DNA of 41,886 nt, from positions 1 through 41,886 of the forward strand of contig JAGBVS010000103.1 of assembly GCA_017630195.1 (NCBI GenBank), in the 5' to 3' direction. The translations under genes and the position numbers were made by a program. This document shows, one piece after another, positions 1 through 41,886 of this stretch. A model generated the notes under the pieces. That model worked only from the letters and a program-made list of their open reading frames with translations. It was not told the DNA's origin and did not search any database. Each line of letters opens with the position of its first letter. Position 1 is the first letter of the stretch. The DNA comes from Bacteroidales bacterium (GTDB lineage: Bacteria; Bacteroidota; Bacteroidia; Bacteroidales; F082).

Positions 1-141
1 AATTCCGGCATCTCGGAATTTTTGCAAATTCAAACTCATATACGCTTTGGATATTTGATCTTCAGCAATGAGATCAGCGCGCCGCAAGGTAGTTTGACCG
101 ATTTTATATATACGTTGAGTTAAGTCTTCATGTGAAAGGCC
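1..141. repeat. Terminal direct repeat (left copy), circular-assembly overlap
   Basis: The first 141 bases are repeated exactly as the last 141 bases (41746-41886). A gene reads continuously through the join, so this is most simply the overlap left by assembling a circular or circularly permuted molecule. It is less likely to be a biological terminal repeat. Confidence 0.95.
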
Positions 142-639
142 AGCCGTGAAAATCTGCATAACGTCTGTTGTTATTTGTGTGAAATAGTTATCGGTAATTT
201 TCTTTATGAGCGAAACATTTTCATATATCCACGCGCGCATAATTTCTTCATTAAAAGCGGTAGGAGCAATGGTCATAGATAACGGAGACGTGGCATTTGC
301 AAACACAGTTTTAAGCTGTTTAGATAGCATTTTTGTAGCATTATTATCCACATCAATAAACGTTTGAGCTAGATATACACGTGAGTAATAATCGATATAC
401 TCATCAACGACAGATTTAATATTGGAGATATCATTTTCGAAATCATCAATAGCGGAATCTTGCGCAGCATGTGCAATCTCTGCACGCGCTTGCGGAATAA
501 TTTCCTTTAGCATGGTACGAGTAAGCAAGATAGCCCGTCGGACTATCTTACGCAACGCACGTTGATATTTCTTTTTAATACCGGCATTAACGATCAGGGG
601 TTGTCCCTTCACTATCGGCTTTTGAATTGTCTTCTTCAT
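1..639 (-). CDS. MuF-like minor head protein, N-terminal part (continues at 41745 down to 41560)
   Basis: Reading leftward from ATG at 639 the frame stays open to base 1 and continues across the circular join to a stop at 41560, giving about 274 residues. The start is chosen because a good ribosome binding site (GAGGTGA) lies five bases upstream; it overlaps the end of the portal gene by about 50 bp. This part is largely helical and charged. The conserved MuF C-terminus lies in the 41560-41886 piece. MuF-type proteins sit inside the capsid near the portal and are usually encoded directly after the portal, as here. No toxin domain is apparent in the fused protein. Confidence 0.85.
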   Translation of the reverse strand, partial: MKKTIQKPIVKGQPLIVNAGIKKKYQRALRKIVRRAILLTRTMLKEIIPQARAEIAHAAQDSAIDDFENDISNIKSVVDEYIDYYSRVYLAQTFIDVDNNATKMLSKQLKTVFANATSPLSMTIAPTAFNEEIMRAWIYENVSLIKKITDNYFTQITTDVMQIFTAGLSHEDLTQRIYKIGQTTLRRADLIAEDQISKAYMSLNLQKFRDAGI

Positions 640-2167
640 TTGTCACCTCGTTATTTTGTTTCATAGCAAGAAATTGTTGTATTGCCTGTTGATCTTCTTC
701 ATTTTCTTGTTGTGGCACTTCCTCTGCGTTTATGAAATTGAATCCTGCGAACTCATCAGCTTGGATTTTTTCGCGCGCCTCTTCAGGGGAAATCACACCA
801 GCGGAAACAAGCTGTGCGAGCATACCGGCAAGCGATGTATTCAAGCTTGCTTTAGTTTCTTGTGTTGGAATATCGATAGGATTGAACTTACAAGTCAGAT
901 GTAAGTCTTTACCGTATTTAGATTTGGAATAGATCTGCAAATGACGATCAATAAGAGGTTTCATATCGTTTTCTTGCAAGGCCTGTAGCGATTGAATATA
1001 GTCCTTCAATTCAAACTCTCCGGTGGCGTTAAAACCTTTTGGAGTAGTTTTTAAAAGTTTAGTTGCCGGCATTTGTGCAACGGAGGCCACAAGTTGATAT
1101 TGTGTCATGATAAGACTATCAAAATCTGCTAATGCGGTGTCGATTTGCTGTATTTGGTCTTCAGGATTTTTTACGAGAATACCATAGTTATCACGCATCC
1201 AATTCATAACGGATAATTGTTTTTCCGCATCACGTTGATTTGCGGAGATATTAGCAAGGTTACCATCCATGACGTAGAGTCTCTTGGTCATTGCCAACAT
1301 CGGGGCTTCATTCGCTACCTTTTCAGCTGCATAGACTCGAGAGTAAATCATTTGAGGAAGAGGTACACCCCCGTAAAAATACGTAGGCTTAAGAATATCC
1401 GGGACACTACCGTTTTTGATATGGATACATTGTGAACGATGTACAGTGAGATTATTAGGCAATCTCCAACGTGTAGGCTCATAGAAATGTAATGACGCTG
1501 GATTACTAATACTTTCGTTATCAAATTCCGGAACTATCCAATACGGTTCAATAAGTTTAAATCCTAGGTACGAATTTGGCTGTATAGCATCGATGTTGAA
1601 CGGCACACTATAATCATAGTCACCAGAGAAGATAGGAATAGCCAAAGCCTGCCCGAAAGTTTTCTTATTAATAACGATATTTCTTGCAACGTCGTTTATA
1701 TGGAACTTCACCGAGGATTTATGTTTAATATCCTTGATAATTTCTTGGTCGATATCCTCTTTACTTTCTATTTCAAAATCAGGCTGTATAGCGTCTTCAG
1801 CTGGTACTGTACACGCTGTATTGATAATCCAATTTTGTTTAAGAACTGCACACGCTTGGTATCCTATAAATCCTTGTGCACAAAAATGAGAATAAATGAC
1901 ATCGGGAATATTTGCACCGTAGAGAGCAAAAGCACTAGCCATAGGCGCACTTGGCGCGGAATCTTGTGCGAAACTTACACCATCTTCAGCCACAAAATCA
2001 TAACAGGTTTTTTGAATCGATTTTTTTGTGAGCAATTCTTTTTCAGCATCGGTTAAAGTCGTTTTATAGGATGTGAACAGACTTTCAGGATATTTATCCT
2101 CTTGCGGTGTTTTTTCTTCTTTATTCATTATTCTTTTAAACAGGTCGTAATATTCCATAAAGTTCAT
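587..2167 (-). CDS. Portal protein (DUF1073 / HI1409 family)
   Basis: About 526 residues. It forms the dodecameric ring at the capsid vertex through which DNA is packaged and to which the neck binds. The N-terminal third (PSAPMASAFALYGANIPDVI, QNWIINTACTVPAEDAI) and the central part (LKTTPKGFNATGEFELKDYI) are typical of DUF1073 portals of Mu-like head modules. Two in-frame ATGs compete. The one at 2176 directly abuts the AAGGGG ribosome binding site, so the ATG at 2167, nine bases beyond it, is preferred. The C-terminal 40 residues are acidic, Q-rich and probably disordered. It lies between TerL and MuF, the usual packaging-portal order. Confidence 0.92.
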   Translation of the reverse strand: MNFMEYYDLFKRIMNKEEKTPQEDKYPESLFTSYKTTLTDAEKELLTKKSIQKTCYDFVAEDGVSFAQDSAPSAPMASAFALYGANIPDVIYSHFCAQGFIGYQACAVLKQNWIINTACTVPAEDAIQPDFEIESKEDIDQEIIKDIKHKSSVKFHINDVARNIVINKKTFGQALAIPIFSGDYDYSVPFNIDAIQPNSYLGFKLIEPYWIVPEFDNESISNPASLHFYEPTRWRLPNNLTVHRSQCIHIKNGSVPDILKPTYFYGGVPLPQMIYSRVYAAEKVANEAPMLAMTKRLYVMDGNLANISANQRDAEKQLSVMNWMRDNYGILVKNPEDQIQQIDTALADFDSLIMTQYQLVASVAQMPATKLLKTTPKGFNATGEFELKDYIQSLQALQENDMKPLIDRHLQIYSKSKYGKDLHLTCKFNPIDIPTQETKASLNTSLAGMLAQLVSAGVISPEEAREKIQADEFAGFNFINAEEVPQQENEEDQQAIQQFLAMKQNNEVTNEEDNSKADSEGTTPDR

Positions 2168-2195
2168 AAGTTTCATCCCCTTTTTTACTATTATA

Positions 2196-3467
2196 TCAAA
2201 AAAATCCTCTAGCTTTCATATCTTTTTCTAGACTATAACGTACGCCATCAAGTATGTGGTTATTCTTATCAGGATAATCTGCGCGGAAAGTACCATCTTT
2301 ATTTTTTTCATATTCATATAAAACAAATTCCTTATACGCATTTGGCGTACGTTTAGGATCGATAACAATTTTATTTAGACGCTGCAGGAATTTAATTCCA
2401 TAAGCAATACTACCAGGACCTTTTTCAGCTTTATAGATACGAAATCCGTTACGCCATAATTCAGAAATAGATTTGGGTTCTTCACCATCAGCGATAATAA
2501 CATCATTGTGATAACCTCTACGACGGAGTTCTTCCATAAGCTCATCATTAAACATATTTATTTTATATATTTCATCGATTATATAAACTATTCTCCGTGT
2601 GGAATCATAATGCAATCGTACAAAGGCTAGAGGATCGACAGAAAATCCCCAGTCTATACCCTGCTTAATATGATCGAACTGTTTTATTTCTTCGTCGGTA
2701 ATTGTGCGTTCTTCGATATTCTCAAAGACAGTTCCTCCGGTGCCAGTTGGAACGCCCAGGTATTCATGTTCATATGCACGTGGATTATTTTTTTTAAGCT
2801 GTTCAGCCTCCTCGAAAAAAGCATCGCCTAGCCATTCTTTAGGCACATCCAAATATGATGAATGGTGAACTAGTCTATTATCATGAGGAACAGTGACCTC
2901 GAAGTTAACCCAGTTTTGTCTTACTAATGGAGGGTTATACGAATAATAACAACGAAAGGACGAAATACCACGCATTACGGATTGTAAAATGGTACGCACT
3001 TCTTCCATTCCTGAAAATTCTGCAAGTTCTTCATACCAAACATTTTTAAAATAGCCTATACGAGGTTTTATTGATTTAAGTTTTTGAGGATCATCGCTAC
3101 CCGTGAGGATTATTTTTTGTCCTGTATACTTTAAAGTAAATTCAAAGGTTGAAGCTGTCTCGGTAAAGAAATCATTTAATCCTAATTGGTCAATCGCCCA
3201 CTTTATTTGTGGAGCTAATGAGTGACGAATAGTACTACCAACTTTACGAAGACAAATGGCATTTGATAATTCCGCAGGCGAAATTTGATTATATCGGAAT
3301 TTAACAAAAGTCTCATAAATATCCAAAACGATCATTAAGGAGATAAAAGAGGATTTAGTACTACCACGCCCACCTTTTAACCAATAATGCGTATGACGAC
3401 CGAGAATAATATCATCAAAGACATCGTGGAACGTTGGAGCAATAATCGTTTTAGGATCGAAGGGCAT
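2196..3467 (-). CDS. terL: Terminase large subunit (PBSX / Terminase_3 family)
   Basis: 423 residues, the usual length. The N-terminal ATPase has a Walker A at residues 32-39 (GGRGSTKS) and an acidic Walker B-like segment (VWYEELAEF). The C-terminal RNase H-like nuclease shows its acidic motifs in DWGFSVDP, IIADGEEPKS and NNHILDGVRY. It cuts concatemeric DNA and drives it into the prohead. Its ATG shares a base with the TerS stop (TAATG), indicating translational coupling. Confidence 0.96.
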   Translation of the reverse strand: MPFDPKTIIAPTFHDVFDDIILGRHTHYWLKGGRGSTKSSFISLMIVLDIYETFVKFRYNQISPAELSNAICLRKVGSTIRHSLAPQIKWAIDQLGLNDFFTETASTFEFTLKYTGQKIILTGSDDPQKLKSIKPRIGYFKNVWYEELAEFSGMEEVRTILQSVMRGISSFRCYYSYNPPLVRQNWVNFEVTVPHDNRLVHHSSYLDVPKEWLGDAFFEEAEQLKKNNPRAYEHEYLGVPTGTGGTVFENIEERTITDEEIKQFDHIKQGIDWGFSVDPLAFVRLHYDSTRRIVYIIDEIYKINMFNDELMEELRRRGYHNDVIIADGEEPKSISELWRNGFRIYKAEKGPGSIAYGIKFLQRLNKIVIDPKRTPNAYKEFVLYEYEKNKDGTFRADYPDKNNHILDGVRYSLEKDMKARGFF

Positions 3468-3730
3468 TATTGTACCTTAATATTATAAACGAATTGCGGC
3501 AACTCGAAGTTATACTGCTCGACCTTTAATTGTTGTGCTTTCATAATCTCAACGAAGAGCTGTAACATTTTCGGGTCACCATTAGCACTACCATTTACGA
3601 TACGACGAGAAATAATCTCGAGAGTAGTTATATCTCCTTTTTTTGTATGATTAATTTCATTAGCTATACGCTCAACACATTCGCAGAACTTTTCATTTTT
3701 TGCTAGAGATTTTTTTTTACTTTTCGCCAT
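3467..3730 (-). CDS. Putative terminase small subunit
   Basis: 87 residues, very basic at the N-terminus (MAKSKKKSLAKNEKF). The call rests mainly on position: it is the first gene of the leftward packaging operon and overlaps the TerL start by one base. Small terminases recognise packaging sites through N-terminal DNA-binding helices and oligomerise. This protein is shorter than most and no clear HTH can be read with confidence, so it could be another small DNA-binding protein. The start follows a weak AAGGGA site and lies about 30 bases downstream of the predicted -10. Confidence 0.6.
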   Translation of the reverse strand: MAKSKKKSLAKNEKFCECVERIANEINHTKKGDITTLEIISRRIVNGSANGDPKMLQLFVEIMKAQQLKVEQYNFELPQFVYNIKVQ

Positions 3731-3759
3731 TGTCTTCCCTTTTCTTTCATCCTCTTTTT

Positions 3760-3788
3760 ATGGTAGTTTTATTTTAAATAAAATGCAA
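3760..3788 (-). promoter_or_regulatory. Putative promoter for leftward packaging operon
   Basis: On the minus strand, TTGCAT (3788-3783) is followed after 17 bases by TACCAT (3765-3760), about 30 bases upstream of the TerS start. The -10 is a weak match. The palindrome at 3789-3804 abuts the -35, which would allow regulation. Confidence 0.4.
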
Positions 3789-3804
3789 TGTACTTTTGAG
3801 TACA
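3789..3804. promoter_or_regulatory. Palindromic operator candidate
   Basis: TGTACT-TTTG-AGTACA is a perfect 6+6 inverted repeat with a 4-base centre. It sits between the divergent leftward (TerS) and rightward (3905) promoters and directly touches the leftward -35. That is a typical position for an HTH repressor site. Candidate binders encoded here are the HTH proteins at 5527-5775 and 40911-41498. I saw no second intergenic copy. Confidence 0.45.
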
Positions 3805-3846
3805 ATTGTGTTTTAAGAAAAAAATTGTTTGGTTGACGAATAACTA

Positions 3847-3879
3847 TTGAATATTGGCAATTTTATTATATAATATAAT
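3847..3879 (+). promoter_or_regulatory. Sigma70-type promoter for rightward early operon
   Basis: TTGAAT (3847-3852), a 16-base spacer, then overlapping TATAAT boxes (3869-3874 and 3874-3879). The 14-mer TATAATATAATTGT here is repeated exactly at 33572-33585, upstream of the second rightward operon, which supports a shared promoter type. The first gene start (3905) follows 26 bases on, behind a strong GGAAGGAG site. Confidence 0.65.
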
Positions 3880-3904
3880 TGTGAATATTATGGAAGGAGC
3901 AAGA

Positions 3905-4042
3905 ATGAAAGAGTTAGAAGACAAGTTATATTTTAAGATGGACGCGAAGAACGAAGATTTTGAATACTTCAAATCCTGTTGTGAATTTATTGAGAGTTTA
4001 GGATATCGATTGAATATCGCGGAATGCTGCTACGAGAAATAA
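3905..4042 (+). CDS. Small acidic protein, unknown function
   Basis: 45 residues. It starts at the ATG preceded by GGAAGGAG; an upstream in-frame ATG at 3854 lies inside the promoter and is rejected. The sequence is charged with a CC pair in the middle (KSCCEF) and another near the end (ECCYEK). I do not recognise it. It is the first gene of the early operon, immediately before the Sak4-like ATPase, so it may be a small recombination or host-takeover factor. Confidence 0.6.
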   Translation: MKELEDKLYFKMDAKNEDFEYFKSCCEFIESLGYRLNIAECCYEK

Positions 4043-4052
4043 GAGGGTGGAA

Positions 4053-4970
4053 ATGAGCTTAATAATACAAGCGAACGAGTTGAAATGTGATACGCCAATA
4101 AGCTGTTTAATTTATGGACAGCCGGGATGTGGAAAGACTTCTTTAGCTATATCGAGTGAAAGACCTTTACTAATCGATCTAGACCATGGCTTGCACCGTG
4201 TTGCCTCGAAGAATCGTTGTCCTAGCGTTCAGGTGGAGAATTACCAACAAGTGTTAGAGGTGATTAATAGCAATGAGATAAACGATTTTCAGACTATAGT
4301 CATCGATACCTTTGGTAAATTAGTCGATAAAATGGGTATATACGTCTGTGAACAGAATCCGAAGTTAAGACAAGGAGATGGCACTTTATCTACCAAGGGA
4401 TGGGGAGCAATCAAGATACAAGCTCGGGCGTTGATAATGCAATTATTCAATAAGAACAAGAACATTATTTTTGTGGCACATGAGAAAGAGGACAAAGATG
4501 GTGACGATAGAATTTTGAGACCGGATATTCCAGGAAGTAGCGGCAAAGACCTGGTGCAGGATTTAGATTTAATGGGGTATATGGAAATGCGTGGGAACAA
4601 GCGAACAATTAGCTTTACTCCGACACATAAGTTTTATGCGAAAAACAGTCTTGAGTTGCCACCGATTATTGAAGTGCCGGATAATAGTGTACGCAACGAT
4701 TTTTACGCGGTGGCTATTGTGGAGGCGGTTAGGAAGAACCGAGAGGAAACAAACAGAGTACGATTGGAATACGACAAACTAATTGCGAAACACGCGCTTA
4801 ATATCGATATGATTAACGGTGTGGAGGACTTTAATATTGCGTACAATGCTATGAAAGAAGACGCAACGATTTGGGATAGTACATTGAGATGGAAAAAAGC
4901 TTTGAAAGAAAAAGCGGACGCTATGAATATCAAGTTCAATACTGCCAAAGGAGTATTTGAGCAATGTTAA
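4053..4970 (+). CDS. Sak4-like RecA-fold ATPase (AAA_24), recombination protein
   Basis: 305 residues. Walker A is GQPGCGKT at residues 22-29 and Walker B is TIVID at 81-85, with the AAA_24 feature of loading a short nucleotide-binding core on an otherwise variable protein. Phage Sak4-type proteins support single-strand annealing or RecA-like recombination. The partner here is the RecB-like nuclease that overlaps it by 7 bp, a common phage exonuclease/annealase pairing. The start is the ATG behind AGAGGGTGG at 4053 rather than the GTG at 4047. A different RecA-fold replication role cannot be excluded. Confidence 0.8.
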   Translation: MSLIIQANELKCDTPISCLIYGQPGCGKTSLAISSERPLLIDLDHGLHRVASKNRCPSVQVENYQQVLEVINSNEINDFQTIVIDTFGKLVDKMGIYVCEQNPKLRQGDGTLSTKGWGAIKIQARALIMQLFNKNKNIIFVAHEKEDKDGDDRILRPDIPGSSGKDLVQDLDLMGYMEMRGNKRTISFTPTHKFYAKNSLELPPIIEVPDNSVRNDFYAVAIVEAVRKNREETNRVRLEYDKLIAKHALNIDMINGVEDFNIAYNAMKEDATIWDSTLRWKKALKEKADAMNIKFNTAKGVFEQC

Positions 4971-5539
4971 CGGTAACGCCTAGTCTATATAGTGCGTACT
5001 ATTGGTACGCGGTGAAAGATTATGGAACGAAGGAAGATTTTTTAAGAGTCTTAAGAAAAGAACCTTCAGAGCCTACACCGTCGATACAAGCCGGGATTGA
5101 TTTTGAAGATCGCGTATTGAAAATCTGTGAGGGGTTAATCACCCCTTGCGATGATGTGGCGAGTGAGATTGCGGAGATTGTACGCGGAGGAATTTGGCAA
5201 CCGTGGGTAGGGCGTGAATATAAAGGACTGTGGCTATATGGACGCGCGGACGTTATTAAATGTGACACTATATATGATATAAAGACGTGTGATAGTTATG
5301 ACTTTAATAAGTATCAGTATTCATTACAGCATCATATATATTCATATTGTACGGAAATATCGAAAATGGTGTATTTAGTAAATGAAAAGAAAAAGACGAA
5401 AGAGGAATTATTTTTTGAGGAATACAATTTTGATAATGCCGCTATGGAGGATATGGAATCAAAGATAAACGACTTATTAGGATTTATAAACGGAAACACA
5501 GAATTTAAAAAGGAGTACGAAGCTAAATGGGTAAAATAG
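4964..5539 (+). CDS. PD-(D/E)XK exonuclease (RecB/Cas4-like)
   Basis: 191 residues. Motifs in order: GIDFEDRV with Glu48, GRADVI with Asp96, YDIKT with Asp105 and Lys107, and the helix KYQYSLQHHIYSY carrying the Q/Y motif. This is the YqaJ/RecB-type single-domain nuclease pattern. The expected role is 5'-3' resection at DNA ends to give single strands for the Sak4-like ATPase encoded just upstream; the two genes overlap by 7 bp. No Cas4 cysteine cluster is visible. Confidence 0.85.
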   Translation: MLTVTPSLYSAYYWYAVKDYGTKEDFLRVLRKEPSEPTPSIQAGIDFEDRVLKICEGLITPCDDVASEIAEIVRGGIWQPWVGREYKGLWLYGRADVIKCDTIYDIKTCDSYDFNKYQYSLQHHIYSYCTEISKMVYLVNEKKKTKEELFFEEYNFDNAAMEDMESKINDLLGFINGNTEFKKEYEAKWVK

Positions 5540-5775
5540 GAAAGAAGCCGAGAGAATACGCGCAGAAACATTTTGATAAGGAATTAGCGTTTAGATTACG
5601 AGAACATTTGCAACGTGGAGATGTACGGAGGCTATCGGAAAAAATGGATATATCGTATTGCATGGCTAGTAATTATGTTAGGGGTGAGTATTCATTGACG
5701 GTATACAGATTATTGCAACTAGCTAAAGCAATGCATATCGATGTTATGGAGATATTAGATGGTATGGCGGTATAA
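5527..5775 (+). CDS. Small HTH (XRE-like) DNA-binding protein
   Basis: 82 residues, helix-turn-helix around residues 35-57 (LSEKMDISYCMASNYVRG), followed by the typical LLQLAKAMHIDVMEIL helices. The N-terminus is basic. Its start overlaps the nuclease gene by 13 bp, so it is the last gene of this short early operon. It is a candidate repressor or Cro-like regulator acting at the palindrome near 3789 or on the leader downstream. Confidence 0.75.
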   Translation: MGKIGKKPREYAQKHFDKELAFRLREHLQRGDVRRLSEKMDISYCMASNYVRGEYSLTVYRLLQLAKAMHIDVMEILDGMAV

Positions 5776-5795
5776 AAAAAGCCGGAATATCCGGC
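5773..5795 (-). terminator. Intrinsic terminator, leftward
   Basis: GCCGGA-ATA-TCCGGC (5781-5795) is followed on the minus strand by seven U (5780-5774). On the plus strand the hairpin is followed by CTATAG, so it works leftward only. No leftward gene exists between here and about 31.9 kb, so it most likely ends an antisense RNA over the leader region. Confidence 0.7.
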
Positions 5796-5870
5796 CTATA
5801 GTGAATATTACTTTTCGAAAGGATCAAGTGAACAAAGATACTTTCTTGAAAATAATGATTGGAGTATATC

Positions 5871-5972
5871 ATGTTAATTAAAAACGGTCAATTTAAAGCC
5901 TACTACAGCCCTAGCTATGTAGTAGGCATGTGTAATATTAATCCGAGAACAGAATATGGAGTTTTATGGTGA
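5871..5972 (+). CDS. 33-residue leader peptide candidate
   Basis: The ORF starts with ATG six bases after TTGGAG and encodes a 33-residue peptide beginning MLIKNGQFKAYYSPSYVVGM. Its stop (TGA, 5970-5972) overlaps the start of the 5966 ORF. It is the first of four overlapping ORFs (5871, 5966, 6184, 6354), each with its own ribosome binding site, suggesting a translational coupling chain into the large winged-helix gene. The peptide spans the inverted repeat at 5898-5927. No family recognised. Confidence 0.4.
   Translation: MLIKNGQFKAYYSPSYVVGMCNINPRTEYGVLW
5898..5927. repeat. Inverted repeat, 9-bp stem with 12-base loop
   Basis: GCCTACTAC and GTAGTAGGC flank the loop AGCCCTAGCTAT. The loop contains CTAG, which reads as a YUNR U-turn motif on both strands, as is common in kissing loops of antisense-regulated RNAs. 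It lies inside the 33-codon ORF and inside the predicted antisense RNA. A protein-binding or recombination site is an alternative. Confidence 0.6.
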
Positions 5973-6214
5973 AAAGCAAGAAAAAAATCGCCTTTAATCC
6001 ACCTTGCGAGGACCAAAGACGATGTAACATTCTTAAAAAAGTCAAGGATCATATTATATATTATAAAATTAAATTATGCAAACTTATGTTTTTTTTCGAT
6101 TTTTTTGAAAAAAAGCGCGCCTCGATGTTGCATTTCCAAAACATCGAAGCTATATTTGTTTTATTATCTCTCGAGGTTAGTGTATGGCATTTCCAAAAAA
6201 AAGTCAAGAGTTAA
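5966..6214 (+). CDS. Leader ORF, 82 residues, probably regulatory
   Basis: ATG lies four bases after ATGGAG and overlaps the stop of the preceding 33-codon ORF. The product is Lys/Phe-rich (MVKSKKKIAF at the start, MFFFDFFEKK in the middle) with no recognisable domain. The reading frame passes through hairpin 1 (6119-6150) and ends 31 bp inside the next ORF. Its main role may therefore be to let ribosomes open that hairpin and the ribosome binding site at 6173. Composition is poor for a folded protein. Confidence 0.4.
   Translation: MVKSKKKIAFNPPCEDQRRCNILKKVKDHIIYYKIKLCKLMFFFDFFEKKRASMLHFQNIEAIFVLLSLEVSVWHFQKKVKS
6053..6081 (-). promoter_or_regulatory. Leftward promoter candidate inside the leader
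   Basis: On the minus strand TTGCAT (6081-6076) is followed after exactly 17 bases by a perfect TATAAT (6058-6053). It would start an RNA near 6046 heading to the terminator at 5795. The local AT-richness makes chance -10 boxes common; the spacing plus the facing terminator is what supports it. Confidence 0.45.
6119..6150 (+). promoter_or_regulatory. Hairpin 1 of the duplicated leader module
   Basis: The stem TCGATGTT/AACATCGA, extended by two outer pairs across one mismatch, encloses the 10-base loop GCATTTCCAA. The left arm includes CCTCGA (6120-6125), which can instead pair with TCGAGG (6171-6176), the ribosome binding site of the ORF at 6184. Hairpin formation would therefore free that site. 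The loop sequence GCATTTCCAAAA recurs right after the ATG at 6184. Confidence 0.6.
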
Positions 6215-6363
6215 GAAAGAAAGAGAACGAAAAAGATAAAAAAATATTTTATCGTAACCGTATAGCTAAAAATTTAGATAAAAAAGCACGCCTCGATGTT
6301 GCATTGAGTAAACATCGAAGCTATATTTTTATTGTCCTTAACGAGGTTATTGTATGGCATTGA
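6184..6363 (+). CDS. 59-residue ORF, truncated copy of the initiator N-terminus
   Basis: ATG is seven bases after CGAGG. The product (MAFPKKSQELRKK at its start) shares KIFYRNR at residues 20-26 with residues 21-27 of the downstream 342-residue protein, and the surrounding DNA is duplicated, so this is a truncated tandem copy of that gene's 5' end. Its stop (6361-6363) overlaps the start of the next gene (6354) by ten bases, which would couple their translation. It also reads through hairpin 2 (6290-6321). It may act as a leader peptide, or as a small basic protein competing with the full-length one. Confidence 0.5.
   Translation: MAFPKKSQELRKKENEKDKKIFYRNRIAKNLDKKARLDVALSKHRSYIFIVLNEVIVWH
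6290..6321 (+). promoter_or_regulatory. Hairpin 2 of the duplicated leader module
   Basis: Same stem as hairpin 1 (TCGATGTT/AACATCGA with the same mismatch and outer pairs), but the loop is GCATTGAGTA. CCTCG (6291-6295) can alternatively pair with CGAGG (6342-6346), the ribosome binding site of the gene at 6354. The loop sequence GCATTGAGTAA recurs directly after that gene's ATG. Confidence 0.6.
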
Positions 6364-7382
6364 GTAAGAGTTGTCAAGATAAGTTAAAAGGAAACGAAGA
6401 ATATAATTATATAAAAATATTTTATCGAAATCGCACGGCCACAGTTGAACGTGACTATACGAAGCTTGCGGAATCAACAAAGCGTATACGCAAGAATAGA
6501 GTTACTGATAAGATGACTCCGATGTTTTATAAACTGCTATACGAAAACATAATTTGCAAGAAAGCTTGTCGTGAGAATTGGTTACATTATAAAGGCAAGG
6601 ATAAATATTGGTGCATTAGCGAAACGAAGATAGCGGCCAAACTAGGAGTTTCAAAATCAACAGCGCGTAAACTACTCAATTGTGCAGAAACAGAGGGCAT
6701 TATCAAGCGTGGATATCTTCACGATACTCATAAGCTTGCGGAATCTATGGGTATAGCACTCACGGACTATGGGAAATCTATGCTGAAGGCGGAGTACTCT
6801 ATAAAGAAAAAAACCGCAATTAATAATAATTCTATACCTACGGTATATAATTATCATAATATATATAAATCACACCCGTGTGAGATAACCTTTAAAAACG
6901 AAAATAACATCACTGCTAAAGTTTGGCATGAGTATAGATACGTAACAGGTAGGTTTACGGAGCAAATAAATGCCCCTAGAAGTAAGTTTTTACACTTCGC
7001 TATAAACTTACTAGGGAAACAGTTTAACTTGCACTCTACGGAGCAGAAAATCGCCGCATTAAAAGCGTATATAAAACATCAATGGCAATATCTCCGTAAC
7101 TCAACTTTCTTCAATATGTTTAGTCTTAAGGCACTATGGGGTTATATTTACCAGCTAAAAAGAAAAATATTTACTCAGGAACAAGAGGCTACAGAACAAA
7201 AAAAGATCACTCCGATTATACCGCCAGTGCAAAACGCACCAACCGAAAAACTCTCCGAAAATAAAAGTTTTTCAAGTAATCCAAATATAACTATCAATCC
7301 AAACATAACAATATCCAAAGGGTTGCAATCCTTTGGTAGTCTCATGACTTCATTTTTGAATATTTATCCCCTAAAAGAATAA
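6354..7382 (+). CDS. Winged-helix protein, candidate replication initiator
   Basis: 342 residues. A clear winged helix lies at about residues 85-140 (WCISETKIAAKLGVSKSTAR, then GIIKRG and a wing). The N-terminus is basic and the C-terminal 60 residues are low-complexity. No polymerase, helicase or primase motif is present. Initiator or replisome-organiser function is inferred from: the wHTH; its position in the early region after the recombination genes; the plasmid-like leader with coupled ORFs and a possible antisense RNA; and short direct repeats inside the gene (7278-7313), as in lambda O. It could equally be a transcriptional regulator. The start is fixed by GAGG seven bases upstream. 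Confidence 0.6.
   Translation: MALSKSCQDKLKGNEEYNYIKIFYRNRTATVERDYTKLAESTKRIRKNRVTDKMTPMFYKLLYENIICKKACRENWLHYKGKDKYWCISETKIAAKLGVSKSTARKLLNCAETEGIIKRGYLHDTHKLAESMGIALTDYGKSMLKAEYSIKKKTAINNNSIPTVYNYHNIYKSHPCEITFKNENNITAKVWHEYRYVTGRFTEQINAPRSKFLHFAINLLGKQFNLHSTEQKIAALKAYIKHQWQYLRNSTFFNMFSLKALWGYIYQLKRKIFTQEQEATEQKKITPIIPPVQNAPTEKLSENKSFSSNPNITINPNITISKGLQSFGSLMTSFLNIYPLKE
7278..7313. repeat. Two 18-bp direct repeats inside the candidate initiator gene
   Basis: Two adjacent 18-bp units beginning AATCCAAA at 7278 and 7296 match at about 15 of 18 positions, with a partial third (TCCAAAG). They encode NPNITI twice. They could be origin iterons inside an initiator gene, or only a coding low-complexity repeat. 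Confidence 0.35.
7315..7336. repeat. Inverted repeat near the end of the initiator gene
   Basis: CCAAAGG and CCTTTGG flank the 8-base loop GTTGCAAT, directly after the 18-bp direct repeats. It has no following U-run, so it is not a terminator. It may belong to the same origin-like cluster. Confidence 0.35.
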
Positions 7383-7455
7383 CTCATTATATTAAAATTT
7401 GTTTTTTATTTAGCAGAAAATGTGATATGGTTATGCAGGGCCTGGGGGATGGCAT

Positions 7456-9144
7456 ATGAAGCAAGTAGATACTAATGGCTTTTGGAGCATAAAAAATAAT
7501 CCAATTTCTAAAGTTGGTGTATTCCCTTATCTCGGAAGACAAATAGATCCTTCACTAGAACCGGATAAGGTTTATATGGTACTACGCCCTGCAGAGGAAT
7601 TATTCAATGAAGAAACACTTGAGTCGTTCAATACTAATCCTGTGCCTCTTGTCGACGACCATACAATGATTGGAGAGGATTATACTCCGGCAGAAAAAAA
7701 AGGTGTGGATGGCGTCGTAAACAATATTCATCAAGAGGGTGACGCATTAGTAGGAGATATATCCATATACTCCGAGGCAATGAAAGATAAAATTTCCAAA
7801 GGAAAGAAAGATCTTTCGATGGGTTATTTTTGTACTTACGATCTTGAGGAAGGCGATTATAACGGTCAGCACTACGACGCTATACAAAGGAATATCCGAA
7901 GCAATCATGTGGCCTTGGTTGACCGTGGCCGTTGTGGTCATGATGTTAGAGTATTCGATACATGGTGCTTTGATTGTGCTATTGCAGATGAAAATTTAAA
8001 TACAAATAAGGAGCAAAACATGGAAGCGACAGACGCAGATTTTGAGGAATCAAAGCACCCGAGAGCTAATAATGGTCAATTTACTTCGGGGGGTGGTGGT
8101 GTCGGTGCTGCACCAAAGTCGAATAATAGAAAGCAAAATAATATCAATGCCTATCTCGATAAAAAGAACAAGCTATTTAGGAGCTTGTCTCATGCGGAGA
8201 GTTTAGTCGTGGCTAACGAAAAAGCAAAAACTCTTCATAATAAAGCGCAGGAGCTTTCGAAAATGCATTTAGGACAAGTTACAGGTCATATTCGTAAGGG
8301 CGATTCAGGCGAAATCTTCGTCAAAAAAGGAGATAAGCATTACAAGCTATCATATAAAATCGTGAATGCTCCGGGAAATTCTGGATTCAGGCTACATTTC
8401 GGAGATATTAAAAGCGTACAAGACACCGCTAGCGATAGCGGAGTAAAAGCGTCCACTTGCGACGCAGATTTTCAATCAAAAATAGAGGAGATAAGAACTA
8501 TGATTGATAAAGAAAAACTTTCAGCATTGAAAGAACTCGTTGCAATGCTGGAAAGCGACTCACCCGCAGGGGATGCAAAGCCTTGCGATGAGTTACCAGA
8601 CGAGGAAAAGGAAAATCTCTTTGAGGAAAAAAAAGAGGATGAGGAAGTGGTAAAGGACGAGGCCGTGGATAAGCGTGAACTTATTCGCGAAATCGGAGCT
8701 ATTGCAGGTAAAGGTGGGTTATCCGAGGAGGATGTACGTACTCTTATGCAAAAAGCCGAACAGCTTGCTTATTCCGACTCCGAGCGCAGCGCAGATGATG
8801 AAGAAGAGGAAATCATTGAAGAAAAAATAGAGAAACAGCCGGAGGAAAAGAAAGAGTCTGAAGATGCATTGCCAAAGAAAATCTTTGAGATGCTGGCAGA
8901 TCGCGATGCTTTAGTAAATAAAGTAAAGCCTCTTATTGGAAATTTCGATTTTTCAAAAATGACCTCGGAGCAAGTAGCTAAATATGCTTGCGACAAGCTA
9001 GATATCAAGAGTGATACGCCGCGTGCAGCTTTGGATGGATACTTAAAAGGTTATTCCAAATCAAAAATGTATTCTATCGATTCAGCAGCACAGCATATTG
9101 AAACAACCAATTCACAGCTTGAAAAGTACTTGAAAGGAGAATAA
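7456..9144 (+). CDS. Prohead protease (DUF2213) fused to scaffold-like domain
   Basis: 562 residues. Residues 1 to about 175 match the DUF2213 maturation protease pattern (PVPLVDDH, LSMGYFCTYDLEEG, NHVALVDRGRCG). A middle insert begins with HPRANNGQFTSGGGG, a linker motif also common in phage minor head proteins. The C-terminal half is acidic and helical (long runs of E and K), as expected of a scaffold that the protease later digests. It opens the head genes encoded rightward; the portal/MuF half of the same module lies on the other strand about 5 kb away. ATG follows GGGGGATGGCAT, with 73 bp of upstream spacer. Confidence 0.82.
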   Translation: MKQVDTNGFWSIKNNPISKVGVFPYLGRQIDPSLEPDKVYMVLRPAEELFNEETLESFNTNPVPLVDDHTMIGEDYTPAEKKGVDGVVNNIHQEGDALVGDISIYSEAMKDKISKGKKDLSMGYFCTYDLEEGDYNGQHYDAIQRNIRSNHVALVDRGRCGHDVRVFDTWCFDCAIADENLNTNKEQNMEATDADFEESKHPRANNGQFTSGGGGVGAAPKSNNRKQNNINAYLDKKNKLFRSLSHAESLVVANEKAKTLHNKAQELSKMHLGQVTGHIRKGDSGEIFVKKGDKHYKLSYKIVNAPGNSGFRLHFGDIKSVQDTASDSGVKASTCDADFQSKIEEIRTMIDKEKLSALKELVAMLESDSPAGDAKPCDELPDEEKENLFEEKKEDEEVVKDEAVDKRELIREIGAIAGKGGLSEEDVRTLMQKAEQLAYSDSERSADDEEEEIIEEKIEKQPEEKKESEDALPKKIFEMLADRDALVNKVKPLIGNFDFSKMTSEQVAKYACDKLDIKSDTPRAALDGYLKGYSKSKMYSIDSAAQHIETTNSQLEKYLKGE

Positions 9145-9146
9145 CT

Positions 9147-10016
9147 ATGACTTTACAAACAAGCGTAAATACTAGATTAGGAGTAGGAATCCCAGGGGAG
9201 TTTTATGATTACTCACCACATCGTGTAGCTCCGTATAATCTTTATACCGCAACTGCAGATGCCGTTACCGCAACTGCGTCGGTTGCTTTTGGCGCGACCA
9301 ATGCTGTTGCTAATGATACTGTTTCGATTGGGGGACAGACTTACACATTCAAAGCCGAATTGACCGCAGCAACAACTGCTAATGAGGTCTTGATTGGTAG
9401 TGATTCAGCAGCAAGTGCAGCAAACCTCGCTGCAGCAATTAATAAAGGCACGGGCGGTGGCACAAAGTATGGCAGCAATACCGTAAAAAATGCTTGGGCT
9501 GTTGCCTCTATTGGCACGACCACAACGACTGTTACCTTGACCGCAGCTATTTCCGGAGCAGCTGGAAACAATATTGCATTGTCCGCAAGTGTTGCAACAG
9601 CAACAGCTTTCAGTGGCGGTGTCGATGCTGTAGTAGCACCAGCGTATGTTGGTTATGCGTTCTCGATTGATCCTTCAGATCCTTCAAAAGCAAAAGCCGG
9701 GAATAGCAATAGTGGCACATTTGGCGGAATCTTGGTATCTCCAAAGGAATACGCAAATTACAACAATCTCAACCCGACATTAGCAATACAAGATGGCATT
9801 GTTGGTCAATTGTGTACTTTCGGAGAGATTTTCGTTCAGACTGCGCACACTGCTAAACCAGGTTATATCGGTTGTTTCAGAGCCAGTGATGGTAAAATCG
9901 GTGCGGCAACTGGCAGTGATTCTATACCAGCCGGATATGTACAGATTCCAAATGCAACTTATCAATATGTTGATGCTGGTGCAGATGGTATCGCAGTATT
10001 AAGACTAGGAGATTAA
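9147..10016 (+). CDS. Head cement/decoration protein with inserted beta domain
   Basis: 289 residues. The N-terminus (GVGIPGEFYDYSPHRVAPYN) and the C-terminal half (GILVSPKEYANYNN, GRI/FVQTAHTA region, VLRLGD end) resemble the structural cement protein found between protease and DUF2184 capsid in Mu-like heads. Residues of about 40-158 are an inserted Ala/Thr-rich domain of the widespread phage type with NDTVSIGGQTYTFK, SAANLAAAIN and TAAISGAAGNNIALS. That insert is found in many unrelated structural proteins and probably decorates the capsid surface. It is tightly linked to neighbours on both sides (2 and 4 bp). Confidence 0.75.
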   Translation: MTLQTSVNTRLGVGIPGEFYDYSPHRVAPYNLYTATADAVTATASVAFGATNAVANDTVSIGGQTYTFKAELTAATTANEVLIGSDSAASAANLAAAINKGTGGGTKYGSNTVKNAWAVASIGTTTTTVTLTAAISGAAGNNIALSASVATATAFSGGVDAVVAPAYVGYAFSIDPSDPSKAKAGNSNSGTFGGILVSPKEYANYNNLNPTLAIQDGIVGQLCTFGEIFVQTAHTAKPGYIGCFRASDGKIGAATGSDSIPAGYVQIPNATYQYVDAGADGIAVLRLGD

Positions 10017-10020
10017 GAAT

Positions 10021-11058
10021 ATGGAAAACATTAAATTACATATGAACCCTTGGCAGGTTAAGGGTTATTCAGTTGATAAAAACACAACCGAAGGCACATT
10101 GAACGCCCTCGGTGTCTATGCTATGGATAGCTTACCAGCAAGCATAACTACACCTTCTATCAGCACACCATTGCAATTCTTGCAATACTTTATGCCAAAG
10201 GCCATTTATACGGCCACTGCCGCAAGAAAAATTGATGAGCTTGTCGGTCGTAATATCGTCGCTTCGTGGGAAGATGAGGAGGTCGTAACCCCGGTTATCG
10301 AGCGCCTCGGTGGAGTGCGTCCATATGGAGACTTTGTATCCACTCAATTGTCTTCTGTAAACGTGAACTACGAGCGGAGAACTATCGTTCGTTTTGAAAC
10401 GGGTATCGAGGTAACTACTCTCGAGGAACAGCGCGCGGCAAAAGCAAAGATCAATAATGCAGAGCAAAAGCGTAATGCCGCTATAACCGCTCTTGCTATT
10501 GAACAAAACCGTATTGGTTTCTATGGATACAATGATGGGCAGAACCGTACATATGGATTCCTAAACGATCCAAATCTACCTGCTTATGTATCAGTTGCAA
10601 CAGGTGCTAGTACCTCTACGCAATGGAAATATAAAACGTTCCAAGAGATCATTGCGGATATTCGTACAGCATTCTCTGCGTTATTGGTAAAATCAGGTGC
10701 ATTGTTTGATCCTGTGGCAGATGAAAGCACATTAGCATTATCGCTATCATGTCAGGAGTTCTTAACGGTAACAACTGATTATGGTATGTCCGTTATGGAT
10801 TGGTTGAAAAAGACTTATCCTAAATGCCGTGTTGTATCAGCTCCTGAATTGGATTTGGCTAATGGTGGTGCAAACGTTTTCTATCTTTATACTTCACGTA
10901 TTAATGATACAGATGTATTTGCACAAAACGTTGTTACTACACTGCGCAGCCTTGGTGTTGAAAGAACTATCAAAGGCTATGCGGAGGCCTACAGCAACGC
11001 AACGGCAGGTGTGATGCTTAATGCACCAATCGGTCTTGTTAGATACACGGGGATTTAA
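10021..11058 (+). CDS. Major capsid protein (DUF2184 family)
   Basis: 345 residues, the usual size. Family features include MDSLPASITTPSISTPLQFL near the N-terminus, ERRTIVRFETGIEVTTLEEQ, RIGFYGYNDGQNRTYGFLND and the C-terminal NATAGVMLNAPIGLVRYTGI. These proteins form HK97-fold capsids. Order protease, cement, capsid is typical. No delta-domain cleavage site was looked for in detail. Confidence 0.92.
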   Translation: MENIKLHMNPWQVKGYSVDKNTTEGTLNALGVYAMDSLPASITTPSISTPLQFLQYFMPKAIYTATAARKIDELVGRNIVASWEDEEVVTPVIERLGGVRPYGDFVSTQLSSVNVNYERRTIVRFETGIEVTTLEEQRAAKAKINNAEQKRNAAITALAIEQNRIGFYGYNDGQNRTYGFLNDPNLPAYVSVATGASTSTQWKYKTFQEIIADIRTAFSALLVKSGALFDPVADESTLALSLSCQEFLTVTTDYGMSVMDWLKKTYPKCRVVSAPELDLANGGANVFYLYTSRINDTDVFAQNVVTTLRSLGVERTIKGYAEAYSNATAGVMLNAPIGLVRYTGI

Positions 11059-11059
11059 T

Positions 11060-11425
11060 ATGAAGTACGTAGTATCGAAACTCACAGGTGCGCAGGATTA
11101 TAATTTCTATGTCCCGGGGACAGGTCAGGGCGTGAATCTTATTTCTTGTACTATCCATATCAACGGAGGTGCAAATCTTGCAGATAAGCACTTTATTACT
11201 GCAGATGGGGTTATTACAGAGTTAACAGACGAACAGGCCGAACGTCTTAAGACACATCCGGTTTTTGCAATTCATGAGAAAAATGGATTTGTAAAAATCG
11301 TGGATACGGAAAAGACTGCAGACAAAGCCAAAAAGGATTTGGAAGATGAAGATAAATCCGCTCCGTTGACTCCAAAGAAATATGCTAATGAGGGCAAGCG
11401 TGCCCCGAAAACTAAAGGAGCATAA
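11060..11425 (+). CDS. Small head-tail region protein, unknown
   Basis: 121 residues. The start is the ATG at 11060 behind a GGGG-type site; an upstream in-frame start inside the capsid gene is rejected. The N-terminal 70 residues look folded (DYNFYVPGTGQGVNLI). The C-terminus is lysine-rich and disordered. It lies between capsid and DUF4054, where Mu-like phages carry a small conserved hypothetical gene. Possibly a head completion factor. Confidence 0.65.
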   Translation: MKYVVSKLTGAQDYNFYVPGTGQGVNLISCTIHINGGANLADKHFITADGVITELTDEQAERLKTHPVFAIHEKNGFVKIVDTEKTADKAKKDLEDEDKSAPLTPKKYANEGKRAPKTKGA

Positions 11426-11427
11426 AT

Positions 11428-11841
11428 ATGAGTAACACCGTTAATTTCACTGTTGAACAGTTCTTACATGACTTCCCGGAATTCCAGGGAACAAACAACG
11501 ATATACTCCAAATCTTTCTCACAAGAACTAAATGTTATATTTCAACAGAAAATTACGGTGTTATACATGACGAATCTCGTCTGTTGGCTTGTGAACTTAT
11601 GATGGCACATTTATTGACCTTATATAAACGCATAACAGACGATGGCCAGACTCAAGCTGTATCTGTGGCCAGTGCAGCCATTCAAAGTGTCAGTGTATCC
11701 TTGACACCACCTACTAACCGGACACAGTTTGAGTTTTGGTTAAACCTTTCTATCTATGGTACTCAACTTTGGAGTCTTCTTACTGCGAAGACTCCAGTTG
11801 GTTTTTATATACCAGGTCTTCCGAATCGTGTGTTGTGGTGA
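11428..11841 (+). CDS. Head-tail connector (DUF4054)
   Basis: 137 residues. Matches DUF4054 adaptor features: FTVEQFLHDFPEFQ at the N-terminus, a Cys/Leu helix, an SVSVSLTPP segment, and the C-terminal WLNLSIYGTQLWSLL and GFYIPG. It attaches below the portal. It is two bases downstream of the preceding gene. Confidence 0.85.
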   Translation: MSNTVNFTVEQFLHDFPEFQGTNNDILQIFLTRTKCYISTENYGVIHDESRLLACELMMAHLLTLYKRITDDGQTQAVSVASAAIQSVSVSLTPPTNRTQFEFWLNLSIYGTQLWSLLTAKTPVGFYIPGLPNRVLW

Positions 11842-11845
11842 GATT

Positions 11846-12397
11846 ATGCAGATAGTAATTAAATCGAAATCTAATAATGCAGCGTGGCGAAAAATCGAAG
11901 AGAAAATTAAACAAAAAATGTCTGTAAAGGTTGGTTGGTTTCCCCAGGCAAGATACAAGGGTGATGACAATAAAAATAGTTCAGTAGCCATGGTGGCTTG
12001 TACGCAAGAGTTTGGATATGGGAAAGGTAATATTCCTCCGAGGCCGTTTATGCGTCCAGCGGCGCAAAATCATGCGGAAGACTGGGCAGAAAAATTCTCT
12101 CAAGATATTAAAACTGGAGACTTAAAATATGCGCTTAATAACCTAGGTTTTATGGTTGAGGGCGATATTAGAAAATCAATCTCAGAGGTATGGGAACCGC
12201 CTCTTAAACGTGAGACAATTTACGCAAGATTACGTAAACACGGTTGGTTTAATCGTGAAAAGTTTTCAGCGCGCCAAAGAAAAAATCACCATAAGAAATT
12301 AGATAAAATGGTTGGCAGTCAAGAAGGCATTGCCAAACCGTTAATTGATACCGGATATATGATCGCGTCGGTTACACATGAGGTGGAACATGGCTAA
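11846..12397 (+). CDS. Tail completion / minor tail protein (HK97 gp10-like)
   Basis: 183 residues. The VKVGWFPQARY start, VAMVACTQEFGYG, IPPRPFMRPA and the final PLIDTGYMIASVTHEV are the hallmark elements of HK97 gp10-like neck proteins. The start is set at the ATG at 11846, four bases after the previous stop. Upstream in-frame codons overlap DUF4054 and are rejected. Confidence 0.85.
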   Translation: MQIVIKSKSNNAAWRKIEEKIKQKMSVKVGWFPQARYKGDDNKNSSVAMVACTQEFGYGKGNIPPRPFMRPAAQNHAEDWAEKFSQDIKTGDLKYALNNLGFMVEGDIRKSISEVWEPPLKRETIYARLRKHGWFNREKFSARQRKNHHKKLDKMVGSQEGIAKPLIDTGYMIASVTHEVEHG

Positions 12398-12812
12398 CAT
12401 ACTAAACTCCGCAAATCTATTAAAACTTGCCATGAGTGTAATTCCACCTCGGTCAATTCAATATTATGCATATAAAAATAGTACGGTTAATGCATATGGC
12501 GAACTTATATGCACATATGAATTACCAATAACCCTAAAAGCCGTGGTTATTGAAGAAAATATGAATGTGTATCAAGAACACGGATTATCTCCACAAAAAA
12601 TGCATAAGACAATTTATGTTAATCATAGAATACAAGACACAGCCAATCAGAATGCCGCGGATATGTTTTATTTCGATAATGAATATTGGCGGGTTATTTC
12701 CACTGTCGATTGGACCATTTATAACGGTTGGTCGTCTTGTATTGTATCGAAAGTAAAGGAAACTCCTTTTGTACCAGAGCAAGAAATAACGGAGGAGAAA
12801 AATGACGAATGA
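12390..12812 (+). CDS. Neck/tail-joining protein, unknown family
   Basis: 140 residues, start at the ATG after GAGGTGGAAC, overlapping the previous gene by 8 bp. Contains IPPRSIQYYAYKN, a middle beta-rich part and FDNEYWRVISTVDW. By position between gp10-like and tail terminator-like genes it is probably a head-tail joining protein. I do not recognise the family with confidence. Confidence 0.65.
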   Translation: MANILNSANLLKLAMSVIPPRSIQYYAYKNSTVNAYGELICTYELPITLKAVVIEENMNVYQEHGLSPQKMHKTIYVNHRIQDTANQNAADMFYFDNEYWRVISTVDWTIYNGWSSCIVSKVKETPFVPEQEITEEKNDE

Positions 12813-13329
12813 GCGAACTATATGGTCGGATGTTATATCGTTTATTAAGGCTACTCCACATTTACCTGCGGAGTACGATGTTATTCAAGCAGCACAAGCG
12901 CAAATAATCGATATTCAATCTCCAATTCTTGTATTAGATATGATCGGAGCGCCTAGGTACTCATGGCAAGGGACAAAGGATATTCCACTTCAAAACGGGA
13001 ATATGGAACATCAAGAACTCTTTTATCAAGAATATGTATTCCAATTAACAGCCCTTAAAAAGAGGTCGATGGAAGATGTGGGGCTTTCAAGTATGGATGT
13101 GCTTAATTTAGTTGCGATACATCTTCAGAGTGAAAAGGGTGTGGAGGAAATGACCGCCGCAGGATATGGAATAGAAAGAATTAAAGAAATACGGACAGGA
13201 TATTTTTTGAATAGTAACGATGTATACGAGAGACAACCGAGTTTCGATTTTATTTTGAATCGTAAACAGGTGTTATCAAGCGAAATACCGGCGTTGTCGG
13301 GTATGAGTGGTCTATGTTATCAGGTTTAA
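12802..13329 (+). CDS. Tail terminator-like protein (LIC_12616 / gp12-like)
   Basis: 175 residues. Starts MTNERTIWSDVISFIKA and contains QEYVFQLTALKKRSMEDVG and SFDFILNRKQV near the end, a pattern of neck/tail terminator proteins preceding DUF3383 sheath genes. It caps the tail tube and joins it to the head. Overlaps the preceding gene by 11 bp. Confidence 0.7.
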   Translation: MTNERTIWSDVISFIKATPHLPAEYDVIQAAQAQIIDIQSPILVLDMIGAPRYSWQGTKDIPLQNGNMEHQELFYQEYVFQLTALKKRSMEDVGLSSMDVLNLVAIHLQSEKGVEEMTAAGYGIERIKEIRTGYFLNSNDVYERQPSFDFILNRKQVLSSEIPALSGMSGLCYQV

Positions 13330-13343
13330 AAAGGGAGTTGAAC

Positions 13344-14828
13344 ATGGCAATATCGCAATCAAGATATGTTGATATCAAAACGCAATTAGAACCGTCAGCG
13401 GTGATTAATCGCAAGGAATTAATTGCAAGGTTTTTCACGTCTTCAGATGTATTGAGTACAGATGAGATCGTGGAGTTTATGAATACAGATGAAGTCCTTG
13501 CAAGGTTTGGCAATAACTCAAATGAGTACAAAATCGCTAATAAGTATTTTTCGTATATATCGAAAACAAGTATTAGTCCACGTAAAATTTCTTTCGCAAA
13601 CTTTCATAAGAACGCAAGGGCTGCTTTCTTGAGAGCAACTCAATTCTCAACTTTAGAGGCGTTGAAAGCTATCACCTCCGGAAGTTTTAAGTTAACTCTT
13701 AACAGTGTAACCGCAACAGTATCGGGCGTCGATTTGTCGGCGGCTACAGATTATGCAAGTGTAGCAAGCACATTGCAAACTGCTATTAGAACAGTGGAGG
13801 GTTGGAGTTCTGCTACAGTTGAATTCATAGCCTCCAAAGGTTTCAAGTTAACATCTGGAAGTGCTGGGGCGGCCGTTATCGGATATGCAGAGGATATCGA
13901 CACTGGAACAATAGCAAGCTTATTAGGATGGACTGTAGGCAAGCAGCCGCAATTATCAAACGGAGCAGCCGCCGAAACAGTATTGGCAGCATTTCAGAGG
14001 GTAGTCAATGTTAATAATAACTTTGGAAGCTTTGCTTTTGTTGATACATTAACTACAGATGAAATAACGTCATTAGCACAATACAATCACAGCTTAAATG
14101 TTCAGTACATGTATTCTGTAGGTGTTAATTCCGTTAACTACTCCACAATACAGGCGGCAGTGGCTAATTTCGATGGTGTAGCACTTACTTACAACGATAA
14201 CGACTCGGAATTTGCAGCTTTCATGCCTATGGCTATAATGGCGGCAACGGACTACGATGCTCCAAATGGTGTTGTGAACTTTATGTTTACGCAATTCGCA
14301 ACGGAAACACCGTCAGTATATACCGATACAATGGCAAATACATTGGATGCTATTAAGGTCAACTACTATGGGCAGACACAATCCACAGGCCAGAATATTT
14401 CGTTTTATCAAAGAGGATACTTGCAAGGTAGTATTTCCGATATGGGCGTGTACTCAAATGAAATATGGTTGAAGTCGGCAATGTCCACTCTTGCTCTTTC
14501 GTTATTTATCGATAGAAATCAAATATCCGCGAATAAAGCCGGTATTGGTATTATGCGTGCAGCGTTGCAATCGGTTATTGACGAGGCGATTACCAATGGT
14601 ACTATTTCTGCAGAAAAAGAACTTTCACAAAGACAAAAAGTGGTTATTGGTCAATTAACAAACGACGCAGAGGCTTGGAGACAAGTACAACAAGCTGGAT
14701 ATTGGCTTGATGTTAAGATCGTTCAGGTCGAGGTGCGCGGCGTTCTTGAATACCACCTGCAATACACATTGATTTACGGCAAGGGTGACAGTATCCGTAA
14801 AATCAGTGGTTTGGATGTTTTAATTTAA
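13344..14828 (+). CDS. Contractile tail sheath protein (DUF3383)
   Basis: 494 residues. Features: MAISQSRYVDIKTQLEPS at the start, a central inserted beta domain, AAMAIMAATDYDAPNGVVNFM-like core (positions about 14218-14285) and C-terminal DAEAWRQVQQAGYWLDVKIV. DUF3383 proteins are the sheath of Mu-like and AP22-like myoviruses, so the virion has a contractile tail. The start is the ATG behind GGGAGTTGAAC. Confidence 0.88.
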   Translation: MAISQSRYVDIKTQLEPSAVINRKELIARFFTSSDVLSTDEIVEFMNTDEVLARFGNNSNEYKIANKYFSYISKTSISPRKISFANFHKNARAAFLRATQFSTLEALKAITSGSFKLTLNSVTATVSGVDLSAATDYASVASTLQTAIRTVEGWSSATVEFIASKGFKLTSGSAGAAVIGYAEDIDTGTIASLLGWTVGKQPQLSNGAAAETVLAAFQRVVNVNNNFGSFAFVDTLTTDEITSLAQYNHSLNVQYMYSVGVNSVNYSTIQAAVANFDGVALTYNDNDSEFAAFMPMAIMAATDYDAPNGVVNFMFTQFATETPSVYTDTMANTLDAIKVNYYGQTQSTGQNISFYQRGYLQGSISDMGVYSNEIWLKSAMSTLALSLFIDRNQISANKAGIGIMRAALQSVIDEAITNGTISAEKELSQRQKVVIGQLTNDAEAWRQVQQAGYWLDVKIVQVEVRGVLEYHLQYTLIYGKGDSIRKISGLDVLI

Positions 14829-14839
14829 GGAGATAAGAA

Positions 14840-15280
14840 ATGCAGAATGTAACAGCGACAGGAACCAGAATTACTATATACAGTATACCGACGTTTCCAA
14901 ACGGAATAACGATTACGACATTGCCAGCTGGAACTGATCCTTTAGATTGCCCAGCTGTTCAGCTTGCGGAATGGCAAACGGGAGCTAATGGCGATTTAAT
15001 TCTCTACAAGCACCCTGTACCAATCGAAATCAATTTCTCAACGGTTGCGGGCAGTGAAGAAGATAAATCACTCGAAATTCTGTTTGATGCCAATAGAGTT
15101 GCTAAAAATAAGATTAGCTATAATGATGTTATAACGATGGTTATTCAGTATCCGGATAATCATTCAGTTGTATTAAGTAACGGATTCTTAGTCCGAGGCA
15201 CTGCCGTGGTCGGTATTACAGGAGATGGCAAGCTCAAGGAGCGTCAGTGGTCATGTGTATTTGAAGCAAAGGCAGCATAA
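14840..15280 (+). CDS. Tail tube protein (DUF3277)
   Basis: 146 residues. Contains LAEWQTGANGDLILYKHPVP and EILFDANRVAKNK, typical of DUF3277 tubes paired with DUF3383 sheaths. Preceded by AAGGAGATAAGAA, the strongest ribosome binding site of this block, in line with a protein needed in many copies. Its stop shares a base with the next start (TAATG). Confidence 0.88.
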   Translation: MQNVTATGTRITIYSIPTFPNGITITTLPAGTDPLDCPAVQLAEWQTGANGDLILYKHPVPIEINFSTVAGSEEDKSLEILFDANRVAKNKISYNDVITMVIQYPDNHSVVLSNGFLVRGTAVVGITGDGKLKERQWSCVFEAKAA

Positions 15281-15720
15281 TGGATTTACTTGAACCGAAA
15301 TTAATACATCTTGAGAAAAGCGGGGATTTTTATATTTCCCGCTTGCCGTGTATGGTAGCCCGTGAGGTATTTCTCCGTTATGCAGCAAGTAATATCAATG
15401 TTATTGAGCTAGCGAGGAATTACGCACCTAGCTCAGGTGATATTGCTACGAAAATGCTTTCATATACTGCACATTTAGTAGATGGTCGTGAAATACGTAT
15501 GGAATCTGATACGCTATTGAATCAACACGTTTTATCCTTTGCGGATTTAGGGAAACTAGAAGGTGAAATGATTTTGTATAACTTCAGTTTTTTAGACGTC
15601 GCGCGATGGTCACCATACCTAGCGCGCTACAAAATCAAACTGGAGTCGTTGACTACAAAAATATTGACCAACTTGTTGCAATACTCATTGAAAGAAAAGC
15701 AGCGTCACTCCACGAATTAA
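15280..15720 (+). CDS. Tail assembly chaperone, short (G-like) form
   Basis: 146 residues, between tube and tape measure, the standard place for tail chaperones that coat the tape measure during assembly. Acts in the cytoplasm and is absent from virions. A canonical slippery site at codons 104-105 diverts some ribosomes into the -1 frame, giving a second, longer product (see 15588-15627 and 15594-15836). Zero-frame termination is at 15720. Confidence 0.8.
   Translation: MDLLEPKLIHLEKSGDFYISRLPCMVAREVFLRYAASNINVIELARNYAPSSGDIATKMLSYTAHLVDGREIRMESDTLLNQHVLSFADLGKLEGEMILYNFSFLDVARWSPYLARYKIKLESLTTKILTNLLQYSLKEKQRHSTN
15588..15627 (+). promoter_or_regulatory. Programmed -1 ribosomal frameshift signal
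   Basis: T TTT TTA at 15588-15594 is in the correct zero-frame phase (AGT TTT TTA). After a 6-base spacer comes a stem: GCGCG-ATGG (15601-15609), loop TCA, CCAT (15613-15616), a 6-base bulge, CGCGC (15623-15627). Slippery heptamer, spacer and stem together form a textbook -1 element. Confidence 0.88.
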
Positions 15721-15836
15721 GGACTATTTATACCCTCGAGGACGCTATGAATATGCAGGAGGCTTTAGAGGTGCCAATGATTAATCAGTGGTACGCGTTG
15801 GAGAAAGAGAAGTTGAGGAGCAAATATCGATTATGA
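15594..15836 (+). CDS. Tail assembly chaperone, frameshift extension (T-like part)
   Basis: The -1 frame relative to the 15280 gene is open from the slippery site to TGA at 15834-15836, adding about 80 residues (LRR junction, then AMVTIPSALQNQ and so on) to the first 105 residues of the short form: a product of about 185 residues. This mirrors lambda G/GT. The extension is expected to bind the tape measure, whose ATG (15833) overlaps this stop. An internal ATG at 15606 lacks a convincing ribosome binding site, so frameshifting is preferred over separate initiation. Confidence 0.82.
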   Translation, partial: RRRAMVTIPSALQNQTGVVDYKNIDQLVAILIERKAASLHELRTIYTLEDAMNMQEALEVPMINQWYALEKEKLRSKYRL

Positions 15837-17551
15837 TACTAGAAACATTTGCATTTTTATTTGGTACAGAGGGTACAGACCGAGTTAAAAAAGATATTAA
15901 AGATCTCAAACAAGATACTGATAAGGTCACCGAAAGTAATTCCTCTCTTAAAAAAGGTTTTGAAGAATTACTCGGCGTACTTGCTCCGTTAACAGCGGCT
16001 TATGCTGGTCTTCGTGCTATAATGAATTTTGCAAATGAAAACGATCAATTATTTCAAATGTCTCAACTCTCGGGGGTATCCGCAAGAGCTATCTCCGAGC
16101 TTGGTTTTGCTATGGGTGAGTTCGGAGGCAACGCACAAACTGCGGCGCATACCATTCAAAATCTTCAAAGCCAAATAATGCAATTAAGAAGGACTGGAAG
16201 CGGCGCATTATTACAAGCCGGAATGATGTATGGTATTGGGTTTTCAACTGACCCCACGAAAATGATGGAAAATATCGCTCGGAGAATGCAAACTCTTAAC
16301 CCTATGATGCGTATGGATTTAGGACGTATGCTCGGATTGGATAACGCCACAATTCTTATGCTATCCAAAGGCGTAAAGAATCTTAGGGAAGAAATGGAGC
16401 GTGCGAAGAGATATACCTTTATTGATGAAAAAATGGTGGAGCAAGCACATGAGTTCAAGCGTACATTTGCTGAATTTAGCGCTATTCTCGGAGGTATTGG
16501 CATTGATCTTGCAACTGTAATAATGCCATATGCACAGGATATCATGACCTTCGCTAGAGACTCACTTGAGTATATTAAGAAACATAAGTTTTTCATATTA
16601 GAGATTGCGGCAATACTAGGCACAATAACTTCAGGCTGGGGCGCATTTAAATTAATAACGAATCCACTAGCACAGGCTTTAGCTTTAATAACGGCAATTG
16701 CAGTAGTAGGAGAGGATATATATGGATACTTCAATGGTATGGAATCGAAGCTAGGCGAAATATTGGCAGATAGTCCGGAATTAAAAAAGATCGTCGATGA
16801 AATAGGGGAATCCGTAAAGGAAACGTGGGAATATGTTACCTCCGGAGATATGTATCAGGATATCAAAACGGAATTTGAGAAGGTAAAAAAATGGTGGGAT
16901 GAGACACCATTAGAAGAAAAGCAAGTACAGATTAAAGCGGTATTATCTGAAGCGTGGGATAATATTGTTAAGAAAATGGAGGAATACGCAACGGAAATAA
17001 ACGCTATATGGGCGCAGTTTGTTTCAGACAATAAAGCATTATTTAATCAATTAGGGAATCAGTTAGCGGCATTTATTAAACCTGCTGTTGATGATTTTAA
17101 AACCTTAGGAGATATTATCCAAAATGGAGTGGTAAACGCCTTTAAGGCACTTGAGGAAGTTTTTAAAAGCATTAGCGAAAACAATTTCTTTCAATCAATA
17201 AAAGATTTTCTTACGAATTTATTCAATTGGTTTGGTAGTGCATGGACTTCTATTTCAGACTCTTTTGTGAATTCTGCGAAAGCACAAGCCTATATGCAAC
17301 AAGTACGAACTGGACAAGTACCATTACAAGACACTATGCAAGCGATGAATGCTTTCGCGATGAACGAACAGGCAAACGCATTAGCTAGACAGACGTTATA
17401 TCAGAACACGGCGACGAATAATAATATTAGAAATAATAATATGCAGGCGGCTGTTACAATTAACGTACAAGAAGGTAGTCGACAAACAGGTGTTGATGCC
17501 GCTAATGGTGTCATTGATACATTTGGGAACTATGCAACGGGTACTAGATAG
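15833..17551 (+). CDS. Tape measure protein
   Basis: 572 residues, short for the class, implying a short tail. Helical throughout, with a hydrophobic segment near residues 240-300 (FILEIAAILGTITSGWGAF and following), a domain with repeated EEVFKSISEN-type helices, and a C-terminus rich in Gln/Asn (NNNIRNNNMQAAVTINVQEG). Start set at the ATG overlapping the frameshift product's stop (ATGA); the GAGGAG upstream is 12 bases away. No lytic domain seen. Confidence 0.85.
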   Translation: MILETFAFLFGTEGTDRVKKDIKDLKQDTDKVTESNSSLKKGFEELLGVLAPLTAAYAGLRAIMNFANENDQLFQMSQLSGVSARAISELGFAMGEFGGNAQTAAHTIQNLQSQIMQLRRTGSGALLQAGMMYGIGFSTDPTKMMENIARRMQTLNPMMRMDLGRMLGLDNATILMLSKGVKNLREEMERAKRYTFIDEKMVEQAHEFKRTFAEFSAILGGIGIDLATVIMPYAQDIMTFARDSLEYIKKHKFFILEIAAILGTITSGWGAFKLITNPLAQALALITAIAVVGEDIYGYFNGMESKLGEILADSPELKKIVDEIGESVKETWEYVTSGDMYQDIKTEFEKVKKWWDETPLEEKQVQIKAVLSEAWDNIVKKMEEYATEINAIWAQFVSDNKALFNQLGNQLAAFIKPAVDDFKTLGDIIQNGVVNAFKALEEVFKSISENNFFQSIKDFLTNLFNWFGSAWTSISDSFVNSAKAQAYMQQVRTGQVPLQDTMQAMNAFAMNEQANALARQTLYQNTATNNNIRNNNMQAAVTINVQEGSRQTGVDAANGVIDTFGNYATGTR

Positions 17552-17559
17552 GAGGGATT

Positions 17560-18132
17560 ATGTCTTATTTTTTAAGTAGTCTTTCACCATTTAACTTAAT
17601 TCTAAATATTGTCGGAATGGTTTACCGAAATAAGACAATTGCTTTATATGGAGATGGTGGAAGTGAATTATTAGGTAATGCAAGTATAGTATCTTGCTCC
17701 GTTAATGATAGTTCTAAATTGATGGAACACCCTATCGAAAGCGGCGCTGTTATCTCCGACTACAAAGTGTTTAATCCCGTGACAGCAAGTGTCGTTGTGG
17801 CATTGTCGGCGTCAGGATACGAAAGCGAGTACGCGCAGATATATGCCGCGTATAAAAATTGTGAGTTTCTCACTCTTCAGACAAAGACAAACGTATACAA
17901 GAATTTACAGGTATTATCTATTCCGCATGAGGCAACGTTTAAGACTATTAATCGACCGACAATCACCATTAATTTAAAGGAGGCGTTGACCGTTGAGGCG
18001 GCCTTTACCGTGGGGAGCAATCTCAAAAATCCTGCTAATACGAATACAAAAGACTTAGGACACGTGCAAACTCAGAAAGCAAAGAATTCAACGATATTAT
18101 ATGATTTATCTAGCAAGAAAAAAGAAGGTTAG
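17560..18132 (+). CDS. Baseplate/Dit-like tail protein
   Basis: 190 residues, behind GGAGGG. Contains IVSCSVNDSSKLMEHPIESG and ISDYKVFNPVTASVVVALS, the pattern of the Dit-like (phage tail hub) N-terminal domain that follows the tape measure in many Mu-like myoviruses. It probably forms the first baseplate ring under the tube. Confidence 0.7.
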   Translation: MSYFLSSLSPFNLILNIVGMVYRNKTIALYGDGGSELLGNASIVSCSVNDSSKLMEHPIESGAVISDYKVFNPVTASVVVALSASGYESEYAQIYAAYKNCEFLTLQTKTNVYKNLQVLSIPHEATFKTINRPTITINLKEALTVEAAFTVGSNLKNPANTNTKDLGHVQTQKAKNSTILYDLSSKKKEG

Positions 18133-18140
18133 GAGGGATT

Positions 18141-18455
18141 ATGGAGTTAATACCGATTGAAGCTATACCAAATCAAAAATTCAATGTACAATTAGCTGGG
18201 AAAACATATAATATATCCATTAACACGCGGCGTGAGTTGACTTTTTTGTCCATCAGCGTCGGAGACACGCCGCTTGTTTCAGGTAGAATATGTCTACCTA
18301 ATAAGAAAATTGAAATACCTCATTATAAATTCAGCGGCGTTTTGTTTTGGCACTGCCAAGATAATGAAACGCCATTTTATAAAAAATTTGGCGTTTTGCA
18401 TAAACTTTACTATGCAACCTCGGAGGAATGGTCGGAGGCGGTCAATGGAGCTTAA
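18141..18455 (+). CDS. Small baseplate protein (DUF6983-like)
   Basis: 104 residues, beta-rich: IEAIPNQKFNVQLAGKTYNI, ISVGDTPLVSGR, then GVLFWHCQDNETPFYKKFG near the end. Small proteins of this form lie between the Dit-like and hub genes in this phage type and are thought to plug or brace the baseplate hub. Family naming is from memory and tentative. Confidence 0.7.
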   Translation: MELIPIEAIPNQKFNVQLAGKTYNISINTRRELTFLSISVGDTPLVSGRICLPNKKIEIPHYKFSGVLFWHCQDNETPFYKKFGVLHKLYYATSEEWSEAVNGA

Positions 18456-19281
18456 AGAACGTAATATTATTCTGCAATTCACAGGGGAAAACGGAGAAAA
18501 AACGATTGACGGCCTCAACGTTCGATTTTCAGTGCGTCAGGTGTGTTATGCATTTGGTAGCCAAGCACAAATATCGATTTATAACTTATCTATGCAAGAC
18601 GTAAATTATCTCACATTATTTTCACCGTTCTTTAGTAGTAAAAAGCGTAATACTGTTAAGATATCAGCGGGATATGATAATAATATCGTACCTATTTTCG
18701 AGGGCGATGTATGGCAAGCGTTACCAACAAAAAACGGCGCCGATATTGTATTGAACATAAAAGCTGTGAAAGGATTGTTTGGAGGCAAGAAAATCACATC
18801 GAAGGTTATTAAGAATAAAGCTAAACGCATACCGTTACACGATGTGTGTCAGAAAGTAGCAGGATGGCTTGATTTACCTCTTAATTTTCTTGCAAAAACA
18901 CAAAAGACACTGGATACGTTTGTTATGACCGGGAACGTTACAGAGGCAATAAAGAAAATTAATTCTGTAGGGGATGTTGTGGCGTTCGTTGAAGACAATC
19001 AATTAAAAGTTATCGACGCGAAAAATCCGCAGGGAACAGGCACCAGATTAGTAAGTGAAGATACTGGCATGATCGGAATTCCGGCCATTGACCACTTCGG
19101 AGCTACCGTGAAAATCTTTATGGATAATACGGTAAAGCTCGGTGATAAAATTCAATTAAAATCCAAACTAATTCCTTCTGCTAATGGCGATTATTATGTA
19201 TACTGTATTCAACATGATGGAGCGTTGCGAGAGCAACAATTCTATTCAACGTTGAAATGTCGTCGAGGGGGGATGATATGA
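18445..19281 (+). CDS. Baseplate hub protein (gp27/GpD-like)
   Basis: 278 residues from the ATG at 18445, which follows GGAGGCGGTCA and overlaps the previous gene by 11 bp; a longer in-frame version would overlap it entirely. Starts MELKERNIILQFTGENGEKT, contains AQISIYNLSMQD and GVGDVVAFVEDNQLKVI-like beta segments. It is followed directly by the spike gene, as hub and spike usually are. Confidence 0.75.
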   Translation: MELKERNIILQFTGENGEKTIDGLNVRFSVRQVCYAFGSQAQISIYNLSMQDVNYLTLFSPFFSSKKRNTVKISAGYDNNIVPIFEGDVWQALPTKNGADIVLNIKAVKGLFGGKKITSKVIKNKAKRIPLHDVCQKVAGWLDLPLNFLAKTQKTLDTFVMTGNVTEAIKKINSVGDVVAFVEDNQLKVIDAKNPQGTGTRLVSEDTGMIGIPAIDHFGATVKIFMDNTVKLGDKIQLKSKLIPSANGDYYVYCIQHDGALREQQFYSTLKCRRGGMI

Positions 19282-20198
19282 GTGTTGAAGTACTATCAAG
19301 TAATGAAGTTATTGCAGATTTATATTATGCTCCAGCGTCCGAGGAATCCTCGGCGCTTGCAATTGATTATGTAGTATCACAAATACTCAATAAATACAGA
19401 TGGACTACTCCGGCTATTGTGAAAGAATACGATAGAGAAAAGAACGTTGTGACTATACAGCCTGCAATAAAAGAAGCAACGACAGAAGAAAGTATTGAGG
19501 TATGCGAAATGGATGTGCCGTGTGTAGTCATTGGCGGCGGGGGCTGGGTAACATCATATCCTCTTCAAAAGAATAATACGGGTTGGTTACTCACAAATGA
19601 TAAGGATATTTCATTATTTTTACAGAGCAAGAAAATATCAGAGCCGAATACATATAGAAGACACGACTGGGCAGATAGTGTATTTCTTCCTGATATTATT
19701 TCAGATTTTACTTATGATAAAAAAGAGGATGAAAAGGCAGTTGTATTTCAGAATATCAAAGGAGAAATTAAGGCCGCTATAGATGACGAATCCTTACGAA
19801 TAAAATTTAAGGACAAAACGAAAATAAAGGTTGATAAGCAATCGATAGAACTTCAGACAGAGGAAAAGACTGATATTCTTATTGAACAAAAAGCAATAAC
19901 AATAAAAACGGAAAAAGCAACGATTATTATTAATGCCGATGGTGTATCAATCAAGGCCGATCAGGATATAAAAGCCGAGGCACAGAAAATTAATATCAAA
20001 GGTGAAGTCACGATTGATGGCACTTTGAAAGTCACTAAAGACGCTACATTTGATAGTAATGTTTCAATTAGTGGCAGTGAAAGCGTGAGTGGCAGTATAG
20101 ACGCAAGTGGTGATGTAACTGGCAGTGGTATATCTCTTTCAAGCCACGTACACGGTGGAGTACAAGGTGGCAGTGGAACAACTGGAGGCCCACAATGA
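19278..20198 (+). CDS. Tail spike / baseplate puncturing protein (gpV/Gp138-like)
   Basis: 306 residues. The N-terminal half is an OB-fold-like domain (PAIVKEYDREKNVVTIQPAI, then VPCVVIGGGGWVTSYPLQ). Residues of about 165-285 are a beta-helix of short repeats (IKVDKQSIELQTEEKTDILI type). The tip carries SSHVHGG, the HxH iron-binding motif of phage membrane-piercing spikes. The start is the ATG behind GAGGGGGG. Overlaps both neighbours by 4 bp. Confidence 0.85.
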   Translation: MSVEVLSSNEVIADLYYAPASEESSALAIDYVVSQILNKYRWTTPAIVKEYDREKNVVTIQPAIKEATTEESIEVCEMDVPCVVIGGGGWVTSYPLQKNNTGWLLTNDKDISLFLQSKKISEPNTYRRHDWADSVFLPDIISDFTYDKKEDEKAVVFQNIKGEIKAAIDDESLRIKFKDKTKIKVDKQSIELQTEEKTDILIEQKAITIKTEKATIIINADGVSIKADQDIKAEAQKINIKGEVTIDGTLKVTKDATFDSNVSISGSESVSGSIDASGDVTGSGISLSSHVHGGVQGGSGTTGGPQ

Positions 20199-20530
20199 AG
20201 ACAATAGCAACAAATGAATTTAATGATATCTATATCGAAAACGGCAAGCTTGCTTTAGTTGAAGGTGAGGACGCAATTGCAAACGTTGCAAAAAATCGTG
20301 TGTATACTTTACAGGGTGAACATCAATATGATCTTTCAGAGGGTATACCTTATTTCGATGTGCTATTTGGTTTTCGTCCTAATATCGATTTATTTAAATT
20401 CTTCTTACAACGTGAATTTTTAGAAGTTGATAACGTACATGCTATACAAAGCCTCGAGACAAAAATTGAAGGTGATAAATTGACTTACACTGCGGAATTA
20501 CAGACTACAGAAGGAGTAGTGACTATATGA
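20195..20530 (+). CDS. Baseplate wedge protein (gp25/GpW-like)
   Basis: 111 residues. TIATNEFNDIYIENGKLALV, DAIANVAKNRVYTLQGEHQY and the short beta C-terminus match the small wedge proteins encoded before baseplate J genes. Four-base overlaps with both neighbours indicate coupled translation. Confidence 0.8.
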   Translation: MKTIATNEFNDIYIENGKLALVEGEDAIANVAKNRVYTLQGEHQYDLSEGIPYFDVLFGFRPNIDLFKFFLQREFLEVDNVHAIQSLETKIEGDKLTYTAELQTTEGVVTI

Positions 20531-21714
20531 GTATGCTAAATTATGTTACGGATTACGGAATAATCACAGTTGATGTATCACAAATAAAAACAGATGTTGA
20601 AAACGAATATAAAGCTGTGTTTGGAGATGATCTCGACACAAGCGCGGCAACTCCACAAGGTAGATTAATTGAAGCGGAAACAGCGGCACGAGCTAATATG
20701 CTAGAGGTATTGGCTTATATATGCAATCAGATTAATCCAAACGAAGCTACAGGGCAGTATTTAGATAGCTTATGCGCATTAACAGGATGTGTACGGAATC
20801 AAGCAACAAGAAGCTCCGTAATAGCTACATTAACAGGCGTTGCTGGCACAATTATTCCGGCTAATAGTGAAGCTACGACGATTAATGGCGATGTATTTTA
20901 TTTAGAAAATGAAGCGACAATCGGAGAAGATGGGACAGTTGACGCACGATTTTTATCTCAAGAGACGGGGCCTATTCCTTGCGGCGTAGGAGAATTAACT
21001 TCGATTAATACTGATGTACTCGGTTGGGAAACTATAAATAATAGTACAGCGGCGAATTTGGGTAGTGAGATCGAAAGTGACGAGGCATTAAGAGCAAGAA
21101 GACGTACGACATTATATAATGGTAGGAGCTTATCAGGTGATGTTATATCAGCATTATCCAACATAGATAATATTGAAAGTGTTTTTTTATTGGTTAATAA
21201 TGGCACAGATCCTCTTATAAAACGCGGAGTCACAATACAGCCTAATACTCTTTATACTTGCGTTTTAGGGGGTGCTAATCAAGAGATAGCAAACGCTTTA
21301 TATATGCGAAATTCTGCAGGGTGTGGCTATACTGGCAATACAACAGTGCAAGTAACCGATCCGTGGAGTAACGTATCATATGAAGTAAAGTTTGAACGTC
21401 CGACGATAAAGTATATTGATGTAAAAGTATATTTACAAAAAGATACCGGAACAGGTGATATAACTTCTGCTGTGACCAGCGCTATTATGAGTTATCAATA
21501 TGGGAAGGCGGGAAATCTTAAGCAACTTGATATTGGAGATACAGTTTCTCCTTTCGAGATATCAAGTGCGATCACTCAAATGGTTTCAGGGGTGTTTGTG
21601 AAAGAGGTACAAATTGCTTTCCATGGTGAGCAACTACAGACTCAAAATTTAAATATCAATATAAACGAAATAGCTAGATTTAATGAGACTGATATAAAAG
21701 TGAGGTACGAATGA
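20527..21714 (+). CDS. Baseplate J-like protein (Mu gp47-like)
   Basis: 395 residues. Contains TPQGRLIEAETAARANMLEV, GVAGTIIPANSEATTINGDV and ALRARRRTTLYNGRSLSGDV, the conserved J/gp47 elements. It forms the wedge connecting the hub to the fibres. Confidence 0.93.
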   Translation: MSMLNYVTDYGIITVDVSQIKTDVENEYKAVFGDDLDTSAATPQGRLIEAETAARANMLEVLAYICNQINPNEATGQYLDSLCALTGCVRNQATRSSVIATLTGVAGTIIPANSEATTINGDVFYLENEATIGEDGTVDARFLSQETGPIPCGVGELTSINTDVLGWETINNSTAANLGSEIESDEALRARRRTTLYNGRSLSGDVISALSNIDNIESVFLLVNNGTDPLIKRGVTIQPNTLYTCVLGGANQEIANALYMRNSAGCGYTGNTTVQVTDPWSNVSYEVKFERPTIKYIDVKVYLQKDTGTGDITSAVTSAIMSYQYGKAGNLKQLDIGDTVSPFEISSAITQMVSGVFVKEVQIAFHGEQLQTQNLNININEIARFNETDIKVRYE

Positions 21715-22301
21715 AAGTAACTAACCTAGATTATTCAGTTGATTTAAATGAAAGCGTGACATGGCAATATAATACTGCGCCTAATATTACCGCTTTAATT
21801 AACTATAAAAATGCTTTTCAAACGAACTGTAAAAATTTTCTTACAAGTTGGAGTTCAGATGTATTTAACCTTCAAACTGCTACGTATTTTGGGTTGATTA
21901 TTTGGGCAATGATCTTATCACACACAAACTATGTGCAGTTGTCAGCAATGATAGGCACTAGGGCTTTTGGTTTCGGCGATTACCATAAGAATTTTTTTGA
22001 ATCGAATTTCGCGTTAAGTAATTTCATTTATAAATTACAGCCGGAGGAATTACGGCAAGTTCTTACAGCGCAATGTTATAACCTACAGAGTAATGGTAGT
22101 CTATATGATCTTAATCACATTGTTAATTTGGTATTTCCTAATCATGGTGCATATATTGAGGTAGACTATACTACACGCAGTATTATATATCATTTCCCTA
22201 CGCCATTATCAGACGAAGAATTATCAATCGCGGCGTACTCGAATATTTTACAAGTACCACTAGGAACTAAAAGAAAAATTGTAAACGGGACAGGAGAGTA
22301 A
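21711..22301 (+). CDS. Baseplate/tail fibre adaptor (DUF2612)
   Basis: 196 residues. WSSDVFNLQTATYFGLIIWA and RAFGFGDY match DUF2612, which follows baseplate J in many Mu-like phages and sits where GpI/gp48 connects baseplate to fibre. Ends four bases before the large fibre gene. Confidence 0.8.
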   Translation: MKVTNLDYSVDLNESVTWQYNTAPNITALINYKNAFQTNCKNFLTSWSSDVFNLQTATYFGLIIWAMILSHTNYVQLSAMIGTRAFGFGDYHKNFFESNFALSNFIYKLQPEELRQVLTAQCYNLQSNGSLYDLNHIVNLVFPNHGAYIEVDYTTRSIIYHFPTPLSDEELSIAAYSNILQVPLGTKRKIVNGTGE

Positions 22302-22303
22302 AT

Positions 22304-25300
22304 ATGAGTTATTTTTTTAAAAAGCCTTTTGCGGAAAATGGAGATGTAACACAAATACCATTAGAAGACCAAGGAGATGGTAATGTTTCTTATGCGGAAG
22401 GCTGGCCTGAAGGATACGAACTCGACCCGACTAGGAATCCAGAGGACGCAAGAAATTTATCACGTACGAATTTCAACGGTTTGTTTTTAAATATCACTCA
22501 AGCATTACAACAATTGCAGGTTTATGGAGTCAATCCATATATAACGGCCGTTGATAACGGAGGTACTCCTTATCCCTATCCAGAGGGTGGCAGTTGTTAC
22601 TATGTTGACCCGGCTACAAATGAAGTCGGAGTTTATCGCAGTTTACAATCAAATAATACTGATGTACCTAGTACTAATGGTGTTACAAGCAGTCTATGGC
22701 GGCGTGAGTTCGATGTGCAATTAGACACTCTCAAGAGTAACCGTGTCTCGAATTGCCCATTATATTATCCGACAGAGCCTAGTGTTACAGTTGATACTGA
22801 TAATAACAGTATCAGAATTACAGTCTATGCAGGAACTAAAGTCTTAATGCCTAAAGGCTACGACGACGATAATACCTACAAAAACGATATTATACAGGTG
22901 GTAAATAACGAAACTTTTGATTATACCTTTACGGGGGATCAGGTTAACAATTATTTCTTATTAACAGAGGATAATACTTTATTATTGCTTAACTCTCTTA
23001 ATTATGTTCCATATTATGATTTATCAACAGTAAACAACTTTCTAGGAGGAACGACAACCTATCCGGTATATTATTTTGATAATTCATTGAATAAATGGCA
23101 GTATCGAGCGGCAAACAGTTCAGAGTTCGTTGACGCTAATAAACAAATGGTAATGATCGGTAATTTTACCGGAGCAAGCACAGATAATTTAACTTTTAAT
23201 TTTAATTCTCCATTAACATTAACAAGTGGAGAATATTTTCAAAAAACAGTTGCGAATCTTCAGACGGCGTTATCACCGGCAAGATATATAACTCTCACAG
23301 GTACGCCACTAGGACAGGCGATTATGGATATCAATCTCCCATCTACCGCGACGCCGTTTTGTGTGAATTATGGCAATCTTAATTCTTCAGGGCAGCCGGA
23401 TTTATTAAGCACGCAAGCAATTTATGTACCGAATAAGACTATGGATATGGTGTTTCCGACTTCAGGTAGTATTGTGAGCTATGCGGCTGGGAACACTTAT
23501 ACTTATGTAGAAGGAGGCGGCAATCATACCGAAAGATTATTAGGTTTAAAAGGCATGGTCGTAACAACGGTAATGACCGCCTCGAATATCGATAATATTT
23601 TCGGCCCGCATTCTGGAAGTTGCGATGTATCGTGGAGTATTACAAACGGTAACGAGTACACATTTACTATTGCAGAAATGACTTTGGATGTGCCAATTGA
23701 GTTATCAACTCTTGGTTGTACATTGGAGTTTGATAGTTATACGTTTAATTATTCTGACTATTGGAGTGTGCGTGGATTAATGAGTGCTTATGCATATGAG
23801 CGTTATTATGCGCGGTTATGGTTTATAATTACATTGACTTTCGATGATAATACAACTTATGCTCTTTCAACTGAAAATAATTCTTATAATAACTGGATTA
23901 ATAGTTCGGTTGATTTGAGTGAATATGCAACTGCAGGCAAGAAAATCACCAAGATATCAGTTCAATCCAAAGGGTATACGTATGACTCAGGTCAGGTTGC
24001 TGTATTTCATGGGAGCAGTACAGTAGGAGGAAGCACACATATAACAAAAATTAGTAACGCAGAGGCACACTTTAGAGCATTAAGAATCATTAACAAAATA
24101 AATCAAGTACAATATTCCTCGAATCAGGTTGATTTTAAGGTGGGCAGTAACTATTACAAGAAAATGGGCTCGGATGGTACACCGATGTTAACTGCGGAAG
24201 GAGGAACGATAACCTCGAGTTCCAGCGCATATGATTACATGTGGTTTGTAAATAATATTGCGACAATTCCTTCATATGCAGACAGCCTTTATACAGAATA
24301 TGAATTTAAAAGCACACCAGACGAAACAAATAACGCTCGTATGGTTATAAAGTATATCGATGAGGAAAACGACCAAATATTAGGTGGTTTGTCAGTTGAA
24401 CTCGAATACTGGGGCGGTGTTACATATACACTAGCGAATAAAATTGTTCTAGATCGTACTCAAGATTTGCTTTTTGAAATTCCAGACGGAAAATATATCA
24501 AGAAAGTACGCGTATTTGCATCACAAATGGACTACCTACGAAACGTAAAAATCGGTCGTATACAGATTTATAATAATGTGTCTGCGGAGACTTTAGCGGC
24601 ATTAGCACAATATCCAGCATTGCAAGCAACAGCTGCGGATACTGATCGTACTAGACTAACATTAACTTCACTTGATAGCTTGGTATTAAATCAATCCGGA
24701 TACTTAATGTTATCGAAAGCCGGTGCATATATATTGCCAGGCACAAACGTTATTCGTAAACAAAAGAAGCAACCTACGACAGAGGATGATCCCGCGTTGA
24801 CAGATGGCGATGTATGGCTTGATTATTCCAAAGAGCCGCTCATGGCATATCAATATCAAAATGGGAAATGGAATATTTTTTCAGATGTTCCAGTTGGATA
24901 TATAACATTAACATGGGGAGATCCGAGTGCAAGTGCAGCGGTATCAGGAACAGGAATCACGGCGGCAACTGTTACGGCGGCTACCTTTGCGACACAAGTT
25001 GCGGATAGTGGTACGTATGTGTTTGCTTACGATGGCACAAACTGGGTATTTAATTCTCAGAATGTAACGTTAAGTACATATGGAATCTCAGTAACAGGAA
25101 CACCAGCAGAAGGAGATACGGTCACTATTACATTTACAGAGAGCGTCGCAACAGTATCGAATATTGAAACTTATCCATACAATCAAAATGGATACAATAT
25201 TAATACTTATACCGATACTTCAGGTGCATTAAGCGGTCGTGATGGTCGTGACGGTAAAGATGGAAAGGACGGGAAGAACGGAGCGCCTGGACCAGCCGGC

Positions 25301-26092
25301 CCCGCCGGAGTTGGAATACCGTCTGGAGGGTTAAATGGGCAGTTGCTAGCGAAGGCAAGTAATGCTTCTTACGATTGTAAATGGACTACAATGGCCTCAA
25401 CTGCGCTTTTTGATGGTGGGACAGCGGGGCAAATTATAGTAAAGAATAGTTCAACTGATCTTGATTTTTCGTGGACCGATATGCCTTCAGGAATACCGTC
25501 TGGAGGAACAACTGGACAGGCCTTAATTAAAGCAAGTGATACTGATAAGGATGTTGAATGGGGCGTAGTTGAAAGCTTACCAACTGGGGGGGCAGCAGGG
25601 TACATTCTTACGAAGCGTACAGGAACAGACTACGATGCTATATGGACGGCACCAGGACAAATACTGGCTATATATGATAATGATAATGCTTTTATGTTGT
25701 CTGCTTATTCATATGCTCAGGCGAACGGGTATTCAGCTGTTACGATAGAAAACTTTCATAACACAAATGGAATTAACAGCACAGCGGACGATGGGGCAGT
25801 GGTATTATCAACGTATTATTCTAATGTGTCTTTAAGTGTGCTTAATAGTTCAGGAAATCCTATATCTTTCAGATTGAATACGCTTACGAGTATCAATCCG
25901 ATATATAGTTTGGTTGCGCACTTGGAAGCAACAGGAACAGTAACAGTCTATATTTCTACAGATGATGGTACGAGTTGGAATCAATTGAGTGATTATGTTG
26001 ATTTTACATTAAACTATGTGAGTAGTTTTACAATTAAGATCACATTAGCAAGCGGTGCGAGTGTGAAGAACATAGCATTAATAACTAAATAA
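22304..26092 (+). CDS. Large tail fibre with collagen-like stretch
   Basis: 1262 residues. The N-terminus (MSYFFKKPFAENGDVTQIPL, with DARNLSRTNFNGLFLNITQA) is the usual baseplate-attachment region of Mu-type fibres. Long beta-rich shaft domains follow. A collagen-like run of eight G-X-Y triplets begins at residue 978. After it come four tandem repeats of about 26 residues (GG..GQ.L.K.S....D..W pattern), then a C-terminal receptor-facing domain. No separate chaperone gene follows. This is the first of three consecutive large adsorption proteins. Confidence 0.88.
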   Translation: MSYFFKKPFAENGDVTQIPLEDQGDGNVSYAEGWPEGYELDPTRNPEDARNLSRTNFNGLFLNITQALQQLQVYGVNPYITAVDNGGTPYPYPEGGSCYYVDPATNEVGVYRSLQSNNTDVPSTNGVTSSLWRREFDVQLDTLKSNRVSNCPLYYPTEPSVTVDTDNNSIRITVYAGTKVLMPKGYDDDNTYKNDIIQVVNNETFDYTFTGDQVNNYFLLTEDNTLLLLNSLNYVPYYDLSTVNNFLGGTTTYPVYYFDNSLNKWQYRAANSSEFVDANKQMVMIGNFTGASTDNLTFNFNSPLTLTSGEYFQKTVANLQTALSPARYITLTGTPLGQAIMDINLPSTATPFCVNYGNLNSSGQPDLLSTQAIYVPNKTMDMVFPTSGSIVSYAAGNTYTYVEGGGNHTERLLGLKGMVVTTVMTASNIDNIFGPHSGSCDVSWSITNGNEYTFTIAEMTLDVPIELSTLGCTLEFDSYTFNYSDYWSVRGLMSAYAYERYYARLWFIITLTFDDNTTYALSTENNSYNNWINSSVDLSEYATAGKKITKISVQSKGYTYDSGQVAVFHGSSTVGGSTHITKISNAEAHFRALRIINKINQVQYSSNQVDFKVGSNYYKKMGSDGTPMLTAEGGTITSSSSAYDYMWFVNNIATIPSYADSLYTEYEFKSTPDETNNARMVIKYIDEENDQILGGLSVELEYWGGVTYTLANKIVLDRTQDLLFEIPDGKYIKKVRVFASQMDYLRNVKIGRIQIYNNVSAETLAALAQYPALQATAADTDRTRLTLTSLDSLVLNQSGYLMLSKAGAYILPGTNVIRKQKKQPTTEDDPALTDGDVWLDYSKEPLMAYQYQNGKWNIFSDVPVGYITLTWGDPSASAAVSGTGITAATVTAATFATQVADSGTYVFAYDGTNWVFNSQNVTLSTYGISVTGTPAEGDTVTITFTESVATVSNIETYPYNQNGYNINTYTDTSGALSGRDGRDGKDGKDGKNGAPGPAGPAGVGIPSGGLNGQLLAKASNASYDCKWTTMASTALFDGGTAGQIIVKNSSTDLDFSWTDMPSGIPSGGTTGQALIKASDTDKDVEWGVVESLPTGGAAGYILTKRTGTDYDAIWTAPGQILAIYDNDNAFMLSAYSYAQANGYSAVTIENFHNTNGINSTADDGAVVLSTYYSNVSLSVLNSSGNPISFRLNTLTSINPIYSLVAHLEATGTVTVYISTDDGTSWNQLSDYVDFTLNYVSSFTIKITLASGASVKNIALITK
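25235..25309 (+). repeat. Collagen-like G-X-Y coding repeat
   Basis: Eight consecutive triplets (GRD GRD GKD GKD GKN GAP GPA GPA) inside the fibre gene, residues of about 978-1002. Such stretches trimerise fibres and are prone to copy-number change. Confidence 0.85.
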
Positions 26093-26106
26093 AGGGGGTG
26101 GTGGAT

Positions 26107-28371
26107 ATGGATTTATTATTAGCACAAGATATTACTACAGACAGTATTTATAGCTCGAATATTGCACCTGTAGGTGCTGGCAGCACTATTATCTTGCAAG
26201 ATCGTGTGTTGGAATATCAAATTAATCTTACAAGTGATTTGGCAATTTCAATTGACACATCTAAACTCAGTGAGTTCACGAAGTATAATTGTGCATTTAC
26301 TCTTATTGTTAACAGTAACGGTGACCACGTTATTAATCTTGAAAATTGTGATATTCAACAAATACAAGTGTGGCGTGGCGTGACCAAAATATCATTTACA
26401 CATTTACTGGGCGCAGCACAGTGGAGAGTAAAAATCTTACAAGTTGGGAATCAGGTTGCGGAATATGTTAGGCCAACTGGACAGTTTGATATACCAAACT
26501 CAGGATATTATGGAGTTGCAACTTCTCAATTAGCAAATTATACCGGTGCAGGTTGTCAGATTTTTGCGTATTCTAATATAACTACTCCGGAGACGCTTAA
26601 TACCAATAATTGGTATATATATTGGATGACTGGAAGTATTGAGTTATACACTGTCTTCCCAGCGCCGTTTCTTCTTACAGAGTGGAGAATGCATGTGTCT
26701 GGCACATTGACCTATAACTTTCCTACTAGCATTACGATATATGGAAGTAACGATTATGAGAATTGGAACGAAGTATTTTCAGCGGCCGATATAACTTATA
26801 CAGTATCGCAGGAAATCAAGCGTTTTACACCAACTGTTTTGAGGCCTTATCGTGCTTATAAATGGGTATTGAGTCGCGCGGCAAGTGCTAGTATTGATGT
26901 TGTACCTATTTCACTAATCGGATATAAATGCCCGAAGATTGGCAATCTCAACTTCTATCGATATCCAAAAATATCAGACGCAACGAGTGGATACGAATTA
27001 TCGGTTAATACCGAAGATGGAATAAATGTGAATTGGCCGTTATATAATTGTGTAAACACTGATCAATCCTCTAGTGCGCGCGCGGAATTTATTAGGACGT
27101 CTTCAGATGTACCAATAAAAATAACCTATAAATTACCACAGGCAGTGCGTTTTGAAGGTTTTGTTGTCCGTGATTTTGAGACTTATTACAAGTGGTATTG
27201 TAATGGTTGGTTCAAGTGGGAAGGCTCAAATGACGGTGTAACTTGGACAAGGTTATGTGAATTAAGAAAGCCATTTGGAGACATTAATATTTCTTATATG
27301 TGGTTTATGTATATGTGTCATACGCAAGGTACTTACAATAGGTTTAGGATAACCGTTTACACAGTATATAACGAACAAGAAAACGATTTATTGACGTGCG
27401 GATTATTCCCTATTTATACAATTCCAAATGAGTATAGGCAGTTTGATACAATAGTTCCTGTTATGGAAAGTGATACTCAAGAAGGATATACAGTATCCTC
27501 GAGTAGTGTAACAAGTGGTTATACGTATAATATGTATGATGCTAATGATACAACATATTGCCAAGGCGCTATATCAGATGGCCAATGGATAACCTTAATT
27601 GATATGGGTGAAAGTGTGGTTGTTAAGGGCTTTCAATTACAAGCGGCAAGCGATAATTATACGAAAATGCCTATAACGTTTTCGATACAGGGCAGCACAG
27701 ACAATGACTCATGGCAATTATTGCAATCTTATGCATTAGGAGCCGCAGGTTGGAGTGCTAATAGCCAAATACAATCGTTTACAGTTTCTAATACTACAGG
27801 CTATAGGTATTATAGAATTGTGGTGACAGCCGTTCAGGATGGTGGAACTGATGTGCGTATTGCAGGGCTAGGCTGGAGTAGTGCAGCCGGGCAGCCGCCA
27901 ATTGCATATTATGTTGATGAATATATAGTGCCAGTGATGAGTAGTGATAGTCAGGATGGATATATTGCCACATGTAGTTCGACATGGTCTGCCGAAACAC
28001 CTGCTTATGCAGCCTTTGATAGAAACGCAGACACATTATGGAATACTAGAGGAAAAGTTGATCAGTGGTTACAAATTCAATTACCAACAGCACAGTCGGC
28101 GAATATTCTTTTAATCGTTGCTAGGTCAGATGGATATCTTACAGAAACTCCAAACTCATTTGATATTAAAGCCAGTAATGATGGTAGTGAATGGACTACA
28201 TTAACTACACAATCCAATTTAAGTTGGTCATTAGGAGAAACAAAAAGTTTCAATCTTAATAACACAACACCATATTTATATTATAAGTTTGTTATTAATG
28301 GGAACGGCGGTGGGAATAATTGTGCTATCGCAGAATTTTCTTTAATGAAAAGAATATATCATAATGATTAG
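26107..28371 (+). CDS. Receptor-binding protein with discoidin-like domains (paralogue 1)
   Basis: 754 residues. Four segments carry the F5/8 type C-like signature G-S/A-N-D-x-x-x-W: GSNDYENW near residue 211, GSNDGVTW near 372, GSTDNDSW near 528 and ASNDGSEW near 688. The spacing of about 160 residues indicates four discoidin-like sugar-binding domains, with AFDRNADTLWNT near the C-terminus as in carbohydrate-binding CBM32. Expected to bind host surface glycans. The start is the ATG at 26107 behind AAAGGGGGTGG. Closely related in layout to the next gene. Confidence 0.8.
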   Translation: MDLLLAQDITTDSIYSSNIAPVGAGSTIILQDRVLEYQINLTSDLAISIDTSKLSEFTKYNCAFTLIVNSNGDHVINLENCDIQQIQVWRGVTKISFTHLLGAAQWRVKILQVGNQVAEYVRPTGQFDIPNSGYYGVATSQLANYTGAGCQIFAYSNITTPETLNTNNWYIYWMTGSIELYTVFPAPFLLTEWRMHVSGTLTYNFPTSITIYGSNDYENWNEVFSAADITYTVSQEIKRFTPTVLRPYRAYKWVLSRAASASIDVVPISLIGYKCPKIGNLNFYRYPKISDATSGYELSVNTEDGINVNWPLYNCVNTDQSSSARAEFIRTSSDVPIKITYKLPQAVRFEGFVVRDFETYYKWYCNGWFKWEGSNDGVTWTRLCELRKPFGDINISYMWFMYMCHTQGTYNRFRITVYTVYNEQENDLLTCGLFPIYTIPNEYRQFDTIVPVMESDTQEGYTVSSSSVTSGYTYNMYDANDTTYCQGAISDGQWITLIDMGESVVVKGFQLQAASDNYTKMPITFSIQGSTDNDSWQLLQSYALGAAGWSANSQIQSFTVSNTTGYRYYRIVVTAVQDGGTDVRIAGLGWSSAAGQPPIAYYVDEYIVPVMSSDSQDGYIATCSSTWSAETPAYAAFDRNADTLWNTRGKVDQWLQIQLPTAQSANILLIVARSDGYLTETPNSFDIKASNDGSEWTTLTTQSNLSWSLGETKSFNLNNTTPYLYYKFVINGNGGGNNCAIAEFSLMKRIYHND

Positions 28372-28380
28372 GAGGAAGAC

Positions 28381-30591
28381 ATGGACACTTTATTTTTATC
28401 TCAAGTGCAGCCTAAAACTATATATGGGGCAGATGCAGAATTGTTTTCCGGCGGGACTCTTGTACTTAATGAAACAAAACAAAATTATCAATTAGCATTG
28501 AATGCGACACAATCTTTGACCATAGATACTACTCAACTATCGGGGAAAGCTAATGTATATACAATGACATTTGTTTTGAATGTGGTTGCGAATGGTCATT
28601 ATGTAATCAATTTCCAAGATTGCAATATCGAACAGATGGAATTTTATGAGGGCATGAGTCAGTTGAAATTCACAAAAGCCCCTTGTGATGTAAACTGGAC
28701 TATTGAGGTAATAAGTTATGCAGGAATAGAACCTTCTTTATCGTTGTATGATTGGAACTTAAGAGGTGAGTTTTGTTTGGCGACAGAAACAGCAACCTCT
28801 AAAGAGACGCCAATAAGTATTTGGATGACTTCATTTAATCAAGTGAATAGTAGCAATTGGAATAAGACGTTTAGTGAAAATGAAATAGACTACTATACTT
28901 TTTCATTGAATCCATTTACGTTAACAGAATTTAGCGTACATTATGGCACTTACAGTGCGCAATGCCCTACAGGAATAACTGTATATGGAAGCAACGATTT
29001 TGAAAACTGGGTACAATTATATAATAACCCTGATATCACAGTGACAGGAAGTACGACATTAGCATTTATACCTACTATTATAAGGCCGTTTAAAAATTAT
29101 AAATTTCATTTATCAAATGGAGGCGTCGGAGGAATTATAATGCCGCCGATTAGCTTAAAAGGTATAGGATCAGAATTATTATACGCAGGTTATTTGTTAA
29201 GGTTCCCGAATATTTCAGCAGCATTAAATGGATATGACGTGAGTATTAATACAGAAGACGGATGCGCGAATGCAGATAGTAAAACGCCGTATGGCGCTGT
29301 TAACAACAACTTTATTTCTGTAACGCGCCCTAATCAAAGTACGACTTGGAAAGTAACATATACTTATCCGGAAGCCGTGCGTCCATGCTGTTTTTTTATG
29401 CAAAAATGGGGTAGCTATGTGGATGTATTCCCAGCATGGTTCGCGTGGTATGGGAGCGATGATGGAACTAATTGGACGAAAGCTGTTGAATTACGTAATA
29501 TACTGCCAGTTAATACGTCTCGTAATAGTTTTTTCATATACTATCCTTGCGATTTCGGCAGTTCACATAAGTATTGGCAATTCAGATGTTATGCGACCTA
29601 TAGCAATCCAGATAAGATGTCGGCGGCGGCAATTATTCCGATAGTACCAAGTTATCAATATGCAGAATTTGAAACGATAGTACCTAAATTGAGCGCAGAT
29701 GAGCAATCCGGCTATACTGTTTCAGCAAGTAGTACTACAGACGGCGCAGCCTATAAAATGTATGATGGCGATAGTAATACATATTGCGGGGGCAGTATTA
29801 GTGACGGTTCATGGAGTACGACCATCAATATGGGCGAGTCAGTAATTATTCAGGGTATTCAGATGCGTACCACTTCGGATTGGAACCGTATGCCGACAGT
29901 TTTCAAAGTTCAGGGTAGTAATGATGGTGAAGCGTGGACTGATATATCAACACAAACTCCGGGAAGTAATTTTTGGGAACAAAACACCAATCATGTGTCA
30001 GGAAGTTTTGAATTTGATAACGATACTGCCTACCAATATTATCGTTTATACGTAACCGCGACAGCGCAAGGTACTTATGTGCGTATATGCGATCTTGGTT
30101 GGACTACGAAGATTAGAGGTAATCCTATCGACTATTACACGGAAGAATATGAAGTACCTATAATGAGGAGCAATTCTCAAGACGGTTTCGTATGTGGTGC
30201 AGATTCTACTTTAAGCAGCAATTATCCAGCTTGGCACGCTTTTGACCGTAATGGGAACGATGCATGGGTGAGTAGTAACGGATCGGAATCAGATAGGCAC
30301 TGGATTAAAATAGGGAATACCAACAGTGAAGGAACTATCAGTGGCAATCACGTGTATTTAGTGTTTCATTCAGTGTTATATGCTAAAAATTTTACGATAC
30401 AAGCGAGCAACGATGAGTTAGTATGGGTTGATATACATTCTGTAACTGGTAATACTAATCAATTCGTTCATATTGATTTAGATCAGACTTATACATATAA
30501 ATTTTGGAGTTTACTATGCGAGTTAGGCAACTCAAGCAGAATAGAAGTATTTGTATACGATATAACTACACGTACATTCTATAACAGTTAG
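28381..30591 (+). CDS. Receptor-binding protein with discoidin-like domains (paralogue 2)
   Basis: 736 residues. It shares the full layout of the preceding protein: a similar N-terminus (SIDTSKL/TIDTTQL), signatures GSNDFENW near 202, GSDDGTNW near 357, GSNDGEAW near 511 and ASNDELVW near 674, and a matching C-terminal domain (NSQDGF, AFDRNGNDAW). The similarity spans the whole length but at clearly diverged identity, so this is an old tandem duplication. Two related adhesins could widen host range or assemble as a hetero-oligomeric tip. Behind GGAGG. Confidence 0.8.
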   Translation: MDTLFLSQVQPKTIYGADAELFSGGTLVLNETKQNYQLALNATQSLTIDTTQLSGKANVYTMTFVLNVVANGHYVINFQDCNIEQMEFYEGMSQLKFTKAPCDVNWTIEVISYAGIEPSLSLYDWNLRGEFCLATETATSKETPISIWMTSFNQVNSSNWNKTFSENEIDYYTFSLNPFTLTEFSVHYGTYSAQCPTGITVYGSNDFENWVQLYNNPDITVTGSTTLAFIPTIIRPFKNYKFHLSNGGVGGIIMPPISLKGIGSELLYAGYLLRFPNISAALNGYDVSINTEDGCANADSKTPYGAVNNNFISVTRPNQSTTWKVTYTYPEAVRPCCFFMQKWGSYVDVFPAWFAWYGSDDGTNWTKAVELRNILPVNTSRNSFFIYYPCDFGSSHKYWQFRCYATYSNPDKMSAAAIIPIVPSYQYAEFETIVPKLSADEQSGYTVSASSTTDGAAYKMYDGDSNTYCGGSISDGSWSTTINMGESVIIQGIQMRTTSDWNRMPTVFKVQGSNDGEAWTDISTQTPGSNFWEQNTNHVSGSFEFDNDTAYQYYRLYVTATAQGTYVRICDLGWTTKIRGNPIDYYTEEYEVPIMRSNSQDGFVCGADSTLSSNYPAWHAFDRNGNDAWVSSNGSESDRHWIKIGNTNSEGTISGNHVYLVFHSVLYAKNFTIQASNDELVWVDIHSVTGNTNQFVHIDLDQTYTYKFWSLLCELGNSSRIEVFVYDITTRTFYNS

Positions 30592-30599
30592 GAGGTTTT

Positions 30600-30770
30600 A
30601 TGAGTATAAAAGATTTATTCATTAGCCCGAAAATAAAGGGCATTGTGGCGATTAGTGCGGCAGTTGTTATGTATTTCACGCCTGATGAAGTCGACCACAT
30701 CATAGAAGGCTTATTATCCGTTTTTGGTATTTCAACTTTAGTTATTGGAGAAAAGGAGGAGAAGAAATGA
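30600..30770 (+). CDS. Holin candidate, 56 residues
   Basis: Starts behind TAGGAGG, five bases after a strong site and nine bases after the adhesin gene. The product begins MSIKDLFISPKIKGIVAISA, has a hydrophobic segment (GIVAISAAVVMYF), a short acidic turn (TPDEVDH) and a second hydrophobic segment (IIEGLLSVFGISTLVIG), ending in charged EKEEKK. Two membrane segments and a charged tail fit a class II holin, which would let the endolysin cross the inner membrane. The endolysin is in another operon (33614). Overlaps the next gene by 4 bp. Confidence 0.65.
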   Translation: MSIKDLFISPKIKGIVAISAAVVMYFTPDEVDHIIEGLLSVFGISTLVIGEKEEKK

Positions 30771-31201
30771 AACACGTAGTTTTACTGGGCAGCATATTAA
30801 GTGGATTAGCAATCGGGATGAATCCGATAGAAAACGCAGAAAACAAGCAAGTTGCAAGTAATCCAATTGTGATACAACAGCCGGAGGTAACGAATGCGTA
30901 TATACCGCAACACTATGACCACACAGAAGAGTTTCACCGTGAGAGCGTGTGTTGTTTTCGGTTTCGTAGGTGGATATTGCAACCTATTAGCGTGGTAGTT
31001 CAATTAGTATCGGGTGGCTTAATAGCAGGCGCGCAGTATTGCATAAAAGACGCTCCGAAGCGTGCAGCCGATTTGAACGCTTGGGGATTAGGTACTGGGG
31101 TTGCCGCCTTGGTGATTAATATGCTTTTATTGAGAGTTGACAATAAACTTGAGGATATGGATAAATATATAATGCAAAGAAGAAACAGCAACGAACAATA
31201 A
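30767..31201 (+). CDS. Membrane protein of the lysis region, unknown
   Basis: 144 residues. N-terminal signal-like segment (HVVLLGSILSGLAIG), a polar Gln/Asn-rich linker, then two hydrophobic helices (ISVVVQLVSGGLIAGAQY and LGTGVAALVINMLLL) and a charged C-terminus. It overlaps the holin candidate, so a lysis role (spanin-like or second holin) is possible, but no spanin motif is seen. Its signal region weakly resembles that of the small protein at 39492-39719. Followed by a terminator. Confidence 0.6.
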   Translation: MKHVVLLGSILSGLAIGMNPIENAENKQVASNPIVIQQPEVTNAYIPQHYDHTEEFHRESVCCFRFRRWILQPISVVVQLVSGGLIAGAQYCIKDAPKRAADLNAWGLGTGVAALVINMLLLRVDNKLEDMDKYIMQRRNSNEQ

Positions 31202-31209
31202 CTAACTAT

Positions 31210-31232
31210 AAGCCCCGGAAGGTGTGGGGCTT
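31210..31232 (+). terminator. Intrinsic terminator at end of the structural operon
   Basis: AAGCCCC and GGGGCTT flank a 9-base loop nine bases after the stop of the membrane protein gene, followed by TTTAT. The U-run is short, so some read-through into the 31358 gene is possible. Confidence 0.65.
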
Positions 31233-31357
31233 TATGATCATATTTATTATTTAATCTCATATGAGGAGATCTCATAAATGAAATTTAAGAGAAACATAGA
31301 TAAAATCTAGTTTGTATGATAATTATATTATGGTTGATTGAAGGGAGCAAGAAAATT

Positions 31358-31837
31358 ATGGAAGGAAAAAAAGTGCTTGTATCATTAACAGACGAAGACG
31401 TGCATTGTTTTTTACAAGCAATTAGCGTTCAGACGGTAAAGCTAGAAAATTACTTGGATAGGATATCGAATGATATTAAGGTGATTAAAGAGGCTATAAA
31501 AACAGAGTTAGCACATAGAGAACAGGAAAAACTCGATTTACCGTTTAATCCGATATTGTTAAGAAAAATAGAAAATTGTGGATTGAGTGTGCGATCCACT
31601 AATGCACTTCTTAATAACAATATTTTATATATTGGAGATTTAGTGCATCAATCGCAAAGATCATTATTAGCAATACCATTTTTAGGCAGGAAAAGCCTAA
31701 ATGAAATTAAATGGCTACTATATAATATGGGTTTGGATTTAGAAATGCATATTCCAGACTGGAATCCGGAAACTTTAGCAAAGATCAATCAGAAAATAAA
31801 ATCGAATGTTTCTAATCTTGTTTTAGAAAATCGGTAA
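31358..31837 (+). CDS. Standalone RNA polymerase alpha C-terminal domain-like protein
   Basis: 159 residues from the ATG behind AAGGGAG. Residues 1-60 are charged and helical, possibly a coiled coil, and unrelated to the alpha N-terminal domain. Residues of about 62-140 align with bacterial alpha-CTD from the linker onward: FNPILLR, LSVRSTNAL, YIGDLV, LGRKSLNEIK, MGL. E. coli DNA-contact residues are kept: R265=R79, N268=N82, G296=G110, K298=K112, S299=S113, E302=E116; only C269 is Ala83. The sigma-contact acidic residues D259 and E261 become Asn73 and Gly75. It probably binds AT-rich UP-like DNA and redirects host transcription. The residue pattern is closest to alphaproteobacterial rpoA. 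Confidence 0.88.
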   Translation: MEGKKVLVSLTDEDVHCFLQAISVQTVKLENYLDRISNDIKVIKEAIKTELAHREQEKLDLPFNPILLRKIENCGLSVRSTNALLNNNILYIGDLVHQSQRSLLAIPFLGRKSLNEIKWLLYNMGLDLEMHIPDWNPETLAKINQKIKSNVSNLVLENR

Positions 31838-31858
31838 AATGACCATAAATATAAAATA

Positions 31859-31877
31859 GCCCTCTCGGGTAGAGGGC
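31859..31877. terminator. Hairpin between convergent operons
   Basis: GCCCTCT-CGGGT-AGAGGGC, 7-bp stem. On the minus strand it is followed by TATTTTA, after the leftward operon; on the plus strand a run of seven T comes 10 bases later. A bidirectional terminator is the simplest reading. Confidence 0.6.
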
Positions 31878-31927
31878 GAAGTTACGGTTTTTTTATTCCT
31901 GAAAGGAAATAGAAAATTATGTTCGTA

Positions 31928-32341
31928 TTATTGTACCAAAACGCCAGTGGTTTTTAAAACAGTTTCTAAAGTTGGAACATCTCGAATGATATAATATTGA
32001 ATATCATTTTTTTCAGACCATATTTGGAACATTTTTTGAAATTCCGATTGACGGCCTTTTTTTGTTTTGAGTTCGATAAAAAGTGTTTTATCGTGAGTCA
32101 CTATAATAAAATCAGGCGCGCCGGGAATCATTCCTAATTGTTTCTTTTTCATTATTCGAAGCATATCACGTTTAGTTTTTGAAACGGACTCATTTGGCAC
32201 GTGAAAGAACACGCCCTTAAGTTTACCCTCAAGGACGTTGATTTTAAGATAAATAGCTATCTCATTGGTTAGTTTATCTTCACCAGTATACCTACCAGAT
32301 CGTACACCATTTAGCAATTGCAATTCATTTAAAATACTCAA
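31928..32341 (-). CDS. VRR-NUC domain nuclease
   Basis: 137 residues. The VRR-NUC pattern is clear: a helical N-terminus (ESVSKTKRDM), GMIPGAPDFII with Asp77, FIELKTKKG with Glu90 and Lys92, then a QxxF helix. Standalone phage VRR-NUC proteins act as Holliday-junction or flap nucleases in replication and recombination. Last gene of the leftward recombinase-SSB operon; its ATG overlaps the SSB stop by four bases. Confidence 0.88.
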   Translation of the reverse strand: MSILNELQLLNGVRSGRYTGEDKLTNEIAIYLKINVLEGKLKGVFFHVPNESVSKTKRDMLRIMKKKQLGMIPGAPDFIIVTHDKTLFIELKTKKGRQSEFQKMFQIWSEKNDIQYYIIRDVPTLETVLKTTGVLVQ

Positions 32342-32727
32342 AATGGTATCTCCGAGTCGAGATCACTCATGTTTGGTGTGGCTGGAATGTTTGGAACCGT
32401 AGTATCAACTTTATTATTCATAACAAGGACTACAGACGCTTGCACATAATATCGTGTAGACTTTTCACCCGTTTTCTTTTCATATTGCCTCGAACGTAAT
32501 TTACCTTGTACATATACGAGAGTACCTTTAGTGATATTCTCAATTTGGAATTGCGCAGGATTGAAAAACGTAATATCCGTCCAGTCTGTTACAGATTGCT
32601 TTTCACCGTTTTTGGTGTACGTCTCAGTGGTTGCAACAGAGAAGTTCAAAACACCTTTACCGTCTTGAGTTTTACGCAACTCAGGCGCACGCCCTACATG
32701 GCCTATTAATATAACTTGGTTTATCAT
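32338..32727 (-). CDS. ssb: Single-stranded DNA-binding protein
   Basis: 129 residues. OB fold with VILIGHVGRAPELR, FSVATTETYT, a DWTDITFF strand and GTLVYVQGKLRSRQYE. A short linker leads to the acidic tip DSEIPF, the protein-interaction tail that recruits host replication and repair proteins. Supports replication and the Sak4/exonuclease recombination system. A strong match for a bacterial-type SSB. Confidence 0.95.
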   Translation of the reverse strand: MINQVILIGHVGRAPELRKTQDGKGVLNFSVATTETYTKNGEKQSVTDWTDITFFNPAQFQIENITKGTLVYVQGKLRSRQYEKKTGEKSTRYYVQASVVLVMNNKVDTTVPNIPATPNMSDLDSEIPF

Positions 32728-32739
32728 AATTAATCCCCT

Positions 32740-33444
32740 TTATTTATTTTCTTCTTTAATGGCTTGTAGCCTTTTCATTTTTTGATACATTTGAAATTCT
32801 TCATACTTATGACTGTTGCCTCCAAAGATTTTTTCAATGATCACATCTTTCTTTGTTTTCTTTTGCAGCTTTTCAGGTGCTAATTCTCTAATCTTTTTAT
32901 AGACTGTAGGAACAGACACTTCACAGAAACTGGCTATTTCTTTTATGGAAAGACTATCCTGCGAATTAGGATTATAAGAATTTATTTCACGTTCTAACTT
33001 TTTGAGTTTACCCTCCGACAGCATGCGTCCTTTAAATTTGCCTTCTTGTTTTGCTTTTTCAATTCCAAAGCGTTGACGCTCAAGCATCATTTCTCTTTCA
33101 AATTCCGCAACGGCGCCGATAACTTGTAACATCATTTTGCCCGTGGCGGTGTGTGTATCGAGTCCGAAATCAAGAATCTTTAATTGAACGTTTTTATTCT
33201 CGAGGGTTTTTGTTATCTCGAGAAGATTAGAAACGGTGCGAGCAAGTCGGTCAATTTTTGTGACTATAAACACATCACCAGAGCGAACAAAATCAATCGC
33301 CTTTTGTAGTTCGTCACGTTGATATACGGACGACACTTGTTCAAAAAATATTTTCTCACACCCTTCTTTTTGGAGTCGTTCGATTTGCTCGTCTAGTCCT
33401 GCATTTTGATGGGTAGTAGAAGTTCTTGCATAACCTACGAGCAT
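32740..33444 (-). CDS. Small serine recombinase (resolvase/invertase type)
   Basis: 234 residues. Catalytic domain residues 1 to about 135: Ser9 and Arg7 in GYARTST, Arg66 and Arg69 in KIDRLART, and the E-helix AEFEREMMLERQRFGIEKAK. The C-terminal HTH (SIKEIASFCEVSVPTVYKK) is followed by about 45 extra residues not usual in Tn3-type resolvases. It is not a large serine integrase. Possible roles are multimer resolution, inversion or excision. First gene of its operon, next to SSB. Confidence 0.9.
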   Translation of the reverse strand: MLVGYARTSTTHQNAGLDEQIERLQKEGCEKIFFEQVSSVYQRDELQKAIDFVRSGDVFIVTKIDRLARTVSNLLEITKTLENKNVQLKILDFGLDTHTATGKMMLQVIGAVAEFEREMMLERQRFGIEKAKQEGKFKGRMLSEGKLKKLEREINSYNPNSQDSLSIKEIASFCEVSVPTVYKKIRELAPEKLQKKTKKDVIIEKIFGGNSHKYEEFQMYQKMKRLQAIKEENK

Positions 33445-33469
33445 TTGTAAATAACCTATTAAATACTCG

Positions 33470-33501
33470 ATTATAATAGCACATTTTATTTAGAAAAACA
33501 A
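33470..33501 (-). promoter_or_regulatory. Promoter for the leftward recombinase operon
   Basis: On the minus strand a perfect TATAAT (33475-33470) lies about 25 bases before the recombinase start. The -35 is unclear: TTTTTC at 17 bases or TTGTTT at 20 bases. Start ATG at 33444 has no obvious strong ribosome binding site. Confidence 0.45.
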
Positions 33502-33550
33502 GTTGAGTTAACGTCTCGGATTAATGACAGTACCCTGGTCGTTTTTTCTA

Positions 33551-33585
33551 TTGCTTAAGTTTCTATAAAATTATAATATAATTGT
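33551..33585 (+). promoter_or_regulatory. Promoter for the second rightward operon
   Basis: TATAATATAATTGT (33572-33585), identical to the 14-mer at the 3.9 kb promoter, holds two overlapping TATAAT boxes. The -35 is weak (TTGCTT at 33551, spacing 15). The endolysin start follows 29 bases downstream of this motif. Confidence 0.5.
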
Positions 33586-33613
33586 AGTATAGAAGCGTAA
33601 ATAATGGGGCGTT

Positions 33614-34138
33614 ATGCAATTTGAAACGGCTTTTAAATTTGTCCTTAAGCAAGAAGGAGGTTATTCGAATCACCCTAGCGACAAAGGCGGTGAGACTAAT
33701 TATGGAATCTCAACCCGATTTATTAAGGCGAACGGAATCAAAATAAAAAGCGTTCGAGATATGACGGTGCAACAAGCCAAAGAGATATACCAAATGTATT
33801 TTTGGCAGCCGATAAAAGCGGATCAGTTTACAGATGACTTAGTGCAATTATTTTTATTTGATACTGCGGTGAACTGCGGCACTGGAAGAGCTATTGAGTT
33901 ATTACAGATTGCGTTGAATGCCTGGGCGCCAACTGGGATTGATGGGATAGTCGGACACATCACCATCAATAATTGTAATGCGATGACAGAGACAGGGAAA
34001 AATCGTTTATTATTATATGAATTACTTAAGGCTAATCGTATTGGATACTATGAGCATATTATAAGAAACAATGAAAAGTTGAGAGTGTTTCTTAAAGGTT
34101 GGATTAATAGAGTATTGGAGTTATTCAATGTTAAGTGA
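33614..34138 (+). CDS. Endolysin, GH108 muramidase
   Basis: 174 residues. The catalytic Glu14 lies in LKQEGGYSNH, followed by DKGGETNYGIS, the GH108 N-terminal signature; a C-terminal peptidoglycan-binding-like part contains NTAVNCGTGRAIELLQ-type helices and GIDGIVG. It cuts the glycan strands of the cell wall. No signal peptide or membrane segment is present, so it needs the holin. First gene of the operon, behind a GGGG-type site. The stop overlaps the next start by 11 bp. Confidence 0.88.
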   Translation: MQFETAFKFVLKQEGGYSNHPSDKGGETNYGISTRFIKANGIKIKSVRDMTVQQAKEIYQMYFWQPIKADQFTDDLVQLFLFDTAVNCGTGRAIELLQIALNAWAPTGIDGIVGHITINNCNAMTETGKNRLLLYELLKANRIGYYEHIIRNNEKLRVFLKGWINRVLELFNVK

Positions 34139-34481
34139 GAAAGAAAAATTAGAAGAGCTGTTATTGGGATTTATTTGTCGCACTGGGGCTTATCCGTTTT
34201 ATGATGATATGCCTTATGCTTGTTATTTAGAGAGGTTAGCAGAACATGCAAATGTTTTAAAAGTTTCCATTCCAAGTGACGAAAAGAAACTAGGTTTTTT
34301 TGTTTATAAACTCTTATTTGATATGCAGCATAGAGAATTGATCCAAATAAATGACTATAACGGTTTTACTGCCAAAAGAGATTGCGTTGATTTATCAATT
34401 ACAGAGTTTGAGATTATGGAAGAAGTTATTCAAGGAATGATCGAAGATGAGCGCGATTTTTGCGGCTGGAAATGCAAGTAA
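34128..34481 (+). CDS. Unknown protein, paralogue A
   Basis: 117 residues. It shares its first half with the next gene: KLEELLLGFICRTGAYPF here, KLEEILLYFICRAGVYPF there, then Y..L..........VSIP. The family is unknown to me. Mostly helical and acidic, with no transmembrane segment. Overlaps the endolysin by 11 bp. Tandem duplication in a variable region suggests an accessory role, such as counter-defence, but nothing in the sequence shows it. Confidence 0.65.
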   Translation: MLSEKEKLEELLLGFICRTGAYPFYDDMPYACYLERLAEHANVLKVSIPSDEKKLGFFVYKLLFDMQHRELIQINDYNGFTAKRDCVDLSITEFEIMEEVIQGMIEDERDFCGWKCK

Positions 34482-34495
34482 AATAGAGTTATTTT

Positions 34496-34888
34496 ATGGA
34501 ATACACAAAGCCTAAAACTACGAAGCTAGAAGAGATTTTATTATATTTCATTTGCAGAGCTGGGGTGTACCCGTTCGATAAAATGGGAGTTGCCCCTTAT
34601 GTTGCTTTTTTAAGAAAAGTTCGAGAGGCTAATATCGAGGGCGTGTCTATTCCCGAAGATGAAGAGGGAGTATTGGAACTAGTCGATAATTTAATCATGT
34701 CATTAGTTGATAAAGGATTGGTAGTTATTGGAGACGGTGAGTACCTTGTGCCATTTAGAGACTTTGACGCTACAAAAATATCGTTCAAAGACGCGCAGAA
34801 AATCGCACTTATAACAAATTGTCTTACAAATAGCGATTGGGCTTACTATAGCGGTATTGCTTGGGCGATGACACAGGAAAACGTGTAA
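34496..34888 (+). CDS. Unknown protein, paralogue B
   Basis: 130 residues, related to the preceding gene over the N-terminal 65 residues and diverged beyond. Contains EDEEGVLELVDNLIMSLVDK, then YLVPFRDF and a C-terminus ending in WAMTQENV. Unknown family. The stop is followed at once by the 33-bp repeats. Confidence 0.65.
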   Translation: MEYTKPKTTKLEEILLYFICRAGVYPFDKMGVAPYVAFLRKVREANIEGVSIPEDEEGVLELVDNLIMSLVDKGLVVIGDGEYLVPFRDFDATKISFKDAQKIALITNCLTNSDWAYYSGIAWAMTQENV

Positions 34889-35155
34889 ATGATGACACTT
34901 TTTCGACCGTATTTTGTGAATTGTGATACACTTTTCAGACCGTTTATTATGCAGTTTTCTACACTTTTTAGACGGACTTTTGGGAGTTCAAAGTCCATTT
35001 TTGGCACGACTTTTAAAAAGTTAGAAATGTGCTGCAAAGTGATTTTTTCACTTTCGCGGGCTTTATTTTTATATTTTCGCGGCAATCGATTTTTATATGA
35101 TCGATCATTTTTTAATTTTGATATTTATATGATGAGGGATTTATGTTTTATGTAA
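34889..35155 (+). CDS. Doubtful ORF over the 33-bp repeats
   Basis: 88 residues starting directly after the previous stop. It encodes an 11-residue repeat (TLFRPYFVNCD, TLFRPFIMQFS, TLFRRTFGSSK, SIFGTTFKKLE) because the DNA repeat is 33 bp. Composition is Phe-rich, the site AGGA is distant, and the ORF overlaps the queD start by 13 bp. I think the DNA repeat is the real feature and the ORF is probably not expressed. Confidence 0.25.
   Translation: MMTLFRPYFVNCDTLFRPFIMQFSTLFRRTFGSSKSIFGTTFKKLEMCCKVIFSLSRALFLYFRGNRFLYDRSFFNFDIYMMRDLCFM
34895..35008. repeat. 33-bp-period direct repeats upstream of queD
   Basis: ACACTTTTTCGACCG (34895), ACACTTTTCAGACCG (34928) and ACACTTTTTAGACGG (34961) start exactly 33 bp apart; a decayed fourth unit (TCCATTTTTGGCACG) starts at 34994, again 33 bp on. 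A spacing of three helical turns puts all sites on one DNA face. Possible roles: protein-binding array, origin iterons or promoter control of the queD-folE operon. Confidence 0.7.
35052..35098. repeat. Short direct repeats before queD
   Basis: TTTCGCGG at 35052 and 35075, each followed by TTTTTATAT (35066 and 35090). Together with the 33-bp repeats, they make the whole 34889-35142 interval look like a regulatory or replication region instead of coding DNA. Another TTTATATGAT pair lies at about 35092 and 35123. Confidence 0.5.
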
Positions 35156-35475
35156 AAAAAAGATTAGAAATTAGTGGAGCGCATCAATTATCACTAGGAT
35201 ATCAAAGTAAATGTGAAAATCTGCACGGACACAATTGGATAATCGAGATTTATTGTAAAAGCGAAACGCTTAATTTAGATGGTATGGTGATCGATTTTTC
35301 GGAGATAAAAAAGCTAATACATGACGCGCTAGATCATAAGAATCTAAACGAAGTTTTTGTGTTCAATCCTACGGCGGAAAATATTGCTAAATGGATATGT
35401 TTACGAGTACCACATTGCTACAAAGTATCAGTGCAAGAAACAGAAGGAAACGAGGCTGTATATGTAGTAGAATAG
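35143..35475 (+). CDS. queD: QueD, 6-carboxy-tetrahydropterin synthase
   Basis: 110 residues. Converts dihydroneopterin triphosphate to 6-carboxy-5,6,7,8-tetrahydropterin, step two of 7-deazaguanine (preQ0/queuosine) synthesis. Zinc ligands His14, His28 and His30 and catalytic Cys24 form CENLHGH (CxxxHGH), the QueD form and not the PTPS-III form; DHKNLNEV follows with the usual Asp-His. The ribosome binding site is GAGGG. The next gene, FolE, supplies its substrate. Phages use this pathway to modify guanine in their DNA, but QueE, QueC and DpdA were not seen. Confidence 0.93.
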   Translation: MFYVKKRLEISGAHQLSLGYQSKCENLHGHNWIIEIYCKSETLNLDGMVIDFSEIKKLIHDALDHKNLNEVFVFNPTAENIAKWICLRVPHCYKVSVQETEGNEAVYVVE

Positions 35476-35498
35476 AGTAGCAATGATGGGGGTTAATA

Positions 35499-36074
35499 AT
35501 GATCAATTTAGAAAAGTTAGAACAGGCAGGGCGTTTAATTATTGAGGGCATTGGAGAAAATCCAGATCGTGAAGGACTAATCGACACGCCGCGCAGATTT
35601 GCAAAAATGATGGAAGAACAATGTAGATATACATCAATCTCAAATAAAGAGATTGCAGAAAAAAATAATAAATGTTTTTATTGCGATAACGATAATATGG
35701 TTATTGTAAAGAACATTGAAGTATTTTCGCGCTGCGAACATCATTTAGCATTGATGTATAACATGCGTATATCAGTTGGCTATATTCCATGCGATAAAGT
35801 GATTGGATTATCAAAGATCGCAAGAATTGCAGACAGTGTGTGTAGGAGATTACAAATACAAGAGCGGATTGGTAAAGATATTTTTGAAATATTATCGGAT
35901 ATACTAGAAACGAGCGATATTATTATATTAATTGAGGCGGAGCATTCTTGTATGACGGCAAGAGGAATATCGAAGCCGGGAACGATCACCAAAACGATAA
36001 CCGCAGGAGGTGTTTTTAGCGCTCCAGCATTGAAGAAAAAAGAGGAATTTTTAGCGGCTATTAGGGGAAATTAG
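35499..36074 (+). CDS. folE: GTP cyclohydrolase I (FolE)
   Basis: 191 residues. Converts GTP to dihydroneopterin triphosphate, the entry to folate and 7-deazaguanine synthesis. Visible elements: GENPDREGLIDTPRR, zinc ligands Cys79 and His82 in SRCEHH and Cys151 in HSCMTARG, His149 at the active site, and GYIPCDKVIGLSKIARI. Complete and of the usual length, so it is probably active. Lies 23 bp after queD and 3 bp before the ParB-like gene. Confidence 0.95.
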   Translation: MINLEKLEQAGRLIIEGIGENPDREGLIDTPRRFAKMMEEQCRYTSISNKEIAEKNNKCFYCDNDNMVIVKNIEVFSRCEHHLALMYNMRISVGYIPCDKVIGLSKIARIADSVCRRLQIQERIGKDIFEILSDILETSDIIILIEAEHSCMTARGISKPGTITKTITAGGVFSAPALKKKEEFLAAIRGN

Positions 36075-36077
36075 ATT

Positions 36078-36656
36078 ATGAAACAAAACTTAGAATTTGA
36101 ATACGTTGAGGCTAAAAAGCTAGTGCCATATGTTAGGAATGCCAAGACGCATTCTGAAACGCAAATTAAAAAGATAATGGGAAGTATAACGGAATTTGGC
36201 TTTATTGCTCCGATCATTATTGATAAGGATAATAATGTATTAGCAGGACACGGGCGGTTACTGGCGGCGGATAGATTAGGGCTGGAGAAAGTGCCTTGTG
36301 TAAGAGAAGATCACTTAACGGAAACGCAACGTAAGGCGTACATTTTGGCAGACAATCGAATCGGAGAGCTGGCGGGTTGGGATGATGAACTACTCAAGGT
36401 TGAATTAGAAGAGTTGAAAGTCGATGATTTCGATTTGGATATACTTGGATTCGAAAACTTCAATTTCAATATTCCTACAGTACTCAGTGATTTAGAAGAG
36501 GGAGCTTTTCTTGAAAAATTTGAGAAAGAAAGTGAAATATTTTCTATTACTTTTCATTTCCCTAAAGAAAAAGAAACTGAATTGCTACAAAAACTTAAGG
36601 AGATCGGCAAAGATGAAGTCGTTAAAGAAATAATGATTTTTTTAGGAGTAAATTAA
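36078..36656 (+). CDS. ParB-like domain protein (methyltransferase-associated type)
   Basis: 192 residues. ParB/Srx fold at about residues 5-105: KLVPYVRNAKTHSETQIKKI, ITEFGFIAPIIIDKDNNVLA, GHGRLLAADRLGLEKVP. The following LADNRIGELAGWDDELL segment is the form fused to DNA adenine methyltransferases in phages, but here the methylase domain is missing; a 60-residue acidic tail replaces it. It is not a chromosome-segregation ParB: there is no ParA and no central HTH. Its ATG is 3 bp after folE and its stop shares a base with the radical SAM gene start, so it may guide that enzyme to DNA. Confidence 0.8.
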   Translation: MKQNLEFEYVEAKKLVPYVRNAKTHSETQIKKIMGSITEFGFIAPIIIDKDNNVLAGHGRLLAADRLGLEKVPCVREDHLTETQRKAYILADNRIGELAGWDDELLKVELEELKVDDFDLDILGFENFNFNIPTVLSDLEEGAFLEKFEKESEIFSITFHFPKEKETELLQKLKEIGKDEVVKEIMIFLGVN

Positions 36657-37675
36657 TGCCAGTATGCGGCTCTCAGTGTATTTTTTGCGATATTCCAGTG
36701 AGGATTGACAGTTATAAAGGCTGTTCACATGCTTGTAAATATTGTTTTGTTTATCGAAAATACGATATTTCAAAGATCAAGTTAGGCGATAGTGTACAAA
36801 GTATTGCAAACTTTATCCATGGGAAACGAAATGCAACTACTCTGTGGTGCGATTGGAATATCCCTTTACATTGGGGAGGCATGTCGGATCCATTTCAACC
36901 ATGCGAACGAAAATATAAAAGGTCATTAGAAATACTCAAAGTATTCGCTCAATATCGTTATCCATTTATCGTAAGCACAAAAAGTACATTACCTTTGGAA
37001 GAACCATACTACAGCTTACTAAAAAAATGTAATTGTGTTTTTCAATGTTCAATGGTTTGTCCATCATTGAGTAAAATGGAGGCTGGCGCGCCAAATTTCG
37101 ATGAACGACTTAAAATGATAGAGAAGATATCTAAAATTGTTCCGCGAGCGATCGTGAGGTGCCAACCGTATATAATGGAATTACACAAGGAAATTTTAGA
37201 TCAGATTCCTCGCATTGCAAAAGCCGGAGTTTATGGGATAACTTATGAGGCAATCAAAATGCAAAAGAAAACTTCTGGCATGATTAAAAATGGTTCAGAT
37301 TACGTTTATCCTCTCGAAATCTTAAAAAGAAAGTTTTATGAGTTAAAACAGGAATGTCACAAGTATGGTCTTGCATTTTTTTCAGGCGAAAATCGCTTGC
37401 GACACATGGGAGATAGTTTGACTTGTTGTGGTTGTGAAGGCGTACCTGGTTTCTATGCAAATAAATACAATCTAAATTATTATGTACATAATCCTAATCA
37501 ATTAATTAGTACTGAAGCAATGACAAAAAAAAGGACAGCGTTATGTTTCCGATCGATTGAAATGGAGACATATGCAGATAGAGTTTTGGGAAATTCTTCT
37601 TTTAAAGAAATTATGGATATTGCTTTCAAAGATAAAAAATTTGTTAGTGATTATATAGGGGACGAAAAGAATTAA
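36656..37675 (+). CDS. Radical SAM enzyme, SplB-like
   Basis: 339 residues. The 4Fe-4S motif CxxxCxxC is at Cys23, Cys27 and Cys30 (KGCSHACKYCFVY). An N-terminal Cys trio (Cys4, Cys8, Cys11) and late pairs (LTCCGCEG) could hold a second cluster. GGMSDPFQPCE and IVSTKSTL match the spore photoproduct lyase/SplB-like family core. Substrate unknown; family members act on DNA lesions or modified bases. It is not recognisably QueE, which is shorter. Translationally coupled to the ParB-like gene (TAATG), in one operon with queD and folE, so a nucleic-acid modification role is inferred. Confidence 0.8.
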   Translation: MPVCGSQCIFCDIPVRIDSYKGCSHACKYCFVYRKYDISKIKLGDSVQSIANFIHGKRNATTLWCDWNIPLHWGGMSDPFQPCERKYKRSLEILKVFAQYRYPFIVSTKSTLPLEEPYYSLLKKCNCVFQCSMVCPSLSKMEAGAPNFDERLKMIEKISKIVPRAIVRCQPYIMELHKEILDQIPRIAKAGVYGITYEAIKMQKKTSGMIKNGSDYVYPLEILKRKFYELKQECHKYGLAFFSGENRLRHMGDSLTCCGCEGVPGFYANKYNLNYYVHNPNQLISTEAMTKKRTALCFRSIEMETYADRVLGNSSFKEIMDIAFKDKKFVSDYIGDEKN

Positions 37676-37893
37676 TGGAATTTGTCGCGACTTTCTTTGT
37701 AATTTGGGGATTAATTGGAGCGTATGTTAACGCACAAGGCAAAATACTATTGAGCTATAAAATATGGCTGATTAGTAACGCATTTTTTGTTTGGTACAAT
37801 TTTGAAATTGATAGTCCTAGTCAGATTTTGAGCAATTTCTGTTATTTCGTTTTCGCCGTAATTGGATATATGAATCACAGAGAAAAGAGTTGA
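37675..37893 (+). CDS. Small membrane protein, unknown
   Basis: 72 residues with two or three hydrophobic segments: FVATFFVIWGLIGAYVNA, LISNAFFVWYNF and NFCYFVFAVIGYM. It resembles half of a PQ-loop-like or small transporter protein, but the identity is not certain. Its start overlaps the radical SAM stop, so it belongs to that operon. It might supply or retain a small molecule. Confidence 0.6.
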   Translation: MEFVATFFVIWGLIGAYVNAQGKILLSYKIWLISNAFFVWYNFEIDSPSQILSNFCYFVFAVIGYMNHREKS

Positions 37894-37983
37894 CCACGAT
37901 TAGATTTATAAGATTTTTATAAAAAATCCTTGTGAATCGAAAAAAATCTCTTATCTATATATTAGTGAATATTATAGGGGATT

Positions 37984-38370
37984 ATGAAGATAATAGATGA
38001 GATTAGAGATATTGAAGCACATAACAAATATGCAGCAGATTTTTACGATTATGGCTACTGGGAAATCGATGACATTATGTTAGATATGGCCTGGGGAAAG
38101 GGCAAGAAAAGAATCGATATTACACCTATTGGTAGAAGATTAAACGAGATATTGAGTTATTGTGTATTAAGAGAATTAAATAAATACGGTTTTACAGATG
38201 TGAGCGAAAAGTATTATCAAGAAATACAAGATACTTGTGCCAAGTTTAATACTAGTCGGAAACTAGATGAATTATATGAAGAATTAGAGATTGAAGATCC
38301 GTACAAGGAGAAAGAGCCGGAGGATACGTGGAGTAAATATGATTATGATTGGGGAACAGAAAGAGAGTGA
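37984..38370 (+). CDS. Acidic protein, unknown
   Basis: 128 residues. Asp/Glu/Tyr-rich, with a helical core (PIGRRLNEILSYCVLREL) and a strongly acidic C-terminus (EDPYKEKEPEDTWSKYDYDW). No family recognised. Preceded by GTGAATATTATAGGGG. Small acidic proteins at this end of phage operons are often inhibitors of host enzymes, but that is only a suggestion. Confidence 0.6.
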   Translation: MKIIDEIRDIEAHNKYAADFYDYGYWEIDDIMLDMAWGKGKKRIDITPIGRRLNEILSYCVLRELNKYGFTDVSEKYYQEIQDTCAKFNTSRKLDELYEELEIEDPYKEKEPEDTWSKYDYDWGTERE

Positions 38371-38430
38371 AAAGCACTTGTGATATTAGATAATTATATT
38401 ATATATATAATAACAGAAAGGAACGGGGAA

Positions 38431-38760
38431 ATGAACGAAACGGAAGAGGAAATCAAAGAGAAAATACTACAAGATGTTACAGCTAGTGACGTATTGGAAT
38501 TTAGGAAGCATCCATATACAAGAAAGGACTTCCCCAAAACGGAACTATTCAATAAGTTATGGTATTCTATTGAAAGGGAATTAAACTGGAGAGAAAAGAA
38601 ATCAATTGAGGATATGCGCGCCGTACTTGATGAGTTTATGAATGAGGTGCGAGATACGCAGAAACTCAAGGATCTTATTTTTGATTTATGTGATATTGAA
38701 GACTTACGAGGGAAAGAGGATATAATTCTTGAGAATATTTGTTTGGATATATTAGGATAG
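38431..38760 (+). CDS. Charged helical protein, unknown
   Basis: 109 residues. The start is the ATG behind GGAACGGGGAA; the upstream in-frame ATG at 38380 lies in the AT-rich promoter-like stretch. Charged helices throughout (EEEIKEKILQDV, KKSIEDMRAVLDEFM). No family recognised. Next gene follows 10 bases on behind TAGGAG. Confidence 0.55.
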   Translation: MNETEEEIKEKILQDVTASDVLEFRKHPYTRKDFPKTELFNKLWYSIERELNWREKKSIEDMRAVLDEFMNEVRDTQKLKDLIFDLCDIEDLRGKEDIILENICLDILG

Positions 38761-38770
38761 GAGAAATTAT

Positions 38771-39124
38771 ATGATAGTAGATGACACATACACGTTTAAG
38801 GTTTTTAAAGAAGTAATGGAAACATACGTAAATGCTACAGGCAGCGAACATGGTTTTGTAGAGATGATTGCAAATAATTTAATTTACGTAGTTGAGCATT
38901 ACGACAGGAAAGATTTATTAAATGAATTGTCGGAGGTTATGGTTAAAGATAGCGTATCCGGAGAAGTCGAGTTCATATTGAAATTGCTAAAAATTATGGC
39001 TATTGAACATCGTGAGCAATTATCAGAGGCTGGTAAATCAAGCTGGGATTCAATGATTAAAAAATGTGAAATTGAATTGAAAATATTGCAATTGGAAGAG
39101 AATATTGAAGAGCAGGTGGGGTAA
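38771..39124 (+). CDS. Acidic helical protein, unknown
   Basis: 117 residues, mostly helices, ending in a coiled-coil-like run (KCEIELKILQLEENIEEQ). No family recognised. Its stop overlaps the next start (TAATG), so the two are translated together. Confidence 0.55.
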   Translation: MIVDDTYTFKVFKEVMETYVNATGSEHGFVEMIANNLIYVVEHYDRKDLLNELSEVMVKDSVSGEVEFILKLLKIMAIEHREQLSEAGKSSWDSMIKKCEIELKILQLEENIEEQVG

Positions 39125-39453
39125 TGATAAGCAAAATTAAAGGCACAAAAATAGAGCAGCTTATGACAGAGCTAATTATTACAAGTATGGAGATGACGGG
39201 GAAAGATCCGGCTACTATATTGAGAGAATGGGGTGACGCAATTAATATCATTGTAAATGATTTAATCGAAAAAAGAGACGCTATCATTGAAATAGATAAG
39301 AAAGAGAATCCAAGCAAGCTAGATATTATGACCAAGTATACATTAATGCTTGATATTTTGTTGCACACAAATGAATTGAGACAACAAAGCTTAAAAGAAA
39401 TTTCAGACGAACTCCAAAAGGCGTACCAAGAAATTGAAGATATGGATAAATAA
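39124..39453 (+). CDS. Coiled-coil-like protein, unknown
   Basis: 109 residues, helical, with LRQQSLKEISDELQKAYQEI at the C-terminus. No family recognised. It is the last gene of the rightward operon; the leftward operon converges 38 bp downstream. Possibly a partner of the preceding gene because the two overlap by one base. Confidence 0.55.
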   Translation: MISKIKGTKIEQLMTELIITSMEMTGKDPATILREWGDAINIIVNDLIEKRDAIIEIDKKENPSKLDIMTKYTLMLDILLHTNELRQQSLKEISDELQKAYQEIEDMDK

Positions 39454-39491
39454 AAGATAGACTAAATTTAAAGCTAGGGCTTAAATTTGTC

Positions 39492-39719
39492 CTAATCGCC
39501 CCAGTCGGTTAATACCCAGCCCCATGCGGGCGCGTATTCTCCGGGATATGCTTTATCCGCAGGATTAACACGATCCCAAATATTATTACTATCTTTTTTT
39601 TCTTGCGGCTGTTGAACTGTTTGAGTCGGCTGTGTCTGTATATTTTCAGAATTAAGCGGTTTATCCATAGAGAAGATAAAACCGCTACTAGTACATAATA
39701 GAAGAATAAAACGCTTCAT
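39492..39719 (-). CDS. Small exported protein, unknown
   Basis: 75 residues. Signal-peptide-like start (MKRFILLLCTSSGFIFS), a polar Gln/Pro-rich stretch (QTQPTQTVQQPQEKKD) and a Trp/Pro/Asp-rich C-terminus (YPGEYAPAWGWVLTDWGD). It resembles the N-terminus of the 30767 protein in layout. Its ATG immediately follows the U-run of a hairpin (39744-39723), so the hairpin either ends upstream transcription or hides the GGGG used as ribosome binding site. Unknown function. Confidence 0.55.
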   Translation of the reverse strand: MKRFILLLCTSSGFIFSMDKPLNSENIQTQPTQTVQQPQEKKDSNNIWDRVNPADKAYPGEYAPAWGWVLTDWGD

Positions 39720-39744
39720 AAAAACCCCGTATAATTACGGGGTT
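39720..39744 (-). terminator. Leftward hairpin with U-run, overlapping a start region
   Basis: AACCCCGTA and TACGGGGTT form a 9-bp stem with a 4-base loop. On the minus strand TTTTT follows, then directly the ATG at 39719. It looks like a terminator after the 39773 gene, but the GGGG arm is also the only ribosome-binding-like sequence for the next gene. Confidence 0.65.
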
Positions 39745-39772
39745 ATTGTAACATAAAGTGTTTTCATTTTAA

Positions 39773-40048
39773 CTAATGGAGTATTACAAAGAAGCATATG
39801 ACTATCATATAACACAACATCCAATTAATTATACTTAAATTTTTTTGTTCTTTCCATGCCTCGAAAATTTCTTTATCTTGTTGCAATATCATAGCCAATC
39901 TTTCTTTAGGCTTTAAAGATTTGGCGTTTTCTATAAAATGGCGTTTTTGCAGTGTGAGTATATAGAAGTCCTCGAGAGTGCATAATTCACGACCGCACAA
40001 TGAATAAAAAAATCTTTTTATATTATGGTATATTTCAAAACAAGTCAT
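39773..40048 (-). CDS. Small protein with C-terminal membrane segment
   Basis: 91 residues from the ATG behind GGGAGG (an upstream GTG at 40060 is less likely). A cysteine-containing N-terminus (MTCFEIYHNI, LCGRELCTLED), a charged helix, then a C-terminal hydrophobic segment (INWMLCYMIVICFFVIL). A tail-anchored membrane protein of unknown function. Overlaps the GIY-YIG gene by 14 bp. Confidence 0.6.
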   Translation of the reverse strand: MTCFEIYHNIKRFFYSLCGRELCTLEDFYILTLQKRHFIENAKSLKPKERLAMILQQDKEIFEAWKEQKNLSIINWMLCYMIVICFFVILH

Positions 40049-40361
40049 ATTGCCTCCCACTATTTTTTACAAATAAAAATTGAGCGTCTGTGCCGTTACA
40101 GAGAGTATTATAACCGTAGGGCTGTAACGCATTTTCTTTAATGATATTTTCTTTTTCGAGGTACAACGCAACGGAATATTTATCCGTTTGTGCTATCTCG
40201 GAGCAAATGAAATTATTTACTCCATAGGCTTGTATTGCGTTGGAAATACGGCGGTGTGTATTGCGGCAATGTTCTCGGAATCGAGTTGCCACATTTCGAG
40301 AGGTCATGCCAATGTATTTCTTACCGTTGAATGTATTTAAAATTTTATATATTATATACAT
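40035..40361 (-). CDS. GIY-YIG nuclease, probable homing or repair endonuclease
   Basis: 108 residues. The core MYIIYKILNTFNGKKYIGMT is the GIY-YIG pair (IYKI and YIG), followed by a catalytic-type Arg (RFREH) and Glu in LYLEKENIIKE. It is free-standing and of homing-endonuclease length. No intron or intein was seen next to it. Gene start has only a weak ribosome binding site. Confidence 0.85.
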   Translation of the reverse strand: MYIIYKILNTFNGKKYIGMTSRNVATRFREHCRNTHRRISNAIQAYGVNNFICSEIAQTDKYSVALYLEKENIIKENALQPYGYNTLCNGTDAQFLFVKNSGRQYDLF

Positions 40362-40393
40362 TGTTATTTTAATTATCCTAAATAAAATTCAGG

Positions 40394-40415
40394 CCGTTTT
40401 AAAACGGCTTTTTTC
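40394..40415 (+). terminator. Rightward terminator-like hairpin
   Basis: GCCGTTTTAAAACGGC, a perfect palindrome, is followed on the plus strand by six T. It lies inside the last codons of the leftward gene at 40399-40911. It would stop rightward read-through into the leftward late genes; on the minus strand no U-run follows. Confidence 0.6.
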
Positions 40416-40911
40416 TTTCTAATGATTGGCTATACCTATTTTGATAGAACGCATCTGTTTTCTTTTGAAATAACGGCTTTTTCTTCACCTCCACTGTAAA
40501 TTGTTTTTTTTGTGGTTGCGGTCTTGGTGGTATTGGTTTAGGAGGTGCAGCCTCCTTTATTTTATCGGAAAATGATTTTGTTTTTTTAACTGCAATAATG
40601 GCGTTGATAAATTCTTTTTTAAATTCCTCGAAAGTATCAGGGGAAACTTTCATAAGGCCTCCTTTATTCTCAAGAAGCCAATCGATAATGTGTTGAGATA
40701 AGGCAGGCTTTTCACCTTTTTCATTAGCAGTATAGTTTTCTATCTCGACAGCCAAAAAACGGCCGTGCATACAGACAAAGAAATCAGGTTTAGAGAACTC
40801 GTTGACCTCTGCGCCATAATTTTTTGAATAGAAAACATGGTGAATCGAAAAGAACTTTGTTATTTGTTTTTCAAAAGCCAATTCCTCTTCAGTTTTTTTA
40901 TAACCTTGCAT
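40399..40911 (-). CDS. PD-(D/E)XK-like protein with altered catalytic motif
   Basis: 170 residues. NEFSKPDFFVCMHGRFLAVE followed by IEN and a Q-x-x-x-helix closely follow the fold of phage VRR-NUC/resolvase-type nucleases (Asp43, then Glu56). The expected Lys two residues after the Glu is replaced by Glu58 (EIE). It may be inactive or use a shifted lysine. Residues of about 120-170 are a Pro/Lys-rich tail (PPKPIPPRPQPQKKQF). Strong AGGAGT site; ATG shares a base with the stop of the upstream regulator. Confidence 0.7.
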   Translation of the reverse strand: MQGYKKTEEELAFEKQITKFFSIHHVFYSKNYGAEVNEFSKPDFFVCMHGRFLAVEIENYTANEKGEKPALSQHIIDWLLENKGGLMKVSPDTFEEFKKEFINAIIAVKKTKSFSDKIKEAAPPKPIPPRPQPQKKQFTVEVKKKPLFQKKTDAFYQNRYSQSLERKKPF

Positions 40912-41498
40912 TATAAACTCCTTATTTTTTTGTTATCTATGGTTAATGTTATTGTTTGTTTGAGTATATTAATCGCAACGCTATCGAATAAGCGTGCGTA
41001 TTTTTCTATTTTCGATTTGGTATCGATTTTTTGAATAATGATATCATTAAGACAAAAGAACTTATGCTTAAAATGAACATCCATTTCAGATAGTGCATAG
41101 GTAAACACATTTTGCTCCGGATTACGAATCCAATCGGAAAGAAACTTTTGAATGATATGGCCAGTCATTGCCTCGTCTAGTGTAGATTTTGCAAGAACTT
41201 TCCCTTTAATTATGAGCTGGATATACATGTCCAGTTCGTGGAGTAACGCCACTTTAGTTGGCCCCTCGTCTGATAAAATGACAGCGGTATAAAATATCTC
41301 GGATACTTCCGTTTGAGTTAACTTCATAAAATCTCTAATGGCAGCAATCTGCCAATCGTGGAATTTAGATTTACCACGAATTTTATGACACAATAATGAA
41401 TCGGAAATATTGAGATGTTGAGCAAGTTCACGTTGAGAAACGCGTTTTTTATGCATTATTAATTTCAAGAGATCAGTGTTAGTGTTACTTATAATCAT
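40911..41498 (-). CDS. HTH regulator (XRE-like), 195 residues
   Basis: Starts at the ATG at 41498 behind AGAAGGGG; ten upstream in-frame residues are excluded. HTH at about residues 20-45 (SQRELAQHLNISDSLLCHKI), then helical HEL and KFL segments (DWIRNPEQ). The long C-terminal domain of about 140 residues is of unknown type; no LexA-like Ser/Lys protease motif was seen. It lies in the late leftward operon, so it may be a regulator or a host-directed factor. Candidate binder of the 3789-3804 palindrome. Confidence 0.7.
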   Translation of the reverse strand: MIISNTNTDLLKLIMHKKRVSQRELAQHLNISDSLLCHKIRGKSKFHDWQIAAIRDFMKLTQTEVSEIFYTAVILSDEGPTKVALLHELDMYIQLIIKGKVLAKSTLDEAMTGHIIQKFLSDWIRNPEQNVFTYALSEMDVHFKHKFFCLNDIIIQKIDTKSKIEKYARLFDSVAINILKQTITLTIDNKKIRSL

Positions 41499-41559
41499 AA
41501 TACCCCTTCTGGTGAAAGGATAGCACAATGAATTTTTATTTAAAAGACGGGTTTAATAT

Positions 41560-41886
41560 TCAACTGTAAATTATCGGGCGCATAACACATCGACAAAACG
41601 GCGCTTGTCCGGGGAACCCAGTTTCACCTGTACGTTGATCGATTACAGGAGGATTTTTCACATCAAAGATTTTACCGTTTAGGACGTGGAGGTGATATTC
41701 ACGTGGAGTGAGGCCACCGTGTGTGTGTATCCACTCAAATTTTTCAATTCCGGCATCTCGGAATTTTTGCAAATTCAAACTCATATACGCTTTGGATATT
41801 TGATCTTCAGCAATGAGATCAGCGCGCCGCAAGGTAGTTTGACCGATTTTATATATACGTTGAGTTAAGTCTTCATGTGAAAGGCC
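41560..41886 (-). CDS. MuF-like minor head protein, C-terminal part (continues at 639-1)
   Basis: End of the gene that starts at 639 and crosses the circular join; 41746-41886 duplicates 1-141. The C-terminus is diagnostic for MuF: HTHGGLTPREYHLHVLNGKI, then PPVIDQRTGETGFPGQAPFC and RCVMRPI. Stop TGA at 41562-41560. The domain lies inside the capsid next to the portal and is typical of Mu gpF and SPP1 gp7-type proteins. The next leftward gene, the HTH regulator, starts 62 bp on. Confidence 0.92.
   Translation of the reverse strand, partial: GLSHEDLTQRIYKIGQTTLRRADLIAEDQISKAYMSLNLQKFRDAGIEKFEWIHTHGGLTPREYHLHVLNGKIFDVKNPPVIDQRTGETGFPGQAPFCRCVMRPIIYS
41746..41886. repeat. Terminal direct repeat (right copy), circular-assembly overlap
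   Basis: Identical to 1-141. The repeated segment is coding (MuF), which also argues for an assembly overlap of a circular or permuted genome rather than a functional terminal repeat. Confidence 0.95.

Follow-up and report, generated by a model that had tools for sequence, protein, structure and literature searches.

The window analysed here, 41,886 nucleotides in length, is a whole contig (G000:C82:1-41886). Its ends carry an exact 141-base repeat (1-141 and 41746-41886) and were therefore read as those of a closed circular assembly. Terminase, major capsid, DUF2213, DUF3383, baseplate J, tail and F5/8-type-C adhesin-like genes are present, and the contig probably represents a closed phage genome. 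The locus of interest contains an open reading frame, starting with ATG, for a free C-terminal domain of the RNA polymerase alpha subunit (alpha-CTD). The ORF, its parts and its surroundings are as follows.

30767-31201: small gene, upstream neighbour of the alpha-CTD gene
31207..31236, plus strand: GC-rich hairpin, possible terminator, separating the alpha-CTD gene from its upstream neighbour
31341..31347, plus strand: ribosome-binding-site-like AAGGGAG, 10 nt 5' of the alpha-CTD gene's ATG, read in the sequence
31358..31837, plus strand: free alpha-CTD gene, ORF of 159 aa, Pfam PF03118 E 1.9e-16
31421..31504, plus strand: predicted coiled coil, likely dimerisation segment; residues 22-49, heptad pattern
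31541..31801, plus strand: linker end and alpha-CTD to the alpha C-terminus; residues 62-148, aligned to residues 238-335 of alpha of 7ye1
31859..31877, no strand assigned: GC-rich hairpin, possible terminator, separating the alpha-CTD gene from the nuclease-like gene that converges on it
31928-32341: nuclease-like gene, convergent neighbour of the alpha-CTD gene

An alternative in-frame ATG at 31316 would give a protein of 173 aa. The segment 31200-31245, containing the hairpin 5' of the gene, folds with -12.9 kcal/mol; this hairpin was not called by the terminator search, and the hairpin 3' of the gene is terminator-like on the minus strand. Terminator-like sites (3 found, 2.1 expected) and promoter-like sites near the gene (10 found, 13.1 expected) were no commoner than chance.

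Pfam searches placed residues 65-121 of the protein in PF03118 (60 bits; cut-off 23.8), and this was the sole match at E <= 1. At the same Pfam threshold, neither the N-terminal assembly domain of alpha (aNTD) nor sigma-70 region 4 (Sigma70_r4) was found. The best NCBIfam match was the rpoA model (E 1.4e-28, residues 45-148), and its 99.9 bits lie far under the model's whole-protein cut-off of 302 bits, as they should for a fragment. The best PDB match was the alpha subunit of 7ye1 (E 1.9e-25, residues 51-148, 93 bits). A PHROGs search placed the protein in no family. Judged from these matches, the alpha-CTD identity of the ORF is confirmed far beyond chance, and an alpha-CTD fold is predicted from the alignment to solved alpha-CTDs. 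The original prediction, a standalone phage-encoded alpha-CTD devoid of the alpha N-terminal domain, therefore stands: PF03118 is the only Pfam domain and the window carries phage genes. The highest identity of the domain to any row in the trees described below is 54%.

The DNA-contact residues of E. coli alpha, which we take to be R265, N268, N294, G296, K298, S299 and E302, were located in the alignment. R79, N82, G110, K112, S113 and E116 of the window protein are aligned with R265, N268, G296, K298, S299 and E302, exactly as had been proposed. The accompanying claim that DNA contacts are kept holds for these six of the seven positions but fails at N294, where a change to Phe108 had been overlooked. 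Asn occupies this position in 165/165 cellular alphas and in 58 of 61 distinct viral domains (see below), with Tyr in the remaining three. C269 and K271 are replaced by Ala83 and Leu85. At the sigma-contact positions D259 and E261 the window protein has Asn73 and Gly75, while cellular alphas are acidic at 259 in 165/165 and at 261 in 161/165 cases, so the reported loss of both acids was borne out. Arg265 of E. coli alpha is described as a DNA contact in a passage of PMC2988021. The window protein thus resembles bacterial alpha in matching PF03118 through to the alpha C-terminus and in most of its DNA-contact residues, and differs in having no aNTD, a predicted coiled-coil N-terminus instead, no sigma-contact acids and Phe for N294.

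The first 62 residues include 21 K, R, D or E. Residues 22-49 have a heptad contrast of 5.37 compared with a shuffle mean of 2.96, a fraction of 0.002 of 2000 shuffles being as good. Because of this heptad pattern, we infer that the protein dimerises. Among viral relatives, 37 N-terminal extensions had at least 34 residues; with four lacking a proline-free window, 33 were testable, and in this rough test 12 of them reached p <= 0.05 (uncorrected).

Searches with the single window protein revealed no relatives, matching 4 stretches in viral contigs and 62 in genome contigs. The viral family was reached only by an alignment query, which in IMG/VR gave 211 candidate stretches and 111 relatives, of which 80 were kept; their ORFs are 93-371 aa long. 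PF03118 was detected in 62 of 63 distinct complete viral ORFs (63/64 counting the window). A profile of the aNTD was made from 61 cellular sequences; in a control it gave 165 matches among cellular ORFs at E <= 1e-5, and it matched 0/98 viral ORFs at E <= 1; the 98 are the 80 ORFs, duplicates and two truncated ones included, and 18 from the fusion-seeded scan below. With PF03118, no aNTD and a viral genome, the window protein fits this group of viral free alpha-CTDs. The uniqueness implied earlier was wrong, since such proteins are common across viral contigs. For many of these loci, assignment to a phage rests on IMG/VR. When 10 large neighbour ORFs, one from each of 10 viral loci, were checked against PHROGs, five had hits (two to DNA polymerase and one each to integrase, DNA methyltransferase and primase/helicase), none of them structural, and the other five had none. 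Extra alpha-CTDs are uncommon in cells, because only 13 of 299 Pseudomonadota-level genomes showed more than one match, 286 of the 299 having an alpha-CTD match at all. Two alpha-CTD-like matches were also seen within an 875-residue open frame of a relative of the bin (G024:C1:18744-19283).

Across the 61 viral domains, all distinct, agreement with the cellular residue averages 94% in the seven DNA-contact columns, compared with 67% in 13 further columns whose conservation in cells is 97% or more; a fraction of 0.0002 of 20000 random column draws did as well. All 61 domains had matched an IMG/VR search pattern, and the patterns contain DNA- and sigma-contact columns, so this first test is partly circular. 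It was repeated on columns outside the patterns. For the 41 domains that had matched the first pattern alone, DNA contacts were retained in 106/121 cases versus 251/392 for the other columns (p 0.028), and for the 17 that had matched the second alone in 94/102 versus 108/162 (p 0.0019). DNA-contact columns are therefore the best-kept class in the viral family, also with the search bias controlled. The sigma-contact pair is both acidic in 29 viral domains, has one acid in 22, neither in 5 and a gap in 5, with the sigma columns of domains found by the second pattern being biased towards acids. At least one acid is kept in 51 of the 56 domains with no gap there, which argues that absence of sigma contact is no family trait; taken as a general rule, the loss of both contacts does not hold, being a minority state (5/56). 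The viral family keeps its DNA grip and loosens sigma contact in part, and the window protein lies at the loose end.

Sigma70_r4 was found in 7 of 64 proteins scanned (L105, L111, L115, L118, L124, L134 and L141). A second scan seeded with these fusions gave 140 relatives, of which 80 were kept. Twenty loci, 18 of them distinct, were picked because their match reached towards the sigma part; PF03118 is present in 17 of the 18 distinct ORFs and Sigma70_r4 in 15, so that at least 14 have both, and given the picking 15/18 is no frequency. In all, sigma-70 region 4 and an alpha-CTD are fused in at least 21 distinct viral ORFs. Judged from domain matches, the fusions put promoter-recognition parts together in one ORF, and a single chain of this kind would be naturally suited to reading two promoter elements. 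Some of the ORFs with both domains (the L105-L141 set and the A4 ORFs) carry a further HTH domain.

Named phages yielded 17 matching records at E <= 0.01, two of which are the same Ruegeria phage V16. Five records, from Acinetobacter MD-2021a (two) and Salmonella (three), were taken for host DNA because their annotation names host rpoA or the stretch they match is the one that rpoA matches; unannotated Listeria, Staphylococcus and Enterococcus records may likewise be host DNA. Bacillus phage vB_BmeM-Goe8 encodes an alpha-CTD like that of the window (gp005/gp073, annotated 'RNA polymerase subunit alpha'). In gp005, PF03118 covers residues 147-203 of 210 (E 4.3e-22) and Pfam finds no aNTD. Unlike the window's, the Goe8 protein has another N-terminal part, lies at annotated duplicate genome ends and comes from a phage of a Bacillus host. 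Its copies are annotated at 1959-2591 and 156106-156738, coordinates that, taken from the annotation with the ends unaligned, fit a terminal repeat of about 7.4 kb. In SPO1, which is related to Goe8, most early host-takeover genes are placed within a 12.4-kb terminal region by a passage of PMC6873191. Outside the alpha-CTD, residues 1-143 of Goe8 gp005 (L287 1959-2591, L303) match a stretch of Bacillus phage SBSphiC. Ruegeria phage vB_RpoS-V16 gp23 is another phage-encoded alpha-CTD (PF03118 E 1.2e-10), differing from the window protein in a C-terminal part that matches pyrophosphatase-annotated phage proteins. Erythrobacter phage L02, an alphaproteobacterial phage, has an ORF40 annotated as an alpha-CTD protein (PMC9127768), a likeness by annotation.

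Phage strategies against the alpha-CTD and UP elements are described in passages of two sources: T4 Alt and ModA modify Arg265 of alpha (PMC2988021), and LUZ19 Rac leads to a cleavage that frees the alpha-CTD (PMC7552054), so that infection with Rac also releases a free alpha-CTD. As far as these passages go, Rac and Alt/ModA cut or modify host alpha, whereas the phage of the window supplies the loose domain itself, which would be a different and simple route. In the open-access literature searched, annotations were found, but neither free alpha-CTDs encoded by phages nor sigma-region-4/alpha-CTD fusions were the subject of a study.

The strongest host promoters are driven by alpha-CTD and UP elements, and alpha without its N-terminal domain cannot enter RNA polymerase. 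Having no aNTD, the window protein should therefore be unable to be built into the enzyme. The explanation we prefer, and give an even chance of being right, is that it acts as a dimeric free alpha-CTD which occupies UP-element-like DNA and disturbs host promoters. An alpha-CTD captured with most of its DNA grip and joined to a coiled coil would probably form a dimer. The dimer would most likely bind upstream DNA rich in A and T, the usual behaviour of alpha-CTDs; for B. subtilis, a passage of PMC2801614 describes binding of an AT-rich promoter by the isolated domain. The free UP-element binder proposed at first is thus a plausible idea. With its sigma-contact acids lost, it should give sigma-bound polymerase no help at such DNA, and by occupying UP-element-like sites it could depress strong host promoters or change which promoters prevail in the infected cell. 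Dimerisation, DNA binding and competition with the host alpha-CTD are all predicted rather than observed features of the window protein. Counted for this explanation are the domain, its contacts, the family, the selection on it, the coiled coil, the fusions and the Goe8 ends with their SPO1 parallel. The N294F change is a main weakness of the UP-element-occupant reading. Also counted against it are the position of the gene, which adjoins late and lysis genes rather than lying in an evident early region, the chance level of promoter-like sites there, the sigma-contact acids kept by most viral domains and the absence of the gene from the closest phage relative.

The free domain may instead be a protein decoy that titrates host activators or other partners, so that activator-dependent promoters fail and DNA binding is secondary. 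Spx, ComA and ResD act through the alpha-CTD in B. subtilis (a passage of PMC2801614), CRP docks on it in E. coli (a passage of PMC2988021), and N294F weakens the DNA reading; we nevertheless consider a decoy unlikely, the DNA-contact columns being the best-kept class across the viral family. It is quite unlikely that the protein is a positive regulator, binding phage upstream DNA while its N-terminal segment helps host polymerase to start phage genes. Such promoter-directed roles fit the region 4/alpha-CTD fusions, and T4 early promoters use UP elements (a passage of PMC2988021), but the window protein has neither sigma region 4 nor another polymerase-binding domain recognised by Pfam, and its sigma-contact acids are lost. 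We regard as very unlikely a DNA-binding module reused outside transcription, for example for tethering an activity or shielding DNA: the Ruegeria phage V16 domain is joined to a region of the pyrophosphatase-annotated kind, yet Pfam, PHROGs and NCBIfam reveal no catalytic partner domain in the window protein. A decaying relic without function, which the long branch (0.95 to 2.37 changes per site), N294F and absence from the closest phage would fit, is highly improbable given an intact ORF, a ribosome-binding-site-like sequence, six of seven DNA contacts and many viral relatives with the same conservation.

A broader, more tentative proposal, with somewhat less than an even chance, is that phages repeatedly took the host alpha-CTD and made it into free promoter-directed regulators, either coiled-coil dimers like that predicted for the window protein or single chains pairing region 4 as a -35 reader with the alpha-CTD as an UP-element reader. 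As a general type of viral promoter mimic, these would serve to take over the host or to switch promoters. The many viral loose alpha-CTDs suggest a means by which phages could disturb or direct host gene expression, and the family offers direct tests of which alpha-CTD surfaces matter once freed from the polymerase.

An alphaproteobacterial source had also been suggested for the domain. The sequence is indeed alphaproteobacterial-like: 7ye1, presumably from Caulobacter, scored 93 bits compared with near 61-65 bits for other PDB alphas, which we take to be most of the gammaproteobacterial ones, and 77 of the best 80 loci listed in a species-genome scan were titled as alphaproteobacteria. The rpoA gene of the bin itself is carried by a different contig, and its match to the domain is distant (32% over 81 residues). 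The trees were not decisive. The window's set in a quick tree comprised 14 alphaproteobacterial rows and 6 viral ones, and three viral rows were grouped with relatives of the bin; the tree was set aside as non-optimal, constrained searches being 19 to 20 log-likelihood units better, and independent captures are therefore not rested on that tree alone. In a careful cellular-only tree (54 domains, cellular ones plus that of the window), relatives of the bin were separated from Pseudomonadota with support 100/99, and the window fell on the Pseudomonadota side. Its branch is very long across the trees, however, and grouping it with the bin's own relatives was not rejected by the AU test (p 0.194).

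Among capsid relatives, the ten commonest first words were proteobacterial and covered 481/514 named phage records; relatives were found in 0/148 other genomes related to the bin, 4/385 in the class of G124 and 0/153 in the order of G124. Terminase matches (1201 records) were spread over many hosts, Streptococcus being the commonest first word. Tetranucleotide correlations gave no separation, with 0.46, 0.40, 0.39 and 0.22 for the bin against 0.23, 0.39, 0.39 and 0.20 for stretches of one alphaproteobacterial order. The contig is probably misplaced in its bin, and a proteobacterial host is the likelier one.

The closest phage found, IMG/VR 3300031998_000150 (G100), has 49,362 bases and an end repeat of 127 bases. 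Across most of the structural region, window ORFs are about 24-74% identical to it. G100 has no alpha-CTD, which makes the gene dispensable in this lineage; between its homologues of the genes flanking the alpha-CTD gene lie other small ORFs. Two neighbouring adhesin-like genes of the window (26098-28371, with F5/8-type-C domains, and 28381-30591) match the same G100 stretch and look like a tandem duplication. The segment 31928-33444 (nuclease-like, SSB and serine recombinase genes) is reversed relative to its neighbours compared with G100; an invertible switch was considered there, and no long flanking inverted repeat was listed. Finally, 35143-37675 contains a 339-aa ORF with no Pfam match together with PTPS/QueD-like, GTP cyclohydrolase I and ParB-like genes, a set that may serve 7-deazaguanine DNA modification.
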